From: Hoeflea sp.
GTDB lineage: Bacteria; Pseudomonadota; Alphaproteobacteria; Rhizobiales; Rhizobiaceae
Assembly (NCBI GenBank): GCA_019084245.1
Contig: JAHRFE010000026.1
Span: forward strand, 248,001-312,000
Length of the DNA: 64,000 nucleotides
Reading direction: 5' to 3'
Of the stretch, positions 1-64,000 are shown one piece after another (the stretch's first letter is position 1; every line of letters starts with the position of its first letter). The notes beneath the pieces are model-generated. The model was given only the letters and a program-made list of their open reading frames with translations, did no database searches and was not told where the DNA came from. The translations under genes were made by a program, and so were the position numbers.

Positions 1-31
1 CCCCGTCCGGGCGGATTGACCTTCACTCCGG

Positions 32-556
32 TCAGACGGGCTGGAGCACGAAATCGGCGTGGAGCGTTGTGTCGCCGGGGCTCGGCATCACCGGCCTGAG
101 GAATACGGTTTCGAAAGCGCCATCCGCATGGGGGGCATCATGGGCCGCGTCATAGGCGAGATGGCCATGGGGCTGGCCGAAGGTCGGCACGATCTGCGGC
201 ATTTCCAGGCGGAATTCGCCATTGGCATCGGTCAATGTGGCGCCGTGGCTGCGTTCGTCGCGCTCGTTGCCTTCGGTCGTGTGGGCCCAGATCTGGATGC
301 GACGTCCGGCCAGCGGCGCGCCGTCGCCGGCGCGGCGGACGGTGCCGGTCATCCAGAAGCCGCCGCCGCCGATCCGCTCGACGACCGGCGCGCCAGGGCG
401 GTAATTGTTGGCGCCGCCGCGCATGGTGGGCGTGGGGGCAAGGCTTTGGGCGCGCGCGGGCGTGATCAGGCCGGCAAATCCGGCCGTCACCCCGGTCGCA
501 GCCATTGCGCCTGCAGCAACGAACAGCGTGCGGCGGGTGAAGAAGATTTCGGTCAT
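32..556 (-). CDS. Tat-exported intradiol ring-cleavage dioxygenase-like protein
   Basis: 174 aa. Residues 1-36 form a twin-arginine type signal (TRRTLF, Arg8-Arg9, then a hydrophobic stretch ending near AQS), so the protein is probably exported folded. The rest resembles the core fold of intradiol dioxygenases: G-T-V plus APLAGRRIQIWAH, then TDANGEFR, then a QPHGH segment that aligns with the usual RPxHIH metal site. The His-x-His pair is present, but the two tyrosine iron ligands expected before TDA and in the P-x-Y turn are not evident (the turn reads VPTF). It is shorter than characterised catechol or protocatechuate enzymes. It could be a degenerate or non-catalytic member; ring cleavage is not assured. 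No partner gene lies on its left within the window. Confidence 0.75.
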   Translation of the reverse strand: MTEIFFTRRTLFVAAGAMAATGVTAGFAGLITPARAQSLAPTPTMRGGANNYRPGAPVVERIGGGGFWMTGTVRRAGDGAPLAGRRIQIWAHTTEGNERDERSHGATLTDANGEFRLEMPQIVPTFGQPHGHLAYDAAHDAPHADGAFETVFLRPVMPSPGDTTLHADFVLQPV

Positions 557-752
557 GGATTTCTCCTGTCGCGTGAGGGGTGATCCGCCTGTTCAGTCGG
601 AAATGTAGCCAAGCCATAACTATAGTGCGCTTCCGAGCGATTCTAAGGCGGCGCGGGCCGAACCCGCGGCATTCCGTGGTCACAGCTTCGTGAACGGGAG
701 GGCCTGGGCGCCGGTTATGTTGAAAGCTCGGTGCGGCGTTGCGCCCCTCAAA

Positions 753-890
753 CCTCCCCCTTGAGCGGAGGTCGGACCGTAGGTCCGGGTGGGGGTACGT
801 CGCCGCAGGCGACCGAGCAAGCCCTTAACCCCACCCCTAACCTGGCTCGCGTCGACGGCCGTCCCGTCCTTCGCCCCCCTCAAGAGGGAG
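753..890. repeat. Intergenic repeat with inverted C-rich ends
   Basis: The 382-base gap between the dioxygenase-like gene and the phosphodiesterase contains an element that starts CTCCCCCTTGAG and ends CTCAAGAGGGAG, so its ends are imperfect inverted repeats. Inside is a GGTCCGGGTGGGGGT stretch and a C-rich complement-like stretch (CCCCACCCCTAA). This resembles the small dispersed intergenic repeats common in Mesorhizobium/Hoeflea-type genomes. That identification is from memory of the pattern, not from a search. Confidence 0.55.
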
Positions 891-938
891 TAAAACAACA
901 AGACTTGTGAACCCAGCCTGCCCGCTTCGCCGAACCCC

Positions 939-1682
939 TCAGGCGACGAGCATCTGGTGGCTGACCAGCGTGCCATGGTGCAGGTGATGCAGTTCATAGC
1001 CCGGCGTGGTCGGGATTGGTGTGTGGCGGGCTCCCGAGAGGGAGAGGCTGAGGCCATGGCCGATGGCGATCGCCGTGCTGGCGGGGACGCCGGCCCAGAG
1101 CGTCTGCATGCCGCGGTGGCTGTGGCCGGCGATGATCCGGCAGACCGGGCTGTCCCTGACGAGGGCTTCGAGATCCCCTGCCCCCTCAAAGCCGCCCTTG
1201 TCGAGATGCGGCGCATGGGTTGAAAACGGCGGGTGATGCAGCGCCAGGATGACAGGGCTCCGGGCGTTTGCGAGCACGCCTCTCAGCCAGTCGAGCCGCG
1301 CCCGGTCGACGCCGCCGCTGGCCCCCGGCAGGTTGCTGTCGAGACCGACCAGCAGCATCGCGCCCACCGGCCGGGCGAAGCTCAGGTGACCGTCGGCAAA
1401 GTCGGCCCATCCGGCGAAGGCTGCCCGGAATTCATCGGCGCGGTCGTGGTTGCCGGACAGGGGTAGAAGCGGCACAGGCGCTTCTGCGAGCAGGTGCATA
1501 ACATGGTCATAGGATCTGGCGCTGCGGTCGATAATGTCGCCGGTGAGCACGATCGCGGCGGGCTTAAGCTCCATCGCCGCGATCATGGCGAAGGCGCGGC
1601 GCAGGGCGTCGGCCGGGTCATGGCACGGGTCGGCGCCGTCGTCGCGCAGATGCGGGTCGGTGATCTGGGCGATCAGCGTCAC
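939..1682 (-). CDS. Class III (GpdQ-like) metallophosphoesterase / phosphodiesterase
   Basis: 247 aa starting at GTG 1682; this GTG overlaps the TGA of the upstream permease gene (GTGA), which marks translational coupling and fixes the start. All signatures of the binuclear calcineurin-like phosphoesterases are visible: D9-P-H11, G48-D49, G77-NHD80, H149-H150 and G186-H-S-H189. There is no signal peptide, so it acts in the cytoplasm. The family includes GpdQ glycerophosphodiesterase and CpdA cAMP phosphodiesterase. Because it is the last gene of an ABC importer operon, hydrolysis of an imported phosphodiester is more likely than cAMP turnover. The substrate is inferred, not shown. Confidence 0.88.
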   Translation of the reverse strand: MTLIAQITDPHLRDDGADPCHDPADALRRAFAMIAAMELKPAAIVLTGDIIDRSARSYDHVMHLLAEAPVPLLPLSGNHDRADEFRAAFAGWADFADGHLSFARPVGAMLLVGLDSNLPGASGGVDRARLDWLRGVLANARSPVILALHHPPFSTHAPHLDKGGFEGAGDLEALVRDSPVCRIIAGHSHRGMQTLWAGVPASTAIAIGHGLSLSLSGARHTPIPTTPGYELHHLHHGTLVSHQMLVA

Positions 1683-3352
1683 AAAAGGTTTCCTCTCCGG
1701 CCCATCAGGCTCAGCACGATCAAAGGCAGCGCCGTGGTTATCAGGATGGTGATAAAGGCCATGGCCATGCCGAGGCCGACAGAGCCCTGCTCGAACTGCC
1801 GCCAGATATAGGTCGATATGGTCGACACGCCAACCGGGGCGACGACGACCGAGGCCACCAGTTCGCGCGTGGCGACCGCAAAGACCAGCAGCATGGCGGC
1901 AAGCAGGCTGGGCGCGATCAGCGGCAGCAGGATGCGGCGGAAGGCCACGAGCGGCGAAGCGCCGAACACCCTTGCCGCGGCCTCGAGATTGTCGCCGATC
2001 TGGTGGAAGGCGGCGGTTGCGTAGCGCACCGGCTGCGGCAGCAGGATGCAGCAATAGGCGAGCAACAGGATCAGCGCGGTGTTGTAGGGCGTCACCGGCA
2101 GCCAGGGCTGGTTCCAGGCGAGGATCAGCCCGACCGCGACGACGATGCCGGGCAGCGCATTGGGCAGGATGGTCAGCACGTCGAGCACGCCGCGCCCCCT
2201 CACCTTGGACTTGACCACCGCATAGGCCGACAGCGCGCCCAGCAGCCCGGTGACGAGGGCCGCGGCAACGCCCAGCGACAGGCTTGTGCCGAGCGCTTTC
2301 AGCGCCCCGGTGGTGTCACCGAGGATGGCTGAGAAATTGCTCAGATCAAGGTTGGCAAGGGTGAGCCCGCCCGAGATCGTCCGCGACAGCGCGGTGGCGA
2401 GAATGGCCAGAAGCGGCAGCCCCGTGGCGGCCACGGCGACAGCCGCAAAAAGGGCCAGGACCGGGAATTTCCAGACCCCGAGATCGCGCTTGGCGGCGTC
2501 CTGCGGCTTGCCGGTGGTTGCCTCGTAGGAGCGCCGGGTCAGGATCCAGCGCTGTAGAAGAAAGGCTCCGAAGGACAGGATGACCAGCACCAGCGACAGG
2601 ATCGCAGCACCCGGCAGGTCGATCGGCCAGTCCGACACACGCAGGTCGATGGCGGTGACCAGTACGTCGAAGCCGGCGCGGCGGCCGAGTGCTGCGGGCG
2701 TGCCGTATTCCTCGATCGACATGGCGAAGACCAGAAGCAGGCTTGCGGCAAGGCCGGGGGTGGAGAGCGGCAGGGTGACGCGCCAGAAGGCCCTGAGCGG
2801 AGACGCGCCAAAGACGCGCGCCACGTCGGCATAGCGCGAACCCACCGTCTCCACCGTGCGCGAGACGGCGAAATAGACCACCGGAAAGGTGTTGAGCGTC
2901 ATCACGAAGACAATGCCCGGAACCGAGAACAGGAAGGCTGCGAGATCGAAGCCGGCCAGTTGTTCGAGATAGCCGCGCGGCTGCAGCGTCATGATCCAGC
3001 CGAGGACCGCGATATAGGGCGGGATCATGAAGGGGATCAGGAACAGCACGTCCCAGATCACCGCGCCGGGCACCCTGAACAGGGCGCGGGCCACCGCCAG
3101 AGGCACCGCGATCAGCGCTGACAGAACCACGACCAGCAGGCCCAGCAGAAGCGTGTTGCCGGTCATGCCGATCAGTTTCGGATCGCCCAGCGCGCCGGCG
3201 AGCGCGGAAAAGGGCGCGGCTAGCGAGCCGCGCCCCAGATGCGGAAACACCGCCTGAAGCAGGATGAACAGAAATGGCACGGCCACGACCACGACGAGAC
3301 CCGCCGCCGCGATGACGACGGACGGGCTGACGGCTTCCCTGGCACGCGCCAT
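1679..3352 (-). CDS. ABC transporter permease, two fused MetI-type domains (phosphonate/Fe3+ type)
   Basis: 557 aa with about twelve hydrophobic segments arranged as two binding-protein-dependent permease halves. EAA-type loops appear near residues 180-200 (ASPLRAFWRVTLPLSTPG) and 465-485 (ASPLVAFRRILLPLIAPS). One polypeptide therefore supplies both membrane domains, as in the FbpB/AfuB iron permeases and the putative 2-aminoethylphosphonate (PhnU2/TIGR03262-type) permeases. It follows the binding-protein gene by 9 bases and overlaps the phosphodiesterase. The linkage to a phosphodiesterase and a PHO-like box favours an organophosphorus substrate over iron, but the sequence alone does not settle this. 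Confidence 0.88.
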   Translation of the reverse strand: MARAREAVSPSVVIAAAGLVVVVAVPFLFILLQAVFPHLGRGSLAAPFSALAGALGDPKLIGMTGNTLLLGLLVVVLSALIAVPLAVARALFRVPGAVIWDVLFLIPFMIPPYIAVLGWIMTLQPRGYLEQLAGFDLAAFLFSVPGIVFVMTLNTFPVVYFAVSRTVETVGSRYADVARVFGASPLRAFWRVTLPLSTPGLAASLLLVFAMSIEEYGTPAALGRRAGFDVLVTAIDLRVSDWPIDLPGAAILSLVLVILSFGAFLLQRWILTRRSYEATTGKPQDAAKRDLGVWKFPVLALFAAVAVAATGLPLLAILATALSRTISGGLTLANLDLSNFSAILGDTTGALKALGTSLSLGVAAALVTGLLGALSAYAVVKSKVRGRGVLDVLTILPNALPGIVVAVGLILAWNQPWLPVTPYNTALILLLAYCCILLPQPVRYATAAFHQIGDNLEAAARVFGASPLVAFRRILLPLIAPSLLAAMLLVFAVATRELVASVVVAPVGVSTISTYIWRQFEQGSVGLGMAMAFITILITTALPLIVLSLMGRRGNLL

Positions 3353-3362
3353 ATTCTTGTCC

Positions 3363-4313
3363 TTACTTGGCGAAGACCTTGGAGAAGGCTTCGAGCGTTT
3401 CGGCGCGCTTGCCGTAGACGGCTTCTGCGTCGACGGGCAGGATCTTGAGGTCGGCGATCAGCGGACGATCCGCCGTCACATCGGCGCGGGCGGGCATCAG
3501 GCTGGTGCCGGCAACGATGGCCTGGCCGGCATCGGACAGGACGTAGTCGACGAACTTCTTCGCATCGTCCTGGTTTTTCGACCAGTTGAGGATCATCACC
3601 GGGCGCGGCGCGATGACGGTGCCGGTTTCGGGGAAGATGACCTCGATCGATTCACCCTTGGCCTTGCCATTCAATGAGATGTAGTCGACCGCGCCGAAGA
3701 CGGCGGCCTTGGCGCCCTGCAGAACCGGATTGAGCGCTTCGGCATTGGCGCCTGCGACAATCGCGCCATTGGCGGCGAGGCTCTCGAACAGGCCCATGCC
3801 GTCGGCCGAAAGCGCCGAGACCAGCTCGAAGGCCGAGCCGGACTGCGCCGGATCGGGCAGGTTGACCAGATCCTTGTATTCGGGCTTGGCGAGATCGGCC
3901 CATTCGGCAGGCTTCGGCGTGCCCGAAGCGGGGTTCCAGGCAATGGCAAGCGCTGCCACGCCCTGGGCCACGGCGGTCTCGGTCTTCAGGAAGTCCGGAA
4001 CGGTGGCTGCATTGGGGCTGGTGTAGGGCACGAGCCAGCCGCGTTCGGCGAAATCGGTGGCGGTGTCCCAGGAAGCAGAGATCAGCACGTCGACCACAGG
4101 ATTGGAGGCCTCGGCCTCGATGCGGGCCATGACCTTGCCGGTCGTGGCCTGGAAGAACTCGACCTTGACGCCGGTCTCTTCGGTGAAGCCGGCGGCGAGC
4201 TTTTCGATCAGCGAGGCGGGGCCGGCCGTGTAGACGGTGACATCGGCAAGGGCGGAGCCGGCGGTCAGCAGGGCTGCGGCGGTGACGCCGGCGCGGAGCA
4301 TGGTTTTCAGCAT
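3363..4313 (-). CDS. ABC transporter periplasmic substrate-binding protein
   Basis: 316 aa. The chosen ATG at 4313 begins a typical Sec signal peptide (residues 1-23, ending SALA|D); the longer upstream reading would bury it inside the ATPase gene. The mature protein begins DVTVYTAGPASLIEKL and has the FbpA/PotD-like layout (FXATTGKVMARIEAE, then ADVLISA-type and late NW segments) seen in binding proteins of the putative 2-aminoethylphosphonate and ferric-ion classes. The paired C-terminal tyrosines of true ferric-binding proteins are not clearly present, which weakens an iron role. It sits between its ATPase and permease genes. Confidence 0.88.
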   Translation of the reverse strand: MLKTMLRAGVTAAALLTAGSALADVTVYTAGPASLIEKLAAGFTEETGVKVEFFQATTGKVMARIEAEASNPVVDVLISASWDTATDFAERGWLVPYTSPNAATVPDFLKTETAVAQGVAALAIAWNPASGTPKPAEWADLAKPEYKDLVNLPDPAQSGSAFELVSALSADGMGLFESLAANGAIVAGANAEALNPVLQGAKAAVFGAVDYISLNGKAKGESIEVIFPETGTVIAPRPVMILNWSKNQDDAKKFVDYVLSDAGQAIVAGTSLMPARADVTADRPLIADLKILPVDAEAVYGKRAETLEAFSKVFAK

Positions 4314-4323
4314 GGGTTGATCC

Positions 4324-5406
4324 TCAGTGGACAGGGGCTTGCGTCCGGGCCGGAAACCAGCGCAGACGATCGGAGACAATCTCCAACCCGATGCGCTCCC
4401 CAAGGCGCATGCGGGTATCACTTGAAATCTGGACCGTCTGGGCGGGGGCGGCCTGGTTGAGCCTGACGGTCACGGCATAGGCCGTGTCGCGGTACTGCAC
4501 CGCCATGACCTCGCCCGACAGCGCGGTTGTCCCGAAATCGGCGATCCGGAGCGCGCGCGGGGTGACCAGCACTTCGGCCGCTGAAGCCTCAGGCCCGCCC
4601 ATGGGACCAAGCGCGTGGCCGCCGTAGGACCAGCCGCCCGTGTCGCGCGTCAGCGACAGCACCGCGCCCAGGCGCAGGAACTCGGCCACCTTGGGACTGG
4701 CGGGGTGCTCGACAAGATCCTCGGGCGCTGCCAGCTGGGCGATCTGCCCTGCTTCCATCACCGCGACCTGGTCAGCCAGCGTCAGCGCCTCAGACTGGTC
4801 GTGCGTGACATAGATTGCCGTCAGCCCGAGGCCCCGGATCAGAGCGCCGAGCTCGGCCACCATGGTCTCGCGCAACTCGCGGTCGAGATTGGACAAAGGC
4901 TCGTCAAACAGCACGATGCGGGGTTCGGCGACGATGGCGCGGGCGATGGCGACGCGTTGCTGCTGGCCGCCCGACAGCGCCGAGGGGCTGCGATCGGCCA
5001 TGGCGCTGAGGCCGACGCGGTCAAGGGCTGCCTTGACGCGGGCCTGGCGCTCGGCACCGTTGATGCCGGCCATTTCCAGCGGGAACGCGACATTGCCGGC
5101 CACGCTCAGATGCGGCCAGAGCGCGTAATCCTGGAATACCATGCCGAGGCCGCGCTTTTCGGGCGGCACGAACAGGCTGGGACAGGCCACCATCTGGCCG
5201 TCGATGGCTATTTCACCGGAGGTTGGCGACAACAGGCCCGCCACCAGCCTGAGCAGCGTGGTCTTGCCGCAACCGGACGGGCCCAGAAGCGCCAGCGTCT
5301 GGCCTTGAGGCATCGAAACATCAATGCCGCGAAGGACCTCGGTCTTGCCATAGGCCATGTAGATCTGCCGCGCAGAAATTGCGTTACCGGCGCGATCGCC
5401 CGTCAT
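4324..5406 (-). CDS. ABC transporter ATP-binding protein (phosphonate/Fe3+/spermidine type)
   Basis: 360 aa from ATG 5406; a TTG at 5421 would add five residues. Walker A GPSGCGKTT lies at residues 42-50, the signature is LSGGQQQR, and Walker B is IVLFDEPLSNLD, followed by an H-loop in YVTHDQSEA. A C-terminal TOBE-like regulatory domain (about residues 270-355) is typical of the CysA/PotA/FbpC group. It is the first gene of the operon ATPase, binding protein, permease, phosphodiesterase. A PHO-box-like direct repeat is centred about 78 bases upstream of the ATG, suggesting phosphate-starvation control. Confidence 0.9.
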   Translation of the reverse strand: MTGDRAGNAISARQIYMAYGKTEVLRGIDVSMPQGQTLALLGPSGCGKTTLLRLVAGLLSPTSGEIAIDGQMVACPSLFVPPEKRGLGMVFQDYALWPHLSVAGNVAFPLEMAGINGAERQARVKAALDRVGLSAMADRSPSALSGGQQQRVAIARAIVAEPRIVLFDEPLSNLDRELRETMVAELGALIRGLGLTAIYVTHDQSEALTLADQVAVMEAGQIAQLAAPEDLVEHPASPKVAEFLRLGAVLSLTRDTGGWSYGGHALGPMGGPEASAAEVLVTPRALRIADFGTTALSGEVMAVQYRDTAYAVTVRLNQAAPAQTVQISSDTRMRLGERIGLEIVSDRLRWFPARTQAPVH

Positions 5407-5472
5407 GTTTTCAATGGACAAAAGTCGTACACCCCCACGTGGAGAGTTGGCCTTAGTCGCCCTGCATGAAGC

Positions 5473-5494
5473 TTTGATGACAGATCTGTGTCAG
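5473..5494 (-). promoter_or_regulatory. PHO-box-like PhoB binding site
   Basis: Read on the minus strand, the site is two 11-base direct repeats: CTGACACAGAT and CTGTCATCAAA. The second half begins with a perfect CTGTCAT, and the first matches at five of seven positions with the correct 11-base period. It lies in the 210-base divergent region between the ABC operon and the secreted pyrophosphatase, oriented toward the ABC operon. PhoB acting here is inferred from the motif. Confidence 0.65.
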
Positions 5495-5616
5495 GGCGGC
5501 CGGCTCTGACTTCACCCACCGTGATGTGCAGCCGGGCGCTGCAAAGCCCTGTGTGTAATCCGCCCGTCACACAAGCTTGGTAGCGGAGGGCGACCAAGAA
5601 CCAAGGAGATCCCCCC

Positions 5617-6324
5617 GTGACCAAGACCCTGATGCTGACCGGAGCCGCCTGTCTCGCCCTGATGACAACCATGGCCCATGCCGAACCGCTTGGCGGACTG
5701 GCCTTCTCCGAGACGACGCCGCATTCGGCCGCGATGACGCAGAAGGACGATTTCACCATCGTCGGCACCGACGATCTGATGGAGCTCACGGCGATCAACG
5801 AGGACGGCACAGTTCGCGCCATCGTCGAAATCCCGACCGGCACCTCGGCCAAGTGGGAAGTCAGCAAGGACGATCCGAAGGCCGTGTACTGGGAGTACAA
5901 GAACGACAAGCCGCGGGTGGTGAACTATCTCGGCTATCCGGGCAATTACGGCGCCATCCCCGGCACCGCCCTGCCCAAGGAACTGGGCGGCGACGGCGAT
6001 CCGCTCGACGTGATCGTGCTCGGCCAGGCCGTGCCGCGCGGCGAAGTGGTGGATGTGCGTGTGATCGGTGTGCTGAAGATGCTCGACGGCGGCGAACAGG
6101 ACGACAAGCTGATCGCCGTGCTCGCCAAGGACTCGCCCTTTGCCCATATCGAAAGCATGGCGCAGCTCGACGCCGAGTATCCCGGCGTGAGCCAGATCAT
6201 CGACCTGTGGTTTGCCAACTACAAGGGACCTGACGGCGGCATGGAAGGCAAAGGCTTCGAGGACGCCGCCACGGCCCGCACCGTGCTTGAAGCCGCGGCC
6301 GCGAATTTCGAGGCCGGACGCTGA
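5617..6324 (+). CDS. ppa: Inorganic pyrophosphatase, family I, exported form
   Basis: 235 aa from GTG 5617 with a strong AAGGAG ribosome site 7-9 bases upstream. Residues 1-22 are a Sec signal peptide (hydrophobic core, ending AHA|EP), which ordinary cytoplasmic Ppa lacks. Family I active-site elements follow: EIPTGTSAKWE (72-81), YPGNYGAIPGT (107-117) and the metal-binding GDGDPLDVIV (125-134, aspartates 126, 128 and 131). It hydrolyses PPi to orthophosphate, here most likely in the periplasm. Divergent from a PHO-box ABC operon, so it fits phosphate scavenging. A separate cytoplasmic Ppa is expected elsewhere in the genome. Confidence 0.9.
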   Translation: MTKTLMLTGAACLALMTTMAHAEPLGGLAFSETTPHSAAMTQKDDFTIVGTDDLMELTAINEDGTVRAIVEIPTGTSAKWEVSKDDPKAVYWEYKNDKPRVVNYLGYPGNYGAIPGTALPKELGGDGDPLDVIVLGQAVPRGEVVDVRVIGVLKMLDGGEQDDKLIAVLAKDSPFAHIESMAQLDAEYPGVSQIIDLWFANYKGPDGGMEGKGFEDAATARTVLEAAAANFEAGR

Positions 6325-6347
6325 TTGATCCGAAGCTCGTCACACGG

Positions 6348-6376
6348 AAGCCGGCCGGGGAACTGGCCGGCTTTTC
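6348..6376 (+). terminator. Rho-independent terminator after the pyrophosphatase gene
   Basis: A perfect 9-bp stem AAGCCGGCC / GGCCGGCTT with an eight-base loop is followed by TTTTC. It starts 24 bases after the pyrophosphatase stop codon. Confidence 0.85.
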
Positions 6377-6501
6377 TTATGGACGAACGCTCGCGCGGGC
6401 TGGCCGCGCATCATGCGCCCGGTGAATTGTGTTGCCGATCCAGCGCATCATCCGGTAGCGTCGCGGCTCCCCCGTCTGGCGGGGCATGGCGGAGGATTTT
6501 C

Positions 6502-6654
6502 ATGCGCATACTGGTTATCGGGCTGGCCTTGGGGCTTGGAGCTTGCGCGGCGGGGCCGGAGCGCGGGCCGGTGCGGCCGGTGGCGGAAACCCATGTCTGC
6601 ACGCAGTCGCCAGATGGGCTGGCCGAATGCCGCACCATCGAGCCAGAATCATGA
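6502..6654 (+). CDS. Small lipoprotein, function unknown
   Basis: 50 aa from ATG 6502, preceded by GGAGG. Residues 1-15 form a lipoprotein signal with the lipobox LGAC (acylated Cys15). The mature part is about 36 residues with two more cysteines (VCTQSPDGLAECRT). Its TGA overlaps the ATG of the next gene (ATGA), so the two are translated as a pair. I do not recognise a family; tiny lipoproteins of this kind are common in rhizobia. Confidence 0.65.
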   Translation: MRILVIGLALGLGACAAGPERGPVRPVAETHVCTQSPDGLAECRTIEPES

Positions 6655-6899
6655 GAAGCAAGCGGGCGATCGGCGGCATGGTGCTGCGCGCGCTCTCCAT
6701 GGGCCTGGGCGTGATGATCGTGCTGCCGGTGGTGCTGGCGCTCGGCGCGCTGGCGGTCGGGCATCTGGCGGGCGGCTGCGGACCGGGCAGTTCCGGCGGC
6801 TGCGAAATGGGCGCGGCGGGGCTTGCGCTCTATGCCGCAATTCCGAGTTTTGTGCTGGGCGCGGGCTGGTCGGTGTTCCGCGACTTGAGGAAGCGGTGA
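6651..6899 (+). CDS. Small two-helix membrane protein, function unknown
   Basis: 82 aa from ATG 6651, coupled to the lipoprotein gene by an ATGA overlap. Two hydrophobic segments (about residues 17-40 and 55-72) flank a glycine/cysteine loop, GGCGPGSSGGCEMG, and the C-terminus is basic (RDLRKR). The convergent neighbour at 6931-7140 has the same plan with YGCEFNPGGC in the loop, so they may be diverged paralogues. No function is assigned. Confidence 0.6.
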   Translation: MRSKRAIGGMVLRALSMGLGVMIVLPVVLALGALAVGHLAGGCGPGSSGGCEMGAAGLALYAAIPSFVLGAGWSVFRDLRKR

Positions 6900-6930
6900 G
6901 CCATCGGGCCGGCGAGATCGTGGGAATGCA

Positions 6931-7140
6931 TCAGTGTTTCGACCTGCCGAGCCAGATCAGCCATAGACCCAGCGCCACGGGCAGCGACAGGACCAGCATC
7001 GCGTCCAGCGTCGGCCTTGGCAGAATTCTTGAGCAGCCGCCGGGGTTGAACTCGCAACCATAAAGATCCAGTAGCCACCAGATACCGATGGCGCCCAGGA
7101 CCACCAGGACCCCCAGGCCTTGCAGGGCGCGTCGCCACAT
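6931..7140 (-). CDS. Small two-helix membrane protein with a Cys-containing loop
   Basis: 69 aa from ATG 7140, with AAGGAG 8-13 bases upstream supporting the start. Hydrophobic segments at about residues 7-25 and 46-65 flank the loop YGCEFNPGGCSR. The layout (helix, GC...GGC loop, helix, basic tail) matches the facing gene at 6651-6899. The two conserved loop cysteines could form a periplasmic disulfide. No known family recognised. Confidence 0.6.
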   Translation of the reverse strand: MWRRALQGLGVLVVLGAIGIWWLLDLYGCEFNPGGCSRILPRPTLDAMLVLSLPVALGLWLIWLGRSKH

Positions 7141-7499
7141 CTGAGGGCTCCTTGTTGCAGATCGGTTTGTTCGCCGTCCGGACTGATGCCGAAAGCGGCA
7201 GCGTGTCTTCCTATGAAGCGAAAATCCGCGGGTCTGGCAAGGCAGGAATTTCGTCAGGTGACTGGCGCCCTGGCGCACCGCCTGGTGGCGGGCCGGCCCG
7301 GGCCATCTGACTGTCCGCAACAAGCGGAGCAATCGCCGCAAGCCAACCCGGCTGCAGGCGTCTGCCCGCCACGCGTCACCTATTCACCCCGCCCGCTCTT
7401 CATTTCGCCAAAGGATTGGTCTAAAGGGACGCATGAGAGGTCTATCGGGCCGGCGGTGCGCCGACCGGGGCCTGGGTTTGTGACACCGCGGGAGATTTA
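7141..7499. other. Intergenic region upstream of ppiD
   Basis: This 359-base gap lies between two divergent genes and should hold both promoters. I see a GGAGAT ribosome site just before ppiD, but no convincing RNA gene, terminator or known operator. Reading frames crossing it have no ribosome site and look accidental. Confidence 0.4.
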
Positions 7500-9389
7500 A
7501 TGCTTGATTCATTGCGAAGGGGCGCCAAGAGCTGGGTCGCCAAGGTTCTTCTGCTGCTTCTGGTCGCCTCTTTCGGCGTCTGGGGGATTTCGGGCTCGAT
7601 CCTGAACGCGGGCAACACTGCGGTGATCACCGTCGGCGACACGATCGTGACGCCGAACGAGTTTCGCCTGGCCTATGACCGGCAGATGGCGGTTGTCGGA
7701 CGGCAGCTTGGTACGCGGCTGACTGCCGAGCAGGCGCGCGCCTTTGGCATTGAAAACCAGGTCTACGGGCAGCTGATCGCTGGTGCTGCGCTGGATGAAC
7801 AGGCGCGCACCATGAATCTGGGGCTTTCGGATGACAGGCTCGCGGCGCTGATTGCCGAGGACCCGGCATTTCATGATTTCAACGGCCGGTTCGACCGCGG
7901 CAATTTCCAGCGCGTGCTGGCTTCGGTCGGCATGAGCGAGGAAGACTATCTCAAGAGCCGCGGCCAGGTTGCGGTGAGAACCCAGATCGTCGAGGCGATC
8001 GCCGACGGGTTTAAGGCGCCTGATGCGCTGATTGCGGCGCTGGCGCGCTATGAGGCGGCGACCCGCGATGTCTCCTACCTGCTTCTGACCCCGTCGAGCA
8101 TCGATCCGGTGGCAGCGCCCAGCGACAGCGAGCTTGCCGCCTGGTTCGAGGAGAACAAGGCCAATTATGCGGCGCCCGAATACCGCAAGATCACCTATGT
8201 GAAACTGCAGAACGAGGACATCGCCGATCCCGAGGCGATTTCCGACGACGCCGCGCGCGCCGATTACGAGGCCCGCAAGGACCGCTACACAACAGCCGAG
8301 ACCCGCACCGTGGACCAGCTGGTGTTTGCCGACCGGGCGGCCGCGGATGCGGCGGCAGCAGCGCTTGTCGCGGGGACGAGTTTTGACGAACTGGTCACGG
8401 AACAGGGCCGCAGCGCGGCCGATATCAGGATCGGCTCGTTCAGCAAGGCCGCGATGCCCGACCAGACGCTGGCCGACGCCGCCTTTGCGGTGAGCCAAGC
8501 GGGCGGCACGACGCCGGTGGTTGACGGCCAGTTCGGTCCGGTGATCCTGAGGGTCGCCGAGATCACCCCGGAATCCTCACAGAGCTTCGAGGATGTCGAG
8601 GCCGAGATCCGCCAGGAGCTGGCGCTCAACCAGGCCGCTCAGGTGCTGCTCGACGTGCACGACGCCTATGAGGACGCCCGCGCCAGTGGCATGACGCTGA
8701 TCGAGGCTGCGACTCAGCAGAAGCTGTCGCCAGTGACAGTGGAAGCCGTTGACCGCAGCGGCCGGGCGACGGACGGCACGGTGCTGTCAGACCTGCCCGA
8801 ATCGCAGCAATTGCTGCGCGACGCCTTTGAGGCGGAACCGGGTATCGAAGCTCCGCCGCTGAGCATGGACGATGGAGGCTTCCTCTGGTTTGAAGTGGTT
8901 GACGTGACCCCTGCCCGCGACCGCACGCTCGATGAAGTGCGCGATCAGGTTGCCAACGACTGGACCGAGATGAAGACGCTCGAGGCCTTGGGCGCCAAGG
9001 CCACGGAATTGAAGGAACGCCTGGAAAAGGGCGCGGACCTCGCCAGTATCGCCGAAGAGCTGTCGGTTGCGGTCGAGACCAAATTCTCGCTCAGCCGCGG
9101 CAGCGCCGACGGGGTGTTCGGCGAGGCCGCCGTGGCCTCGGCCTTTTCCGGACCTTCGGGCGTGGTGGCTGTCGCCAATGACGCATCGGGCGACAACAAG
9201 ATCCTGCTCCAGGTGACATCGGTGAATGACGCGGCGTCGGTGACGGCGGATGCGGTGGGAGCAGACCAGCGCGCCCAGGTGTCGCAGCAGATCGCCGACG
9301 ACATTCTCGACCAGATGGTGGCGCGGCTGCAGGCCCAATACGGCGTCTCGGTCAACCAGCAACTGGCCGAGCGCGCGCTGGCGTTCTAA
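7500..9389 (+). CDS. ppiD: Membrane-anchored peptidyl-prolyl isomerase, SurA/PpiD-like
   Basis: 629 aa from ATG 7500 with GGAGAT upstream. One N-terminal transmembrane helix (about residues 13-32) anchors a large periplasmic part. A SurA-N type chaperone region comes first (about 35-190), then a parvulin-like segment (about 230-365, with [21 protein letters not shown]...), then a long helical C-terminal region. This is the PpiD layout: folding of secreted and outer-membrane proteins at the inner membrane. It starts a plus-strand run of six genes and is separated from trpD by 25 bases, a standard rhizobial order. Confidence 0.88.
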
Positions 9390-9414
9390 CCACCGGCAAG
9401 GGGGGCCGATCACC

Positions 9415-10449
9415 ATGGCTGATCTCAAGTCATTCATCGCCAAGGCCGCGGGTGGCGAGGCGCTCAACCGGGATGAGGCCCGCCAGGCTTTCAACGTGAT
9501 GATGTCGGGCGATGCGACGCCCTCGCAGATCGGCGGGTTGCTGATGGCGCTGAGGGTGCGCGGCGAGAGCGTCGACGAGATCGTGGGCGCTGTCAGCGTG
9601 ATGCGCGAGAAGATGCTGCCGGTCAAAGCGCCGGCGGATGCCATCGACATTGTCGGCACCGGCGGAGACGCCACGGGAACCTACAACGTCTCCACCGCCG
9701 CCGCCTTCATTGTGGCGGGCGCAGGCGTCAAGGTGGCCAAGCACGGCAACCGGGCCTTGTCGTCCAAATCCGGGGCTGCGGATTCGCTGGCTGCCCTCGA
9801 GGTGTCGCTGGAGCTTGATCCGAAGGGCATATCCGCCTGTATCGAGCAAGCGGGCGTGGGCTTCATGTTCGCGCCTGCGCATCATTCGGCCATGCGCCAT
9901 GTGGGGCCGAGCCGGGTCGAACTCGGCACACGGACGATCTTCAACCTTCTGGGACCGCTGTCCAATCCGGCGGGCGTGAAGCGGCAGTTGCTCGGCGTGT
10001 TTTCGCCGCACTGGCTCATGCCGCTTGCCCATGTGCTGCGCGATCTCGGCTCCGAAACCGTCTGGGTGGTGCATGGCGACGGGCTCGACGAAATGACCAC
10101 GACCGGGGTGACGCGCGTTGTGGCGCTCGAGAACGGCCAGATCCGGGAATTTGAAATTACACCGGAAGAGCTCGGCCTTGCACGGGTGTCGCTGGATCTT
10201 TTGAAGGGCGGCGACGGCGTGGAGAATGCCGCGGCACTCAAGCGTGTGCTTGAAGGCGAGAAGAACGCCTATCGCGACATCGCCATGCTGAACGCGGCGG
10301 GTGCGCTGGTGATTGCCGGCAAAGCAGAAGATTTGCGCGACGGTGTGGCTCTTGCAGCCCAATCGATCGACAGCGGCGCGGCCCTTGCCTCGCTTGAGAC
10401 ACTGGTGCGCGTTTCCCGGGCGCATGCGCCGGCGCCGAAGGCGGGTTGA
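9415..10449 (+). CDS. trpD: Anthranilate phosphoribosyltransferase
   Basis: 344 aa from ATG 9415. It transfers phosphoribose from PRPP to anthranilate, the second step of tryptophan synthesis. The diagnostic PRPP/Mg site [17 protein letters not shown] is near residues 78-94, followed by [17 protein letters not shown] and the acidic motif DGLDEMT. Length is normal for the family. trpC follows after 4 bases and the trp pair is continuous with moaC and moeA, as in other Rhizobiales, where trpE/G and trpFBA lie elsewhere. Confidence 0.97.
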
Positions 10450-10453
10450 GCAC

Positions 10454-11275
10454 ATGAGCGACATTCTTGCGAAGATCGAAGCCTACAAGCGCGACGAGAT
10501 TGCCGCCGCCAAGGCCGCCATCCCAATGGCCGAGATCGTGGCGCGTGCGCGTGACGCCTCCCCGCCGCGCGGCTTTGTGGCGGCACTTGAGGCCAAGCAC
10601 GAGGCCGGGGGGTACGCGCTGATTGCCGAAATCAAGAAGGCGAGCCCGTCGAAAGGCCTGATCCGCCCCGATTTCGATCCGCCGGCGCTGGCGAAAGCCT
10701 ATGAGGCCGGCGGCGCTGCCTGCCTGTCGGTGCTGACCGATGCGCCGTCGTTCCAGGGTGCGCCGGAGTTTCTGACCTCGGCGCGCGACGCCTGCGCCCT
10801 GCCCGCGCTGCGCAAGGATTTCATGTTCGAGCCCTACCAGGTGCACGAGGCCCGCGCCTGGGGCGCCGACGCGATCCTGATCATCATGGCCTCGCTCGAT
10901 GATGATGACGCGAGACGGCTTGAGGACGAGGCGCACGGGCTCGGCATGGCAGCGCTGATCGAGGTGCATGACGAGGCCGAGATGGAGCGGGCGCTGAAGC
11001 TCGACAGCCGGTTGATCGGCGTCAACAACCGCAATCTGCGCACCTTCGAGGTGTCGCTCAACGTGTCCGAGCGGCTGGCGGGGATGGTGCCCGAGGGGCG
11101 CATTCTGGTGGGCGAAAGCGGGATCAGTTCATTCGAGGACTGCGAGCGGCTGTCGGCAAGCCGCATCAAGACATTTCTGGTGGGCGAGAGCCTAATGCGG
11201 CAAGCGGACGTTGCCGCCGCCACGCGGGCGCTGCTGACTGGAAAACCCACGGACGGGACATCGAATGGCAAATGA
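10454..11275 (+). CDS. trpC: Indole-3-glycerol-phosphate synthase
   Basis: 273 aa from ATG 10454. A TIM-barrel enzyme that closes the indole ring in tryptophan synthesis. Conserved segments: [13 protein letters not shown] (catalytic Lys), [25 protein letters not shown] and VGESGI. It is monofunctional, with no TrpF fusion. Its last 11 bases overlap the start of moaC, so translation is likely coupled. Confidence 0.97.
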
Positions 11276-11771
11276 GAACGAACCGCGGCTGACGCATCTG
11301 GCCGCCGATGGCTCGGCCGCCATGGTCGATGTCGGCGACAAGGACGACACGGTGCGCATCGCCGAGGCCGAGGGCTTTGTGCGGATGAAGCCCGAGACGC
11401 TTGAGCTGATCCTCCAGGGCAACATGAAGAAGGGCGACGTGATCGGCGCCGCACGGATTGCCGGCATCATGGCGGCCAAGCAGACCGCAAATCTCATTCC
11501 CCTCTGCCATCCGCTGGCGCTGACCAGGGTGAGTGTCGAGATCGAGGCCGACGAGGCCCTGCCGGGCTTGCGGGTCCGCACGCTCGCCAAGCTCACCGGC
11601 AAGACCGGCGTCGAAATGGAGGCGCTGACGGCGGCGTCGGTGACGTGCCTGACGATCTACGACATGGCCAAGGCCGTGGACCGCGGCATGGAGATCGGCG
11701 GCATCCGGGTGCTGGCCAAATCCGGCGGCAAGTCCGGCGACTGGACCATGACTTCCGAAGGAGTGCGCTGA
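11265..11771 (+). CDS. moaC: Cyclic pyranopterin monophosphate synthase
   Basis: 168 aa. MoaC converts the MoaA product to cyclic pyranopterin monophosphate in molybdenum cofactor synthesis. Signature segments [11 protein letters not shown] and [26 protein letters not shown] are intact. Its stop codon shares a base with the moeA start (TGATG), so the two Moco genes are coupled. Confidence 0.97.
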
Positions 11772-12979
11772 TGGCGCTGATGCCGGTTGATGACGCGCTG
11801 GCGCGCATTCTTGTGGGCGCCGCTCCCCGCGGTGAGCCCGAGATGCTGCCGCTCAACCAGTGTTTCGACCGTGTGCTGGCGCGGGACCTCGCAGCGCTGC
11901 GCACCCATCCACCGTTCGAAGCCTCGGCGATGGACGGATATGCGGTGCGCGCGGCTGACGCGGTGGCCGGCGCAAGGCTCAGGCTTCAGGGCGAATCCGC
12001 CGCTGGCCATGGCTATGAAGGCAAGCTTGAACCCTGCTCGGCCATCCGGATCTTTACCGGCGCCCCGGTTCCCGCGGGCGCTGATGCCGTCCTTATCCAG
12101 GAAATGACCGAGCGGCTCGACGATGGGACGGTTCGGATCAACGAGGAGGCAGTTCCCGGCCGGCACATCCGCAAGGCAGGCGTCGATTTCGAAACAGGCA
12201 AGGTCGGGCTAGAGGCCGGACGCCTGCTTGATGCGGGCGCCATCACCTTTGCCGCGGCGATGAACCACGCCATATTGCCGATCGCGCGCCGGCCGAAAGT
12301 GGCGGTTCTCGCCACTGGCGACGAGTTGCGCCTGCCCGGCGAAAGCCTCGGCCCGGACCAGATCATTGCGTCGAACACATTCGGCGTGGCCGCGCTGGCG
12401 CACGGCGCGGGCGCCGAGGTGATCGATCTCGGCATTGCGGCCGACCGGCTGGAAGCGCTCAATACCGCGCTTGATTCGGCGATTGCCCAGGACGCCGATG
12501 TTCTCGTGACCATCGGCGGCGCCTCGGTGGGCGATCATGATCTGGTCCAGAAGGCGATGCTGGCGCGCGGCATGGCGCTCGATTTCTGGAAGATCGCGAT
12601 GCGCCCCGGCAAGCCGCTGATGTCGGGCCGCCTGGGCGGAATGCACGTGATCGGGCTGCCCGGAAACCCGGCGTCAAGCCTCGTCTGCGCGCATCTGTTC
12701 CTCGAGCCGCTGGTCACACGGCTGGCCGGGCGGCCAGACCCGCAACGGTTCCAAAAGGCAATTCTCGCCAATGAGTTGCCGGAAAATGATCAACGTCAGG
12801 ATTATCTGCGCGGCGACCTTCAGGTTACCGACAAGGGGCTGATCGCCACGCCGATGGCGCGGCAGGATTCGTCCTTGATGAAAGTGTTCTCCGACGCGCG
12901 CTGCCTGATCATCCGACCGCCCTTTGCGCCCGCAGCCAAGGCCGGATCGGTCTGCGATGTGCTGGTTTTGCGCCCCTGA
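11771..12979 (+). CDS. moeA: Molybdopterin molybdenumtransferase
   Basis: 402 aa from ATG 11771. MoeA inserts molybdate into adenylylated molybdopterin. Recognisable parts: the N-terminal SAMDGYAV segment, the MoCF-binding domain with TIGGASVGDHDLVQ, MRPGKPLMSGR and the GLPGNPASS loop. Length is normal. It ends 109 bases before lexA, which has its own SOS-type promoter. Confidence 0.96.
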   Translation: MALMPVDDALARILVGAAPRGEPEMLPLNQCFDRVLARDLAALRTHPPFEASAMDGYAVRAADAVAGARLRLQGESAAGHGYEGKLEPCSAIRIFTGAPVPAGADAVLIQEMTERLDDGTVRINEEAVPGRHIRKAGVDFETGKVGLEAGRLLDAGAITFAAAMNHAILPIARRPKVAVLATGDELRLPGESLGPDQIIASNTFGVAALAHGAGAEVIDLGIAADRLEALNTALDSAIAQDADVLVTIGGASVGDHDLVQKAMLARGMALDFWKIAMRPGKPLMSGRLGGMHVIGLPGNPASSLVCAHLFLEPLVTRLAGRPDPQRFQKAILANELPENDQRQDYLRGDLQVTDKGLIATPMARQDSSLMKVFSDARCLIIRPPFAPAAKAGSVCDVLVLRP

Positions 12980-12980
12980 T

Positions 12981-13050
12981 GTTCTTTCATTGTTTCTTTA
13001 CCCCTTGCGGAACACATATGGAACATGATACCTAGGTTCTGGGTTTGTTT
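12981..13050. promoter_or_regulatory. Three LexA/SOS-type boxes upstream of lexA
   Basis: The alphaproteobacterial SOS box is GTTC-N7-GTTC. One perfect copy lies in reverse at 13010-13024 (GAAC-N7-GAAC). Two near copies, GTTC-N7-GTTT, lie at 12981-12995 and 13036-13050. They fill the 109-base gap between moeA and lexA, where the lexA promoter must be, so LexA autorepression is expected. Confidence 0.85.
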
Positions 13051-13088
13051 CATACGGCTTTCACGCCGGCCGCAGGGGTGCTGCAACT

Positions 13089-13805
13089 ATGCTGACGCGC
13101 AAACAACACGAGCTTCTCCTCTTCATCAACGAGCGGATGAAGGAAAGCGGCATTCCGCCTTCCTTCGACGAGATGAAGGATGCGCTTGATCTGGCGTCCA
13201 AATCCGGCATTCACCGGCTGATCACGGCGCTCGAGGAACGCGGCTTCATTCGAAGGCTCCCGAACCGTGCCCGCGCGCTTGAAGTGATCCGACTGCCCGA
13301 CAGCTATCAGGCCAATCTGCAGCCGCGGCGCGGGTTCTCGCCCAGCGTCATCGAGGGCAGCCTTGGCAAGACTCCGGAGCCGGTGCGCCGCGCCGAGCCC
13401 GCCAATGACGAGCCCTCCGAGGTCACCCAGGTGCCGATGATGGGCCGCATCGCCGCCGGCGTACCGATCTCGGCGATCCAGAACAACACCCACAGCATCA
13501 CCGTTCCATCGGAAATGATCGGCCCGGGCGAGCATTATGCGCTCGAGGTCAAGGGCGATTCGATGATCGAGGCCGGGATCTTCGACGGCGACACGGTGGT
13601 GATCCGCAATGTCTCGAGCGCAAGCCCGGGCGACATCATCGTGGCGCTGGTGGACGATGAAGAGGCAACGCTGAAGCGGTTCCGCCGCAAGGGCGCCTCG
13701 ATTGCGCTTGAAGCGGCCAACCCTGCCTATGAGACCCGCATTTTCGGGCCGGACCGGGTGAAGGTTCAGGGCAAGCTGGTCGGACTGATCCGCCGCTATC
13801 ATTGA
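13089..13805 (+). CDS. lexA: LexA SOS repressor
   Basis: 238 aa. Winged-helix DNA-binding domain at residues 1-65 ([13 protein letters not shown]...). The self-cleavage Ala-Gly bond lies in RIAAGVPIS, the catalytic serine in GDSMIEAG and the catalytic lysine in EATLKRF. It represses DNA-damage genes until RecA filaments trigger its cleavage. SOS boxes in its own promoter indicate autoregulation. A linker of about 50 residues (roughly 80-120) is longer than in E. coli, as is usual in Rhizobiales. Confidence 0.97.
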
Positions 13806-13819
13806 GGGGGTGGGCCTGT

Positions 13820-13871
13820 CCTGTTGATCCCTGCTGGGACCACCTGGCCCTGTTGATCCCCGCCGGGACCA
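13820..13871. repeat. Two-copy tandem repeat, 23-bp unit, after lexA
   Basis: Copies at 13820-13842 and 13849-13871 (period 29) read CCTGTTGATCCCTGCTGGGA plus CCA and the same with two T-to-C changes. Each carries a short dyad (TCCC-N4-GGGA). The pair fills the convergent gap between lexA and comEC. Origin unknown; it may be a remnant of a dispersed repeat. Confidence 0.6.
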
Positions 13872-13893
13872 TGGGCGGGCGCCTCGTGCAACC

Positions 13894-16431
13894 TCAGTTC
13901 GGCAGATCATAGCTTCGGCTGCGCCAGTCATAGTAGCGCTGGATGGTCCAGGGACGGATGACGCCTTCAAGTGACGCATCGATAGTGAAGCCGGGCCTCG
14001 TGGTGCGGGGATGATCCGGGCTCGCCGTTGAGCGCACCGGAACCGACCTCATGCGGATAGCCAGCGAGCCGGTTACGCGAAGGGTGCGGGAGGTGACAAG
14101 CGTGGCGCCCGAGTGGCAGGCGCGCATGCGGACGGGAATGGCGAGTATGACCAGATCCGCCCTGTCGCAAGCCGCGCCAATCAGGGCGGCCTCCCGGATG
14201 GCGATGATTTTGGCCCGATGATGAATGGCGGCGCAGATGCCGCGGCTTGCGCAATGGAACCGGGACCGTTCGCCCGCGGCCGAGGCCAGCAACCGGTCGA
14301 GGATTTTCGGATCGATAGCCGCGTCGGAGCCTTCGACTTCGGACGTTTGGGCTTCAGAGCCTCGAGCGTCGGATCTCGCGGTTCCGGAGCTTTCGGTTCC
14401 TGATCCGGCGGTTCGGGTTTCGGCGGATTTGAGCGAGACCGGCGCGATATGCGGCTTGTCCCTGAGCGCAGTCTGCCATTGCCGGAACAGAAACTCGCTT
14501 GGTCTTGCCGCATTGCTGGCAAGCCCCTCCGGACCTGCGAGCGCCACCAGAGCGCCGTCCTCGCTGATCAGGATGTCGGGGCCATGATCCCTGAAAGGCG
14601 GCAAGGCAAGCACCGCACCCAACAAGATCAGCGCGAATCCGCCGAGCCGCAGCCAGCTTCTCAGGAACACCAGAAGGATCAAGCCGCCAGACGCGGCCAG
14701 GGTCGCCTGCAGCGGGATCTGTCCGACGACGATGTCGCCGCCGAGGCTTTCCACGTATTGCGCCGTCCAGATCACACCTTCAAGCCCCTTGCCCATCAGC
14801 CTGAGCGGCCATTCGTCAAGACCGAAGGGCATCAGGAGCAGCGCCAGCACGCCTGCGGGCATCACCACGAAGGTGACGAGCGGCATGGCCAGCACATTGG
14901 CCAGAACTCCGTTACCGGCCAGGCGGTGGAAATGGTGGGCAGAGAACAGGCCGGTCGCAAGCCCGGCCACCAGAGCGGTGATCGCCAGGCCAAGAATCGC
15001 CTTGACGAACAGGATGATCACCCGGCCCGGCATTGAACCCGCCAGCAGACCGGGCTCGCCCTGTCTGGCGCGTTTGCGCGCAGCCAACACGGCATAGGCC
15101 GAGATCAGCGCCGCAGTGGCGGCAAAGGACATCTGGAACCCGGGACCCACCACCGCGGACGGCGTGAGCAGAATGATCGCCATCGCGGCCAGCGCGACAT
15201 TGCGCATGGTCAGCGCCGGACGGTCGGCCAGCACGGCGACCAGCATGATGACGAGCATCACCCAGGCGCGCTGGGTGGCGACGCTGGCGCCGGAAATCAT
15301 CAGATAGGCGGTGGCCGCCAGCAAGGCGCCAACGGCGGCGATTTTCTTGACCGGCCAGGCTTCAACCACTGCCGGCGCCGCCGCCAGGGCCGTGCGGATG
15401 AGCATGTAGAGCGTCCCAGCGGCAAGCGCCATGTGAAGCCCGGAAATCGCCAGGATATGGGCCAGTCCGGTGGCGCGAAGCGAATCAACGGCCGCCTCGG
15501 AGATGCCGCGCCGGTCGGAGACGGCGAGCGTTGCGGCAATGCCGCCGGGATCGCCCGGTAGAACCGAGCGGATCCGTGCCGAGATCTGTTCCCTGACCGT
15601 GCGCAAGCCATGCCTGAACGCTTGCAACCGGCTCGGCGGAGGTTGTGCGAGCGGGTCGGCGGCCTGCGGCGCCCGGTAGAAGAAGCCATGCGCGCCGATG
15701 CCGTCGATGAACGCCCGGAAGGCAAAATCATAGCCGCCCGGCATCACCGGTCCTGATGGCGAGGACAGCCGCGCCCGGCCCGATATTGCGGCCCCGACCG
15801 GCAGCGGCGGATGCGGCGCGCGCGCGACCAGACGGACGCGTTCGGGCGGTCGCCCGAGTTCCGGATCGGCGGTCGAGATCACCCGGATCAGATAACGCAC
15901 CCTGCCCCCGGCATCGAATTCGCGCGCCTCGACACTTCCGGTGATCCCGGTTGTCACATCCTGGTCGAGCAGCACCGTGCCGGACCGCTGCTCTATACTG
16001 CCCGCAATAGCGCCCGCGAACAGGGCCGCGGCAAAGCCTCCGGCGCGGGCGAGGCCGATATGGCGTGCGCCTGCAAACAGCGCCAGGATCAGCGCGACGG
16101 CAAAACCGCAAAGCGGGCCCAAAAGCCCTGGATCCCGCTGCGCCCCATAGAACAGTCCGGCGCCCGCACCCATCGCCACCGGCAGAAACAGGAACGCGAG
16201 CCCCCGGTCGGCTTCGGTTTCAGCAGCGGCTGTGAGCGCTGTCCAAAGACGGGCTGGAGCGGAACCTGCACGGTCCGACCGCAGCATCACCGGGGTCGTG
16301 GCGGTCAGCCTCTGCTGGGGACGAAGCGTCAGATCCGACGGGCCTGCGCCGGGGCGCATCCGCGCGAGGCTCAGGGGCGCTTGAGCCTCGACCGTCTCAT
16401 GCTCCTGCCTGCTGCGGTTCGCCTGCATCAT
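13894..16431 (-). CDS. comEC: ComEC/Rec2-family DNA-uptake channel-like membrane protein
   Basis: 845 aa from ATG 16431, chosen because GAGG lies 6-9 bases upstream; a TTG at 16488 would extend it by 19 residues. A DUF4131-type N-terminal domain with membrane helices comes first, then the polytopic Competence domain containing GLAHILAISGLHMALAAG. In the C-terminal part the metallo-beta-lactamase HxHxDH motif is not seen, and a stretch near residues 670-715 is a Ser/Thr/Glu/Gly-rich linker (TAGSGTESSGTARSD). The family transports single-stranded DNA across the inner membrane in competent bacteria. Rhizobial copies are often kept without proven competence. Confidence 0.88.
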   Translation of the reverse strand: MMQANRSRQEHETVEAQAPLSLARMRPGAGPSDLTLRPQQRLTATTPVMLRSDRAGSAPARLWTALTAAAETEADRGLAFLFLPVAMGAGAGLFYGAQRDPGLLGPLCGFAVALILALFAGARHIGLARAGGFAAALFAGAIAGSIEQRSGTVLLDQDVTTGITGSVEAREFDAGGRVRYLIRVISTADPELGRPPERVRLVARAPHPPLPVGAAISGRARLSSPSGPVMPGGYDFAFRAFIDGIGAHGFFYRAPQAADPLAQPPPSRLQAFRHGLRTVREQISARIRSVLPGDPGGIAATLAVSDRRGISEAAVDSLRATGLAHILAISGLHMALAAGTLYMLIRTALAAAPAVVEAWPVKKIAAVGALLAATAYLMISGASVATQRAWVMLVIMLVAVLADRPALTMRNVALAAMAIILLTPSAVVGPGFQMSFAATAALISAYAVLAARKRARQGEPGLLAGSMPGRVIILFVKAILGLAITALVAGLATGLFSAHHFHRLAGNGVLANVLAMPLVTFVVMPAGVLALLLMPFGLDEWPLRLMGKGLEGVIWTAQYVESLGGDIVVGQIPLQATLAASGGLILLVFLRSWLRLGGFALILLGAVLALPPFRDHGPDILISEDGALVALAGPEGLASNAARPSEFLFRQWQTALRDKPHIAPVSLKSAETRTAGSGTESSGTARSDARGSEAQTSEVEGSDAAIDPKILDRLLASAAGERSRFHCASRGICAAIHHRAKIIAIREAALIGAACDRADLVILAIPVRMRACHSGATLVTSRTLRVTGSLAIRMRSVPVRSTASPDHPRTTRPGFTIDASLEGVIRPWTIQRYYDWRSRSYDLPN

Positions 16432-16511
16432 GCACGCCTCGCTTGAAGCGTCGCAGATTACACCCGGACTTCCACTCAGTGCCACCAAAAATTGCGGGCC
16501 GATGGAACGCT

Positions 16512-16562
16512 AATGCATGTCGCGCTCAAATGTATTCATTTGAGCGATAACGTACATGCATT
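16512..16562. repeat. Nested inverted repeat in the comEC-gltA intergenic region
   Basis: Outer arms AATGCATGT (16512-16520) and ACATGCATT (16554-16562) enclose inner arms CGCTCAAATG (16523-16532) and CATTTGAGCG (16537-16546) around a TATT loop. Both arm pairs are perfect. There is no T-run, so it is not a plain terminator. It could be an operator or a structured leader of gltA or comEC. Confidence 0.75.
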
Positions 16563-16575
16563 AAATTAAAAGCTT

Positions 16576-16615
16576 ACAGCGACCTTTGCGCATCCAATTG
16601 GATGCGCGGCGCTGT
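16576..16615. repeat. Perfect 20-bp palindrome inside a longer dyad, upstream of gltA
   Basis: GCGCATCCAATTGGATGCGC (16588-16607) is perfectly self-complementary. It is flanked by ACAGCG (16576-16581) and CGCTGT (16610-16615), making a 40-base dyad. It lies 235-275 bases before the gltA start. The shape suits a dimeric repressor site; the regulator is unknown. The 418-base gap 16432-16849 has no convincing gene. Confidence 0.75.
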
Positions 16616-16849
16616 AGGCATATGCAACCTGCACCCCGTCGCATCAGACGCTGGCGCTTCAGCCCGAATCGGACGGTGTAGGGCGATAGCGGCGCGCGCT
16701 CAGGCGGCGCCTGCATGTCCCTGCCGCGCCGCACAATTAGCCTTCCGCATAGCTTGGCAGGGTGAGGTAAATCATATAGCTAACCCATGACGGTCATCCA
16801 AGGCGTCGGCTTTCAGGCCGGAAGCCTGCTTTTGTGGAAGGACATGCCA

Positions 16850-18139
16850 ATGGCAGACAAGAACGCAAAACTCATCCTGGACGGGAAGGAAATCGAGTTT
16901 CCGGTCAAATCCGGATCCATCGGCCCTGACGTTGTCGACATCGCCACCTTGTACAAGCACACCGGGGCTTTTACCTACGATCCGGGCTTCACCTCCACGG
17001 CATCCTGCGAATCCAAGATCACCTATATCGACGGCGACGAAGGCATTCTGCTGCACCGCGGCTATCCGATCGACCAATTGGCCGAGCACGGTGATTTCCT
17101 GGAAGTCTGCTACCTGCTTCTCTACGGCGAGCTTCCGACGGCAACCCAGAAGGCCGATTTCGACTACCGGGTGACGCGCCATACCATGGTGCATGAACAG
17201 ATGAGTCGCTTCTTCACCGGCTTCCGCCGCGACGCGCACCCGATGGCCGTGATGTGCGGCTGTGTTGGGGCGCTTTCGGCGTTCTATCATGACTCCACAG
17301 ACATCACCGATCCGCATCAGCGCATGGTTGCTTCGATGCGCATGATCGCCAAGATGCCGACGCTGGCGGCGATGGCGTTCAAGTACCATATCGGTCAGCC
17401 GTTCGTGTATCCGAAGAACGACCTTGATTATGCGGCCAACTTCCTGCGCATGTGCTTTGCCGTGCCGTGCGAGGAGTATGTGGTCAATCCGGTGCTGGCG
17501 CGCGCCATGGACCGGATCTTCATCCTGCATGCCGATCACGAGCAGAACGCCTCGACCTCGACCGTGCGTCTCGCCGGCTCGTCGGGCGCCAACCCGTTCG
17601 CCTGCATCGCGGCCGGCATCGCCTGCCTCTGGGGTCCCGCCCATGGCGGCGCCAACGAGGCGGCGCTGAACATGCTCTCCGAAATCGGCAGCGTCGACAA
17701 GATCCCGGAATTCATCGACCGCGCCAAGGACAAGGACGATCCGTTCCGGCTGATGGGCTTTGGCCACCGGGTCTACAAGAACTACGATCCGCGCGCCAAG
17801 ATCATGCAGAAGACCTGCCATGAGGTCCTGAGCGAACTCGGTATCAAGGACGATCCGATGCTCGAGGTGGCGATGGAGCTGGAGCGCATCGCGCTGACCG
17901 ACAGCTATTTCATCGAAAAGAAGCTCTACCCGAACATCGACTTCTATTCGGGCATCACGCTCAAGGCGCTGGGCTTCCCCACCACCATGTTCACGGTGCT
18001 GTTCGCACTCGCGCGCACGGTCGGCTGGATCGCGCAGTGGAGCGAGATGATCGAGGATCCGAGCCAGCGCATCGGCCGTCCGCGCCAGCTCTATATCGGC
18101 GAGACCTCGCGCGATTATGTGCCGGTGTCCAAGCGCTGA
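16850..18139 (+). CDS. gltA: Citrate synthase, type II
   Basis: 429 aa from ATG 16850, supported by GGAAGGA 7 bases upstream and by the usual rhizobial length; the frame is open to 16787. It condenses oxaloacetate with acetyl-CoA at the entry to the TCA cycle. Catalytic landmarks: [20 protein letters not shown] (first His), [10 protein letters not shown] (second His), [15 protein letters not shown] and the aspartate in NIDFYSG. An N-terminal beta domain marks the hexameric, NADH-sensitive Gram-negative type. A terminator follows at 18166. Rhizobial neighbours usually have gltX just upstream; here it is absent. Confidence 0.97.
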
Positions 18140-18165
18140 GCCGGAGCACTGGCTCTCGACTTAAG

Positions 18166-18190
18166 AAAAGGCGCCTTCGGGCGCTTTTTT
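18166..18190. terminator. Rho-independent terminator between gltA and lpxB (likely bidirectional)
   Basis: AAAAG-GCGCC, TTCG tetraloop, GGCGC, TTTTTT. The A-rich left arm gives a T-rich end on the minus strand as well, so it can serve both convergent genes. Confidence 0.9.
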
Positions 18191-18212
18191 AATGGATGAA
18201 ACGCGGGTCTGA

Positions 18213-19373
18213 TCAGCGGCCGATGACGCAGAGCAAGGTCCTGGCAGCGAGCTCGGATGCGGGCTCGCCGGTCTGCATGCGCGACCAGACCAGATCCAGA
18301 TCCTTGAGCATGGCGGCACGATAGAGCGTGTCGCGGGCCAACTGATCGGCATCGCGCGCCAGACGCGCGGCGCGGACCTGGGCGTCATAATACTCGGGAA
18401 CAACCACATGACCGGCGATCATGTTGGGAAGCGCCGCGGTCCAGATGGTGATCTTGCGCGACATCAGACGCGCGATCGGATCCAGCCTGTAGCTGGAAAT
18501 ATGCGGCACGCCCGCAAGCGCCAATTCGAGCAGGACCGTCCCCGAGGCGGCAATCGCAACATCGGCCTGGCCGAAAGCTTCCCACTTGGCGGCGTCGCCC
18601 GTGACGATCCGGCAGGTGACATCCCAGGCCAGCGCCTCGTCGCGGACCTGGCGTTCGACATTGCCGCCAGCGGGCAGCACGAAGCTCATCGCGGGATTGA
18701 TTTGTTTGAGGACCCTGGCGGCCTCGCCAAATTCGCGGCCAAGCCGGGCCACCTCACCGCTGCGCGATCCGGGCAGGATCAGGCAGACGGGCGGGGCCGA
18801 GGACTGTCCAGAGCTGCGCCGCGCGGCTTGCGCCGCATGGGCAGCGACCAGACCCGGATCGTCCATCAAGCGGTGCCCGACATAGGTCAGCGGCGGGCCG
18901 CCGAGGCGGGCCACGATCTCCGGCTCGAACGGAAAGATCGACAGCACATGATCGACATAGGCGTTCATGGCCGGCGCTCGCTCGGGCTTCCAGGCCCAGA
19001 CCGTGGGACAGACATAATTGATGATCTTGAGGTCGGGCAGCGCTGCGCGCACCTTGCGGGCGACCCGATGGGAAAAATCCGGACTGTCGATAATCACCAG
19101 GCAATCGGGCCTTGCCGCAATGATGGCGTCGGCGGTTTGCCTGATGCGCAGGATGAGTTTCGGCAGTTGCTTGATCACGGCCGAAAAGCCGATGATCGAC
19201 AGTTCCGTGTAATCAAACAGCGAGTTCAGTCCCTGAGCAATCAGATGCTCGCCGCCCACTCCGATGAGGACCGGCTGCTCACCGGTGGCGGTTGCAAGCG
19301 CGCGAACCAGCTCTCCGCCGAGGATATCGCCGGAGGGTTCACCGGCAACCACGGCCAGCCTGAGCGCGGTCAT
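18213..19373 (-). CDS. lpxB: Lipid-A-disaccharide synthase
   Basis: 386 aa. LpxB joins UDP-2,3-diacylglucosamine and lipid X to make the lipid A disaccharide at the inner-membrane surface. The N-terminal VVAGEPSGDILGGEL motif and the late ASGTVLLELALAGVPHISSYR segment are characteristic of glycosyltransferase family 19. It overlaps lpxI by 4 bases and is the last gene of the bamA-lpxD-fabZ-lpxA-lpxI-lpxB block. Confidence 0.96.
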   Translation of the reverse strand: MTALRLAVVAGEPSGDILGGELVRALATATGEQPVLIGVGGEHLIAQGLNSLFDYTELSIIGFSAVIKQLPKLILRIRQTADAIIAARPDCLVIIDSPDFSHRVARKVRAALPDLKIINYVCPTVWAWKPERAPAMNAYVDHVLSIFPFEPEIVARLGGPPLTYVGHRLMDDPGLVAAHAAQAARRSSGQSSAPPVCLILPGSRSGEVARLGREFGEAARVLKQINPAMSFVLPAGGNVERQVRDEALAWDVTCRIVTGDAAKWEAFGQADVAIAASGTVLLELALAGVPHISSYRLDPIARLMSRKITIWTAALPNMIAGHVVVPEYYDAQVRAARLARDADQLARDTLYRAAMLKDLDLVWSRMQTGEPASELAARTLLCVIGR

Positions 19374-20254
19374 GAGCTTGCTCCCTCATCCTGCGGCGCG
19401 ATGCCGGTGACGAACAGCCCGAGGCGGTCGGCTTCGGCGATCACGCCGTCACGGTCGAGCATCAGGCTGCGTCCGGCCTCGATCGCAATGCCTGCCAGGC
19501 CTGCCGCATGGGCGTTGGTCACCGTGCCGGGGCCGATGGACGGCAGATCGGCGCGCTCATCCTGACCCGGCTTGCAGAGCTTGACAAGAACGCCTGCGCG
19601 GGCGGCAGGCAATCTGCCCGCGGCCCGCAGATCCGCCACACGGGCGAGCATGGAATCAGTGCCTTCGAGCCCTTCAAGCGCGATCACCCGGCCGCCTACA
19701 GAAACTGCCCCCTGCCCGATATCGAGCCGCCCCAGCGCCAGGGCGGCTGTTGCCGCGGCTTTGATATCGGCAAGATCGGCTTTGGTCGGCCGCACCCGGC
19801 CGAGCGGACCGGCCGGGCCTAGAAGCCCCGGTGCGACCTGCTGCGCTGCAATGACCTTGACGCCCTCGTTTTCCAGAACGCTGATGGCAAAGCGCAACAG
19901 CTTGTCATCGCCGCCCGAAACGACAACACGCAATGCCGTGATAAATCCCCTGAGTGAGCGCCAGGTCGGGCGGATCTCGGCCATATCGGGGCGGCGGCCG
20001 ATGCCGCCGGCGAGCACGACCGAGCCGATGGAGTGGCGGCGCACATCCCGCGCAAATCCCGCCAGATCAGCAATGCTGATCTCACACTGATCAAAGCCGG
20101 ACCAATCCTGATCGGCCTCTCCCTTGATCGCGAAAATATAGGGATCGTGCCCGAGATCCCGCGCGGCCTGAGCCACCAGGACCGGGAACCTGCCCTTGCC
20201 CGCGAGGATAGCGAGCCGACCGGTGATGTCAGGCGCGCCGGCGGGCAGCGTCAT
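19370..20254 (-). CDS. lpxI: UDP-2,3-diacylglucosamine pyrophosphatase LpxI
   Basis: 294 aa, the DUF1009 family identified as LpxI, which replaces LpxH in alphaproteobacteria. It cleaves UDP-2,3-diacylglucosamine to lipid X and UMP. Visible family segments: LAILAGKGRFPVLVAQAA, SVVLAGGIGRRPDM and the C-terminal GPGTVTNAHAAGLAGIAIEAG. Position between lpxA and lpxB, with a 4-base overlap to lpxB, confirms the role. Confidence 0.95.
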   Translation of the reverse strand: MTLPAGAPDITGRLAILAGKGRFPVLVAQAARDLGHDPYIFAIKGEADQDWSGFDQCEISIADLAGFARDVRRHSIGSVVLAGGIGRRPDMAEIRPTWRSLRGFITALRVVVSGGDDKLLRFAISVLENEGVKVIAAQQVAPGLLGPAGPLGRVRPTKADLADIKAAATAALALGRLDIGQGAVSVGGRVIALEGLEGTDSMLARVADLRAAGRLPAARAGVLVKLCKPGQDERADLPSIGPGTVTNAHAAGLAGIAIEAGRSLMLDRDGVIAEADRLGLFVTGIAPQDEGASS

Positions 20255-20259
20255 CTGCG

Positions 20260-21093
20260 TCAGCCCCGCTGGCCCCGGGCAGGCGAAGACAGTGCGCGCT
20301 CGCTTTCGGCATCGATGAAGGCGACGATATCGGCCACGGCTGCATTCGTTTCCGCCATTTCGCGCACATGTGTGATGTTCTGCCGGATCGGTGTCGCGGG
20401 ATCGAAGATCATCTTGTACGCCCGGCGAACGGCATGAATGGCAGGCTTGTCGAAGCCCGAGCGCTGCATGCCGATGATGTTGAGGCCCATCAGCACGCCG
20501 GGATTGCCGTTGAGCATGCCGTAGGGAATGACATCATTGCTGACAGCGGCGAGCCCGCCAATGAAGGCATGGTGGCCGATGCGGGTGAACTGGTGCACGG
20601 CGGCGCCGCCGCCCATGATCACCCGGTCGCCGATGGTGACATGGCCTGCGAGCATGACATTGTTGGACAGGATGACATTGCTGCCGACATGGCAATCATG
20701 GGCCACGTGCGAGTAGGCAAGGAACATCGAATTGTCGCCAACCGTTGTCTGGCCGCCAAAATCCGGCATGCCCGGATGCATGGTCACGCCTTCGCGGATG
20801 GTGCATCCCCGGCCGATGATCAGTTCGGTGTCTTCGCCCTTGTAATGGATGTTCTGCGGCGCACAGCCGAGAACGGCGTTGGGATAGATGATGGTCCCCT
20901 CGCCGATCGTTGTCGTGCCGTCGATGACGACATGGCTCATAACCCGCACATTGTCGCCAAGCTTCACCTTCGGGCCGATGTGGCAGAACGGGCCGATCTC
21001 GACATTCAAACCGATTTTCGCTCCATCCTCGACAATCGCCGAAGGATGAATGCGGTAGGCATGCAGGGTTGCTGCGGGTGCGGTAAAAGTCAT
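20260..21093 (-). CDS. lpxA: UDP-N-acetylglucosamine O-acyltransferase
   Basis: 277 aa. First lipid A enzyme: transfers a 3-hydroxyacyl chain from ACP to UDP-GlcNAc. The N-terminal two-thirds are hexapeptide repeats forming a left-handed beta-helix ([14 protein letters not shown]...). The catalytic histidine is in [15 protein letters not shown] helical C-terminal domain ends the protein. It overlaps fabZ by 4 bases. Confidence 0.96.
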
Positions 21094-21563
21094 TCAGTCT
21101 CGCTTTCTGACGGAACCAGCATGGCTCCGATGTCAGCTTCGGCGACCTTGGCGTTGTCGACCATTGCCTCGCAATGGAAGCGCCAGATGTTGCCGCGCTG
21201 CTTGGTCTTTGTGACATGGTATTCCAGCCGGTCGCCGGGAATGACCGGCTTGCGGAACTTCGCATTGTCGATCGTCATGAAATAGACAAGCTTGCTTCCG
21301 GCCCCGGTCGCGCGCGCGCAGATGGCGCCGGCGGTCTGGGCCATGCCTTCGATGATCAGCACCCCGGGCATGATCGGATTGCCCGGAAAATGACCGGTGA
21401 AATGCGGCTCGCTGGCCGTCACGTTCTTGATGCCGATGGCGGAATTGTCGGCATCAATGTCAATGATCTTGTCCACCAGCAGGAACGGGTAGCGGTGCGG
21501 CAGCAACTTCATGATGTCGCGAATTCCGGCTGTTTCCAGCGTTGTCTTCGAAGCTTCGGTCAT
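21090..21563 (-). CDS. fabZ: 3-hydroxyacyl-ACP dehydratase
   Basis: 157 aa hot-dog fold enzyme that dehydrates 3-hydroxyacyl-ACP in fatty-acid elongation and so balances acyl supply between lipid A and phospholipid. Signature parts: [14 protein letters not shown] and the active-site [20 protein letters not shown], containing the catalytic His and Glu. It overlaps both lpxD and lpxA by 4 bases. Confidence 0.96.
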
Positions 21564-22633
21564 TGCTCCTCGCCACCCTTTTCCATCCTGGCCCTGCCCG
21601 TCTTGCCGAAGGCCCGGGCATTGGCATCGGCCACATCTCTCAAAAAGCCGTTCATCGGCCGCGCGGGTATTCCTGCCCAGCGGACATTGGCAGGCACATG
21701 GCTTGCAACGCCGCTCATCGCGGCAATCTGGGCGCCATCGCCGATGGTGATATGTCCGTTGACAGCACAGGCGCCGCCAATCATCACGCCGTCACCCAGC
21801 GTCGTGCTGCCGGCTATACCGGTCTGGGACACGATAACACAATGACGTCCGATCCGGACATTGTGCGCGATCTGTACCTGATTGTCGATTTTCGTGCCTT
21901 CGCCGATCACCGTATCGTCGAGCGCACCGCGGTCAATTGTCGTGGACGCGCCGATTTCAACATGATCCTGGATGATGACCCGGCCGATCTGCGGGATCTT
22001 GACCAATCCCCGTGGACCAGCGCTATAGCCAAAGCCATCCTGCCCGATGGAGGCCGAGGGATGGATGATCACGTGATTGCCAATCAGCGCGTGCTGCACC
22101 GTGGCCCCGTGGCCGATGTCGCAGTTGCGGCCGATGCGCGTGCCCTCGCCGATGGCCGCGCCCGAGGCAATGACCGTCCCCTCACCAATCTCCGCCCGGG
22201 CGCCGACAACCGCTCCGGCTTCGACGATGGCCCCATCCTCGATGATCGCCGAGGGGTGAACTATGGCCGCCTTGGACACACCGGTTGCCGATGTGAAGCG
22301 CAACGGACGCATGGCCGAAGGCATGAGTGCCGCGCCTGCGAGGGCAAATGCGGATTGTGGATCGGCTGTGATCAGGGCAGCAACGCCAGCGGGAACTTCA
22401 GGGGCGAGTTTTGCCGTCACGAAGACCGCGCCGGCCCGGGAACTTTTCAGTTCTGGCAACGCCTTACGAGCGCTTGCGAAGGTAACATCGCTGGTTCCGG
22501 CACGCGACAGCGGCGCTATCGATGTGACAATCCGTCCGGAAAAAGCGGGATTCGCGACTTCAGCTCCGCAACGACCGGAGAGGTCTGAAAGCGAGATGCC
22601 TTCATGCGGAGAAAAGAAGCGAATTTTGTCCAT
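21560..22633 (-). CDS. lpxD: UDP-3-O-acylglucosamine N-acyltransferase
   Basis: 357 aa. Adds the second hydroxyacyl chain in lipid A synthesis. An N-terminal uridine-binding domain (about 1-100) is followed by hexapeptide beta-helix repeats with [22 protein letters not shown] and the catalytic histidine in [11 protein letters not shown] short basic C-terminal tail ends EEQ. It starts 50 bases after bamA, with a hairpin in the gap. Confidence 0.95.
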
Positions 22634-22654
22634 AAGGAAACCAAATCGAGAGAC

Positions 22655-22676
22655 CGGGTGGCCATCAGGCCACCCG
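22655..22676 (-). promoter_or_regulatory. Hairpin between bamA and lpxD
   Basis: Perfect 9-bp stem CGGGTGGCC / GGCCACCCG with an ATCA loop, starting 8 bases after the bamA stop. No T-run follows on the minus strand, so it may be an mRNA-stabilising or processing element, or a leaky terminator between bamA and the lipid A genes. Confidence 0.6.
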
Positions 22677-22683
22677 TGCCGGA

Positions 22684-25041
22684 TCAGAAGCGCGTCGAGG
22701 CGCCGAAGCCGAATTTCTTGACGTCGTCGTAGTTTTCCTTGACGACCGGTTCGGCATAATAGACCCGCAAGGGACCAAACGGCGAGGCCCAGGTGATGCC
22801 GACGCCCACCGAGGCACGCCAGTCCATGTTGTTGCCAACCAGGGTCTGCCCCCCGAAATCAGCGGCAGAGATGTCATTGCCATAGAGCGTGGCCGCATCG
22901 GCGAAGACATTGAAGCGCAGGCCAAGATCACGGGAGACCAGCGGCATCGGTGCGGACACTTCCGCAGAGCCATTGAAATAGGTGGTGCCGCCAGCGGCGC
23001 CGACATTGGTGGCGCCACTGAACACACGCGGGCCGATGCCCCTGTTGTCAAAGCCGCGAATGGTTTCCTGACCGATGAACAGATGGTCGAAGACGCGCAG
23101 ATTGTTGCTGGTGGAGAGAATATGTCCGCCACCCACGCTCAGTTGACCGATCATGTCAGCCTGCTCGGAGATCATCCGGAAATAGCTCGCCTTGGCGGTT
23201 GTCTTGAGATAGTCGGAGTCAAATCCGAGACCGGCGTATTCCTGGGTGAACCGGGCCGAAATCCCCTCACGCGGCAGCTTCTGGTCGTCCAGCGTGTTGT
23301 AAGTCAAGGTATAGGACAACGCGCCGATCTGGTGACCGCCATTGGCAACTGTACGGGCGACGGCGTTCCGCTCCGGAAGCGATGCGATATTGGCCAGAGT
23401 GACGCCGGAATAGCTTGTATCCGAGTATTTGAACGCCGTGCTCAGATAAATCTCTTCGGTAATCGGCGCGCCGATCCTCAGGTTGATGCCCTGGGTTTCG
23501 TCCTCAAAGCCCGTGTAGCTCGAATCTTTGGTCTTGAATACATCGAACCCGGCAGCCAGGCGGTAGCCAAGGAAATAGGGCTCGGTGAACGACAAATTGT
23601 ATTCACGCGTATCCTCTCCGCCGCCGACCGATGCCCGGATAAACTGGCCGCGACCGAGGAAGTTGCGCTCTGTAATGTCAACGCTGGCACTAAAGCCGCC
23701 ATTGTTGGAATAGCCGCCGCCAACACCGAATTCGCCGGTCGACTGATCCTTGACATCGACAATCAGAACCACGCGGTCAGGCTGCGAACCGGGCTGGGTG
23801 GAAATATCGACCGAGGAGAAGAACTTGAGGTCTTCGAGCCGCTTCTTGGCGCGACGGACCAGGACCTGGTTGAAGGCGTCGCCTTCAGACAGATCGAATT
23901 CGCGACGGATCACATAGTCGCGGGTGCGGGTGTTGCCGCGGATTTCGATGCGCTCGACATAGGCGCGCGAGCCCTCGTCAACCAGATAGACCACTGAAAT
24001 GGTGCGGTTGGTGTAATCGCGATCGCCGCGCGGGGTGATGGTGGCGAACGGGTAGCCCTGTGTGGCGACGCGGTCGGAAATCGCGAGAATCGTGTCCTCG
24101 ACATCCTTGGCGCTGTAGACCGCACCGCTGCGGGTTTCGACCAGGCCCTTGAGCGAGTCCGAATCAATCCCGGGAACGGTGCTCTCGATGCTCACGTCAC
24201 CGAAAACGTAGCGCTCACCCTCTTCCACCGTGATGGTCACAACATATTCATTGTTGGTTTCATCAAGCTCGGCGAAGGAGGAGATGACGCGGAAATCGGC
24301 GTAGCCGCGGTTGTAATAGAACCGGCGCAGCAGCTCTTCATCGGCGCGCAGCTTGTCCTCGTCATAGACATCCTTGCGGGACAGGAACGACAGGAAGCCG
24401 GAGCGCTTGGTGGTGATGACATCGGACAGGCGGCCATCGCCGAATGCCTGGTTGCCAACGAAGTTGATCGAGGAAATCTTGGTGCGGTCGCCTTCATTGA
24501 TCTCAAAGGCGAGATTGACGCGACCGCCCTCGACGGGAACAACGCGGGTGGTCACGACAGCGTCGCTGCGTCCGATGGCTGCATAGGCGTCGCGAATGGC
24601 CTGCACATCGGCCTGAATGATGAGATCATTGTAGGCGCCAAGCTGGCGGCTCTGGACAACACCCCTCAGGGCCACGTCCTTGATCTTCTTGTTGCCGTTG
24701 AAGACGACCTGATTGATGACCTGGTTCTCTGAAACAGTCACGACCAGAGCCGAGCCGGAGACCATAATCTGAACATCGGAGAACAAGCCGGTCGCAAACA
24801 GCCGCTTTACCGATTCGTCGATGTCGTTGTTGTTGAAACTCGAGCCAGGCGTGATCGTCAGATTGCCGCGGACGGTTGATGCGTCGACGCGGGAATTCCC
24901 CCTTACGTCGATACGGCTGACGACCGCTGCTTCTGCAATTGCAACCCCGGCAAGCATCGAGACGCCCGCGCCCGTCACAACGATCCCCGCGGTCAGCGCA
25001 ACTGCTGACACTGCGTTCAAAAACTTTGAACCGGCTTTCAT
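22684..25041 (-). CDS. bamA: Outer membrane protein assembly factor BamA
   Basis: 785 aa with an N-terminal signal peptide (about residues 1-38, ending AIAEA). Five POTRA domains follow (about 40-440), then a C-terminal 16-strand barrel ending in phenylalanine (FGFGASTRF), the usual outer-membrane signature. The core of the BAM complex, it folds beta-barrel proteins into the outer membrane. It follows rseP after 203 bases and leads into the lipid A genes, coupling protein and LPS assembly. Confidence 0.96.
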
Positions 25042-25174
25042 TGATCTTATTACCTTTTTTTACTCGAATGCCCCAAACGGAGACACGCATCGTGAGTCAT
25101 GACTTGCGCCCGTTTTACCCGCTTTTCATACACAAGCAAGGGACGGAGTTAATTTCTGTTTACTTCCCTCGACG

Positions 25175-25194
25175 GCGTGGCTGTTTGGCCACGC
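25175..25194 (-). other. Hairpin in the rseP-bamA gap
   Basis: GCGTGGC / GCCACGC arms flank a six-base loop in the 203-base region between rseP and bamA. No T-run follows in either direction. It may be a leader structure of bamA mRNA; function unknown. Confidence 0.4.
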
Positions 25195-25244
25195 TTGAGC
25201 AATTTCAGGGTTAACAACTGGTTAGCATAGCTCACACCCAGATT

Positions 25245-26378
25245 TCAACCGATCAGCATCGTAACATCGTTCCAGGTCGCAAAAATCATCAGCGCCAGAA
25301 CAATCGACAATCCGAACCGGTAGGCCCACTCCTGAGCCACCTCTCCCGGCGGTCGGCCACGCACGGCCTCGATGGCGTAAAACACCAGATGACCGCCATC
25401 GAGCATCGGCACCGGCATGAGGTTGAGCAGGCCGATGGACACCGACAGAACCGCCGCAAGCTGAATCAGCGCCATGATGCCGAGTGTCGACATGTCCTTG
25501 GAATATTTGGCTACCCTGATCGGGCCGCCCAGCTGATCGGGCTTTTCGCGGCCGCTGATGATGTTGCCGAGATAGCCGACGGTGCGGGTGACAATGTACC
25601 AGCTTTGCGCAACGCCCTCGCCGACCGCTTCGATCGGTCCATATTCGCGTACCCTGAAATTGCCTGCGTCAGTGTCGGTCACCACGCCGATGCGGCCGAC
25701 CTCCATCTTGTTGCCGAAATTGTCGGCAATTTCGGTGCGGACGGGCGTCAGCGTGAGATCCACCAGCTCGCCATTGCGGTCCATGGTCAATGTCATCGGG
25801 ACTTCCGGGCGCACGCTGACATAGCGCTGCACGTCGTCAAAGATCTCGACCTCGATGCCGTCAATCGCAACGAAACGGTCGCCGGCCAGGATGCCGGCCG
25901 CCTCGGCGGCGCTTGCGGGCTGGACGCTGGCGACCACGGGATCGGAGATCATCCGGCCATTGATGCCGAAGGTGACGGAGAAGATCGCAATCGCCAGAAT
26001 GAAATTGGCAATCGGTCCTGCGGCAACGGTTGCGGCGCGACGCCACAGGGCCGCATTGGGGAAGGATTGCGCCCGCTCGGCCGCGGAGAGCGCCGGCGCA
26101 CCGGAACCCGAGGGCTGGCTCGCGGCGTTCTCGTCGCCCAGGAACTTGACATAGCCGCCGAGTGGAATCAGCGACACTTTCCAGCGGGTGCCGTGGCGGT
26201 CGGTGCGGCCGAAGAGCTCCGGGCCAAAGCCGACGGAAAAGACTTCGGCCTTTATGCCGCACCAGCGCCCGACCAGATAATGCCCCAGCTCGTGGAAGAA
26301 GACGACAATGGTCAAGACCAGCAGGAACGGCGGCAAGGCGCTGAGGATGCTTCCTGCCGAGGATGTCAGAAATTCCAT
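25245..26378 (-). CDS. rseP: RseP site-2 intramembrane metalloprotease
   Basis: 377 aa from ATG 26378 (AAGGAT upstream; the frame extends to 26429 without support). Zinc site HELGH lies in the first transmembrane helix (VVFFHELGHYLVGRW), and the third ligand region NLMPVPMLDGGHL is near the C-terminus. A PDZ domain (about residues 130-220, AGILAGDRFVAIDG) lies between. It releases anti-sigma factors by intramembrane cleavage in the envelope stress response. The position between cdsA and bamA is conserved in proteobacteria. Confidence 0.95.
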   Translation of the reverse strand: MEFLTSSAGSILSALPPFLLVLTIVVFFHELGHYLVGRWCGIKAEVFSVGFGPELFGRTDRHGTRWKVSLIPLGGYVKFLGDENAASQPSGSGAPALSAAERAQSFPNAALWRRAATVAAGPIANFILAIAIFSVTFGINGRMISDPVVASVQPASAAEAAGILAGDRFVAIDGIEVEIFDDVQRYVSVRPEVPMTLTMDRNGELVDLTLTPVRTEIADNFGNKMEVGRIGVVTDTDAGNFRVREYGPIEAVGEGVAQSWYIVTRTVGYLGNIISGREKPDQLGGPIRVAKYSKDMSTLGIMALIQLAAVLSVSIGLLNLMPVPMLDGGHLVFYAIEAVRGRPPGEVAQEWAYRFGLSIVLALMIFATWNDVTMLIG

Positions 26379-26477
26379 AGGGTCGTATCCTTTTGGGACG
26401 CGAACAGTCCAGCGCGTCTCATGACGCAAGGCTGTCAGCGCCAGCTTGATTCATACCGCCGGAGGCGACTTCCCCGC

Positions 26478-27314
26478 TTATAGACCGAGCAACCTTGCCG
26501 CAAGCTCGTCCGTCACGCCTGCATGATCCGCCAGCGGCAGAAGATTGCCCAGTACAAAGGCTGCAAATGCGGCAAAGACAAGACCGTCGACCCGGTCCAT
26601 GACGCCGCCATGGCCGGGGATGATATGGCCGGAATCCTTGGCCCCCAGACGGCGCTTGACCCAGGATTCAAACAGATCGCCAATGATCGACGCCACCACC
26701 AGCGCAAAGGCCACCAGAGGGATAGTGACCCCGCCGCCCTGGCGAAAGGCAAGTGCCGTGGCCACACCGGCCCCCACGCCCGCAGCCGCGCCAAAAACCG
26801 CGCCCGACCAGGTCTTGCCGGGCGAGATGCGCGGCGCCAGCTTGGGGCCGCCGAGCGCGCGGCCGCAAAACAGCGCCAAAGTGTCAGCGGTCCAGACAAT
26901 GGCGTAGATGAACAGCATGGCGAACAGGCCGGAGAGGCCATCGCCGCGAATCTCCGCCAGCGCCAGGCCGGCGAAACCGGCATAGAGCACCGCGGTCGCC
27001 GACCACAGCCCGCTGCCGCGCTTGACGCCGGCCAGGGTCGCGCCTGCCGCGCCGATGACGATTGCCGCCAGCGCCATCGACGGCAGTGATGTCATGACAA
27101 ACAGCGCCGTCGCAAGCACCGCCAGCCAGCCGATCGCATTGGCGAGCGGGGCCTTGACCGGCGCGTTGGCCATCGTGGAGAATTCGTAATGCATGGCCAG
27201 CATGATGATCACGGCCAGGCTTCTGAACCAGATGCCGCCAGCCCAGGTTGCCGCCAGGACCACGATGCCCAGGACGAGGGCGGAGGCGATCCTGAGCTGC
27301 AACTCGCGCGACAT
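26478..27314 (-). CDS. cdsA: Phosphatidate cytidylyltransferase
   Basis: 278 aa from ATG 27314, whose A is shared with the uppS stop (TGATG); the open frame to 27464 lies inside uppS and is not used. Makes CDP-diacylglycerol from CTP and phosphatidate, the branch point to all phospholipids. About seven membrane helices, and the CDS signature at SWVKRRLGAKDSG followed by PGHGGVMDRVD. Confidence 0.94.
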   Translation of the reverse strand: MSRELQLRIASALVLGIVVLAATWAGGIWFRSLAVIIMLAMHYEFSTMANAPVKAPLANAIGWLAVLATALFVMTSLPSMALAAIVIGAAGATLAGVKRGSGLWSATAVLYAGFAGLALAEIRGDGLSGLFAMLFIYAIVWTADTLALFCGRALGGPKLAPRISPGKTWSGAVFGAAAGVGAGVATALAFRQGGGVTIPLVAFALVVASIIGDLFESWVKRRLGAKDSGHIIPGHGGVMDRVDGLVFAAFAAFVLGNLLPLADHAGVTDELAARLLGL

Positions 27315-28069
27315 CAGGAGCCGACCGCGATGTCGGGCGTTGTCACCGCGCCGAAACGGCGCTCCCGGCGATTGTATTCGGCGAGCGCATCGTAAAACGC
27401 ACTGCGATCGAAATCCGGCCACAGGCACGGCATGAACACGAATTCCGAGTAGGCCGCCTGCCACAAGAGGAAATTCGACAGCCGCTGCTCGCCGCTTGTC
27501 CGGATCACCAGATCCGGATCGGGAATGCCGGTGGTGTCGATATAGGTGGACAGCGTCGCCTCGTTGACGGTTGCCGGATCGATCCGGCCCGAGCGGACCG
27601 CTTCGGCGATCGAACGGACGGCGCGGGCCAGTTCGTCGCGCGCGCCGTAATTGAAGGCGATGATCAGGGTGACGCCAGTGTTGCCGCGGGTCCGGTCCTC
27701 AGCCTCGTTGAGCAGAGCCCGGATATCGGGCTGGACCGTTTCGCGGCAGCCAATCACCTTGACGCAGACATTCTCGCGATGCAGTTCGGCCAGATCCCTG
27801 CGCAGGAAGAACCGCAGGATCCCCATCAGGTCGGAGACCTCGTCCTTCGGGCGGTTCCAGTTTTCAGACGAAAAGGCAAACAGGGTGAGGTAATCGATCC
27901 GGGCTTCGGCGGCGGTGCGCACGGCCTCCCTGACACGCTCCACGCCAGCCCGGTGGCCGGCCGTGCGCGGCAGGCCCCGCGCACTGGCCCAGCGACCGTT
28001 GCCATCCATGATGATGGCGACATGCCGAGGCATGATTATGGGAGCTTCATGTCGCATTGTTTTGGCCAT
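27314..28069 (-). CDS. uppS: Undecaprenyl diphosphate synthase (cis-prenyltransferase)
   Basis: 251 aa. Extends farnesyl-PP to C55-PP, the lipid carrier for peptidoglycan and O-antigen. Contains [13 protein letters not shown] (catalytic Asp), [23 protein letters not shown] and the C-terminal [20 protein letters not shown]. Linked to cdsA by a TGATG overlap and 26 bases after frr. Confidence 0.96.
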
Positions 28070-28095
28070 TTCCCGGTTTGTAACGCGAGTCGCAC

Positions 28096-28656
28096 CTAAA
28101 CCTGCATGATTTCCTTTTCTTTTTCGACCAGCAAGTGGTCGACCTCCGAGATTGTTTCGTCCGTCATCTTCTGGACCAGGTCGGATTCGCGGCGGCTGTC
28201 ATCCTGGCTGATGCTGCCGTCCTTTTCCGCCTTCTTGAGCGTGTCCATGCCATCGCGGCGGACATTGCGGATGGCGATGCGGGCATTTTCGGCATAGGTG
28301 TGCGAGACCTTGACCAGTTGCTTGCGGCGCTCCTCGTTGAGTTCGGGAAGCGGAATGCGCAGGTTCTGGCCGTCAACGATCGGGTTCAGGCCCAAGTTTG
28401 CCTCGCGGATGCCGCGATCGACGGCGCCGACCATCTGCTTGTCCCAGACCGAAACGCCGAGCATGCGCGGCTCGGGCACGGTGACGTTGGCCACCTGGTT
28501 GAGCGGCACGCGGGAGCCGTAGGCCTCGACCATGACCGGGTCCAGCACATTGGCTGACGCGCGGCCTGTTCTCAATGATGCGATATCGCTCTTGAAAGCC
28601 GCGATTGCGCCTTCCATGCGACGTTTGAGTTCCTTCAAATCAACGCCTTCACTCAT
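28096..28656 (-). CDS. frr: Ribosome recycling factor
   Basis: 186 aa from ATG 28656 (GAAGGA upstream, standard length). RRF splits post-termination ribosomes with EF-G. Typical segments: [42 protein letters not shown] and the C-terminal helix [12 protein letters not shown]. Follows pyrH by 66 bases. Confidence 0.96.
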
Positions 28657-28722
28657 CCCCAGTCCTTCCTGCAGAATACCTGCTGTCATTGCGCGGGCAG
28701 CACGTCGGGCGCTGCCGGCATC

Positions 28723-29445
28723 CTAATGATCGCGAACGATGGTCGCGCGGCCTTCGCCGACCATAATCTTGGCGAATGCGCCCTTTTCGTGAATGGAAAA
28801 GACAACAATCGGTATGGAGTTCTCACGCGCCAGCGCAACGGCGGCGACATCCATGACGGCAAGCCCCTTGTTGAGCACCTCATCATGGGTCAGCGTGTCA
28901 AAACGGGTCGCCTCCGGGTGGAGCTTGGGATCGGCCGAATAGATGCCGTCGACCTGCGTGCCCTTGAGGATCGCCTCTGCGCCCATTTCGGCGGCGCGCA
29001 GTGCAGCGGCGGAATCCGTGGTGAAAAACGGGTTGCCGGTGCCGCCGGCGAAGATCACCACCCTGCCCTTTTCGAGATGATGCAGCGCCGCGCGCTGGGA
29101 AAAGCTCTGGCAGATTTCCGGCATGGAGATGGCCGAGAGCACTTCGGTATCGACGCCGAGCTTGCGCAGCGAGGTGGCGAGCGCCAGCGCGTTGATCACG
29201 GTCGCCAGCATGCCCATGTGGTCGCCGGTGACCCGGTCGCCGCCCTTTGATGCCACGGCGACGCCGCGGAAGATGTTGCCGCCGCCGACAACGACGCCGA
29301 CTTCGACGTCCATGGCGCGCACTTCGGCGATATCGGCGGCGATGCGATCGGCCACGGCGACATCGATGCCAAACCCCTGGCTGCCCATCATGGCTTCGCC
29401 CGAGGCTTTGAGGAGGACGCGCTTAAACAGGGGCTTGGTTGTCAT
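28723..29445 (-). CDS. pyrH: Uridylate kinase
   Basis: 240 aa. Phosphorylates UMP to UDP; hexameric bacterial UMP kinase of the amino-acid-kinase fold. Seen: VLLKASGEAMMGSQGFGID (phosphate loop), VGGGNIFRG, FAGGTGNPFFTTDSAAALRA and LKGTQVDGIYSADP. Lies in the conserved rpsB-tsf-pyrH-frr order. Confidence 0.96.
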   Translation of the reverse strand: MTTKPLFKRVLLKASGEAMMGSQGFGIDVAVADRIAADIAEVRAMDVEVGVVVGGGNIFRGVAVASKGGDRVTGDHMGMLATVINALALATSLRKLGVDTEVLSAISMPEICQSFSQRAALHHLEKGRVVIFAGGTGNPFFTTDSAAALRAAEMGAEAILKGTQVDGIYSADPKLHPEATRFDTLTHDEVLNKGLAVMDVAAVALARENSIPIVVFSIHEKGAFAKIMVGEGRATIVRDH

Positions 29446-29485
29446 GGAATGGTCCGCATTTCTGTGTCAGGCCCGGATACACGAA

Positions 29486-29511
29486 GGGCACCGCGTTGTC
29501 ACGCGATGCCC
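29486..29511 (-). other. Hairpin in the tsf-pyrH gap
   Basis: GGGCA-C-CGCGT, TGTC loop, ACGCG-A-TGCCC: ten pairs with one mismatch. On the minus strand only TTCGT follows, so at best it is a weak terminator or attenuator separating rpsB-tsf from pyrH-frr. Confidence 0.5.
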
Positions 29512-29561
29512 CGATGGTTTTTCCACAAGTCGTCGTCGGGGCGCCGTCAAAGCGCCTGCGA

Positions 29562-30485
29562 TCAGCCCTTTGCGGCGGCAGCCACTTCAGCTGCAAAATC
29601 GCTTTCTTCCTTTTCGATGCCTTCACCGAGCTGGAAACGCACGAAAGCCGTGATCTCGACCGGCGCGCCGGCTTCCTCGGCTGCAGCCTTGACTGCATCG
29701 CCGACGGTCTGGTCGGGGTTCATGACGAAGGCCTGCGAGAGCAGCGCCACTTCCTCATAGAACTTGCGCATGCGGCCTTCGACCATCTTTTCGATGATGG
29801 CTTCCGGCTTGCCCGATTCGCGGGCCTGTTCGATGAACACGTTGCGCTCGCGGTCGGCGACGGCCGGGTCGACATCATCAGACGTTAGCGCCAGCGGGTT
29901 GGTGGCGGCAATGTGCATGGCCACCTGGCGGCCGATGGCGTTGAGCGCGTCGGCATTGCCTGTCGACTTGACGGCGACGAGCACGCCGAGCTTGCCAAGG
30001 CCGTCGGCAACCGCGTTGTGCACGTAGCTTGCGACCACGCCGTCCTCGACGGACAACTTGGCGGAGCGGCGGAAGCTCATGTTTTCGCCGATATGGGCGA
30101 TGGCGTCCTTGACGGTGTCGGTGACCGACTTGCCCGAGGACGGCACGATGGCGGCGCTGATGGCTTCAGCCGAGCCGTCGGTGGTCAGCGCAACGGCTGC
30201 GATCGACCGGGCCAGATCCTGGAAGCCGTCGTTGCGGGCAACGAAATCGGTCTCGGAATTGACTTCGACGACGACCGCCGACTTGCCTTCGGAGGCAACG
30301 GCGATGAGGCCTTCGGCGGCGGTGCGGCCCGACTTCTTGTCGGCCTTGGCGATGCCCTTGGCGCGCAGCCAGTCGATCGCGGCTTCCATGTCGCCACCCG
30401 TTTCGGCAAGCGCCTTCTTGCAGTCCATCATGCCTGCGCCGGTCTTGTCGCGCAGCTCTTTCACCATTGCAGCGGTAATGCTCAT
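29562..30485 (-). CDS. tsf: Translation elongation factor Ts
   Basis: 307 aa. Nucleotide exchange factor for EF-Tu. The N-terminal UBA-like module [19 protein letters not shown] and the EF-Tu contact motif [10 protein letters not shown] are intact; the rest is the two-subdomain core. Follows rpsB after 152 bases. Confidence 0.97.
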
Positions 30486-30637
30486 AACAGCCTCTTCATT
30501 CGTGATGCGTCCGGTCGGGCCTGAACGGCGAAATCGAATCCGGCAACGCTATACGGCATGTCGACCATGCCATTGAAATGTGACAGCCCGGCAAAGCACT
30601 CTGGCTCGGCCGGGCCGGTTTGGTCCGAAACCCGGCG

Positions 30638-31456
30638 TTACGCCTTGGCGGCTTCTTCGGCAGGCGCGGCTTCGGCAGCAGGAGCTGCGGCTTCAGCTTC
30701 AGGCGCTGCCTCAAGAGCAGGCTCGACCGGCGCGTCCATGGCGCCGAGATCGACGCCCGATGCACCCTGCTGACGGGCGATGCCGTCGATGCAGGCGCGG
30801 CTGATCAGATCGCAATAGAGCGAAATGGCGCGGCTGGCGTCGTCATTGCCCGGGATCGGGTAATCGACAACGTCCGGATCGCAGTTGGAATCGATGATGG
30901 CGACCACCGGAATGCCGAGACGCTTGGCTTCCTGGATGGCGATGCCTTCCTTGTTGGTGTCGATCACGAACATCAGGTCGGGCGTGCCGCCCATGTCGCG
31001 GATGCCGCCCAGGGCACGGTTGAGCTTTTCACGCTCGCGCTCGAGGTTCAAACGTTCCTTCTTGGTGAAACCCGAAGATTCCGACGCCAGGATCTCGTCG
31101 AGCTTGCGCAGACGCTGGATCGAGTGCGAAATCGTCTTCCAGTTGGTCAGCATGCCGCCGAGCCAACGGGCGTTGACGTAATACTGCGCCGAACGGGCTG
31201 CAGCATCGGCAACGATTTCGGAAGCCTGACGCTTGGTGCCGACGAACAGCACGCGGCCGCCCTTGGACACGGTGTCGGAAACCAGCTTCAATGCCACGTT
31301 GAGCATCGGAACGGTCTGGCCGAGGTCGAGAATGTGAAGATTGTTGCGCGCACCAAAGATGTACGGCTTCATTTTCGGGTTCCAGCGGTGAGTCTGGTGG
31401 CCGAAGTGGACGCCTGCTTCAAGCAGCTGGCGCATGGAAAAATCAGGCAATGCCAT
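30638..31456 (-). CDS. rpsB: 30S ribosomal protein S2
   Basis: 272 aa from ATG 31456 with AGGAG upstream; the open frame to 31585 has no start signal. Family segments: [34 protein letters not shown] and [21 protein letters not shown]-terminal Ala/Glu/Pro-rich tail of about 30 residues extends beyond the E. coli length, as in many alphaproteobacteria. First gene of the rpsB-tsf unit. Confidence 0.96.
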
Positions 31457-31660
31457 GCCTTGTACTCCTGTTTCCGGTTGAACCTCCGCGGGGCGTGAGC
31501 GCTCAAGCGCCACCGGCGGACTGACCCGGATTTCTCCCGGATCACCCCATGCCCCACGTGTGGAATAGGCGTCGCTTACAGGCAATGGGCCGGTATTGCA
31601 AGCGCGAAGGCGCGGAAAGCGCGGCAGCGGCCGCCACCCGACCCACCCCTGCCAGCCGGA

Positions 31661-32965
31661 TCAGCCGTCAACCGGCACGGTCCATTGTGCGATGTCGTCG
31701 CGTTCGCCGATGAGCGCCAGGCCGTGGGCGATGGAGATCAATTCGCCGCCGGACTCGATGCGGCTCGCCTCGAAGCGCTCGGTGAAGATGCGGCGCACGG
31801 CGGGCACGAAGGAGGTGCCGCCGGTGAGGAAGATCCGGTCGACGTCGGCTGCCCGGGTTTGGGTCTTGTCCAGCACCTCGTCGAGCGCTTCGGTGATCCG
31901 CGCCAGATCGCCCGAGATCCAGGCTTCGAAATCGCTGCGCCTGACCGGCTTCTCGCCGGCCGGGCCGAGCGGCGCGAAGCGGAACCCGGCCTCGTCCTGT
32001 GACGACAGCGCCATCTTGGCGGACGAGACGGCCTGGTGCAGCAGATAGCCCTCGTCATGCTCGATCAGGTCGATGAACAGTTCGAGCTTGTCCGGCTCGA
32101 CAGCCTGGCGCACCAGCGCCTTGAGGCTAGCGAATTCCTTCGTTGTCTTGAAGATCGACAGCTGGTTCCAGCGCGAGAAGTTGCGGTAGTAGCTGTCGGG
32201 CACATCAAGCTTCTTGCCGAAGCTCATGAACTGGCTGCCCTTTCCGATCTCGGGGGCGACCAGGTGTTCGATAATGCGGGCGTCGAACTGGTCGCCTGCT
32301 ATGCCCGCGCCGGACTGGCCGAGCGGCGTGACACGCATGCGCCCGGCTACCGTCTCGAACCGGATCAGCGAAAAATCGCTGGTGCCGCCGCCGAAATCGG
32401 CCACCAGCACGGTGGCGTCGTGCTTGAGGTTCCGGGCGAAATAGAAGGCCGCGGCGACCGGCTCATAGACATAGTGCAGTTCGGGAAAGCCCAGGCGGCC
32501 GAGCGCCTCGCTGTAGCGGCGCATGGCGAGATTGGAGTCCGGGTTCGCACCGGCGAAATGCACCGGCCGGCCGGTGACGATGCGCCTTGCGGCGTCGGGC
32601 CAGTTGTCGCCGGCATAGGCCTGCAACCGCTTGAGGAAGACCTCCATCAGGTCCTCGAACTGGAAACGGCGGGCATGCACGAACGTACCCTGGAACAGGG
32701 CTGACGCCGCGAAGGTCTTGATGGATTGCAGATAGCGGCACTCGCCCGGATTGGCGATGAAGGCAGCGATGGCCGCCTGGCCTGCTTCCACCTGCAGGGC
32801 GCTGGCGCCCAGGTGCGGATCCTTGATGAAGGACAGCGCGGTGCGCATGGTGTCACTGGATCCGGCCGGCGAGGTGAAGCTGATCGAGGCGGTGTCGGCG
32901 CCCTCGCCCGCTTGCGCCAGCACCGTGTTGGTCGTGCCGAAATCGAGCCCGAGCGCGGTTGCCAT
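31661..32965 (-). CDS. YegD-type Hsp70-family protein (short, ATPase domain only)
   Basis: 434 aa. Hsp70/actin ATPase motifs are present: LGLDFGTTNTV at the N-terminus, VADFGGGTSDFSL mid-protein and IFLTGGTSFVPAV near the C-terminus. The usual substrate-binding beta-sandwich and lid of DnaK are missing, as in E. coli YegD. No DnaJ or GrpE lies next to it. A role as a stand-alone ATPase or specialised chaperone is known only by family; the client is unknown. Confidence 0.88.
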   Translation of the reverse strand: MATALGLDFGTTNTVLAQAGEGADTASISFTSPAGSSDTMRTALSFIKDPHLGASALQVEAGQAAIAAFIANPGECRYLQSIKTFAASALFQGTFVHARRFQFEDLMEVFLKRLQAYAGDNWPDAARRIVTGRPVHFAGANPDSNLAMRRYSEALGRLGFPELHYVYEPVAAAFYFARNLKHDATVLVADFGGGTSDFSLIRFETVAGRMRVTPLGQSGAGIAGDQFDARIIEHLVAPEIGKGSQFMSFGKKLDVPDSYYRNFSRWNQLSIFKTTKEFASLKALVRQAVEPDKLELFIDLIEHDEGYLLHQAVSSAKMALSSQDEAGFRFAPLGPAGEKPVRRSDFEAWISGDLARITEALDEVLDKTQTRAADVDRIFLTGGTSFVPAVRRIFTERFEASRIESGGELISIAHGLALIGERDDIAQWTVPVDG

Positions 32966-33160
32966 GGCGGGACCTCATCTTGTCTTCGGGTGAAACAGGT
33001 GAAGGGCGGCGCTGATGCAGGGCCGCCGCAAAGAGCGGCCGTCATGCCATAGGCTGGCGTCACAGTCCATCAGTCGATCCGGGAAAATCCCGCAAGCCCG
33101 GTTCACAGCCCTGGCCAGGATCGGCCAGAACTCCTGGACACTTACGCCAGATTCCGCACG

Positions 33161-34858
33161 CTACGATGCATGGTCCGGGTGTTCGAGGGCATCAAAGCAG
33201 GGCGTGAGCCGCAGGCGCGTGAAGCCCTCAAAGGCCCTTGCGTAGTCGGCCAGCAGCTTCTTGCGCGCAGCGGTGACCGGACAGGTGGGAATCAGCACCA
33301 GATCGGTTTGCGCCAGCATCTGGGCTTCCGCGTCAGTCAGCGGCAGCACCGTCCGGAACGGATCGCCGCCGATCGAGACACCCCTGGCCGGCGTGCGGCC
33401 CATGATGGCGGGGATCGGATTGGCAAAATCCCGCAGATCGATGGTTTCATAGCGGATTCCGAGGCCCGCTTCGCGCGCGCGGATCGCCGCGATCACATCA
33501 TCCATGGCCTGCAACACATTGACCTGAAACTGATGATCGAAATAGAGCCAGTAGACCGGCAGGATGTTCGCGTCGGCGTAGTTTTCATAGGTCTCGCGAC
33601 CGGCGGCGATGATCGGACGGGACTTTTCCGCGGCCTCCAGCGTCAGCGATTTCGTGCGGAAACTCATCGCCGCGGGCAGATGCTCGGTATCGAGGGAAAC
33701 GTCCCTGATCGACGAGGCGGCTGCGTGGGCGGCAGAGTGCAGAACCTTCGTGACCGCCGGCAGCGCCACAAGGGCGATGAGGAAGACCAGCGGCGAGAGC
33801 CTGGCGCGCCGGGCGGGTTCGGTTCCCAGGAACAGCACCACCAGCAACGGCCACAGCGAGATGAAGGCGGCGCTGCCGAAATTCTGCGATTCGAACAGGA
33901 TGTTGGCTACGATCAGCGTGCCGGCCCAGATCCAGTCCTGATCCAGACGGTTGGTCGCGGGGCTGCGGGCAAAATTCCGGTCGAATCCGGCCACCAGATT
34001 GTCGCCGCCCCGCCAGCGCGCCAGAAGCAGATAGGCAGCCAGCAGCGAGGCCGCGAAGATGACGTCGAACCGGGCGGTGCCGGTGGTCATGATGCGGCTG
34101 AGCAGTTCCGAACTGTTGTCGCCGACCAGCCTGAAAACCGAGGCCAGGTAGGCCGAGACGACACCGGTGCCGAATTCGAGCAGGGCTGTAGACGTCAGGC
34201 ACAGTGCGGCAACGCCGAGAGACGCGCGCAATCCGATCCGGCGGGTCAACAAGGCGACGGCGAGAATCATGCCGGCGGCGAGGAAGGCGTTGATCTTGAT
34301 GAAGGCGAGTGCGAGCAGCAGGACCGACACCAGCACCACCAGGGTCACCTGGGACCGCACGAAAAACAGGCTGGCTGTCAGCAGGTAGAGCAGCACCGCG
34401 CTGTGCCGGTTGTAATAGGCAAAGCCATCGACGCCGGGAAAGGCGTTCCAGGACGTGTCGTTGAAGGGCAGGATGGAAAACAGCAGATAGGGCAAGAGCA
34501 GCGCAAAGGCCGTGCCCGCCCCCCGTTCGAGCGCGTGCCAGCAGATGCAGGCGATAACCGGCACGGTCACGAGCATCAGGCTCCACTGGATGGCGAACAC
34601 CACATTGCCGTCGGGAAACAGGCTGCTCAGGGCGTTGAACAGCACGTAGTTCAGCGGGCCGACCGGCGCGTGGAAATCCCGGTAGATATCCTGCCCGACC
34701 GCCATCCGGTGGGCGCCATCAATGTAGATGTAGGTGTCCCAGAAGCTCTCCCCCATCGGAAGCGCAACCGGAAAGGACAGAAGTCCCGCGAGAGCAACGA
34801 GGAAGGCGGCCAGGACCCCATAGACATGAAGATGATGGTGTCTTGTCAGTCCGTTCAT
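33161..34858 (-). CDS. Polytopic membrane protein, probable GT-C-type glycosyltransferase
   Basis: 565 aa from ATG 34858 (a TTG at 34894 adds 12 residues). About ten hydrophobic segments occupy residues 10-390. The first periplasmic loop carries acidic and aromatic residues (ESFWDTYIYIDGAHRMAVGQ, then YRDFHAPVGPLNY), similar to the catalytic first loop of GT-C (ArnT/PMT) enzymes that use polyprenyl-phosphate sugars. A soluble C-terminal part of about 170 residues follows. No sugar-nucleotide genes are adjacent, so the acceptor is unknown. A non-transferase membrane role is possible. Confidence 0.6.
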   Translation of the reverse strand: MNGLTRHHHLHVYGVLAAFLVALAGLLSFPVALPMGESFWDTYIYIDGAHRMAVGQDIYRDFHAPVGPLNYVLFNALSSLFPDGNVVFAIQWSLMLVTVPVIACICWHALERGAGTAFALLLPYLLFSILPFNDTSWNAFPGVDGFAYYNRHSAVLLYLLTASLFFVRSQVTLVVLVSVLLLALAFIKINAFLAAGMILAVALLTRRIGLRASLGVAALCLTSTALLEFGTGVVSAYLASVFRLVGDNSSELLSRIMTTGTARFDVIFAASLLAAYLLLARWRGGDNLVAGFDRNFARSPATNRLDQDWIWAGTLIVANILFESQNFGSAAFISLWPLLVVLFLGTEPARRARLSPLVFLIALVALPAVTKVLHSAAHAAASSIRDVSLDTEHLPAAMSFRTKSLTLEAAEKSRPIIAAGRETYENYADANILPVYWLYFDHQFQVNVLQAMDDVIAAIRAREAGLGIRYETIDLRDFANPIPAIMGRTPARGVSIGGDPFRTVLPLTDAEAQMLAQTDLVLIPTCPVTAARKKLLADYARAFEGFTRLRLTPCFDALEHPDHAS

Positions 34859-35194
34859 CGTCGGCCCCCGCCCGTTGATGCCCCGTTGCCTCAAGGCAAA
34901 GCCTCAGAACAAGACACTTGAGGCGTTGGGTCTTGTTACTGAAACTCCCGGTTTTGGTCCACACGCGGTTGGGTTCACGGTTAACGCTGGATCCGCCGGG
35001 AACCGCGGCGCTACGGGCGAAATGGCGCCCGCAACAGCAGTATGTCCCGTTGACAAAGGCCGAGGTTTTGCTTCCGGCAGGCCGCGACGCAAATAGCCAT
35101 AGAAAGGCTCTGCACACTCATCGGATGCGCAGCGCGGCTGACCTTAAAGTAAAAAAAATGCCTTTTGCTCAAACGAACCTGTGCGCGGAACACA
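34859..35194. other. Intergenic region between the GT-C-like gene and eipB
   Basis: 336 bases between two minus-strand genes. It must hold the promoter of the GT-C-like gene. A run of eight A (35151-35158) gives a T-run on the minus strand 37-44 bases past the eipB stop, but I find no clear stem before it. No supported reading frame or RNA gene. Confidence 0.35.
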
Positions 35195-36037
35195 TCATTC
35201 CGGGCAGGGTTCGGCCTCGTACATGTCGAGCTGGGCCAGACGGCCTTCGAGCACGAAGTCACCATAATCCATGGTCAGATCGCGGGTGACGCCGTTCTCG
35301 TAGAGCTTGAAGGCGATGGAGTAGACCGGCAGGCCGTCGCCTTCGGCTTCCTCTTCGAAATAGGACATCGACACCGGCCAGTAGGCGTGATCGGCGAGAT
35401 CGCCTGCCCGCTCGGCTTCCGTGTCGCCGCCTTCGACTGTTTCCTTTTCACCGAGGATGGTGGTGGTGATCATCGCCTGGTCGCCCTCATCGGAGCCGTC
35501 ATAGATGCGCGATTCGTAAAAACGCTCGCCGCCGCGGGCCTTGTCGATCATCTCGATCATGTGTTCGGTGGGGAAATGCGCAGGCGCGATGTCGAGCGCG
35601 AGTTCTTCGGGTTGTTCGATCTTGACGGCCAGTCCATTGCCAGCGGCTTCGGCCGAGCCGCGGATCTCGTGGTCCAGTTTCTGGTTGACGAAGGAGCGCG
35701 TGACAAACCGGAAGGTCTGGTTGCGGATGTCCTCGAAGGTGGTGGTCTGCTGGTCGGTGACGCGGGAGTCATCGCCCGTGGAGATCTCGGTGACAAAGCG
35801 GAAGCTGACGGTGTAGCCCTCGCAGGCCGAACCGCCGAATTCATAGACCATGCGGCCAACCATTCCGGTTATGCCGGACCGCTCGGACGCGTCCTTGAGA
35901 CTGAGATCGTAGACCGCGCGGTGGGCGGCCAGACCTTCGCCTCCGGCGCGACCCACGGTCCCTGCCCCGGCGAGCGCCGGCGAGGCTATTGGCGCAACGG
36001 CCGCTACGGCCAGCGACGCAATTACAAGCATGCGCAT
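35195..36037 (-). CDS. eipB: Cell-envelope integrity protein EipB (DUF1849)
   Basis: 280 aa from ATG 36037, with AGGAGA 8 bases upstream and a signal peptide ending SPALAG; the open frame to 36130 lacks both. EipB is a periplasmic, spiral-like beta protein of Rhizobiales needed for envelope integrity in Brucella. Two cysteines, Cys72 (GGSACEGY) and Cys278 (AEPCPE), match the conserved disulfide of the family. Other family segments: HRAVYDLSL and YSIAFKLYENGVTRDLTMDYGDF. Divergent from ridA. Confidence 0.92.
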   Translation of the reverse strand: MRMLVIASLAVAAVAPIASPALAGAGTVGRAGGEGLAAHRAVYDLSLKDASERSGITGMVGRMVYEFGGSACEGYTVSFRFVTEISTGDDSRVTDQQTTTFEDIRNQTFRFVTRSFVNQKLDHEIRGSAEAAGNGLAVKIEQPEELALDIAPAHFPTEHMIEMIDKARGGERFYESRIYDGSDEGDQAMITTTILGEKETVEGGDTEAERAGDLADHAYWPVSMSYFEEEAEGDGLPVYSIAFKLYENGVTRDLTMDYGDFVLEGRLAQLDMYEAEPCPE

Positions 36038-36164
36038 CAGGTTTTCTCCTGTCGAATCCATCTTTGATGTTATATGACCGGCTACGGCAAAAGCGAGGCG
36101 GAACTTCATACAAACGCGAATTCGCCGCATGAGCCTTCACCGAGCCTGATATGGAGCGTCTTAC

Positions 36165-36632
36165 ATGACCGATAGTGTTGAGTCCCGCCTTGCAGCCCGC
36201 AACATCACCCTTCCCGAAGCCGCAGCACCTGCCGCCAATTACCTTCCCTATGTGATTTCCGGCTCGCTGCTGTTCGTCTCCGGGCAATTGCCGATCGAGG
36301 GCGGCGCGCTGGCGGTCAAGGGCCTGCTCGGCCGCGATGTCGATGTCGCAACCGCGCAAAGGGCCGCGGAACTGTGCGCGATCAATATTCTGGCGCAGGC
36401 CAAGGCGGCGCTTGATGGTGATCTGGAGCGCATTGTGAGGGTGGTCAAGCTGGGCGGTTTCGTCGCCTCCGAACCCTCCTTCACAGACCAGCACCTGGTC
36501 ATCAACGGCGCATCCAACCTGATTGCCGAAATCCTGGGCGATGCAGGAAAGCACGCCCGCGCCGCCGTCGGCGTGGCCTCGCTCCCGCTCAACGCCGCCG
36601 TCGAAGTCGACGCGATCATCGAGATCCGGTGA
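36165..36632 (+). CDS. RidA/YjgF family protein
   Basis: 155 aa, the longer RidA subgroup rather than the 130-residue archetype. Segments: YLPYVISGSLLFVSGQLPIEGG, the LCAINILAQAKAAL helix and RAAVGVASLPLNAAVEVDAI. The catalytic arginine of enamine/imine deaminases appears to be the Arg in ARAAVGVASLP; deaminase activity is therefore plausible but not certain. The glycerophosphodiesterase gene starts 7 bases later, so they form an operon. Confidence 0.88.
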   Translation: MTDSVESRLAARNITLPEAAAPAANYLPYVISGSLLFVSGQLPIEGGALAVKGLLGRDVDVATAQRAAELCAINILAQAKAALDGDLERIVRVVKLGGFVASEPSFTDQHLVINGASNLIAEILGDAGKHARAAVGVASLPLNAAVEVDAIIEIR

Positions 36633-36639
36633 CATCGGC

Positions 36640-37377
36640 ATGAGTGACAAGCGCAAGGATCTGGGCTGGCTCACTGCCCGCCCCATCGCCCATCGCGGCT
36701 ACCACGACATGAACCAGAGCATCTGGGAGAACACGAAAAGCGCGTTTACCCGGGCGATCGAGGCCAATTATGCCATCGAATGCGACGTTCACATCGCCAC
36801 CGACGGCGTGCCGGTTGTGTTCCATGATGATGATCTGGAGCGGCTCTGCGGGCTGAAGGGCGACGTGCGGGAACGGACCTCGCAGGAACTGGCGCAATTG
36901 CGGGTCGGCGGAACGGCCGACGGCGTGATGTCGCTGCCGGCCCTGTTCAAGCTGGTCAAGGGGCAGGTGCCGCTGGTCGTCGAACTCAAGGGCAGGCCCG
37001 GCGAGGATGACGGCTTTGCCGATGCGGTGGTCGAGTGCCTGGAAAGCTATGACGGACCGGTGGCGCTGATGAGTTTCGACGACCGGCTGCTGCGCGACCT
37101 GAAGGCCGCCGGCGCTTCCTGTCCACTCGGCCTGACGGCGGAAGGGGTGAAGCCGGAAAGATTCTTCGCCCATGAAGACGCGATGAATCTCGGCCTCGAT
37201 TTCATGTCCTACTGCGTGCACCATTTGCCCAACGCCTTCGTCACGGCCCAGCGCAGCCGGGGAGTCCCGATCATCACCTGGACGGTGCGGGATCAGCCGG
37301 CGCGGCAACTCACCCGCCAACATGCCGATCAGATGACGTTCGAGGGCTTCGACCCCGACACCACCGAAGACGCGTGA
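36640..37377 (+). CDS. Glycerophosphodiester phosphodiesterase
   Basis: 245 aa from ATG 36640. Hydrolyses glycerophosphodiesters to glycerol-3-phosphate and an alcohol. Catalytic set: AHRG (N-terminal), EN and ECDVHIATDG metal ligands, then VVFHDDDLERLCG. No signal peptide, so cytoplasmic. It follows ridA and precedes a FemAB-like gene, an order seen in other rhizobia. This is the second phosphodiesterase in the window, unrelated in fold to the one at 939-1682. Confidence 0.92.
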   Translation: MSDKRKDLGWLTARPIAHRGYHDMNQSIWENTKSAFTRAIEANYAIECDVHIATDGVPVVFHDDDLERLCGLKGDVRERTSQELAQLRVGGTADGVMSLPALFKLVKGQVPLVVELKGRPGEDDGFADAVVECLESYDGPVALMSFDDRLLRDLKAAGASCPLGLTAEGVKPERFFAHEDAMNLGLDFMSYCVHHLPNAFVTAQRSRGVPIITWTVRDQPARQLTRQHADQMTFEGFDPDTTEDA

Positions 37378-37479
37378 CCTTGCCATTCGGTGCTGCGATC
37401 ATAAGTGGATGGTCAGCGTGTCGGCGGTCTCAGGCTGGGGAACAGGCACGGCACGGGGCGATGCGCGGAACGGGATCTC

Positions 37480-38718
37480 ATGACTGCTGACCACACAGAG
37501 CATACGCTGTCGACCATTGAGGGCATGGCGGCGGTCACGGCCGCCGACTGGAGCGGGCTTGGCGGCGCCGCGCGGGCTTCACAGTCTGATTCAGGTGGTT
37601 GCGGGATTGAGTCCGGAACTATCTATAACCCCTTCGTCAGTCACGCTTTTCTGTCATCGCTCGAGGACTCCGGATCGGTCACGGCCGAGACCGGCTGGCT
37701 GCCGCGGCACATCGTGCTGCGCGCGCCCGACGGCTCGCTTGAAGGCGCGCTGCCGGCCTATATCAAGAGCCATTCGATGGGTGAGTATGTGTTCGACCAT
37801 GCCTGGGCCGATGCATTCACGCGGGCGGGCGGGCGCTATTATCCGAAGCTGCAATGCTCCGCGCCGTTCACGCCCGCCACCGGTCCGCGGCTGATGGTGC
37901 GGCCGGGTCCGGGCGAGGACCCGCGCCGGCGGGCGCTCGCAGCCGGCGGACGGGCGCTGTGCACGCAGCTCGGCCTGTCCTCGGTGCATGCCACGTTCGT
38001 GCCGGAGGCCGAGATCCCGGCCTTCGAGGCGGAAGGCTATCTGCACCGCACCGACCAGCAGTTCCATTTCCAGAACCCGGGCTATGGCAGCTACGAGGAT
38101 TTTCTCGACACGCTGGCGTCGCGCAAACGCAAGCAGTTGAAGAAGGAACGCAAGGCTGCACTCGAGAACGACATTAGCATCGAATGGCTGACCGGCAGCG
38201 ACCTGACCGAAGAGATCTGGGACATCTTCTACGAGTTCTACATCGACACCGGCGGGCGCAAATGGGGGCGGCCGTATCTGACCCGCGCCTTCTTCTCGAT
38301 GATCGGCGACCGCATGGCCGAAGACGTGCTGCTGGTGATGGCGCGGCGCGGCGGCCGGTATGTCGCGGGCGCGATCAATTTCATCGGCGGCGACTGTCTC
38401 TATGGCCGGCACTGGGGCTGCGTCGAGGATCACCCGTTCCTGCATTTCGAGGTCTGCTATCACCAGGCGATCGATTTCGCCATCGCCAGGGGCCTCGCCC
38501 GGGTCGAGGCCGGCGCCCAGGGCGAGCACAAGCTGGCGCGCGGCTATCTGCCGGCCACCACCCATTCGGCGCATTACATCGATCATCCTGGACTGAGGCG
38601 CGCGGTGGCAGATTATCTCGACCGCGAGCGCCGCGACGTGGAACAGATCGGCGAAATGCTGAGGGATCATGGACCGTTCCGCAAGGGCGGCGGCGAGGCG
38701 GACAAGCCAGACGGCTGA
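37480..38718 (+). CDS. FemAB-like GNAT-fold acyltransferase (PF04339 type)
   Basis: 412 aa from ATG 37480; the open frame to 37405 lacks a ribosome site. Resembles the FemAB-like/DUF482 family: early NPFVSHAFLSSLEDSGS, SHSMGEYVFDHAWADAF, the basic SRKRKQLKKERKAAL, and C-terminal EVCYHQAIDFAIARGL, AGAQGEHKLARGYLP. The fold is a doubled GNAT domain. Family members are suspected of aminoacylating cell-wall or lipid precursors, but the substrate is not known here. About 100 bases after the glycerophosphodiesterase gene. Confidence 0.85.
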   Translation: MTADHTEHTLSTIEGMAAVTAADWSGLGGAARASQSDSGGCGIESGTIYNPFVSHAFLSSLEDSGSVTAETGWLPRHIVLRAPDGSLEGALPAYIKSHSMGEYVFDHAWADAFTRAGGRYYPKLQCSAPFTPATGPRLMVRPGPGEDPRRRALAAGGRALCTQLGLSSVHATFVPEAEIPAFEAEGYLHRTDQQFHFQNPGYGSYEDFLDTLASRKRKQLKKERKAALENDISIEWLTGSDLTEEIWDIFYEFYIDTGGRKWGRPYLTRAFFSMIGDRMAEDVLLVMARRGGRYVAGAINFIGGDCLYGRHWGCVEDHPFLHFEVCYHQAIDFAIARGLARVEAGAQGEHKLARGYLPATTHSAHYIDHPGLRRAVADYLDRERRDVEQIGEMLRDHGPFRKGGGEADKPDG

Positions 38719-38807
38719 GTGGTCCTGCCTGCGGCGTGTGCCCGGCTTGACCCGGGGGCGAAGCCCGTTACAAACACATCAACCGACACTCACCCGGAGA
38801 TCCCCCG

Positions 38808-39233
38808 ATGACCGAGCCCTATGACAACGGCAATGTGTTTGCAAAGATCCTGCGCGGCGAATTGCCGGCTGAGCGGCTCTACGAGGACGATCAGACGCTT
38901 GTGATCATGGACATCATGCCGCGCGGAGACGGCCATTGCCTGGTGATCCCCAAGACCGCCGCGCGCAACATTCTCGATGTCGAGCCAACCAGCCTCTCGG
39001 CCGTGATGGCGACGACGCAGCATATGGCGCGCGCGGTGATGAAGGCCTTTGGTGCCGATGGCGTGACCATCCAGCAGTTCAACGAGCCGGCTGGCGGCCA
39101 GGTGGTGTTTCACCTGCATGTGCATGTGATCCCGCGCTTTGACGGCGTGGCGATGAAGCCGCACACCGGCACGATGGAGGATGCGGGCGTGCTCAAGGTC
39201 AATGCGGACAAGATCCGCGCGGCGCTGGGCTGA
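38808..39233 (+). CDS. HIT-family nucleotide hydrolase (HinT-like)
   Basis: 141 aa. The histidine triad is FHLHVHVIPR (about residues 102-111), with NVFAKILRGELPAERLYED at the start, both typical of HinT-group phosphoramidases that act on AMP-amino conjugates. Preceded by a short CCCGGAG ribosome site. Physiological substrate unknown. Confidence 0.93.
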   Translation: MTEPYDNGNVFAKILRGELPAERLYEDDQTLVIMDIMPRGDGHCLVIPKTAARNILDVEPTSLSAVMATTQHMARAVMKAFGADGVTIQQFNEPAGGQVVFHLHVHVIPRFDGVAMKPHTGTMEDAGVLKVNADKIRAALG

Positions 39234-39263
39234 GGTCTCTTCTGCCAGAGCAGCCGTCCGGCG

Positions 39264-40169
39264 TCAGATCCGCGCCAGCAGCTCGGCCTTCTTGGCCTGG
39301 TATTCGCCATCGGTGAGGATGCCCTTGGCGTGAAGCGCGGCCAGGCGCTCGATCTTGGCGAAAATATCCGTTTCTTGCACTGTTTCAGCAGCAGCCGGTT
39401 TCGACGGCTCCGGCATGTCCACGGGCGCCGGCTCGGTCTCGGGTTCCCGATGTTCGGGCTGTTCAGCGGCCTTGTGCGCTGCGCCGGCTCCGGAAGGCAT
39501 TCTCTGAAGCGCTTCCGAAAGCTTCGGGGTCCGGGCGCGGGTGCCGTTTTCGCTGTCGGACATATCGATTTCGCGCAGATCCGTGAGTTTGACCAGGCCA
39601 TGCTGCGAGGTGAAGCTGAGCGACTGGTCGCCCGATTGCTGCTGCGCGAAACCACCGACGCGATGATCGCCGGTGTCATAGACCTTGACCGTGCCGTCGC
39701 CTATATCGATGGCCAGCCGCCGTGTCTCGGGGAACCAGGCGTAGCGCATGCGGTTCTGGGCGCCGGTCGAGGCTGCATGACCAAGATCGCCGGGCCACCA
39801 GTTGCCTGATGCGTTGCCCGATGAACCGTTCGAGACGAACAGGCTGACACGATCGCCCTGGGACTGGGTCTGAGATGAAAAGGCCGAGGGCAGATGCAGG
39901 GGCGAAGACTGGCGCATCAGTTCCGCGACATCGGTGCAGATCGCGTCGACCCTGGCTTTCAGCGTGGTATTGAACATGTCGCCGACCATGGTCATGCCGC
40001 CCATGGACCATTGTCCCATGCCGCCGAGCTCGGGGTGATTGAACTGCGCCAGAGCTCCCTGCCCGGCGATCAGAGCGGTCAGCACGTGTTCGACGGCCTC
40101 GGGGCTGACGCCATGCCGGCTGGCGATCCGGTCAAGGGCCTGGCGTCCGGCTTCGGTCAATTCGGTCAA
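39264..40169 (-). CDS. SHOCT-domain protein
   Basis: 301 aa, no signal peptide. The C-terminal 30 residues are a SHOCT domain (IFAKIERLAALHAKGILTDGEY). Before it is a disordered Glu/Pro-rich linker (about 210-265). The N-terminal half has a predicted helical start (TEAGRQALDRIASRHGV) followed by a Gly/Met region (GGMGQWSMGGMTM) and a beta-rich part that reads like a PH-type membrane-associated domain. SHOCT modules are oligomerisation segments; the protein's task is not known. Confidence 0.8.
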   Translation of the reverse strand: MTELTEAGRQALDRIASRHGVSPEAVEHVLTALIAGQGALAQFNHPELGGMGQWSMGGMTMVGDMFNTTLKARVDAICTDVAELMRQSSPLHLPSAFSSQTQSQGDRVSLFVSNGSSGNASGNWWPGDLGHAASTGAQNRMRYAWFPETRRLAIDIGDGTVKVYDTGDHRVGGFAQQQSGDQSLSFTSQHGLVKLTDLREIDMSDSENGTRARTPKLSEALQRMPSGAGAAHKAAEQPEHREPETEPAPVDMPEPSKPAAAETVQETDIFAKIERLAALHAKGILTDGEYQAKKAELLARI

Positions 40170-40346
40170 GGGATGACCCTCCTCAGTCCGGTTGCGAGAT
40201 CGAGGCGCAGGACGCGCGGGCGCCCCGGCTGGTAATCATCTGTTTACAACTGATGGGCGCGGACGCAAAGGCTCCAAGCCGACAATACGCGCACTTGTCC
40301 CGACAGCTGGCGCTGCAAAACCCCGATCTACCGGAAATGCAACGAC

Positions 40347-41384
40347 TCAGTGCGCCAGAAGTTCCGCGACCTGGCGGCTGATTTCCGGCGCCAGAATGAC
40401 GCCGGGATGAGCCACCGCGAGACAAAGCCCGTCAACATCCTGGGCCGTGGAGACCAGCGGACGGCCATCCGCCACGAATGGGCGCAGGCCGATCTCGACT
40501 TTTTCGACGCGAGGGTTTTCCATGCCGGGAAAAAACCGCCTTACCTTTGACAGCACATCACTGGCCAGTTCCTGCTTCTCCTGATCATCATCGCCAGGTT
40601 TAACGCTGCAGGCCGCAACCAGATCGCCATTGGCGCGGGAGCGGATTTCGATGCCGCCGCCATCCACCACATGGGAGAGCCTGCCCGCATTAACACCCAG
40701 TGTGACCAGCGCCGAAGGCGATGTGGTGATGCCGTGATCGGGCATGACGCCTGCTACGATGTCCGCACTGCCGGCGCCGGCCGCCACGATCACGCGGTCC
40801 GCGGCGATGATCCGGTCGGAAACCCTGACGCCCGTGACCCGACCGCCTTCGGCTTCGAGCGAGAGGACTTCTTGAGCAAGGATGATGTCAGTGCCGCTGT
40901 CGCTCGCAGCGCGGAGCAGCGTTACACAGGCATGACTGACATCTACGGCTTTTTCGCGGGGAAAATGGGCTGCGAGAGCCGGCGGTTTGGCAATCATCGG
41001 CTCGAGTTCGGTAACATCGGCGGCGCCGAGCAGCCGCACCGTGCTGCCTCTGTCAGCGTGCCTGTCCGCCCAGTCGAGGGTTTCATCTTCACTTGCACCC
41101 CACACTATTGCGCCCTTGCATGGCGCAAGCAGGCGACCTCCGAATTCCCGGTCAAGGGCGGTGTAATCGTCGATTGCCTGCAGCCGCTGCCGGTAAAGAT
41201 CCTCCGGGAGATCCGGATCCCCCGCCGCGGTGGTGATCCATCCGAAGGACGCGGCGCTGACCCCGAGCCCGGGGGCTTCTCCCGACTCGATGAGGGTGAC
41301 TTTCGCGCCGGTCCGGCTGAGGCGATGGGCAATGCAGGCTCCGACAATTCCTGCGCCGATGATGATGATGCTGTGTGAGGCCAT
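40347..41384 (-). CDS. FAD-dependent oxidoreductase (DadA/glycine-oxidase-like)
   Basis: 345 aa. Rossmann FAD site SIIIIGAGIVGACIAHRL at the N-terminus, then TLIESGEAPGLGVSAASFGW, and the C-terminal GLRPFVADGRPLVS plus AHPGVILAPEISRQVAELL typical of the DAO (PF01266) family. Oxidises an amine or imino acid; substrate not identifiable. No adjacent partner gene. Confidence 0.9.
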   Translation of the reverse strand: MASHSIIIIGAGIVGACIAHRLSRTGAKVTLIESGEAPGLGVSAASFGWITTAAGDPDLPEDLYRQRLQAIDDYTALDREFGGRLLAPCKGAIVWGASEDETLDWADRHADRGSTVRLLGAADVTELEPMIAKPPALAAHFPREKAVDVSHACVTLLRAASDSGTDIILAQEVLSLEAEGGRVTGVRVSDRIIAADRVIVAAGAGSADIVAGVMPDHGITTSPSALVTLGVNAGRLSHVVDGGGIEIRSRANGDLVAACSVKPGDDDQEKQELASDVLSKVRRFFPGMENPRVEKVEIGLRPFVADGRPLVSTAQDVDGLCLAVAHPGVILAPEISRQVAELLAH

Positions 41385-41564
41385 GTACCGCGTTCCGAAC
41401 TAAAGTGCTTTTCTATAGGCGATTTCGTGTTCCGGAATAAGACAATGGCGGACACTGTCTCCACCTGTCCATTTTCGCGGGCAGCGAAGCCCCGCGCGGC
41501 TTTGCCTTGCTTTGGCAACAATGCCGGTTCATGAGCGAAGAATACCCGTTTTCGCGAGGCCACC

Positions 41565-42059
41565 ATGCAGACCGCCCTCATTCTCATGACGATCCTTGGC
41601 TGTGACGACAGCGCCACGCAATGCCACTATGTCGAGATGCTGGACCAGCGCTGGGCAACGATCCAGGAATGCGACGCAAGCTCGGAAGAAAAGCTCCAGC
41701 TCTATTCGAACATCAATTATCCCGTGGTGGTGGCTGTGTGCCAGACGCCGGAGGATAGCGGCGTGGCGGAACATGGCGGAGAACCGGTGCATGTTCCGAG
41801 CACTGCGACAGAATCCGCGTCACGGTCTGGAGCCTCACCGGAAATACCGCGGCCGAAGGCGGATATTCCCGAACCGGTGATCGCCGCCGCGGCGGCGTCT
41901 GGCTCCCCAGCCGATGCACACGCCGAGGCGGGAATCGCGGCGCGGGCGTTCACCCGCTTCAAGGACGCGCTGCCCGAAGCCGACACCCTGAAGGCGATCG
42001 TCGCCGAACCCGTGCATGTGGTCACCGACAGCTATTCGTGGGTGGCGCGGCGCTTTTAA
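41565..42059 (+). CDS. Conserved Cys-rich hypothetical protein
   Basis: 164 aa. The N-terminal 60 residues hold four cysteines (ILGCDDSATQC, TIQECDA, VVAVCQ), suggesting two disulfides if exported. The N-terminus is hydrophobic (TALILMTILGC) and ends in a lipobox-like LGC, but it has no basic residue, so export is uncertain. The rest is Ala/Pro/Glu-rich, ending VTDSYSWVARRF. I recognise the N-terminus as a recurring rhizobial hypothetical, without known function. Confidence 0.65.
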   Translation: MQTALILMTILGCDDSATQCHYVEMLDQRWATIQECDASSEEKLQLYSNINYPVVVAVCQTPEDSGVAEHGGEPVHVPSTATESASRSGASPEIPRPKADIPEPVIAAAAASGSPADAHAEAGIAARAFTRFKDALPEADTLKAIVAEPVHVVTDSYSWVARRF

Positions 42060-42076
42060 AAAAAATAGCCTGGCGG

Positions 42077-42430
42077 TCAGCCAAGCAGGAATTGGCCGCC
42101 GATCAGCAAGGCCAGCGCGGTAACGATGCCGACCCAGGTCCGTTTTCCAGCCATGAGAAACGCCGCGAAACCGGCGGTGACCGCGCCAATGCGCAACGCC
42201 AGCGGGACATTGGCGAGTTCTCCCGTCGGGTAGATGATCAGCTTGGCGATGACGGCGGCGAGCAATGCGGTGGCGACCGCGCGGACCCAGGTGAGTGCAG
42301 CGGAATCCTGCTGGAGCCTGTTGCCGACCAGCACGCCGATCCAGCGCCACATGTCGGTGGCGAGCCATCCGGCGATGGCGATGAAGACATAGGGCCACCA
42401 CCAGGTGTCGAATGTGGCGTAGCCAATCAT
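42077..42430 (-). CDS. azlD: AzlD-family branched-chain amino acid transport subunit
   Basis: 117 aa with four hydrophobic segments, typical AzlD size (family PF05437). It overlaps azlC by 4 bases. AzlC and AzlD together export branched-chain amino acids and analogues. Confidence 0.9.
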   Translation of the reverse strand: MIGYATFDTWWWPYVFIAIAGWLATDMWRWIGVLVGNRLQQDSAALTWVRAVATALLAAVIAKLIIYPTGELANVPLALRIGAVTAGFAAFLMAGKRTWVGIVTALALLIGGQFLLG

Positions 42431-43155
42431 GAGCTTGATCTGCCTTTCCAGACACGATCAGCGAAAAAGGCCAGCGTCCCGCCGACGACGCCGGCATATA
42501 AAATGTCGAATTCCGGCGCGACCTGGTGGAACATCGGCCCGAGCGCCAGGCCGAAGACCATGGCGATGTGCCCTGCCCGGTCACGCGTCGAGGCCCAGAT
42601 CGAGGTGAGGAAATAGACCGGGGTGAGGAAGAACAGCGCACCCGCAAGCATCGCCGGAAGATTGGAGACGGTGGAGTAGATCACCGCCACAAGCAGGATG
42701 TTGGCGCTGGTGACGGTGATGCCGAAGCCCGCGAAGAACGCCACGCGATGCTCGCGCGGAACATCTCGGATCCGCTCCATGGTGAAAACATAGGCGGTGA
42801 TTGCGATGAAGTGCGACAGCAGCAGCAAGAGCCAGGTCGGGGTTTTCTCAGTGCGGATTTCAGGAATCAGCGCCGCCACCATCGGCATCAGCCGGATCGA
42901 GGACAGCGCCACCGTGAGGAAGGCGGCGGGCAGCGAGGCGCCGGCGATGATCGAGCCGACCAGCAGCACCTTGGCAGGCAGCGCCCAGATCATCCCGGTC
43001 ATGAACACGGTCTGGCCAAAGGGAATGCCGGCTTCGACCGCAAAGCCGCAGAAGCCGACAAAGGCGCTCATCAGAATGATGGCCGGTAACGAGGTGATGC
43101 CGCGCGCGCCCTTGAAGAACCAATGGACGTCGCGCTTGGCGGACAAAGTGCTCAT
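42427..43155 (-). CDS. azlC: AzlC-family permease
   Basis: 242 aa, about six membrane helices. The AzlC/BrnF pattern is visible: GITSLPAIILMSAFVGFCGFA, the RLMPMVAALIPEI region and the C-terminal membrane half. Forms the exporter with AzlD, encoded by the overlapping downstream gene. No Lrp-type regulator is adjacent. Confidence 0.9.
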   Translation of the reverse strand: MSTLSAKRDVHWFFKGARGITSLPAIILMSAFVGFCGFAVEAGIPFGQTVFMTGMIWALPAKVLLVGSIIAGASLPAAFLTVALSSIRLMPMVAALIPEIRTEKTPTWLLLLLSHFIAITAYVFTMERIRDVPREHRVAFFAGFGITVTSANILLVAVIYSTVSNLPAMLAGALFFLTPVYFLTSIWASTRDRAGHIAMVFGLALGPMFHQVAPEFDILYAGVVGGTLAFFADRVWKGRSSS

Positions 43156-43248
43156 GGTCTTTTGTTAGAGGCTTTGCGCGGGGCTGCAAACTGTTTTTGG
43201 CGCAAGGCAGAGGCCGCAGTTTCGCATTTCTGAAGCGCATATGGCAAA

Positions 43249-43272
43249 ACACCCCGGCGTGAACCGGGGTGT
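43249..43272 (-). terminator. Rho-independent terminator after clpA
   Basis: ACACCCCGG / CCGGGGTGT perfect 9-bp stem, six-base loop; on the minus strand it is followed by TTTTG. It begins 26 bases past the clpA stop. Confidence 0.8.
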
Positions 43273-43298
43273 CTGGGGAGTGGACCGAGATGTGAGCG

Positions 43299-45827
43299 CT
43301 ACTTCTTGCGCGGCACCTTGGGGACGGCGCTTGACGGTTTTTTCAATGCGGGCCGTTCCGCCAGGTCGACTGCGGCTTCCGCGGGTTTGGACGCATCTGG
43401 CTGCTGTTTCGGGGCTTTGGGGTCCTTGCCCTCCGACGGCTTCTCCGCGGTCTTGGCTGTCTTGGCCTTGGCCGGCGCGCGCTTCTTCGCGGGCGCCTTC
43501 TCCTTCTTCGGCTTGACCGGAACTTCGGCCGGGATCGCCTCGAGGATCAGGCCACTGGTTCCATTCTTGTCGCCGACGGTGACCCTGACCGTGCCGCCAT
43601 GCTTGAGCTTGCCGAACAGCAATTCATTGGCAAGCTCCTTCTTAATGTGCTCCTGAATCACCCGGCCCAGTGGCCGCGCACCCATGCGTTCGTCATAGCC
43701 TTTCTCGGCAAGCCAGGTGATAGCGTCTTCGCCGAGATCGAAGGTAACGTTGCGCTCGGCAAGCTGGGCTTCAAGCTGCATGACGAATTTCTGCACCACC
43801 ATGTGGATGACCTGCGTCGGCAGGCTTCCAAACGGGATAATGGCGTCGAGGCGGTTGCGGAACTCCGGCGTGAACAGCCGGTTGATCGCCTCCATGTCGT
43901 CGCCTTCACGCTTGGACGAGCCGAAGCCGATGGCGGCCTTGGCTGCGTCGGCGGCGCCGGCATTGGTGGTCATGATCAGGATGACATTGCGGAAATCGAT
44001 CTTCTTGCCGTTGTGATCGGTGAGCGAGCCGTGATCCATCACCTGCAACAGAATGTTGAACAGGTCCGGATGGGCCTTCTCGATCTCGTCGAGCAGCAGC
44101 ACGCTGTAGGGATGCTGGTCGACGCCGTCGGTCAGAAGTCCGCCCTGGTCGAAGCCGACATAGCCCGGAGGCGCGCCGATGAGCCGTGAGACGGTGTGCC
44201 GCTCCATGTATTCGGACATGTCAAAGCGCAGCAGTTCGACGCCGAGCGAGGCAGCAAGCTGCTTGGCGACTTCGGTCTTGCCGACGCCGGTGGGGCCGGA
44301 GAACAGATAGGAGCCGATCGGCTTGTCGGGTTCGCGCAGACCCGCGCGCGCCAACCGGATCGCCGCCGTCAGTGCATCGATGGCGGTGTCCTGGCCATAG
44401 ACGACGGAGCGCAGTTCCTTGTCGAGATTGGCGAGAACCGTCTCGTCATCCTTCGACACCGTCTTGGCCGGAATCCGCGCCATGGTGGCGATGGTTTTCT
44501 CGATCTCGACGTCGGTCAGGATCTTCTTCCGCTCCTTTTCAGGCAGCAGCATCTGGGCCGCGCCCGACTCATCAATCACGTCGATTGCCTTGTCGGGCAA
44601 CTTGCGATCGGTGATGTAGCGCGCCGACAACTCGACGGCGGCCTTGATCGCCTCGTCGGTGTAGCCGACCTTGTGATACTCCTCGAAATAGGGCTTCAGG
44701 CCCTTGAGGATCTCGATGGCGTCGGGGATCGTGGGTTCGGCCACGTCGATCTTCTGGAAGCGACGCACCAGGGCCCGGTCCTTTTCGAAGAACTGCCGGT
44801 ATTCCTTGTAGGTGGTCGAGCCGATGCAGCGGATCGCGCCGGACGACAGGGCGGGTTTCAAGAGGTTGGAGGCGTCCATCGCCCCGCCGGATGTGGCGCC
44901 GGCGCCAATGACGGTGTGGATCTCGTCGATGAACAGCACAGCACCGGGCAGATCCTCGAGTTCCTTGACCACCTGCTTCAGGCGCTCCTCGAAATCACCG
45001 CGGTAGCGGGTGCCGGCCAGAAGCGAGCCCATGTCGAGCGAATAGATCACCGCATCCGACAGCACGTCGGGCACATCGCCCTCGACAATGCGCTTGGCGA
45101 GGCCCTCGGCAATCGCAGTCTTACCGACGCCGGGATCGCCCACATAGAGCGGATTGTTCTTGGAACGGCGGCAGAGGATCTGGATGGTCCGGTTGACCTC
45201 TTCCATGCGGCCGATCAACGGATCGATCCGGCCGGTCTTGGCCTTTTCGTTGAGATTGACGCAATAGGCGGTGAGCGCGTCCTGGCCCTTTTTCTTGCCG
45301 CCCTCCTCATTCACTGAATCCGGCTTGACGGAATCGGGCTCGGGCTCTTCCGACGAGCCGCGCACGGGGCGGGCTTCCTCGGCGCCGGGGCGCTTGGCAA
45401 TGCCGTGGGAGATGAAATTGACCGCGTCGTAGCGGGTCATTTCCTGCTCCTGAAGGAAATAGGCGGCATGGCTTTCGCGCTCGGCAAAGATCGCCACCAG
45501 CACGTTGGCGCCGGTGACTTCCTCGCGACCGGATGACTGCACATGGATGACGGCACGCTGGATAACACGCTGGAACCCGGATGTGGGCTTGGAATCCTCG
45601 TCATAGCCGGTGATCAGGTTGCCGAGTTCCTTGTCGACATAATCGCTGACCGTGCGGCGCAGTTCTTCAAGGTCAACATTGCAGGCGCCCATGACTGCGG
45701 CGGCGTCGGGATCCTCGATCAAGGCCAGCAACAGATGCTCGAGCGTGGCATATTCATGATGCCGCTCGTTGGCATAGGTCAGCGCCTGATGGATCGCCTT
45801 TTCGAGACTGTGTGAAAAGCTAGGCAC
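43299..45827 (-). CDS. clpA: ATP-dependent Clp protease ATP-binding subunit ClpA
   Basis: 842 aa AAA+ unfoldase that feeds substrates to ClpP. Two Clp-N repeats (about residues 1-140), AAA-1 with [18 protein letters not shown]-2 with [15 protein letters not shown], then the ClpB-D2 small domain. It lacks the ClpB middle coiled coil, as ClpA does. The last roughly 75 residues are an extra Lys/Ala/Pro-rich tail ([18 protein letters not shown]). clpS lies 10 bases upstream and supplies the N-end-rule adaptor. Confidence 0.96.
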
Positions 45828-45837
45828 GTTAAAGTCC

Positions 45838-46206
45838 TCATTTCTTTTCCATCACGCATTGCAGCGGATGATGATTTTCGCGGGCGAAATCCATGACCTG
45901 GGTCACTTTGGTTTCAGCCACCTCGTAGGTGAATACGCCGCACTCTCCGACCCCGTGATTGTGGACATGCAGCATGATGCGCGTGGCCTGTTCCCGGTCC
46001 TTCTGGAAAAAACGCTCAAGCACATGGATCACAAACTCCATCGGGGTGTAGTCGTCATTCAGCAGAAGCACCCGGTACAGGCTTGGCTTCTTCACCTGAG
46101 GCTTGGTCCGGGTAATGACGGAAGTTCCCCTGTCAGGGCCTCCGCCTCCGGTTTTCTTGTCCGCCTGTAAGCGTGTCCGGTTCGCGCTGTCGTTCACTCT
46201 GGCCAC
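45838..46206 (-). CDS. clpS: ClpS adaptor protein
   Basis: 122 aa. Binds N-degron substrates and hands them to ClpA. Core: [47 protein letters not shown]. An N-terminal extension of about 40 residues is likely disordered. In operon with clpA (10-base gap). Confidence 0.96.
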
Positions 46207-46337
46207 TTCCTGTCATTCCCAACCGGTGCACCGCACAACGACGCACCAGACATTGTCCTTAACTTAGTCTTTCCTGCGAGGATTTTAAGCCCCCTTGTGG
46301 AGGGAAGAAAGAGATTTCCCGCCAAGACTCGAAACAC

Positions 46338-46370
46338 GAAAAACCCGGCCGCATGAAGATACGACCGGGT
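46338..46370 (-). terminator. Rho-independent terminator after the phasin gene
   Basis: ACCCGGTCG / CGGCCGGGT stem (one G-T pair) with ten-base loop, followed on the minus strand by TTTTTCG. It sits about 50 bases past the phasin stop. Confidence 0.8.
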
Positions 46371-46418
46371 CTTTATCATTTCAGGCATTCGCCGCGCTGA
46401 ACAGGCGGCGACTTAATT

Positions 46419-46748
46419 TCAGGCAGATACCTTGGCGGCGGCCGTTTCGAAAGGCTTGTAGGCTTCCTTGGCCAGATCGGCGTAAAGTTCGCCCATCTTG
46501 GTGGCCTGGGCTACAAAGGTCTCGTAAGCGGACTTCGCATAGTCGGTCTGAATTTCGATGGCCTTGTCGAGGCTCTTGGCCGAAGCCAGCTTCTCGGCGG
46601 CGGCTGCACCGTCTTCATAGGACTTCTTGGAATATTCGGTAGCTTCAGCAGCAATCTGCTGGAAACCCTTGGTCATCGACGAAACCGTGGTCAGCATGCT
46701 GTCCATGGCTTCTTTGCTCATTTTCGAAGTGCTGTCAAAGTTCATCAT
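46419..46748 (-). CDS. Phasin (polyhydroxyalkanoate granule protein)
   Basis: 109 aa from ATG 46748 (AGGATTT upstream); longer readings to 46796 are unlikely. Almost entirely helical, with heptad-like A/K/E segments (AAEATEYSKKSYEDGAAAAEKLAS, IQTDYAKSAYETFVAQATKMG), the phasin-2 pattern. Coats PHB granules. Its promoter has an inverted repeat made of two TGC-N3-GCA motifs, consistent with PhaR control. Ends with its own terminator. Confidence 0.93.
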   Translation of the reverse strand: MMNFDSTSKMSKEAMDSMLTTVSSMTKGFQQIAAEATEYSKKSYEDGAAAAEKLASAKSLDKAIEIQTDYAKSAYETFVAQATKMGELYADLAKEAYKPFETAAAKVSA

Positions 46749-46789
46749 GTCGCAAATCCTGTTGGTTGGAAGGTGGTGAGTCACACTTA

Positions 46790-46831
46790 GGTGCACTGCA
46801 CAAGATTGTCAAGAAAATTGTGCAGTGCACC
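46790..46831. promoter_or_regulatory. Probable PhaR operator upstream of the phasin gene
   Basis: GGTGCACTGCACAA (46790-46803) and TTGTGCAGTGCACC (46818-46831) are perfect 14-base inverted repeats with a 14-base spacer. Each contains TGC-N3-GCA, the core of PhaR/PhbF sites that repress phasin genes until PHB forms. It lies 42-83 bases before the ATG. Confidence 0.7.
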
Positions 46832-47040
46832 CTAAACCCTCAAGCCGGCATTTTCGCCCTGCTGGACCCAGATTGAGACAGGCTCAAGTCAGTTCCGCAC
46901 ACATATCCGGTCGCCCGCGGAAAGGAATGGTTCATCATAAACGGATTGGTAAGGACGTGTGACTAGGATCCGACACATTGGCTGTTCAAAGGATGCAGGC
47001 AGTCACCACCCTTCACCCGTCAGTTCATGAGTGAGTTACC

Positions 47041-48441
47041 GTGCACCAGAGTAAATCGAGTTTCGTTTCCCGCCTTGCCACCGTTCCCGCACTTGCCTTC
47101 CGCGTGGCTGCCCTGATCGGCATTGCCATGGCGCTGGGAACCGCGCCGGCAGCCGCGAACCCGAAATATGCGGGCATCGTCATTGACGCCAAGACCGGAA
47201 AGACACTCTACGCCCACGAGGCGGACCAGCAGCGCTATCCGGCGTCGCTGACCAAGATGATGACCTTGTACATGATCTTCGAGGCGCTGGAACGCGGCAA
47301 GGTCAAGCTCGATACGCGGGTCAAGTTTTCCGCCAATGCCGCCAAGGAGCCACCCACCAAGATCGGTATCGGCGCCGGCAAATCGGTCACGGTCGAGCAG
47401 ATCATCTATTCGCTGGTGACAAAGTCGGCCAATGACGCCTCGACGGCAATCGCCGAGCATCTGGGTGGCTCGGAAGCCAAATTCGCCAGCATGATGACCG
47501 CCAAGGCCCGCTCGCTCGGCATGAGCAAGACCACGTTCCGCAATGCCCACGGACTGCCGAACTCAGGTCAGGTGACCACTGCCCGCGACATGGCCAAACT
47601 CGGTATTGCGCTTCGCGAGCACTATCCGCGCCAGTACAAGTATTTTTCTGCCCGGTCGTTCAAACTCGGCGGCAGCACGTTCGGCAACCACAACCGGCTG
47701 CTCGGCACCGTGCGCGGCGTTGACGGCATCAAGACCGGCTATATCCGTTCGTCGGGGTTTAATCTTGTAACCTCGGTGGTTGATCGCGACCGTTCGATCG
47801 TCGCCGTCGTCATGGGCGGGCGAACCGGCGCGAGCCGCAATGCGCAGATGAAGGATCTTATCTCGCGGTATCTGCTCAAGGCCTCAACCCGCGGCAGCGG
47901 CAATCTGATTGCCCGTGGCGCCGTGTCCAATATGGAAGTCGCCTCGAGCGCGTTCGAACTGCCCAGGGTCGGCCCGATTCCGGAGCGCCGGCATGACGGC
48001 GATGCCCGGATTGCGCTCGCCTACGCCGCCCCCACGCCTGCTCCGGTTGTCGGACGCGAGGCGCTGGCGAAGTCGTTGCAGGCCCAGAAAATCGCAATTC
48101 CGATTCCCGCCCCGGCGCTTGTGCCGCCGATGCCGGTGGACACGGGTGCGGCTGATTCAATCGACCCGGTGACCACCGCATCGACGGCTTCCATGAGCGG
48201 CTGGATGATCCAGATCGGCGCAACGCCCGATCGCGACTCGGCGCTGAAGCTGCTGGCCCGCGCGCAAAACCAGGGCGTCAAGGCGCTGAACGGCGCCGAA
48301 CCCTTCACGATGGCCTATGCGGCAAACAATGGACAGCTTTACCGGGCCCGTTTCGGCGGATTTGACGGTCAGGCATCTGCGGCAAGCGCCTGCAAGGCCC
48401 TAGAAAAGAAAGGGTTTGCCTGCTGGGCAACCGCCAACTGA
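47041..48441 (+). CDS. Penicillin-binding D-alanyl-D-alanine carboxypeptidase with SPOR domain
   Basis: 466 aa from GTG 47041. Signal peptide (about residues 1-40, ending PAAA). The peptidase S11 core has S-x-x-K in PASLTKMM, S-x-N in TKSANDAST and K-T-G in GIKTGYI. A Pro-rich linker (about 320-375) is followed by a SPOR peptidoglycan-binding domain (GWMIQIGATPDRDSALKLL to the end). Trims stem peptides, probably at the division site where SPOR binds denuded glycan. Confidence 0.94.
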   Translation: MHQSKSSFVSRLATVPALAFRVAALIGIAMALGTAPAAANPKYAGIVIDAKTGKTLYAHEADQQRYPASLTKMMTLYMIFEALERGKVKLDTRVKFSANAAKEPPTKIGIGAGKSVTVEQIIYSLVTKSANDASTAIAEHLGGSEAKFASMMTAKARSLGMSKTTFRNAHGLPNSGQVTTARDMAKLGIALREHYPRQYKYFSARSFKLGGSTFGNHNRLLGTVRGVDGIKTGYIRSSGFNLVTSVVDRDRSIVAVVMGGRTGASRNAQMKDLISRYLLKASTRGSGNLIARGAVSNMEVASSAFELPRVGPIPERRHDGDARIALAYAAPTPAPVVGREALAKSLQAQKIAIPIPAPALVPPMPVDTGAADSIDPVTTASTASMSGWMIQIGATPDRDSALKLLARAQNQGVKALNGAEPFTMAYAANNGQLYRARFGGFDGQASAASACKALEKKGFACWATAN

Positions 48442-48523
48442 TCCGCAGCGCCTGTTTTGCGTTGCGGCCGGAAGTCCCAATTCCGGAAATATCCACGTTT
48501 TTTGTACTGCGTATTCGGGGAAA

Positions 48524-49219
48524 TCAGTCATGTCGACTCAAGAGAACAGCCTTGGCCTCATTAATCCGGCCGGCAAGAAACGTCGAACCGCCCGCATCGG
48601 GATGCATCCGCTTCATGAGGCGGCGATGCGCCTCGCGGATCTCGGCTTCACTCGCCCCCGCAGCAAGACCAAGGATCTCGTAGGCCTCCTTCTGTGTCAT
48701 GGCGCCCGTGCCTGGCGCAGCGCCCAGCCCCGCGTCCTCCTCCGTATCAAAGCCGGCACGCCAGTCGGGCATGCGGCGGTCAAGATACGCCTCCAGTAGT
48801 CCCAGGCTTTCGGCGTCCCGCGACAGCTCGGAATGCAGCTGGATGAGCTCCGCCTCCTCCAGCGCATTGAGTTCCTGGCCTTCGAAACTGCCGGCAAGGA
48901 CGAGGCCGTTCATTTCGCCGGTGTCGAGATCCAGCGCCATTTCCAGCGCCGCCGAGCGGACGTAGGACTGGCCTCCGGGCTGGCGCGTGGCGCGCGAGGC
49001 GCTGCGGGCGCGGCTGAACAGCATCAGCGAAAAAGCCAGCAACGGCACACCGAGACCGGCACGGCCAATCAACGTCATGATCAGGCCCACTGCGGCCATC
49101 ATCGCCGGAAGCGCATAGCGCAGCGTGGCGGCAATCGCCGTCGGCCTCACGCTCACCAGCGCGGCGAGCACAGCAAGCAGGAGAAGAAGTCCACCGAAAA
49201 ACACTGCGATCGGGCTCAT
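48524..49219 (-). CDS. Membrane-anchored J-domain protein (DnaJ-like)
   Basis: 231 aa from ATG 49219, which overlaps the VWA stop codon (TGATG). Two to three N-terminal hydrophobic segments (1-30, 36-70), a cytoplasmic middle region with ALDLDTGEMNGLVLAGSFEG, and a C-terminal J domain (about 175-231) with HPD in LMKRMHPDAGGS. This C-terminal J-domain layout resembles Tim14/DjlC-type co-chaperones that recruit Hsp70 to membranes. Coupled to the upstream VWA gene. Confidence 0.88.
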   Translation of the reverse strand: MSPIAVFFGGLLLLLAVLAALVSVRPTAIAATLRYALPAMMAAVGLIMTLIGRAGLGVPLLAFSLMLFSRARSASRATRQPGGQSYVRSAALEMALDLDTGEMNGLVLAGSFEGQELNALEEAELIQLHSELSRDAESLGLLEAYLDRRMPDWRAGFDTEEDAGLGAAPGTGAMTQKEAYEILGLAAGASEAEIREAHRRLMKRMHPDAGGSTFLAGRINEAKAVLLSRHD

Positions 49220-50004
49220 CAACGCTTGGCTCCCTTGTCCCCGGGTTGCCCCTTGCCGCCGGTCTTTACCGGACCCATCTGCCCGAGCAGCAGCGTTGCC
49301 GCCGCCCCGCCGGCTTTCTCGAGCGCCGGACGACCGCCGGTGGCGTAGGTCGCCACCGCGCGCAGCAAGGCCGCGAGTTCGGCTGCGGCATTGTGATCGA
49401 AGCGGACATAGGCGCCGCCGGTGACGCGGGCGATTTCGCGAAACCCCAGCGCTGCGGCGGGATCGTGGCCTTCATGAAACATGAAGCACGGGACCTTGCG
49501 CAGCGCCAGTTCGCCCGCAATCACGGCCAGTTTGTCGATGTCTTCCTCCATGGCGTCGCCGATATAGACCAGCGCGCTCACGGGCCGCGACTTTGCCTCA
49601 TCGGCGACATGGCGCAGAACCCTGCCGATCTGGGTCTGGCCGCCGCGGCAGTCGATCCGGGTCATGAGGTTGGCCAGCTGGGTGGTGTCAGTGACCCAGC
49701 GCGAAGCGCGGCACTCGCCAAGGCCGCGGAAATACACCAGCTGGACCGAGAGTTGCGCCGTCTTTCCCACCGCACCGAACATCTCCGCCTGCAATTTGCA
49801 GGCGCTGTCCCAGGTCGGCTGGCGGCTCATGGTGGCGTCGAGCGCAAAGGCCAGTCGCCCCGATCCCGCCGCACCCGGGACAAGGGACTTTGCGGCGCTC
49901 AGAAAGGCGGCGATCTCGGAGCGGGAGGACGCCGGCGCGCTGTCAGGAACAGTCGCGCCGCTCCTTGAAATCGCCTTGTCGGGTCCGGTCTTGTCTTTGG
50001 CCAT
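49219..50004 (-). CDS. VWA-domain protein, cytoplasmic
   Basis: 261 aa from ATG 50004; no signal peptide. A disordered N-terminus (1-30) is followed by a von Willebrand factor A fold. The MIDAS motif is LDATMS (DxTxS variant), and its later aspartate is in VYIGDAMEEDIDKL. The C-terminus is Gly/Lys-rich. Translationally coupled to a membrane J-domain protein, so the pair may form a membrane chaperone or assembly system. Function not known. Confidence 0.85.
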   Translation of the reverse strand: MAKDKTGPDKAISRSGATVPDSAPASSRSEIAAFLSAAKSLVPGAAGSGRLAFALDATMSRQPTWDSACKLQAEMFGAVGKTAQLSVQLVYFRGLGECRASRWVTDTTQLANLMTRIDCRGGQTQIGRVLRHVADEAKSRPVSALVYIGDAMEEDIDKLAVIAGELALRKVPCFMFHEGHDPAAALGFREIARVTGGAYVRFDHNAAAELAALLRAVATYATGGRPALEKAGGAAATLLLGQMGPVKTGGKGQPGDKGAKR

Positions 50005-50137
50005 CGTGGACGTGTCTACCCTTGGACTGAATTGCGAGCCCCGGTGACGGCTGGTCAGCACGCCTTGACCCGGAGCCTATGTGGTCAATGTGGCGTTTTG
50101 CGCAACGAACACAAGAGCCCCGCGGCTGCATGCCGCT

Positions 50138-50575
50138 CTACAGAAGCCCGAGACCCGCCAGTTCCCGCTTGAGTTCGGCGGGAAGATCGCCGCCGTCCGT
50201 ACCGGATACGCCGAAATCCGGCGGCGCATCGTTCGGATCAAGATAGCGCCAGCCTTGAAACGGCCGCCGCGGCGCCCAGGATGTTTCGTGCAACACCGGC
50301 TCAAGCACCAGATTGCAGCGGGAAACACCATCGGCATCGATGAACGGGCGAATGTCGAGAAAGCGCTGCCGGGCCTGGATGTTGCCCTTGATCACCCAGT
50401 ACAGAGAACCGCCATCGATGAGTTCGGCGGCGCGCTTGGGGAGCATGCGGGTGGTGTGGAACTGCTCGGGCGACTGTCCGGCAGCCTTCATCGCCGCCAG
50501 CCGGCGCGCGATCCAGTCCTGCAGGTCCTCGACGCTTTCGGCGCCGACGCAGAGTTTGAGAAGGTGTAGAGCCAT
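50138..50575 (-). CDS. DUF1489 family protein
   Basis: 145 aa from ATG 50575. Matches the DUF1489 pattern: MALHLLKLCVG, RMLPKRAAELIDGGSLYWVIKG and GWRYLDPNDAPPD. An alphaproteobacterial family, often near lysR or sda genes, of unknown activity. Confidence 0.9.
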   Translation of the reverse strand: MALHLLKLCVGAESVEDLQDWIARRLAAMKAAGQSPEQFHTTRMLPKRAAELIDGGSLYWVIKGNIQARQRFLDIRPFIDADGVSRCNLVLEPVLHETSWAPRRPFQGWRYLDPNDAPPDFGVSGTDGGDLPAELKRELAGLGLL

Positions 50576-50665
50576 TCGGGATACTTCGGGCGCGCGGCGC
50601 GACGGGTCAACCCGGCACGGTCCGATTAATGATGCCGTCCACAGGCTCAACAGCGATCTACCGGC

Positions 50666-52066
<1,401 letters not shown>

Positions 52067-52175
52067 GGGGGGCGGATTCTCCAGTGACGATCGCACTTTA
52101 CATGCGCATCCAAGGCCAGGCCGTCAATTCCCCGACCTGCCATGCCGCTCAAACGACAGCGCCAGGACCATAAAG

Positions 52176-52208
52176 AAAAACAGCGCCGACCGGTCCGGTC
52201 AGGCGCTG
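52176..52208 (-). terminator. Rho-independent terminator of the 33-residue gene
   Basis: CAGCGCC-GACCGG / CCGGTC-A-GGCGCTG stem of 13 pairs, followed on the minus strand by TTTTTCTTT. It begins about 40 bases past the small ORF stop. Confidence 0.85.
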
Positions 52209-52246
52209 CCTTGTCTAATTGTACTTCTGTCTTATTGCACGTTCGC

Positions 52247-52348
52247 TCAGATGCCGCCGAAAAGGTAGGCCAGTGCGAGAATTCCCGAAAAACCGATCAC
52301 TGCGCGGGCGGTGATGCCCCAGCATGATTTCTGTACGGTATCTTCCAT
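52247..52348 (-). CDS. Membrane microprotein (33 aa)
   Basis: ATG 52348 has GGAG six bases upstream. The product begins MEDTVQKSCWGITARAV, then one hydrophobic helix (residues 17-31, VIGFSGILALAYLFG) and ends at residue 33. A strong terminator follows, so it is a monocistronic unit. It is too short for common ORF thresholds, and I do not recognise a family. Confidence 0.65.
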   Translation of the reverse strand: MEDTVQKSCWGITARAVIGFSGILALAYLFGGI

Positions 52349-52655
52349 GGTTACTCCGGTTGATGTGGCAATATCAGGCCGCGTCATCCCTTCGGACTCG
52401 CTCGGCGCAGAGCCGGGTGTTTAACGAAGCAGTAATCTTTTCGCAACTGCGAAAACGGCGAATCGGTGGCAGATTATTCACAGCAGTCATTCGCCTTGCA
52501 CATGGCTCCATATGAAATCAAGGACTTGCCGGAAAACCTTCGAATCACGCTTCCGGCCTGCATCCACAATTTGACCACAAGAGTTATAAAATGGTTACCA
52601 GAGCGACGTTGCAGAAGGCTTTGCCAAGTGCCGTCGGGCATGCCAAAAGCACGTC
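52349..52655. other. Intergenic region between microprotein and DUF599 gene
   Basis: 307 bases, AT-richer than its surroundings, between divergent genes; it must contain both promoters. I see no terminator, RNA gene or known operator here. Confidence 0.35.
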
Positions 52656-53351
52656 ATGACCAACTATGATTATCTGGCGATCGCCTGGTTCGCGCTGTCC
52701 TGGTTCGTGTTCTCGCTGGCGTCGAACAATCACCTGCCAATCCGGCGGGTGAGCCTGACCACGGCAATGAACCAGCACCGCACGCGCTGGATGCACGTGG
52801 CCGCGCGACGCGACCTGAGGATGATCGACACCGCGATCATGGCGGGACTGCAGAACGGCACCGCGTTCTTTGCCTCCACCACGATCTTCGCCATCGGCGG
52901 ATGTTTCGCGCTGCTTGGCGCCACCGAGCGGGTGCTGGCGATTGCCGATGATCTGCCCATTCCGCTCGACTCCGACCCGGCCGCGTTTGAGCTCAAGGTG
53001 TTCGGGCTGATCGCGATCTTCGCCTATGCGTTCTTCAAGTTCGGCTGGTCCTACCGGCTGTTCAACTACTCCTCGATCCTGTTCGGCGCGATCCCGATGA
53101 AAGCCGACCTGCCCGACGACCATAAGGAACTCGATGCCGCCGCCAACCGGGCCGCATCGCTCAATATCCTGGCCGGGCGGCATTTCAACGCCGGGCTCAG
53201 GGCCATCTTCCTGTCGATCGGATATCTCGGCTGGTTTGCCGGACCATTTGTGCTGATGGGCTCGACGACGCTGGTGATTCTGGTGCTGCTCAGACGTCAG
53301 TTCTTCTCGAATGCGCGCACCGCGATCCTGAAGGACACCATCCTGCCGTGA
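52656..53351 (+). CDS. DUF599 membrane protein
   Basis: 231 aa with about four hydrophobic segments. Family features: N-terminal YDYLAIAWFALSWFVFSLAS, RIDTAIMAGLQNGTAFFASTT-like region, FGWSYRLFNYSSILFGAIP. Function of DUF599 is unknown. It overlaps the DUF3253 gene by 4 bases. Confidence 0.9.
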   Translation: MTNYDYLAIAWFALSWFVFSLASNNHLPIRRVSLTTAMNQHRTRWMHVAARRDLRMIDTAIMAGLQNGTAFFASTTIFAIGGCFALLGATERVLAIADDLPIPLDSDPAAFELKVFGLIAIFAYAFFKFGWSYRLFNYSSILFGAIPMKADLPDDHKELDAAANRAASLNILAGRHFNAGLRAIFLSIGYLGWFAGPFVLMGSTTLVILVLLRRQFFSNARTAILKDTILP

Positions 53352-53656
53352 CACAACCGACCTCTCCCCGACCGGTTCCGGGCGCGGCGGCGCTGCGCGC
53401 GGCCATCCTTGATCTTCTCAACGCCGCCGGTCCCGGCAAGAGCATCAGCCCGTTTGACGCCGCGCGCGCCCTTGTCGGATCGGATGAGAAGCAATGGAGC
53501 CGGCTGATGAAGCCGCTGCGCGCTGTTGCGGTCGACATGGCCAAGGCCGGCGAAGTTGAAATCCGCCGCAAGGGCAAGATTGTGGACCCGGCCGGCTTTC
53601 GCGGCGTCTACCGCCTTGCCCTCCCCGGTCTTGAGCCAGGCCAAGACACCGCATGA
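53348..53656 (+). CDS. DUF3253 protein (winged-helix-like)
   Basis: 102 aa. The pattern AAILDLLNAAGPGKSISPFDAAR and VAVDMAKAGEVEIRRKGKIVDP is typical of DUF3253, a small domain predicted to adopt a winged-helix-like fold. It overlaps both neighbours by 4 bases, so the three genes DUF599-DUF3253-EamA are coupled. Confidence 0.88.
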   Translation: MTQPTSPRPVPGAAALRAAILDLLNAAGPGKSISPFDAARALVGSDEKQWSRLMKPLRAVAVDMAKAGEVEIRRKGKIVDPAGFRGVYRLALPGLEPGQDTA

Positions 53657-54579
53657 GCCCGGTTCAGAAGCTGCGCGCGCCGACCCGGCTGGATATGGCG
53701 CTGATGCTGTTGACCGCGCTGATCTGGGCGTCGGCTTTCGTGGCGATCCGCGTCGCGGTGCCGGAAGCCGGGCCTGTCTGGCTGGCCGCGATCCGCGTCG
53801 GCCTCGGCTTTGTCGTGCTGCTGCCTTACGCGATCTGGCGCGGCATGGTGTGGCCGTCGTCGCGCCGACAATGGATCCTGATCGGCGGCATGGCTGTGCT
53901 CAACATGGTGATCCCGTTTTCGCTGCTAGCATGGGCCGGGAAAACGCTCGACGCCGGCGTGCTGTCGCTGCTGATGGGGACCGGGCCATTCTTGGCGCTG
54001 ATCGGCAGCCACATCATGACCGATGACGACCGTCTCACGCCACGGAAACTGGTCTCGGTCACCCTGGGTTTCGCGGGCATCCTGATCGTGGTCGGGCCAA
54101 GCGCTGTGGCGGGACTTGGCGCGGGGTCGCTTGAGGCCAAGCTCGCAGCTCTTGGCGCGTCGCTTTGTTATGTGACGGCGGGGCTCCTGATCCGCAAGAT
54201 CGAGATGCCGCCGGTGCGTCTGGCCTGCCTGGCCCTGGGCCTGGGAACGGCGGCGCTCATCCCGATCGCGTTGATAACCTCGGGCGCTCCGCCTACGGGC
54301 TTGAGTGCGACCACAATGGCGGCCCTGGTGTATCTCGGCGTGTTTCCCACCGGTCTCGCCTATATCCTGCGCTTCCACCTGATCCGCACCATCGGCTATT
54401 CGAGGTTCTCGCTGTCGATCAACCTGATCCCGGTTTTTGGCGTGGCGCTGGGCGTTCTGCTTCTTGGCGAACCGCTGTCCCTGACCTTGATCGCAGCCCT
54501 CGCCTTGGTGCTGGCCGGGCTGTTTGTTGCCGGAGGTGGAAAGCGTCCGTCCTTGCCCGAGACAGGCGGCAGCGCTTAG
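53653..54579 (+). CDS. EamA/DMT-family exporter
   Basis: 308 aa, ten membrane helices in two EamA repeats (TALIWASAFVAIRVAVPEAGP at the start; LGASLCYVTAGLLIRKI for the second repeat). Drug/metabolite transporter family, usually an exporter of amino acids or related metabolites. Substrate not predictable. Confidence 0.9.
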   Translation: MSPVQKLRAPTRLDMALMLLTALIWASAFVAIRVAVPEAGPVWLAAIRVGLGFVVLLPYAIWRGMVWPSSRRQWILIGGMAVLNMVIPFSLLAWAGKTLDAGVLSLLMGTGPFLALIGSHIMTDDDRLTPRKLVSVTLGFAGILIVVGPSAVAGLGAGSLEAKLAALGASLCYVTAGLLIRKIEMPPVRLACLALGLGTAALIPIALITSGAPPTGLSATTMAALVYLGVFPTGLAYILRFHLIRTIGYSRFSLSINLIPVFGVALGVLLLGEPLSLTLIAALALVLAGLFVAGGGKRPSLPETGGSA

Positions 54580-54724
54580 CCCAGCCCGGCGGGTGAAGAA
54601 CCCAGTCCACTGACTGGAAACTTCACACGGCCGGCCTTTCCAAGATGCATCGGGCCACGCTTTTGCTAGGGTTCGAGCTGTGAGTCGGCGACACCAGCCA
54701 CGCAAGTTGCAGGGAGAGATCAAG

Positions 54725-55711
54725 GTGAGTGACGCTTCCGGCAAAGGATTGCCGATGCAGAAAACCGGGCGGCGGATCGAAATGCTCGACCTCGCCCGCG
54801 GACTGGCGCTGTTTGCCATGGCGAGCTACCATTTCTCCTGGGATCTTGAGCAGTTCGGCTATCTTGAACCGGCCACGACCACGACGGGATTGTTCAAGCT
54901 CTATGCCAGGTCGATTGCTGGAAGCTTTCTGTTCCTGGCCGGCGTCAGCCTGATGCTGGCGCATGGCTCCGGGCTGCGGCCACGGGCCTTTGCCAAGCGC
55001 CTGGCCATGGTTGGCGGGGCAGCGGCGCTGATCACGCTGGTCACGATTTTCGCTACGCCTGACAGTTTCATCTATTTCGGGATCCTGCATTCGATTGCCG
55101 CGGCAAGCGTGATCGGCGTCGCGTTCCTGCGGCTGCCGGGGCTGGTCACCATTCTCGCCGGGGTGGCTTGCCTCGTGCTGCCGCAAGTCTACCGCGACGC
55201 GTTTTTCAATCCGGCCTGGATCAACTGGATCGGCCTCTACACAATTCCCCCGCGATCCAATGATTTCGTGCCGCTGATGCCCTGGCTCGGGCCGTTTCTC
55301 ATCGGCATGGGATGCACAAAGATCGCAATGACAACAGGCGTGACCGCACGGCTTGCCGCAATGGGCGCCGACACCCACGCTGCGTCGCGCGTCACGCGGT
55401 TTTGCGGGCGTCACAGTCTGGCCTTTTATCTGGTGCATCAACCGGTGCTGATAGCGCTGGTCTGGACCGTATCGCTGGTAGCGCCTCCAGCACCTGTCGA
55501 CCCGCTGCCTGGGTTTGTCGCCGAGTGTGAAACCGGATGCGGCGCAGACAACGGCGCCGAATTCTGTAGGCGGTTTTGCGAATGCGTCACCGATGAGTTG
55601 CTTTCCAAGGGACTGTTCACCCCCTTTGTGGCGGGCGACATCACCCCTGATACGGATCCGCGCATACCGGCCATCGCCGAGCAGTGCACGGCGTTGTCAG
55701 CCGAGCCGTAA
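54725..55711 (+). CDS. DUF1624/HGSNAT-like membrane acyltransferase with Cys-rich tail
   Basis: 328 aa from GTG 54725, supported by AGGGAGAG upstream; a GTG at 54680 lacks a ribosome site. Polytopic: RRIEMLDLARGLALFAMASYHFSWDL, a heparan-alpha-glucosaminide N-acetyltransferase-like (DUF1624) start, then about eight helices and SLAFYLVHQPVLIA. The last 60 residues are soluble and hold six cysteines (ECETGCG, EFCRRFCECV, IAEQCTALS). Probably transfers acyl groups across the inner membrane; acceptor unknown. Confidence 0.85.
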   Translation: MSDASGKGLPMQKTGRRIEMLDLARGLALFAMASYHFSWDLEQFGYLEPATTTTGLFKLYARSIAGSFLFLAGVSLMLAHGSGLRPRAFAKRLAMVGGAAALITLVTIFATPDSFIYFGILHSIAAASVIGVAFLRLPGLVTILAGVACLVLPQVYRDAFFNPAWINWIGLYTIPPRSNDFVPLMPWLGPFLIGMGCTKIAMTTGVTARLAAMGADTHAASRVTRFCGRHSLAFYLVHQPVLIALVWTVSLVAPPAPVDPLPGFVAECETGCGADNGAEFCRRFCECVTDELLSKGLFTPFVAGDITPDTDPRIPAIAEQCTALSAEP

Positions 55712-55771
55712 GCCATTACCGTGTCACACAATAATGACCTATGGCCCGCCGTATTTAAGGAGCCGATCCGC

Positions 55772-56236
55772 ATGAACCCCTATCGGGCGAGACCGAACCA
55801 TATTCCATGGCCGCCGCTCCTGCTTGTCGGACTGAGCCTGGCGGCGATCGGGTTGAACCTCGGCGTGCCGATGCCGCTGATGCTCCCTGGCGCGAGGATG
55901 CTCGGCGGCGTGCTGATCGGCGCGGCGATCGGCATCGACCTGTGGGCCATGAGAACACTGCACGAGGCCCGCACCACCATATTGCCCAATCGCGGATCAA
56001 GTCACCTCGTCACCCACGGACCGTTCAGCTACAGCCGCAACCCGATCTATCTCGCCAACATGGTGCTGATGATCGGCATCGGATTTCTCTCTTTGAATGC
56101 CTGGTTCTTGGTGCTGGCCGTCATCAACGGAATTCTGACCCATTTTCTCGCGGTCAGGCGCGAGGAGAACCATCTCATCGCCAAATTCGGATATCAGTTC
56201 GAAACCTATTGCCGAAAGGTCCGGCGCTGGATCTGA
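55772..56236 (+). CDS. Isoprenylcysteine carboxyl methyltransferase-family protein
   Basis: 154 aa from ATG 55772 with AAGGAG upstream. Four hydrophobic helices and the C-terminal family motif: HGPFSYSRNPIYLANMVL, then AVRREENHLIAKFGYQFETYCRKVRRWI (SAM-binding region). Bacterial members methylate unknown lipophilic substrates. Confidence 0.9.
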   Translation: MNPYRARPNHIPWPPLLLVGLSLAAIGLNLGVPMPLMLPGARMLGGVLIGAAIGIDLWAMRTLHEARTTILPNRGSSHLVTHGPFSYSRNPIYLANMVLMIGIGFLSLNAWFLVLAVINGILTHFLAVRREENHLIAKFGYQFETYCRKVRRWI

Positions 56237-56514
56237 AGCGCGTCCTGCAGCAATTGCACTGGCTTCCGGCAGTCGAATCGACACTCCACGTCAGAAGCGC
56301 GAAAGCTTCCTTGAAATCCTGCATTCGGACATGCCTGCATCACAAGCAGCGCGGCCGGAGAGCATTTGTTAAAGTTTTAATAAACTCCTTAATCGGTTCT
56401 TACGATGACCAAGCATATTCTTCGTACTGAAAATTGAGATGGAAGTGTCCGCGCTGAAATGACGGCTTCATGGTCAGACAAGCGATCATTCCATTGATTT
56501 TCCGGGAGGCACAA

Positions 56515-56931
56515 ATGACGTTAGTGTTCGATCAGGTATCCCTGAGGAAAGTGGCTTCATTCATGTATGATGAAGAACCGCGCTTCCCGTTCAAGGCTAC
56601 GCAAAACGTGGCGCATATCCAGTATTCCCGCCGCAATCTTTCCTACATCATGACCCAGCGGTGTGCACTCAGACACATAGCGCGGTCGGGCGCGATCATC
56701 GAGCTTGCGGACTGTGTTGAACCACCGGATGCCCTGACGCTGGATCTGCCAGACGCCAATGCAGGCAAGATCGGCTGCATAAGATGGGGCAAGAATTCAG
56801 CCGTTTCCCGGAACGACAAGATCTCAATCCGGCTCCGGTTTCTGAAACTGCTTACAGAGCGGCAACTGGCGAGCGTTCTTGCGCACAGCACCCTGATTGA
56901 ACAGGATAACAACCTCACCTTTCTCACATAG
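56515..56931 (+). CDS. PilZ-like domain protein, degenerate
   Basis: 138 aa from ATG 56515 with GGGAGG upstream. The block RCALRHIARSGAIIELAD resembles the PilZ D/NxSxxG strand, and GKIGCIRWGKN with ISIRLRF resembles the following beta strands. The upstream RxxxR c-di-GMP arginines are not clear, so binding is doubtful. Rhizobial single-domain PilZ-like proteins are common; role unknown. Confidence 0.6.
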   Translation: MTLVFDQVSLRKVASFMYDEEPRFPFKATQNVAHIQYSRRNLSYIMTQRCALRHIARSGAIIELADCVEPPDALTLDLPDANAGKIGCIRWGKNSAVSRNDKISIRLRFLKLLTERQLASVLAHSTLIEQDNNLTFLT

Positions 56932-56968
56932 AAAGGTGCCGCAAGCCAGGCGCCCAGCGCTGTCCGGA

Positions 56969-57355
56969 TCAGGTGTTGACACCGATTTCGGCGAGACGGG
57001 TCAGGCAGGACTCCTCGATATTGTCGAGCTCCACCAGCGTTTCCTCGATATCCTTGCGCTTCTGGCGCAGGTCCTCGCGTTTTTCCTCCACCTTGCGCAT
57101 CAACAGCCGCAACTGCCCGGCTTCGCCCGGCGGATCCTTGTAGACCTGAATGATCTCGCGGATTTCGGCAACGGTGAAGCCGATGCGGCGGCCGCGCAGG
57201 ATTTCCTGGATCAGCCGCCGGTCAGCCGAGCGAAACAGCCGGGTACGGCCGCGACGCTCGGGCTGGATCAGCCCCTCGTCCTCGTAAAAGCGCAAGGTCC
57301 GGGTTGAAATGCCGAATTCGCGCGTCAACTCGGTGATGGTGTAATACTTGTCCAA
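56969..57355 (-). CDS. MerR-family transcriptional regulator
   Basis: 128 aa from TTG 57355 (no ATG before residue 80, and the HTH needs this start). Winged helix: YYTITELTREFGISTRTLRFYEDEGLI, then a dimer coiled coil (about 80-118). No metal-binding Cys cluster, so it resembles the LiuR/acyl-CoA type rather than a metal sensor. A probable operator lies 32-51 bases upstream. No target gene is adjacent other than mgtE. Confidence 0.88.
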   Translation of the reverse strand: MDKYYTITELTREFGISTRTLRFYEDEGLIQPERRGRTRLFRSADRRLIQEILRGRRIGFTVAEIREIIQVYKDPPGEAGQLRLLMRKVEEKREDLRQKRKDIEETLVELDNIEESCLTRLAEIGVNT

Positions 57356-57386
57356 TTGCGGATCGTTCCTGGAGACATGCGTGGCG

Positions 57387-57406
57387 ACTTACGCTTACGT
57401 ATAAGT
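57387..57406 (-). promoter_or_regulatory. Probable MerR operator in its own promoter
   Basis: ACTTATACGTAAGCGTAAGT (minus strand) has imperfect dyad symmetry (ACTTA...TAAGT) and follows TTGA, reading as a -35-like TTGACT. It resembles LiuR-type ACGTAA sites. Autoregulation is inferred. Confidence 0.55.
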
Positions 57407-57443
57407 CAATATTAGCCGCGTGACCACCGCAAGGCGCCGGATT

Positions 57444-58874
57444 TCATGTGAATGACAACCACCAGCCGGCCAGTCCGAGGAACGCGAAAAAGCCGACGAC
57501 ATCGGTCACGGTGGTGACAAACACCGCCGAGGCGATCGCCGGGTCGGCGCCGACCTTGTCGAGAAGCAGCGGCAACAAAATGCCGGCCAGCGCTGCCGCC
57601 AGCATGTTGATGATCATGGCCGCGGCAATGATGCCGCCAAGACCCGGGCTCGCAAACCAGGCGCCAGCGACCAAGCCGATGATCACCGCGAACAGCACGC
57701 CGTTGATCAAGCCGACGGCGGCCTCGCGCCGGATGATGCGGCCGGCATTGTAGATGTCGAGATCGCGCGTCGCGAGCGCGCGCACGGTCACGGTCATGGT
57801 CTGGGTGCCGGCATTGCCGCCCATCGAGGCCACGATCGGCATCAGCACCGCGAGCGCCACCATCTGCTCGATGGTTGCGTCAAAAAGCGCGATGACGCCG
57901 GAGGCCAGAATGGCGGTGGCGAGATTGAGCAGAAGCCAGCTGAAGCGCGAGCGCACGGTGGACAGAATGCTGTCGGAGAGCTCTTCGTCGCCGACGCCGC
58001 CGAGCCGCTTGATGTCCTCGTCGGCTTCCTGGTGGATAACGTCGACCACGTCATCAATGGTCAGCACACCCACCAGCCGTTCGTTCTCGTCCACCACGGC
58101 GGCGGAGAGAAGGTCATACTGTTCAAACAGCTGGGCTGCTTCTTCCTGGTCCATTTCGGCGTCGATGCGATAGCGCGCCTCATCCATCACCTCCTCGATC
58201 CGGACCAGGCGCTTGGTGCGCAGGATGCGGTCAAGATCGACGGAGCCAACCAGCTTGAATGTCGGGTCGATGACGAAGATCTGGCTGAAACTGTCGGGCA
58301 GATCCTCCTCGTCACGCATGTAGTCAATGGTCTGACCGACCGTCCAGAACGGCGGAACCGCGACAAATTCGGTCTGCATGCGCCGGCCGGCGGTGTCTTC
58401 CGGATAGTCGAGCGAGCGGCGCAGCCGCACCCGTTCGGTGAATGGCAGCGCCGCCAGAATTTCCTTCTGATCGGCCTCGTCAAGGTCTTCGAGAATGTAG
58501 ACCGCGTCATCGGAATCGAGCTCGCCCAGAGCCTCGGCGATCTTGGCATTTGGAAGCGCCTCGATGATCTCAAGACGGATTGCCTCGTCAACCTCGGTCA
58601 GGGACGCGAAATCGAAATCATCGCCAAGCAGGGCTACAAGTGCGCGACGCTGCGCCGCGTTGATGGATTCGAGCAGGTCGCCCAGTTCGGATTCGTGCAG
58701 GCGAACCACGTGTTCGCGCAGGAACAGCGTATCGCGGTCAGCGATCGCCGCGCCAATCGCGGCCAGATAATCCTTCCGGATCGACCCGTCCTCGCCATAG
58801 ATCTCGTCATTGTCCATCGCACCCGGGGACTGGGGCATGATGATGTCTTCGTCGCGGTCGGCGGGATCTGTCAT
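57444..58874 (-). CDS. mgtE: Magnesium transporter MgtE
   Basis: 476 aa. MgtE-N superhelical domain (about 30-165), two CBS domains (about 165-290, e.g. LLSAAVVDENERLVGVLTIDDVVDVI) and a five-helix pore domain with GGNAGTQTMTV. A gated Mg2+ channel; CBS domains sense cytosolic Mg2+. The MerR gene lies 88 bases downstream on the same strand but has its own promoter-like region. Confidence 0.95.
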   Translation of the reverse strand: MTDPADRDEDIIMPQSPGAMDNDEIYGEDGSIRKDYLAAIGAAIADRDTLFLREHVVRLHESELGDLLESINAAQRRALVALLGDDFDFASLTEVDEAIRLEIIEALPNAKIAEALGELDSDDAVYILEDLDEADQKEILAALPFTERVRLRRSLDYPEDTAGRRMQTEFVAVPPFWTVGQTIDYMRDEEDLPDSFSQIFVIDPTFKLVGSVDLDRILRTKRLVRIEEVMDEARYRIDAEMDQEEAAQLFEQYDLLSAAVVDENERLVGVLTIDDVVDVIHQEADEDIKRLGGVGDEELSDSILSTVRSRFSWLLLNLATAILASGVIALFDATIEQMVALAVLMPIVASMGGNAGTQTMTVTVRALATRDLDIYNAGRIIRREAAVGLINGVLFAVIIGLVAGAWFASPGLGGIIAAAMIINMLAAALAGILLPLLLDKVGADPAIASAVFVTTVTDVVGFFAFLGLAGWWLSFT

Positions 58875-59303
58875 GGCCAGGGCTCGCGGATGGATGACGT
58901 CTGCCTGGATCGAATCGGCAAACAGGTTTCAGGTGTGGATGGCGTGGGACATCATAGGTGCTTTCGCAGATGCACACAAAGCGTCGCCGGTGCGTATTCG
59001 CACAGGTCTTTGTGTTTAATTCAAGCCAGTTCCGAAGGACAGGCGTTTTTTGGCGGCAACTGGTTTGCGATTGTATCCGCAAGACCAAACAAAGCGCCGG
59101 CGATGGTTCGCGGCGTGACGCCGGTTTGGAAATCGACCGAAGACGGACTCGAGCCAAGACTTGCACGAAACTTGCGTCACATCTATTGGCTGTAGACAGC
59201 CAGCTAAGAATCATTGAATTTCAATGAGACAACCATCGTCGAACCAGTAATGCAGTCGTGTGATTTGAGTTCTTTTGGTATTAACTCCTATCAGGACGCA
59301 CAA
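58875..59303. other. Intergenic region between mgtE and a short hypothetical
   Basis: 429 bases between divergent genes. I looked for a magnesium riboswitch (M-box) or other leader upstream of mgtE and saw no recognisable one. No supported reading frame or terminator. Confidence 0.35.
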
Positions 59304-59591
59304 ATGACCCATGCAATTCGACTGGCAAAACTCCAGAAAATCCACTCCGAAAAAGCGCCTCAGATTATCCGGCTGGCCTCGGACAGCAACATTTCAAATC
59401 GGCGTAAGCAACTGATCTACGGTTGCTTGAACAATATGTGCCAGATCTCGGCCCGTCTGTTCGGCGACATCTCATCAGTCCCAGGCAATTATGACTTGCT
59501 TGAAGAAGCGGCGGAACTCGACAAGGCGCTGTTGCAGCTGCGCAGCCTGGTCGGCAGCCAGATTTCCGTGAGACTTCAGCAAGCCGCCTGA
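59304..59591 (+). CDS. Short helical hypothetical protein
   Basis: 95 aa from ATG 59304, chosen for AGGAC seven bases upstream; a TTG at 59214 and an ATG at 59250 have no ribosome site. Predicted mostly helical (KIHSEKAPQIIRLASD, AAELDKALLQLRSLVG), no signal peptide or membrane segment. No family recognised. It ends 16 bases before the end of the convergent Rrf2 gene. Confidence 0.5.
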   Translation: MTHAIRLAKLQKIHSEKAPQIIRLASDSNISNRRKQLIYGCLNNMCQISARLFGDISSVPGNYDLLEEAAELDKALLQLRSLVGSQISVRLQQAA

Positions 59592-59607
59592 CCGGCTCGA
59601 AAGTGCG

Positions 59608-60096
59608 TCAGGCGACGCTCATGTCGTTGCGATGACTTTCCGAACAGCGCGGCAGCCGCTCCGGGGCGAGCTTGAGAATGGCTTCCAGCCCGCAATTGCC
59701 GCGCACCAGATCATCCAGCGTGACCATGTCGAGTTCGTGATAGAAGGCCTCCACGGCGCGTTTGATGAAGCCGCGCAGCCGGCATTCGGCGGTCAGCGGA
59801 CAGGTGTTTTCGTCGCCTGCGAAGCACTCGGCGAAGGGAACCGTCGATTCAAAGATCCTGAAAACCCGTCCGATGCTGATCTCGCGCGGCTTAAGCCCAA
59901 GCTGCAGCCCGCCTGCGCGACCGCGCAAGGTATCGACAAAGCCGTGCTGCTGGAGCTGATGGATGACATGGCCGAGATGATTGCCCGAGGCGTTGCAGGC
60001 CCTGGCGATGTCGGCGGATCTGACGACCTTGCCCTCATTGACAGCGCAAAACATCAGCACGCGTGTGGCAAGATTCGTTCTGGTTGTCAGTCGCAT
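59608..60096 (-). CDS. Rrf2-family Fe-S transcriptional regulator (NsrR/IscR-like)
   Basis: 162 aa from ATG 60096. Winged helix MRLTTRTNLATRVLM...VIHQLQQHGFVDTLRGRAGG, then the cluster cysteines C-x7-C-x5-C in ECFAGDENTCPLTAECRL, and a C-terminal dimer helix (FYHELDMVTLDDLV). The wing and the C-terminal motif fit NsrR, an NO-sensing repressor, better than IscR, but the assignment is not certain. Divergent from cydD, with an operator-like dyad between, so it probably controls cytochrome bd genes. Confidence 0.88.
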   Translation of the reverse strand: MRLTTRTNLATRVLMFCAVNEGKVVRSADIARACNASGNHLGHVIHQLQQHGFVDTLRGRAGGLQLGLKPREISIGRVFRIFESTVPFAECFAGDENTCPLTAECRLRGFIKRAVEAFYHELDMVTLDDLVRGNCGLEAILKLAPERLPRCSESHRNDMSVA

Positions 60097-60114
60097 GGAA
60101 CTGTTCCAATTGGG

Positions 60115-60132
60115 TTGAAATGATCGTTTCAA
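60115..60132. promoter_or_regulatory. Rrf2-type dyad between the regulator and cydD
   Basis: TTGAAA-TGATCG-TTTCAA: arms are perfect, the centre nearly so. It lies 19-36 bases before the regulator start, so it is a candidate site for its own product. Confidence 0.5.
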
Positions 60133-60157
60133 TTATACGCCTTGCTGCGGGAGCGAC

Positions 60158-60171
60158 TTGATTCAGATCAC
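60158..60171. promoter_or_regulatory. FNR/FixK-type box upstream of cydD
   Basis: TTGAT-TCAG-ATCAC matches the TTGAT-N4-ATCAA anaerobox at nine of ten positions. It lies 57 bases before ATG 60229, which also argues against the earlier TTG start at 60142. Confidence 0.75.
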
Positions 60172-60228
60172 ATAAAATCGCTTCTGGAGCAGCTAAGACG
60201 CATTTCAGAGGCAACTTTGCAGGCGGAA

Positions 60229-61896
60229 ATGGCGCAAAAAACCCATGCGGACCCTGAAACAGACGAGCAGGCGCTCGATCAGCTGATGCGCCCGTCGGGG
60301 CGCAAGGTGCGCCTTGCCTCAGTGCTGACTGCGCTGTCGTCGCTGATATGGCCGCTGCAGGCAGCCATTGTGGCGCTGGCGATTGCCGGGCTGCTTGACG
60401 GCCAGACCGGACCGGGCGCCCTCGTCTCGGCGGCGGTCTTTGCCGGGCTGGGTCTCATTCGAGCCGCACTGGTGCATCATGCGGAAGGCATACTGTTTGA
60501 CGCCGGAACGAGCGTCGTCACCGGCGCGCGCGAGGAGATCGTCCGCCGCGAAATGCAAACCACGGATAGCGGCGGCGCCGGATCGATCGCGGCGCTCGCG
60601 AGCGAAAAGCTCGATCTGCTGGCGCCTTATATTACACGCTACGCCCCGGCGCGCGCCCGGGTGATGAGCGTGCCGCTGGTGATTCTGGCCCTGAGCTTCT
60701 GGTTTTCCTGGGCGGTGGGGCTGGTGCTGTTGATCACCGGCCCGCTGATCCCCGTGTTCATGGCGCTGATCGGCTGGGCCGCGAAAGAGGCAAGCCAGCG
60801 GCAACTGGCCGATATCGGCAGCCTCAATGATCTGCTGATCGAGCGGCTGTCGGCGCTCACCGACATCCGGCTGCTGGACGCCGGGCCTGCGGTCATATCG
60901 GGCTTTGCCGATAGCGCCGACAGGCTCAGGGAAAAGACCATGAGCGTGCTGCGGATCGCCTTTCTGTCCTCCACGGTGCTTGAGCTTTTTGCCGCGATCG
61001 GCGTGGCCATGGTGGCGGTCTATGTCGGTTTCACGCTGCTGGGCGCAATCGAATTCGGCGGCTATTCGGCCGCGCTGAGCCCGGCGGCCGGGATCTTCCT
61101 GCTGCTCCTGGCTCCGGATTTCTACCAGCCCCTGCGCGACCTGTCAGCGGCCTGGCATGACAAGGCGGCGGCACTGGCGGTGGCGGGTGAACTCGCGGCA
61201 TGGCGGTCTGAGCCACATCCGGAGCTCCTCGGCAGGGGCGCAAAGGCCGAAAAGCTGGCCGGGGTTGCGCAGATCGAGCTCAGGAATGTCACCGCCCACC
61301 CGGGCAGCCATCTGATCCGCTACCCCGACATCACCATCCGCGCCGGCGAGACCGTGGCGCTCACCGGCCCCTCGGGCGCGGGCAAGACGACACTGCTGCG
61401 GCTGCTCGCAGGACTTTCGACGCCCGATGAAGGGCTGATCAGTGTAGCCGGCCAACCGCTTGACGGGGAAACCGCCGATGCCTGGCGGGCGGGGCTCGGA
61501 TGGATGCCCCAGGCGTCACATTTCCTCAACACGAGCGTGGCGCAGAACATCAGCCTGGGACAGACAGGAGATCTCGACGGTGCCTTGCGTGCAGCGGCGG
61601 TGGAAGATGTGGTTGCCGCGCTGCCCGGCGGCAAGCAGGCGCATCTGGGGGAAACAGGTGGCGGGCTTTCGGGCGGCGAAGCCCGGCGGATCACGCTGGC
61701 GCGCGCCATCTTCGCCGGGCCCGATGTGCTGCTCGCCGACGAGCCGACGGCTGATCTCGACGCGACCACGGCGGAAGCGGTGATGACGGGGCTCGCCGCG
61801 TTTGCCGGCAACGGCCGCACCCTGATCGTCGCCACCCACGACCCGGTGCTCGCCGCGCGGATGGACCGGACGATCGTCATCGGCGGCAATACATGA
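60229..61896 (+). CDS. cydD: CydD: heme/thiol ABC exporter subunit for cytochrome bd
   Basis: 555 aa from ATG 60229; a TTG at 60142 would add 29 residues but would overlap an FNR box. Six transmembrane helices (about 40-310), then the nucleotide-binding domain: Walker A GPSGAGKTTLLRLLAG, signature LSGGEARR, Walker B VLLADEPTADLD. Pairs with CydC; the heterodimer is needed to assemble cytochrome bd oxidase. Confidence 0.94.
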   Translation: MAQKTHADPETDEQALDQLMRPSGRKVRLASVLTALSSLIWPLQAAIVALAIAGLLDGQTGPGALVSAAVFAGLGLIRAALVHHAEGILFDAGTSVVTGAREEIVRREMQTTDSGGAGSIAALASEKLDLLAPYITRYAPARARVMSVPLVILALSFWFSWAVGLVLLITGPLIPVFMALIGWAAKEASQRQLADIGSLNDLLIERLSALTDIRLLDAGPAVISGFADSADRLREKTMSVLRIAFLSSTVLELFAAIGVAMVAVYVGFTLLGAIEFGGYSAALSPAAGIFLLLLAPDFYQPLRDLSAAWHDKAAALAVAGELAAWRSEPHPELLGRGAKAEKLAGVAQIELRNVTAHPGSHLIRYPDITIRAGETVALTGPSGAGKTTLLRLLAGLSTPDEGLISVAGQPLDGETADAWRAGLGWMPQASHFLNTSVAQNISLGQTGDLDGALRAAAVEDVVAALPGGKQAHLGETGGGLSGGEARRITLARAIFAGPDVLLADEPTADLDATTAEAVMTGLAAFAGNGRTLIVATHDPVLAARMDRTIVIGGNT

Positions 61897-61909
61897 ACGG
61901 GAGAAACCC

Positions 61910-63637
61910 ATGAGCGCATTGTTGCGCATCTTCCGCCTGATCCTTGCCGACCAGCGCACGGCGTTGATGCGCGGCGCGGCGCTGGGTCTTGCGGTGCTGC
62001 TGGCAGGCATTGCGCTTCTGGGTCTCTCGGGCTGGTTCATCACCGCGGCCGCGGCCGCCGGGCTGGCGGGCATGGGCGCGGTCTTCGACGTCTTCCGGCC
62101 TGCCGCCATGGTGCGTTTCCTTGCGCTGGGCCGGACCGCGGCGCGCTATGGCGAACGTCTCCTGACCCATGATGCGACGTTGCGGGCGCTGACTTCGATC
62201 CGGGTCCGGCTGCTGAGGGCGACTGCGTCCGCGCCACATGATGTGCTGGTGCGCCTGCGCGGTCCGCAGACGCTCAATCGCCTGATGGCGGATGTCGATG
62301 CGCTCGACGGCGTGCCATTGCGGTTGATCCTGCCGATCACGGCGGGCCTGTTGGCGCAGATGTGTGCCTTCGTGGTGCTGTGGTGGCTGGTCGATTTGAG
62401 CGTCGCACTGTGGATCAGCGGCGGCTTTGTTGCGGGTTCAGCTGTCATTCTCATGTGCGCGGGCCGTCTTGCCGCCCCTCCCTCGGGCCGTGAAGAGGCA
62501 GCCGCCCAGGCCTTCCGCTCACGCTTCATCGACATGATTCGCGCCCGCGCCGATCTCGCGGTCTATGGCAGGCTTGCCCATCAGGGCGAGACGGTGCTCG
62601 CCATCGACGCCAAACGCCAGCGCGACCGGGTCCGGGTCAACCGCATCGAACGTGGCGCCGGGTTTGGGCTGTCCATGACCGGCACCATCGTCGCCGCGGG
62701 AGCGCTTGGTCTCGGTATGGGGCTGGCCGAGGCCGGAACCATCACACCAGCTCTCGCAGCCATCGGGTTTTTCGCGTCCCTGGCGCTGATGGAGACCGTG
62801 GCGCCGCTGCGCCGGGCCATGGCGGATCTCGGCCGCATGACGGTTGCCGCGCGGCGGGTTGGCGAGAACCTGGCGGCTGCAGAGGGGGAAGGCTTCGGCG
62901 ACGCTCGCAGTGACCGTGCGGATCTGCGGATCGCAAATGTGACGTTCCGCCGCGGCAATGCAGCGCGACCGGTTCTGGACTGCATATCACTGAGCGTTGC
63001 AGCGGGTGAGAGCGTGGCCATCACCGGACCAAGCGGATCGGGGAAAAGCACGCTTCTGCTTCTTGCTGCCCGGATTCTGACCCCCGATGCCGGACGCATA
63101 TATGTGGGCTCATTGCCGCTGCAGGATTGGGATGAAACCCGCTTGCGAAAGGCTGTCATGCTGGTGCCGCAGCGCAGCGTGCTGATGGCCGGCACCGTCG
63201 GCGACGCCCTGCGACTTGCGGACCCCGCAGCTTCCGAGGACGAACTCTGGAGGGCGCTCGAGGCGGTGGCGCTGGCCCCGGTCATTCGCGCCAAGGGCGG
63301 GCTGGAGTTCCGGCTGGGACCAAACGGATCGGGCCTGTCGGGCGGCGAGGCGCGGCGCCTTGTCCTAGCGCGAGCGCTGTTGCGGCAGCCGAAACTGCTT
63401 ATGCTGGACGAGCCGACCGAGGGGCTGGATGAAGCGACGGCGCTCAAGGTCCTGAATGGCCTGCGGGCCTATTTGCCAGAAGCAGCGATCCTGACGGCGT
63501 CGCACCGTGTGACCGAGACCGCCTGGGCCGATCGCGTCGTGGCGCTGGATCAGCAACCATCGAGAGGCGCGAGCCTGACAGATAGCCTCCATCGGTCAGG
63601 ACAAAACGCCAAACCAGAAAAGGCGGTCAACTCTTGA
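61910..63637 (+). CDS. cydC: CydC: heme/thiol ABC exporter subunit for cytochrome bd
   Basis: 575 aa, 13 bases after cydD. Membrane half 1-310 (LILADQRTALMRGAALGLAV...), then Walker A GPSGSGKSTLLLLAA, signature LSGGEARRLV, Walker B LLMLDEPTEGLDE. A short Ser/Lys-rich tail follows. Partner of CydD, same operon, ahead of cydA. Confidence 0.94.
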   Translation: MSALLRIFRLILADQRTALMRGAALGLAVLLAGIALLGLSGWFITAAAAAGLAGMGAVFDVFRPAAMVRFLALGRTAARYGERLLTHDATLRALTSIRVRLLRATASAPHDVLVRLRGPQTLNRLMADVDALDGVPLRLILPITAGLLAQMCAFVVLWWLVDLSVALWISGGFVAGSAVILMCAGRLAAPPSGREEAAAQAFRSRFIDMIRARADLAVYGRLAHQGETVLAIDAKRQRDRVRVNRIERGAGFGLSMTGTIVAAGALGLGMGLAEAGTITPALAAIGFFASLALMETVAPLRRAMADLGRMTVAARRVGENLAAAEGEGFGDARSDRADLRIANVTFRRGNAARPVLDCISLSVAAGESVAITGPSGSGKSTLLLLAARILTPDAGRIYVGSLPLQDWDETRLRKAVMLVPQRSVLMAGTVGDALRLADPAASEDELWRALEAVALAPVIRAKGGLEFRLGPNGSGLSGGEARRLVLARALLRQPKLLMLDEPTEGLDEATALKVLNGLRAYLPEAAILTASHRVTETAWADRVVALDQQPSRGASLTDSLHRSGQNAKPEKAVNS

Positions 63638-63681
63638 ACCAGGAGTGACGGCCAATAAGATGCATCGCCGATACAGCTTTG

Positions 63682-63695
63682 TTGATCCAGATCAA
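63682..63695. promoter_or_regulatory. FNR/FixK box upstream of cydA
   Basis: TTGAT-CCAG-ATCAA is a perfect anaerobox 87 bases before the cydA ATG, so cydAB probably has its own low-oxygen promoter. Confidence 0.85.
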
Positions 63696-63782
63696 GGTTT
63701 CCAATCCGGACACGACATATTCAAGTTTTCATAGGTGTAGTTTCGGGACAGGTGAATGTCCCTTTTGCAAGGAGCGCAAACC

Positions 63783-64000
63783 ATGGAATTCGGGATCGTC
63801 GAGCTGTCACGGCTGCAGTTTGCCCTGACGGCGATGTATCACTTCCTCTTCGTGCCGTTGACGCTGGGACTCTCCGTCATCATCGCCATCATGGAGACGG
63901 TCTATGTGATGACGAACCGCCCGGTCTGGCGGCAGATGACAAAGTTCTGGGGCACGCTGTTCGGCATCAATTTCGCGCTGGGGGTCGCCACCGGCATCAC
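63783..64000 (+). CDS. cydA: Cytochrome bd ubiquinol oxidase subunit I (5' part only)
   Basis: The first 72 codons are in the window; the gene runs off its right end. The start has AAGGAG upstream. The N-terminus [20 protein letters not shown] carries the CydA Q-loop-side heme b595 histidine (His20), followed by the first helices ([32 protein letters not shown]). Terminal oxidase with high oxygen affinity. Confidence 0.95.

Follow-up and report, generated by a model that had tools for sequence, protein, structure and literature searches.

A putatively Pho-controlled ABC importer in Hoeflea, of a family labelled for iron or 2-aminoethylphosphonate, may take up organophosphates

The window analyzed here, a 64,000-nucleotide stretch of a Hoeflea sp. 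genome, carries on its minus strand (939-5406) an importer operon with the gene order ATPase, binding protein, permease, and phosphodiesterase (PDE); a family I inorganic pyrophosphatase gene (PPA) diverges from it (Table 1). The GTG start codon of the PDE (1682-1680) overlaps the TGA stop codon of the permease (1681-1679) as a 4-base GTGA, and a 4-base overlap of these two genes is also found at the orthologous loci L061, L062, L068, and L208. A sequence-only reading of this DNA had described a GTG-coupled PDE ending the importer operon and a divergent, secreted PPA: our gene calls and motifs agree, with the signal peptide judged by inspection, and the recurring overlap supports the proposed permease-PDE coupling.

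Table 1. Genes and predicted promoters at the importer locus
Feature	Position	Strand	Basis
Calcineurin-like, GpdQ-like binuclear phosphodiesterase (PDE)	939-1682	−	PF00149; motifs; nearest folds
Fused two-domain ABC permease	1679-3352	−	Two PF00528 (BPD_transp_1) stretches; TIGR03262, 149.2 (cutoff, 593.25)
Periplasmic binding protein, SBP_bac_6/11 class, AfuA/P5PA/PhnS relative	3363-4313	−	Pfam and structure matches
ABC importer ATPase, PhnT2/UgpC/PotA-like	4324-5406	−	PF00005, 128.4 bits; TIGR03265, 286.5 (cutoff, 457.7)
Predicted PHO promoter of importer operon	5454-5494	−	Three 11-base-spaced units, 5494-5466; TA of presumed −10 at 5455-5454
Predicted PHO promoter of PPA	5553-5582	+	Box 5553-5570 (10/14); TA at 5581-5582
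Family I inorganic pyrophosphatase (PPA), presumed periplasmic	5617-6324	+	PF00719, 120.9 bits; motifs; signal-peptide-like start

The predicted importer promoter reads CTGACAC-N4-CTGTCAT-N4-GCTTCAT on the minus strand. The 22-base repeat proposed earlier (5473-5494) was nearly right as to site, but its extent omitted the third unit. Taken alone, the importer box carries little weight, as sites scoring 12/14 occur twice in the window and sites scoring 11/14 five times. In orthologue promoters, a TA that we presume to be the −10 element is conserved at +28/+29 relative to the box start (42 of 48 have the T and 43 the A); at the importer promoter, the best-scoring pair (units 1 and 2; 12/14) lacks this TA, and units 2 and 3 (5483-5466; 11/14) have it. 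With a composite site defined as a box scoring 10/14 or more together with a TA at the orthologue spacing, exactly two were found in the window: 5483-5466 on the minus strand, facing the ABC operon, and 5553-5570 on the plus strand, facing the PPA. Ten first-order Markov shuffles yielded 0, 2, 0, 0, 0, 2, 1, 0, 0, and 0 composite sites; because shuffles reach two, the count itself is unremarkable. What is noteworthy is that a single 210-bp intergenic region contains both sites, with each pointing at its own gene. PhoB would presumably bind at both promoters. The PPA-facing site had been missed in the sequence-only reading.

Among orthologues, a forward PHO box of at least 11/14 lies upstream of the importer in 67 of 79 loci, compared to a reverse box in 1 of 79 and a rate of 0.9% in background windows. 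These 79 upstream regions comprise the window and 78 of 82 loci (L126, L139, and L140, which lack an ATPase match, and L142, on the reverse strand, were excluded), with upstream taken as preceding the point where the tblastn match to the ATPase begins. Together with the fixed-distance TA and the composite sites in the window, these counts support the PHO control of the importer that had been proposed. In L208, a plasmid orthologue from Paracoccus aminophilus with the full operon, nothing in the 373 bp ahead of the annotated ATPase start scores 10/14 or higher. The Hoeflea genome is rich in PHO boxes, with 34 sites at two or fewer mismatches versus 1 for the reversed pattern. A paralogous binding protein-permease locus of this genome, L187, also has a PHO box.

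The secreted PPA is probably under PHO control too, which is new relative to the earlier reading. The protein keeps the family I motifs DGDPxD, YPxNYG, and DDK, and its signal-peptide-like start, ending AHA-EP by inspection, suggests export to the periplasm; periplasmic use of pyrophosphate (PPi) fits these features, although pairing of importer and PPA is rare. A close homologue (83 to 95%) is divergent from the importer in only 2 of 82 loci (L061 and L064), where the PHO-box promoter architecture recurs (9/14 and 11/14, respectively); the matches of 29 to 34% at other loci are, by position, different pyrophosphatases. A close homologue occurs in 1 of 240 genomes of the class (its own only) and 2 of 299 genomes of the phylum (its own included). 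On these counts we rejected the PPA as a general partner of the importer. Among the matches listed for a literature search (10 of 42), terms for secreted, periplasmic, or extracellular pyrophosphatase were absent.

Several neighbors of the orthologues are phosphorus genes. At L063, pstSCAB-phoU follows the importer, and phoD lies downstream of it in 8 of 78 loci, interrupted in one. Ten downstream ORFs hand-picked from 30 loci include three of well-known Pho type (PHO4/Pit, Ppk, and PhnD-type); the other seven belong to other families or match nothing.

Database records name the orthologue permease "iron ABC transporter permease," and the fold of the binding protein (AlphaFold model, pLDDT 85.5), when compared by Foldseek, gives a ranking that mixes ferric proteins with phosphate-ester binders (1y4t third, FutA1 seventh). 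The iron ligands of FbpA, His9, Glu57, Tyr195, and Tyr196, align (to Haemophilus influenzae FbpA, 2o6a) with Pro32, Ala80, Val209, and Asp210, so that none of the four is kept. We rejected iron as cargo on this loss and on the phosphorus-gene neighbors (pst, phoD, and the PDE), in agreement with the earlier view of phosphorus rather than iron. A Pho-controlled ferric importer is hardly credible here, although Sinorhizobium meliloti has genes with such names and "iron transporters" are listed in its Pho regulon (PMC4415409 and PMC8829014, excerpts); AfuABC of Actinobacillus pleuropneumoniae, too, was formerly labelled an iron transporter, and AfuA an iron protein (PMC4546632, excerpt).

By sequence, the best matches of the binding protein among solved structures are VcA0625 (8x1a), AfuA, and P5PA, whose ligands are glucose 6-phosphate (G6P), other sugar phosphates, or pyridoxal phosphate (PLP). 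The phosphate subsite of AfuA/P5PA (Ser/Thr37, Gly38, Thr60, Ser148, Gly149, and Thr150) corresponds to Thr58, Gly59, Ser81, Ser158, Gly159, and Ser160; positions 58, 59, 81, 158, and 159 are invariant across 39 sequences, and 160 is Ser or Ala. AfuA Gly185 aligns to Asn190 in a low-confidence stretch. Most phosphate-contact positions are thus kept, but the sugar/ring contacts are not: in the HMMER alignment, Tyr103, His205, Asp206, Glu229, and Gln269 of AfuA are replaced by Ala116, Asp210, Tyr211, Ala235, and Met273 (the aligned AfuA chain is numbered two above the published numbering). According to an excerpt of PMC4546632, mutation of AfuA His205, Asp206, or Glu229 abolishes binding, and with these three contacts aligned to Asp210, Tyr211, and Ala235 we rejected direct, Afu-type transport of sugar phosphates. 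These same residues bear on a broader alternative, in which the importer would resemble AfuABC in carrying a phosphomonoester (a sugar phosphate or another phosphorylated metabolite), and the hydrolase genes discussed below would be unrelated passengers of phosphorus starvation: the solved relatives and the largely common phosphate contacts favor it, and the replaced ring contacts count against it.

The nearest NCBIfam models (phnS2, PhnU2, and PhnT2) are those of the 2-aminoethylphosphonate (AEP) importers AepXVW/PhnSTUV, and the C-P lyase gene PhnJ is found in 23 of 25 importer-bearing genomes examined; a phosphonate cargo is therefore possible, either AEP or a phosphonate ester. GpdQ is able to act on phosphonate esters, which would suit the latter. 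The three components nevertheless fall far below the AEP cutoffs (96/393, 149/593, and 286/458 bits), and PhnW exceeds its cutoff in only 3 of the 25 genomes, this one not among them; PhnW matches below cutoff occur in all 25 importer and all 14 control genomes, so that only the cutoff is informative. No phosphonate enzyme was present in two scanned sets of 10 ORFs at importer loci (neighbor ORFs and ORFs of the pstSCAB-phoU-locus scan). We consider a PhnS/AepX-type phosphonate importer quite unlikely, and AEP used via PhnW, in particular, is weakened as a candidate by these scores.

The PDE contains the full class III phosphodiesterase set of metal motifs (D-x-H, GD, GNHD, HHPP, and GHSH) and, by inspection, no signal peptide. 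It was searched for by tblastn (E up to 1e-6) in 78 loci whose sequence extends 350 bp or more past the permease stop. The sequence-only reading had named absence of the PDE from homologous loci as evidence against itself, and this is largely what was seen: the gene was intact in three (L061, L062, and L068), a decayed remnant in one (L064), and not detected in 74. The PDE-bearing loci of this set all fall in one clade, of Hoeflea and Rhodobacterales; the PDE of L208 is intact as well. The PDE is therefore not what defines this transporter class, and we rejected it as the importer's defining partner. The earlier interpretation thus stands in part: PHO control, phosphorus, and coupling are supported, the PDE is largely absent from homologous loci, and glycerophosphodiester, the type of cargo suggested there, is a candidate.

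The rarity of the PDE is offset by downstream PhoD and by an MBL-fold protein, unrelated to the PDE and represented in Ancylobacter, that occupies this coupled slot at 7 of the 78 loci (between −26 and +26 relative to the permease stop). Downstream ORFs (at least 150 amino acids, starting at −30 to +40) occur in 17 loci, 10 of which carry the PDE or the MBL-fold protein; the other seven have TypA (three), an alpha/beta hydrolase (one), ORFs without a Pfam match (two), and an ORF over the PDE remnant at L064, also without a match. We propose that hydrolases are exchangeable between lineages in this downstream slot, with the importer as the conserved core. That two unrelated metallo-hydrolase families occupy one coupled slot speaks against the passenger role that the phosphomonoester alternative gives them; the absence of the PDE from 74 orthologues speaks for it, and overall we hold that alternative to be unlikely. 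Nine loci elsewhere (L198 to L206) carry PDE homologues, and a box of at least 12/14 was found solely at L201, upstream of its PDE. The binding protein-linked operons among them (L198, L199, and L205) have no such box; pairing of PDE and importer is therefore not always phosphorus controlled.

The nearest folds to the PDE are GpdQ and then Rv0805, and its best NCBIfam match is SpdA, at 80.6 bits against a cutoff of 400; the closest solved relatives of the MBL-fold protein are beta-CASP nucleases, the best being the ribonuclease TTHA0252, all with weak scores. If these matches were taken at face value, the cargo would derive from RNA decay, as 2′,3′-cyclic nucleotides or short oligonucleotides to be cut by an SpdA-like PDE or a beta-CASP-like MBL enzyme. 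Both matches are poor, GpdQ is the closer fold, and no nucleotide binder appears by name among the listed solved relatives of the binding protein, all of which make a nucleotide-derived cargo very improbable.

With a little more confidence than doubt, we explain the whole as a Pho-controlled organophosphate importer, misannotated for iron or AEP, with exchangeable hydrolases. Under phosphate starvation, PhoB would activate the two divergent promoters. The binding protein would grip a small organophosphate through a phosphate-anion site (Thr58-Gly59, Ser81, and Ser158-Gly159) and read the remainder of the cargo with Ala116, Asp210, Tyr211, Ala235, and Met273, unlike the residues of sugar-phosphate binders. 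The cargo would enter the cytoplasm intact, where the translationally coupled, GpdQ-like PDE would cut it and ordinary phosphatases would then free phosphate (Pi) from the product; from the second promoter, periplasmic PPA would convert PPi to Pi for ordinary phosphate uptake. The downstream slot would swap its hydrolase by lineage (GpdQ-like PDE or MBL-fold protein) while the importer core stays.

The cargo is likely a phosphodiester. However, 74 of 78 loci lack the PDE and most of the 78 orthologues have none of the three hydrolase kinds (PDE, MBL, and PhoD), and the cargo therefore need not be a diester; the importers retained beside a decayed PDE at L064 and without any PDE at L063 likewise count against this explanation. 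Our fuller reading is tentative, held with somewhat more doubt than belief: a PhoB-controlled importer family, spread across many alphaproteobacterial genera under "iron" and "AEP" labels and previously uncharacterized, would take up intact phosphodiesters; separate lineages would have placed unrelated cytoplasmic phosphodiesterases (GpdQ-like or MBL-fold) in the coupled slot, which would thereby report cargo chemistry; and Hoeflea and one Pseudotabrizicola would add a PHO-driven periplasmic PPA as a second phosphorus source. Among the literature matches listed, none was a paper on this operon by title or abstract opening. If the cargo is an organophosphate, many alphaproteobacterial iron-transport annotations would be mistaken, and soil and marine bacteria would have an overlooked route for taking up organic phosphorus. 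An exchangeable slot would also supply a criterion for the cargo: the genuine cargo should bind to the binding protein and be hydrolyzed by the GpdQ-like enzyme as well as by the MBL-fold one. The PHO-driven secreted PPA, if real, would extend the scavenged forms of phosphorus to PPi.

UgpBAEC-UgpQ pairs Pho-controlled import of phosphorus esters with a phosphodiesterase, but UgpQ is a hydrolase of another superfamily than the PDE described here; the binding protein has no Ugp match, and the permease has weak ones (31 and 21 bits). AfuABC/VcA0625 have the same binding-protein fold class, whereas the present system differs in its sugar contacts, its PHO boxes, its gene order (ATPase, binding protein, permease), and the hydrolase linked to it in some lineages. 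AepX, distinct from our system as set out above, is induced by Pi depletion via PhoBR (PMC8316502, excerpt). In S. meliloti, SMc04316-SMc04317 are Pho-box-bearing ABC genes of iron type, strongly induced under phosphorus stress according to an excerpt of PMC8829014; the likeness is one of description, and these genes may instead match the paralogue L187. Excerpts of PMC10132767 describe a predicted PDE and a "sugar" ABC importer (MED193_11288, 11293, and 11308) induced by phosphorus stress in Phaeobacter sp. MED193; in its phoB mutant neither the PDE nor the ATPase was detected, but the binding protein still rose. That set, likened by description only, has near-consecutive locus tags and a different transporter annotation. 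Finally, the window PDE has motifs and fold in common with the class III phosphodiesterases GpdQ (Enterobacter aerogenes), Rv0805, and SpdA, but is only 22 to 26% identical in the Foldseek rows, scores below the curated SpdA/CpdA cutoffs, and is the last gene of an importer operon.

The importer operon and its PHO box, described from sequence alone as a phosphorus-scavenging module, stand as reported: they are reinforced by conservation and by a second PHO promoter on the pyrophosphatase side, and the phosphorus reading is supported. From 5406 on the minus strand, the gene order is ATPase, binding protein (SBP), fused permease, and metallophosphoesterase (a GpdQ-like phosphodiesterase, PDE). 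Among named relatives of the source genome (4.82 Mb), a Hoeflea MAG (L061) is the closest at this locus (SBP, 94%).

PMC4415409, a review, defines the PHO box by a pair of 11-nucleotide direct repeats; it also mentions that iron transporters of S. meliloti have been listed in the Pho regulon. We scored boxes as matches to two 7-base units over the 150 bp preceding the ATPase match, for 79 loci (the window and 78 of 82 importer loci). The best forward box reached at least 10, 11, 12, and 13 of 14 in 75, 67, 45, and 23 loci, respectively; reverse-orientation boxes did so in 4, 1, 0, and 0 loci, and background windows in 4.9, 0.9, 0.5, and 0.3% of cases. Among 52 dissimilar upstream regions, 42 scored at least 11/14, the rest having 10 (L062, L064, L078, L094, L105, and L138), 9 (L069 and L070), or 8 (L067 and L127). 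A TA at fixed distance is expected where a PHO box replaces the −35 element; at +28/+29 from the box start, 48 aligned upstream regions have T in 42 and A in 43. This rule was derived from the orthologue set, window included, and afterwards applied to the window, where units one and two of a three-unit array score highest (12/14) but lack the TA, which units two and three have. Only two composite box-plus-TA sites occur in the 64-kb window (see table); since ten shuffles gave 0 to 2 such sites each, with 2 in two shuffles, the location of these sites matters, not their count. Genome-wide, the PHO pattern with at most 2 mismatches occurs 34 times, versus once for a reversed control. Of ten ORFs 3' of these boxes, our own pick from 30 loci, three encode a PHO4/Pit transporter, a polyphosphate kinase, or a PhnD-type binding protein, and seven belong to unrelated families or had no match.

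The divergent pyrophosphatase (PPA) has a signal-peptide-like start and family I signature motifs; its catalytic residues were compared with those of E. coli PPase. Its promoter is retained in L061 (9/14) and in L064 (11/14), with the TA at equal distance in each, while much of the remaining intergenic sequence differs. Plasmid matches to PPA (∼63% identity) came from only two records, both Vibrio pelagius; in one of them (L214), the homologue makes up the C-terminal end of a protein that also has a ParBc_2 domain (putative ParB-like nuclease).

Locations of sites, related loci, and gene clusters directly after the importer permease (downstream slot)
Feature	Location or loci	Strand	Remark
PPA-side PHO site	window, box 5553-5570, TA 5581-5582	+	faces pyrophosphatase; box-plus-TA scan
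Importer PHO site, units two and three	window, 5483-5466		11/14
ORF with signal-like start	window, 32-556	−	CarboxypepD_reg match below cut-off (21 of 32.3 bits)
pstSCAB-phoU	L063:10973-16432 (Frigidibacter albus)		3' of importer operon
Second SBP-permease pair	L187:7805-10448		
Paralogue operon	L212:6854-12778		
PDE homologue	L201:6810-8673		
PPA homologue	L214:5083-6627		
Slot, TypA GTPase	11/78 loci		
Slot, PhoD	8/78 loci		one (L101) interrupted
Slot, MBL-fold protein	7/78 loci		
Slot, M24 peptidase	6/78 loci		
Slot, four-locus cluster	4/78 loci		alpha/beta hydrolase ORF among members
Slot, GpdQ-like PDE	3/78 loci		
Slot, small groups or single ORFs	other loci of 78		

The PDE GTG start lies inside the permease stop (TTGTGACG in the window). 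L061, L062, and a Paracoccus aminophilus plasmid locus (L208) share this TGTGAC overlap, and Roseicyclus L068 has an ATGA version. By inspection, the PDE has all five metal motifs, and no signal peptide was found. Its AlphaFold model (pLDDT 69.6, built from only four sequences) best matches the fold of GpdQ, then Rv0805. The signal-like ORF at the window's edge is also retained 3' of the operon in L061.

In a 90-SBP tree, the window and the other four PDE-bearing loci (L061, L062, L068, and L208) form one seven-member clade (support 87/80, unstarred) with L064, where the PDE gene is present in parts only, and L063, where no PDE match was found; the permease stop still reads TTGTGACC in both of these. 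Within it, two Hoeflea rows group with four Rhodobacterales rows (100/97), Paracoccus lying outside. Because of this grouping, the tree suggests that the PDE was gained once, subsequently lost in places, and moved into Hoeflea by transfer. In L063, 336 bp separate the importer from PBP_like_2, two phosphate-type permeases, an ATPase, and PhoU. More widely, 18 of 394 family genomes have the SBP at an E value of at most 1e-60, and 28 of 385 class genomes have it at 1e-30, 3 of the latter (own included) with at least 60% identity; the close form occurs in 2 of 18 same-genus genomes examined (G000, the source, and G004). A named-genome scan confirmed 113 relatives, of which the best 80 (66 to 94% identity) were kept, and orthologues at 55 to 57% are also present in records of Klebsiella, Sodalis, and Comamonas. 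In the Comamonas antarctica plasmid locus L210, a 56% SBP orthologue operon lies behind a porin gene, near ppk2.

The PDE is a clade-specific accessory, not a hallmark of the importer family. For the 78 loci whose sequence extends 350 bp or more past the permease stop (4 of 82 dropped), we clustered same-strand ORFs starting within 250 bp of that stop; families were named from one to seven scanned members per cluster. No such ORF was found in 17 loci, and 60 lack any PDE, MBL, or PhoD, intact or interrupted. The MBL proteins, whose HxHxDH motif is invariant, begin −26 to +26 relative to the permease stop; their closest solved relatives are, at low scores, beta-CASP nucleases. Their loci (four Ancylobacter, two Rhizobium, one Endobacterium) are dispersed across the SBP tree, and an eighth homologue lies outside the slot in L093. 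A second family in the coupled slot, here a putative hydrolase, would be expected if the import substrate must be hydrolyzed in the cytoplasm; MBL-fold proteins are common, which cautions against over-reading the pattern. The sole PhoD inspected (L092) has a twin-arginine start and so would act outside, and the TypA and M24 neighbors look like ordinary chromosomal context.

As for the ligand, the best three solved structures by sequence were 8x1a (titled G6P-binding VcA0625), AfuA (G6P/F6P/S7P), and P5PA (PLP), then PhnS-type 4r6y and several ferric proteins. Fold search placed 1y4t (ferric) third, FutA1 seventh, a PhnS-type protein ninth, and P5PA tenth, with TM ∼0.7 to 0.8 throughout; with ferric proteins thus interleaved, fold alone does not pick the ligand class. 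We mapped contact residues from PMC4546632 and PMC8427247 by hand via HMMER alignments: phosphate-holding positions are mostly kept (Ser37→Thr58, Gly38→Gly59, Thr60→Ser81, Ser148→Ser158, Gly149→Gly159, Thr150→Ser160), and sugar contacts are replaced (Tyr103→Ala116, His205→Asp210, Asp206→Tyr211, Glu229→Ala235, Gln269→Met273). Since positions 58, 59, 81, 116, 158, 159, 210, 211, and 235 are invariant in 39 sequences, the SBP group probably shares one kind of ligand. FbpA binds Fe through His9, Glu57, Tyr195, and Tyr196; at these positions the SBP does not keep the ligands, aligning Pro32, Ala80, Val209, and Asp210. With PhnJ in 23 of 25 importer genomes (G000 included) and PhnW over cut-off in 3 (G000 not among them), phosphonate is a possible cargo; a glycerophosphodiester is plausible as the specific one.

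Pairing of a PDE with an ABC importer is a known observation: PMC10132767 lists, among the proteins that P stress induces in Phaeobacter, a predicted phosphodiesterase along with proteins of an ABC importer, their locus tags being near-consecutive; in a phoB mutant, neither the PDE nor the ATPase was detected, while the SBP still rose. An order-level search for PDE homologues gave a match in 105 of 199 genomes; by raw count, 14 of 30 listed loci, window counted, match the ATPase or the permease of this importer at a distance of ∼1.5 kb or less. The SBP beside the PDE homologue in L198, L199, and L205 is SBP_bac_6. L201 has a PDE homologue that is divergent from an ABC ATPase and immediately preceded by a 13/14 PHO box.

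On C16, the source genome also encodes another importer of this class (L187; SBP plus permease, ∼34% SBP identity), which may correspond to S. meliloti SMc04316-04317. It is immediately preceded by a 12/14 PHO box, and of the 11 paralogue loci L187 to L197, 9 (all but L192 and L195) have a box scoring 12/14 or higher. In S. meliloti Ak57, a paralogue operon (L212; 38% SBP identity) on the replicon labelled pSymB comprises SBP, permease, and ATPase, with a HAD-IIB/sucrose-phosphatase-like hydrolase next 3' and a PHO-like box (11/14).
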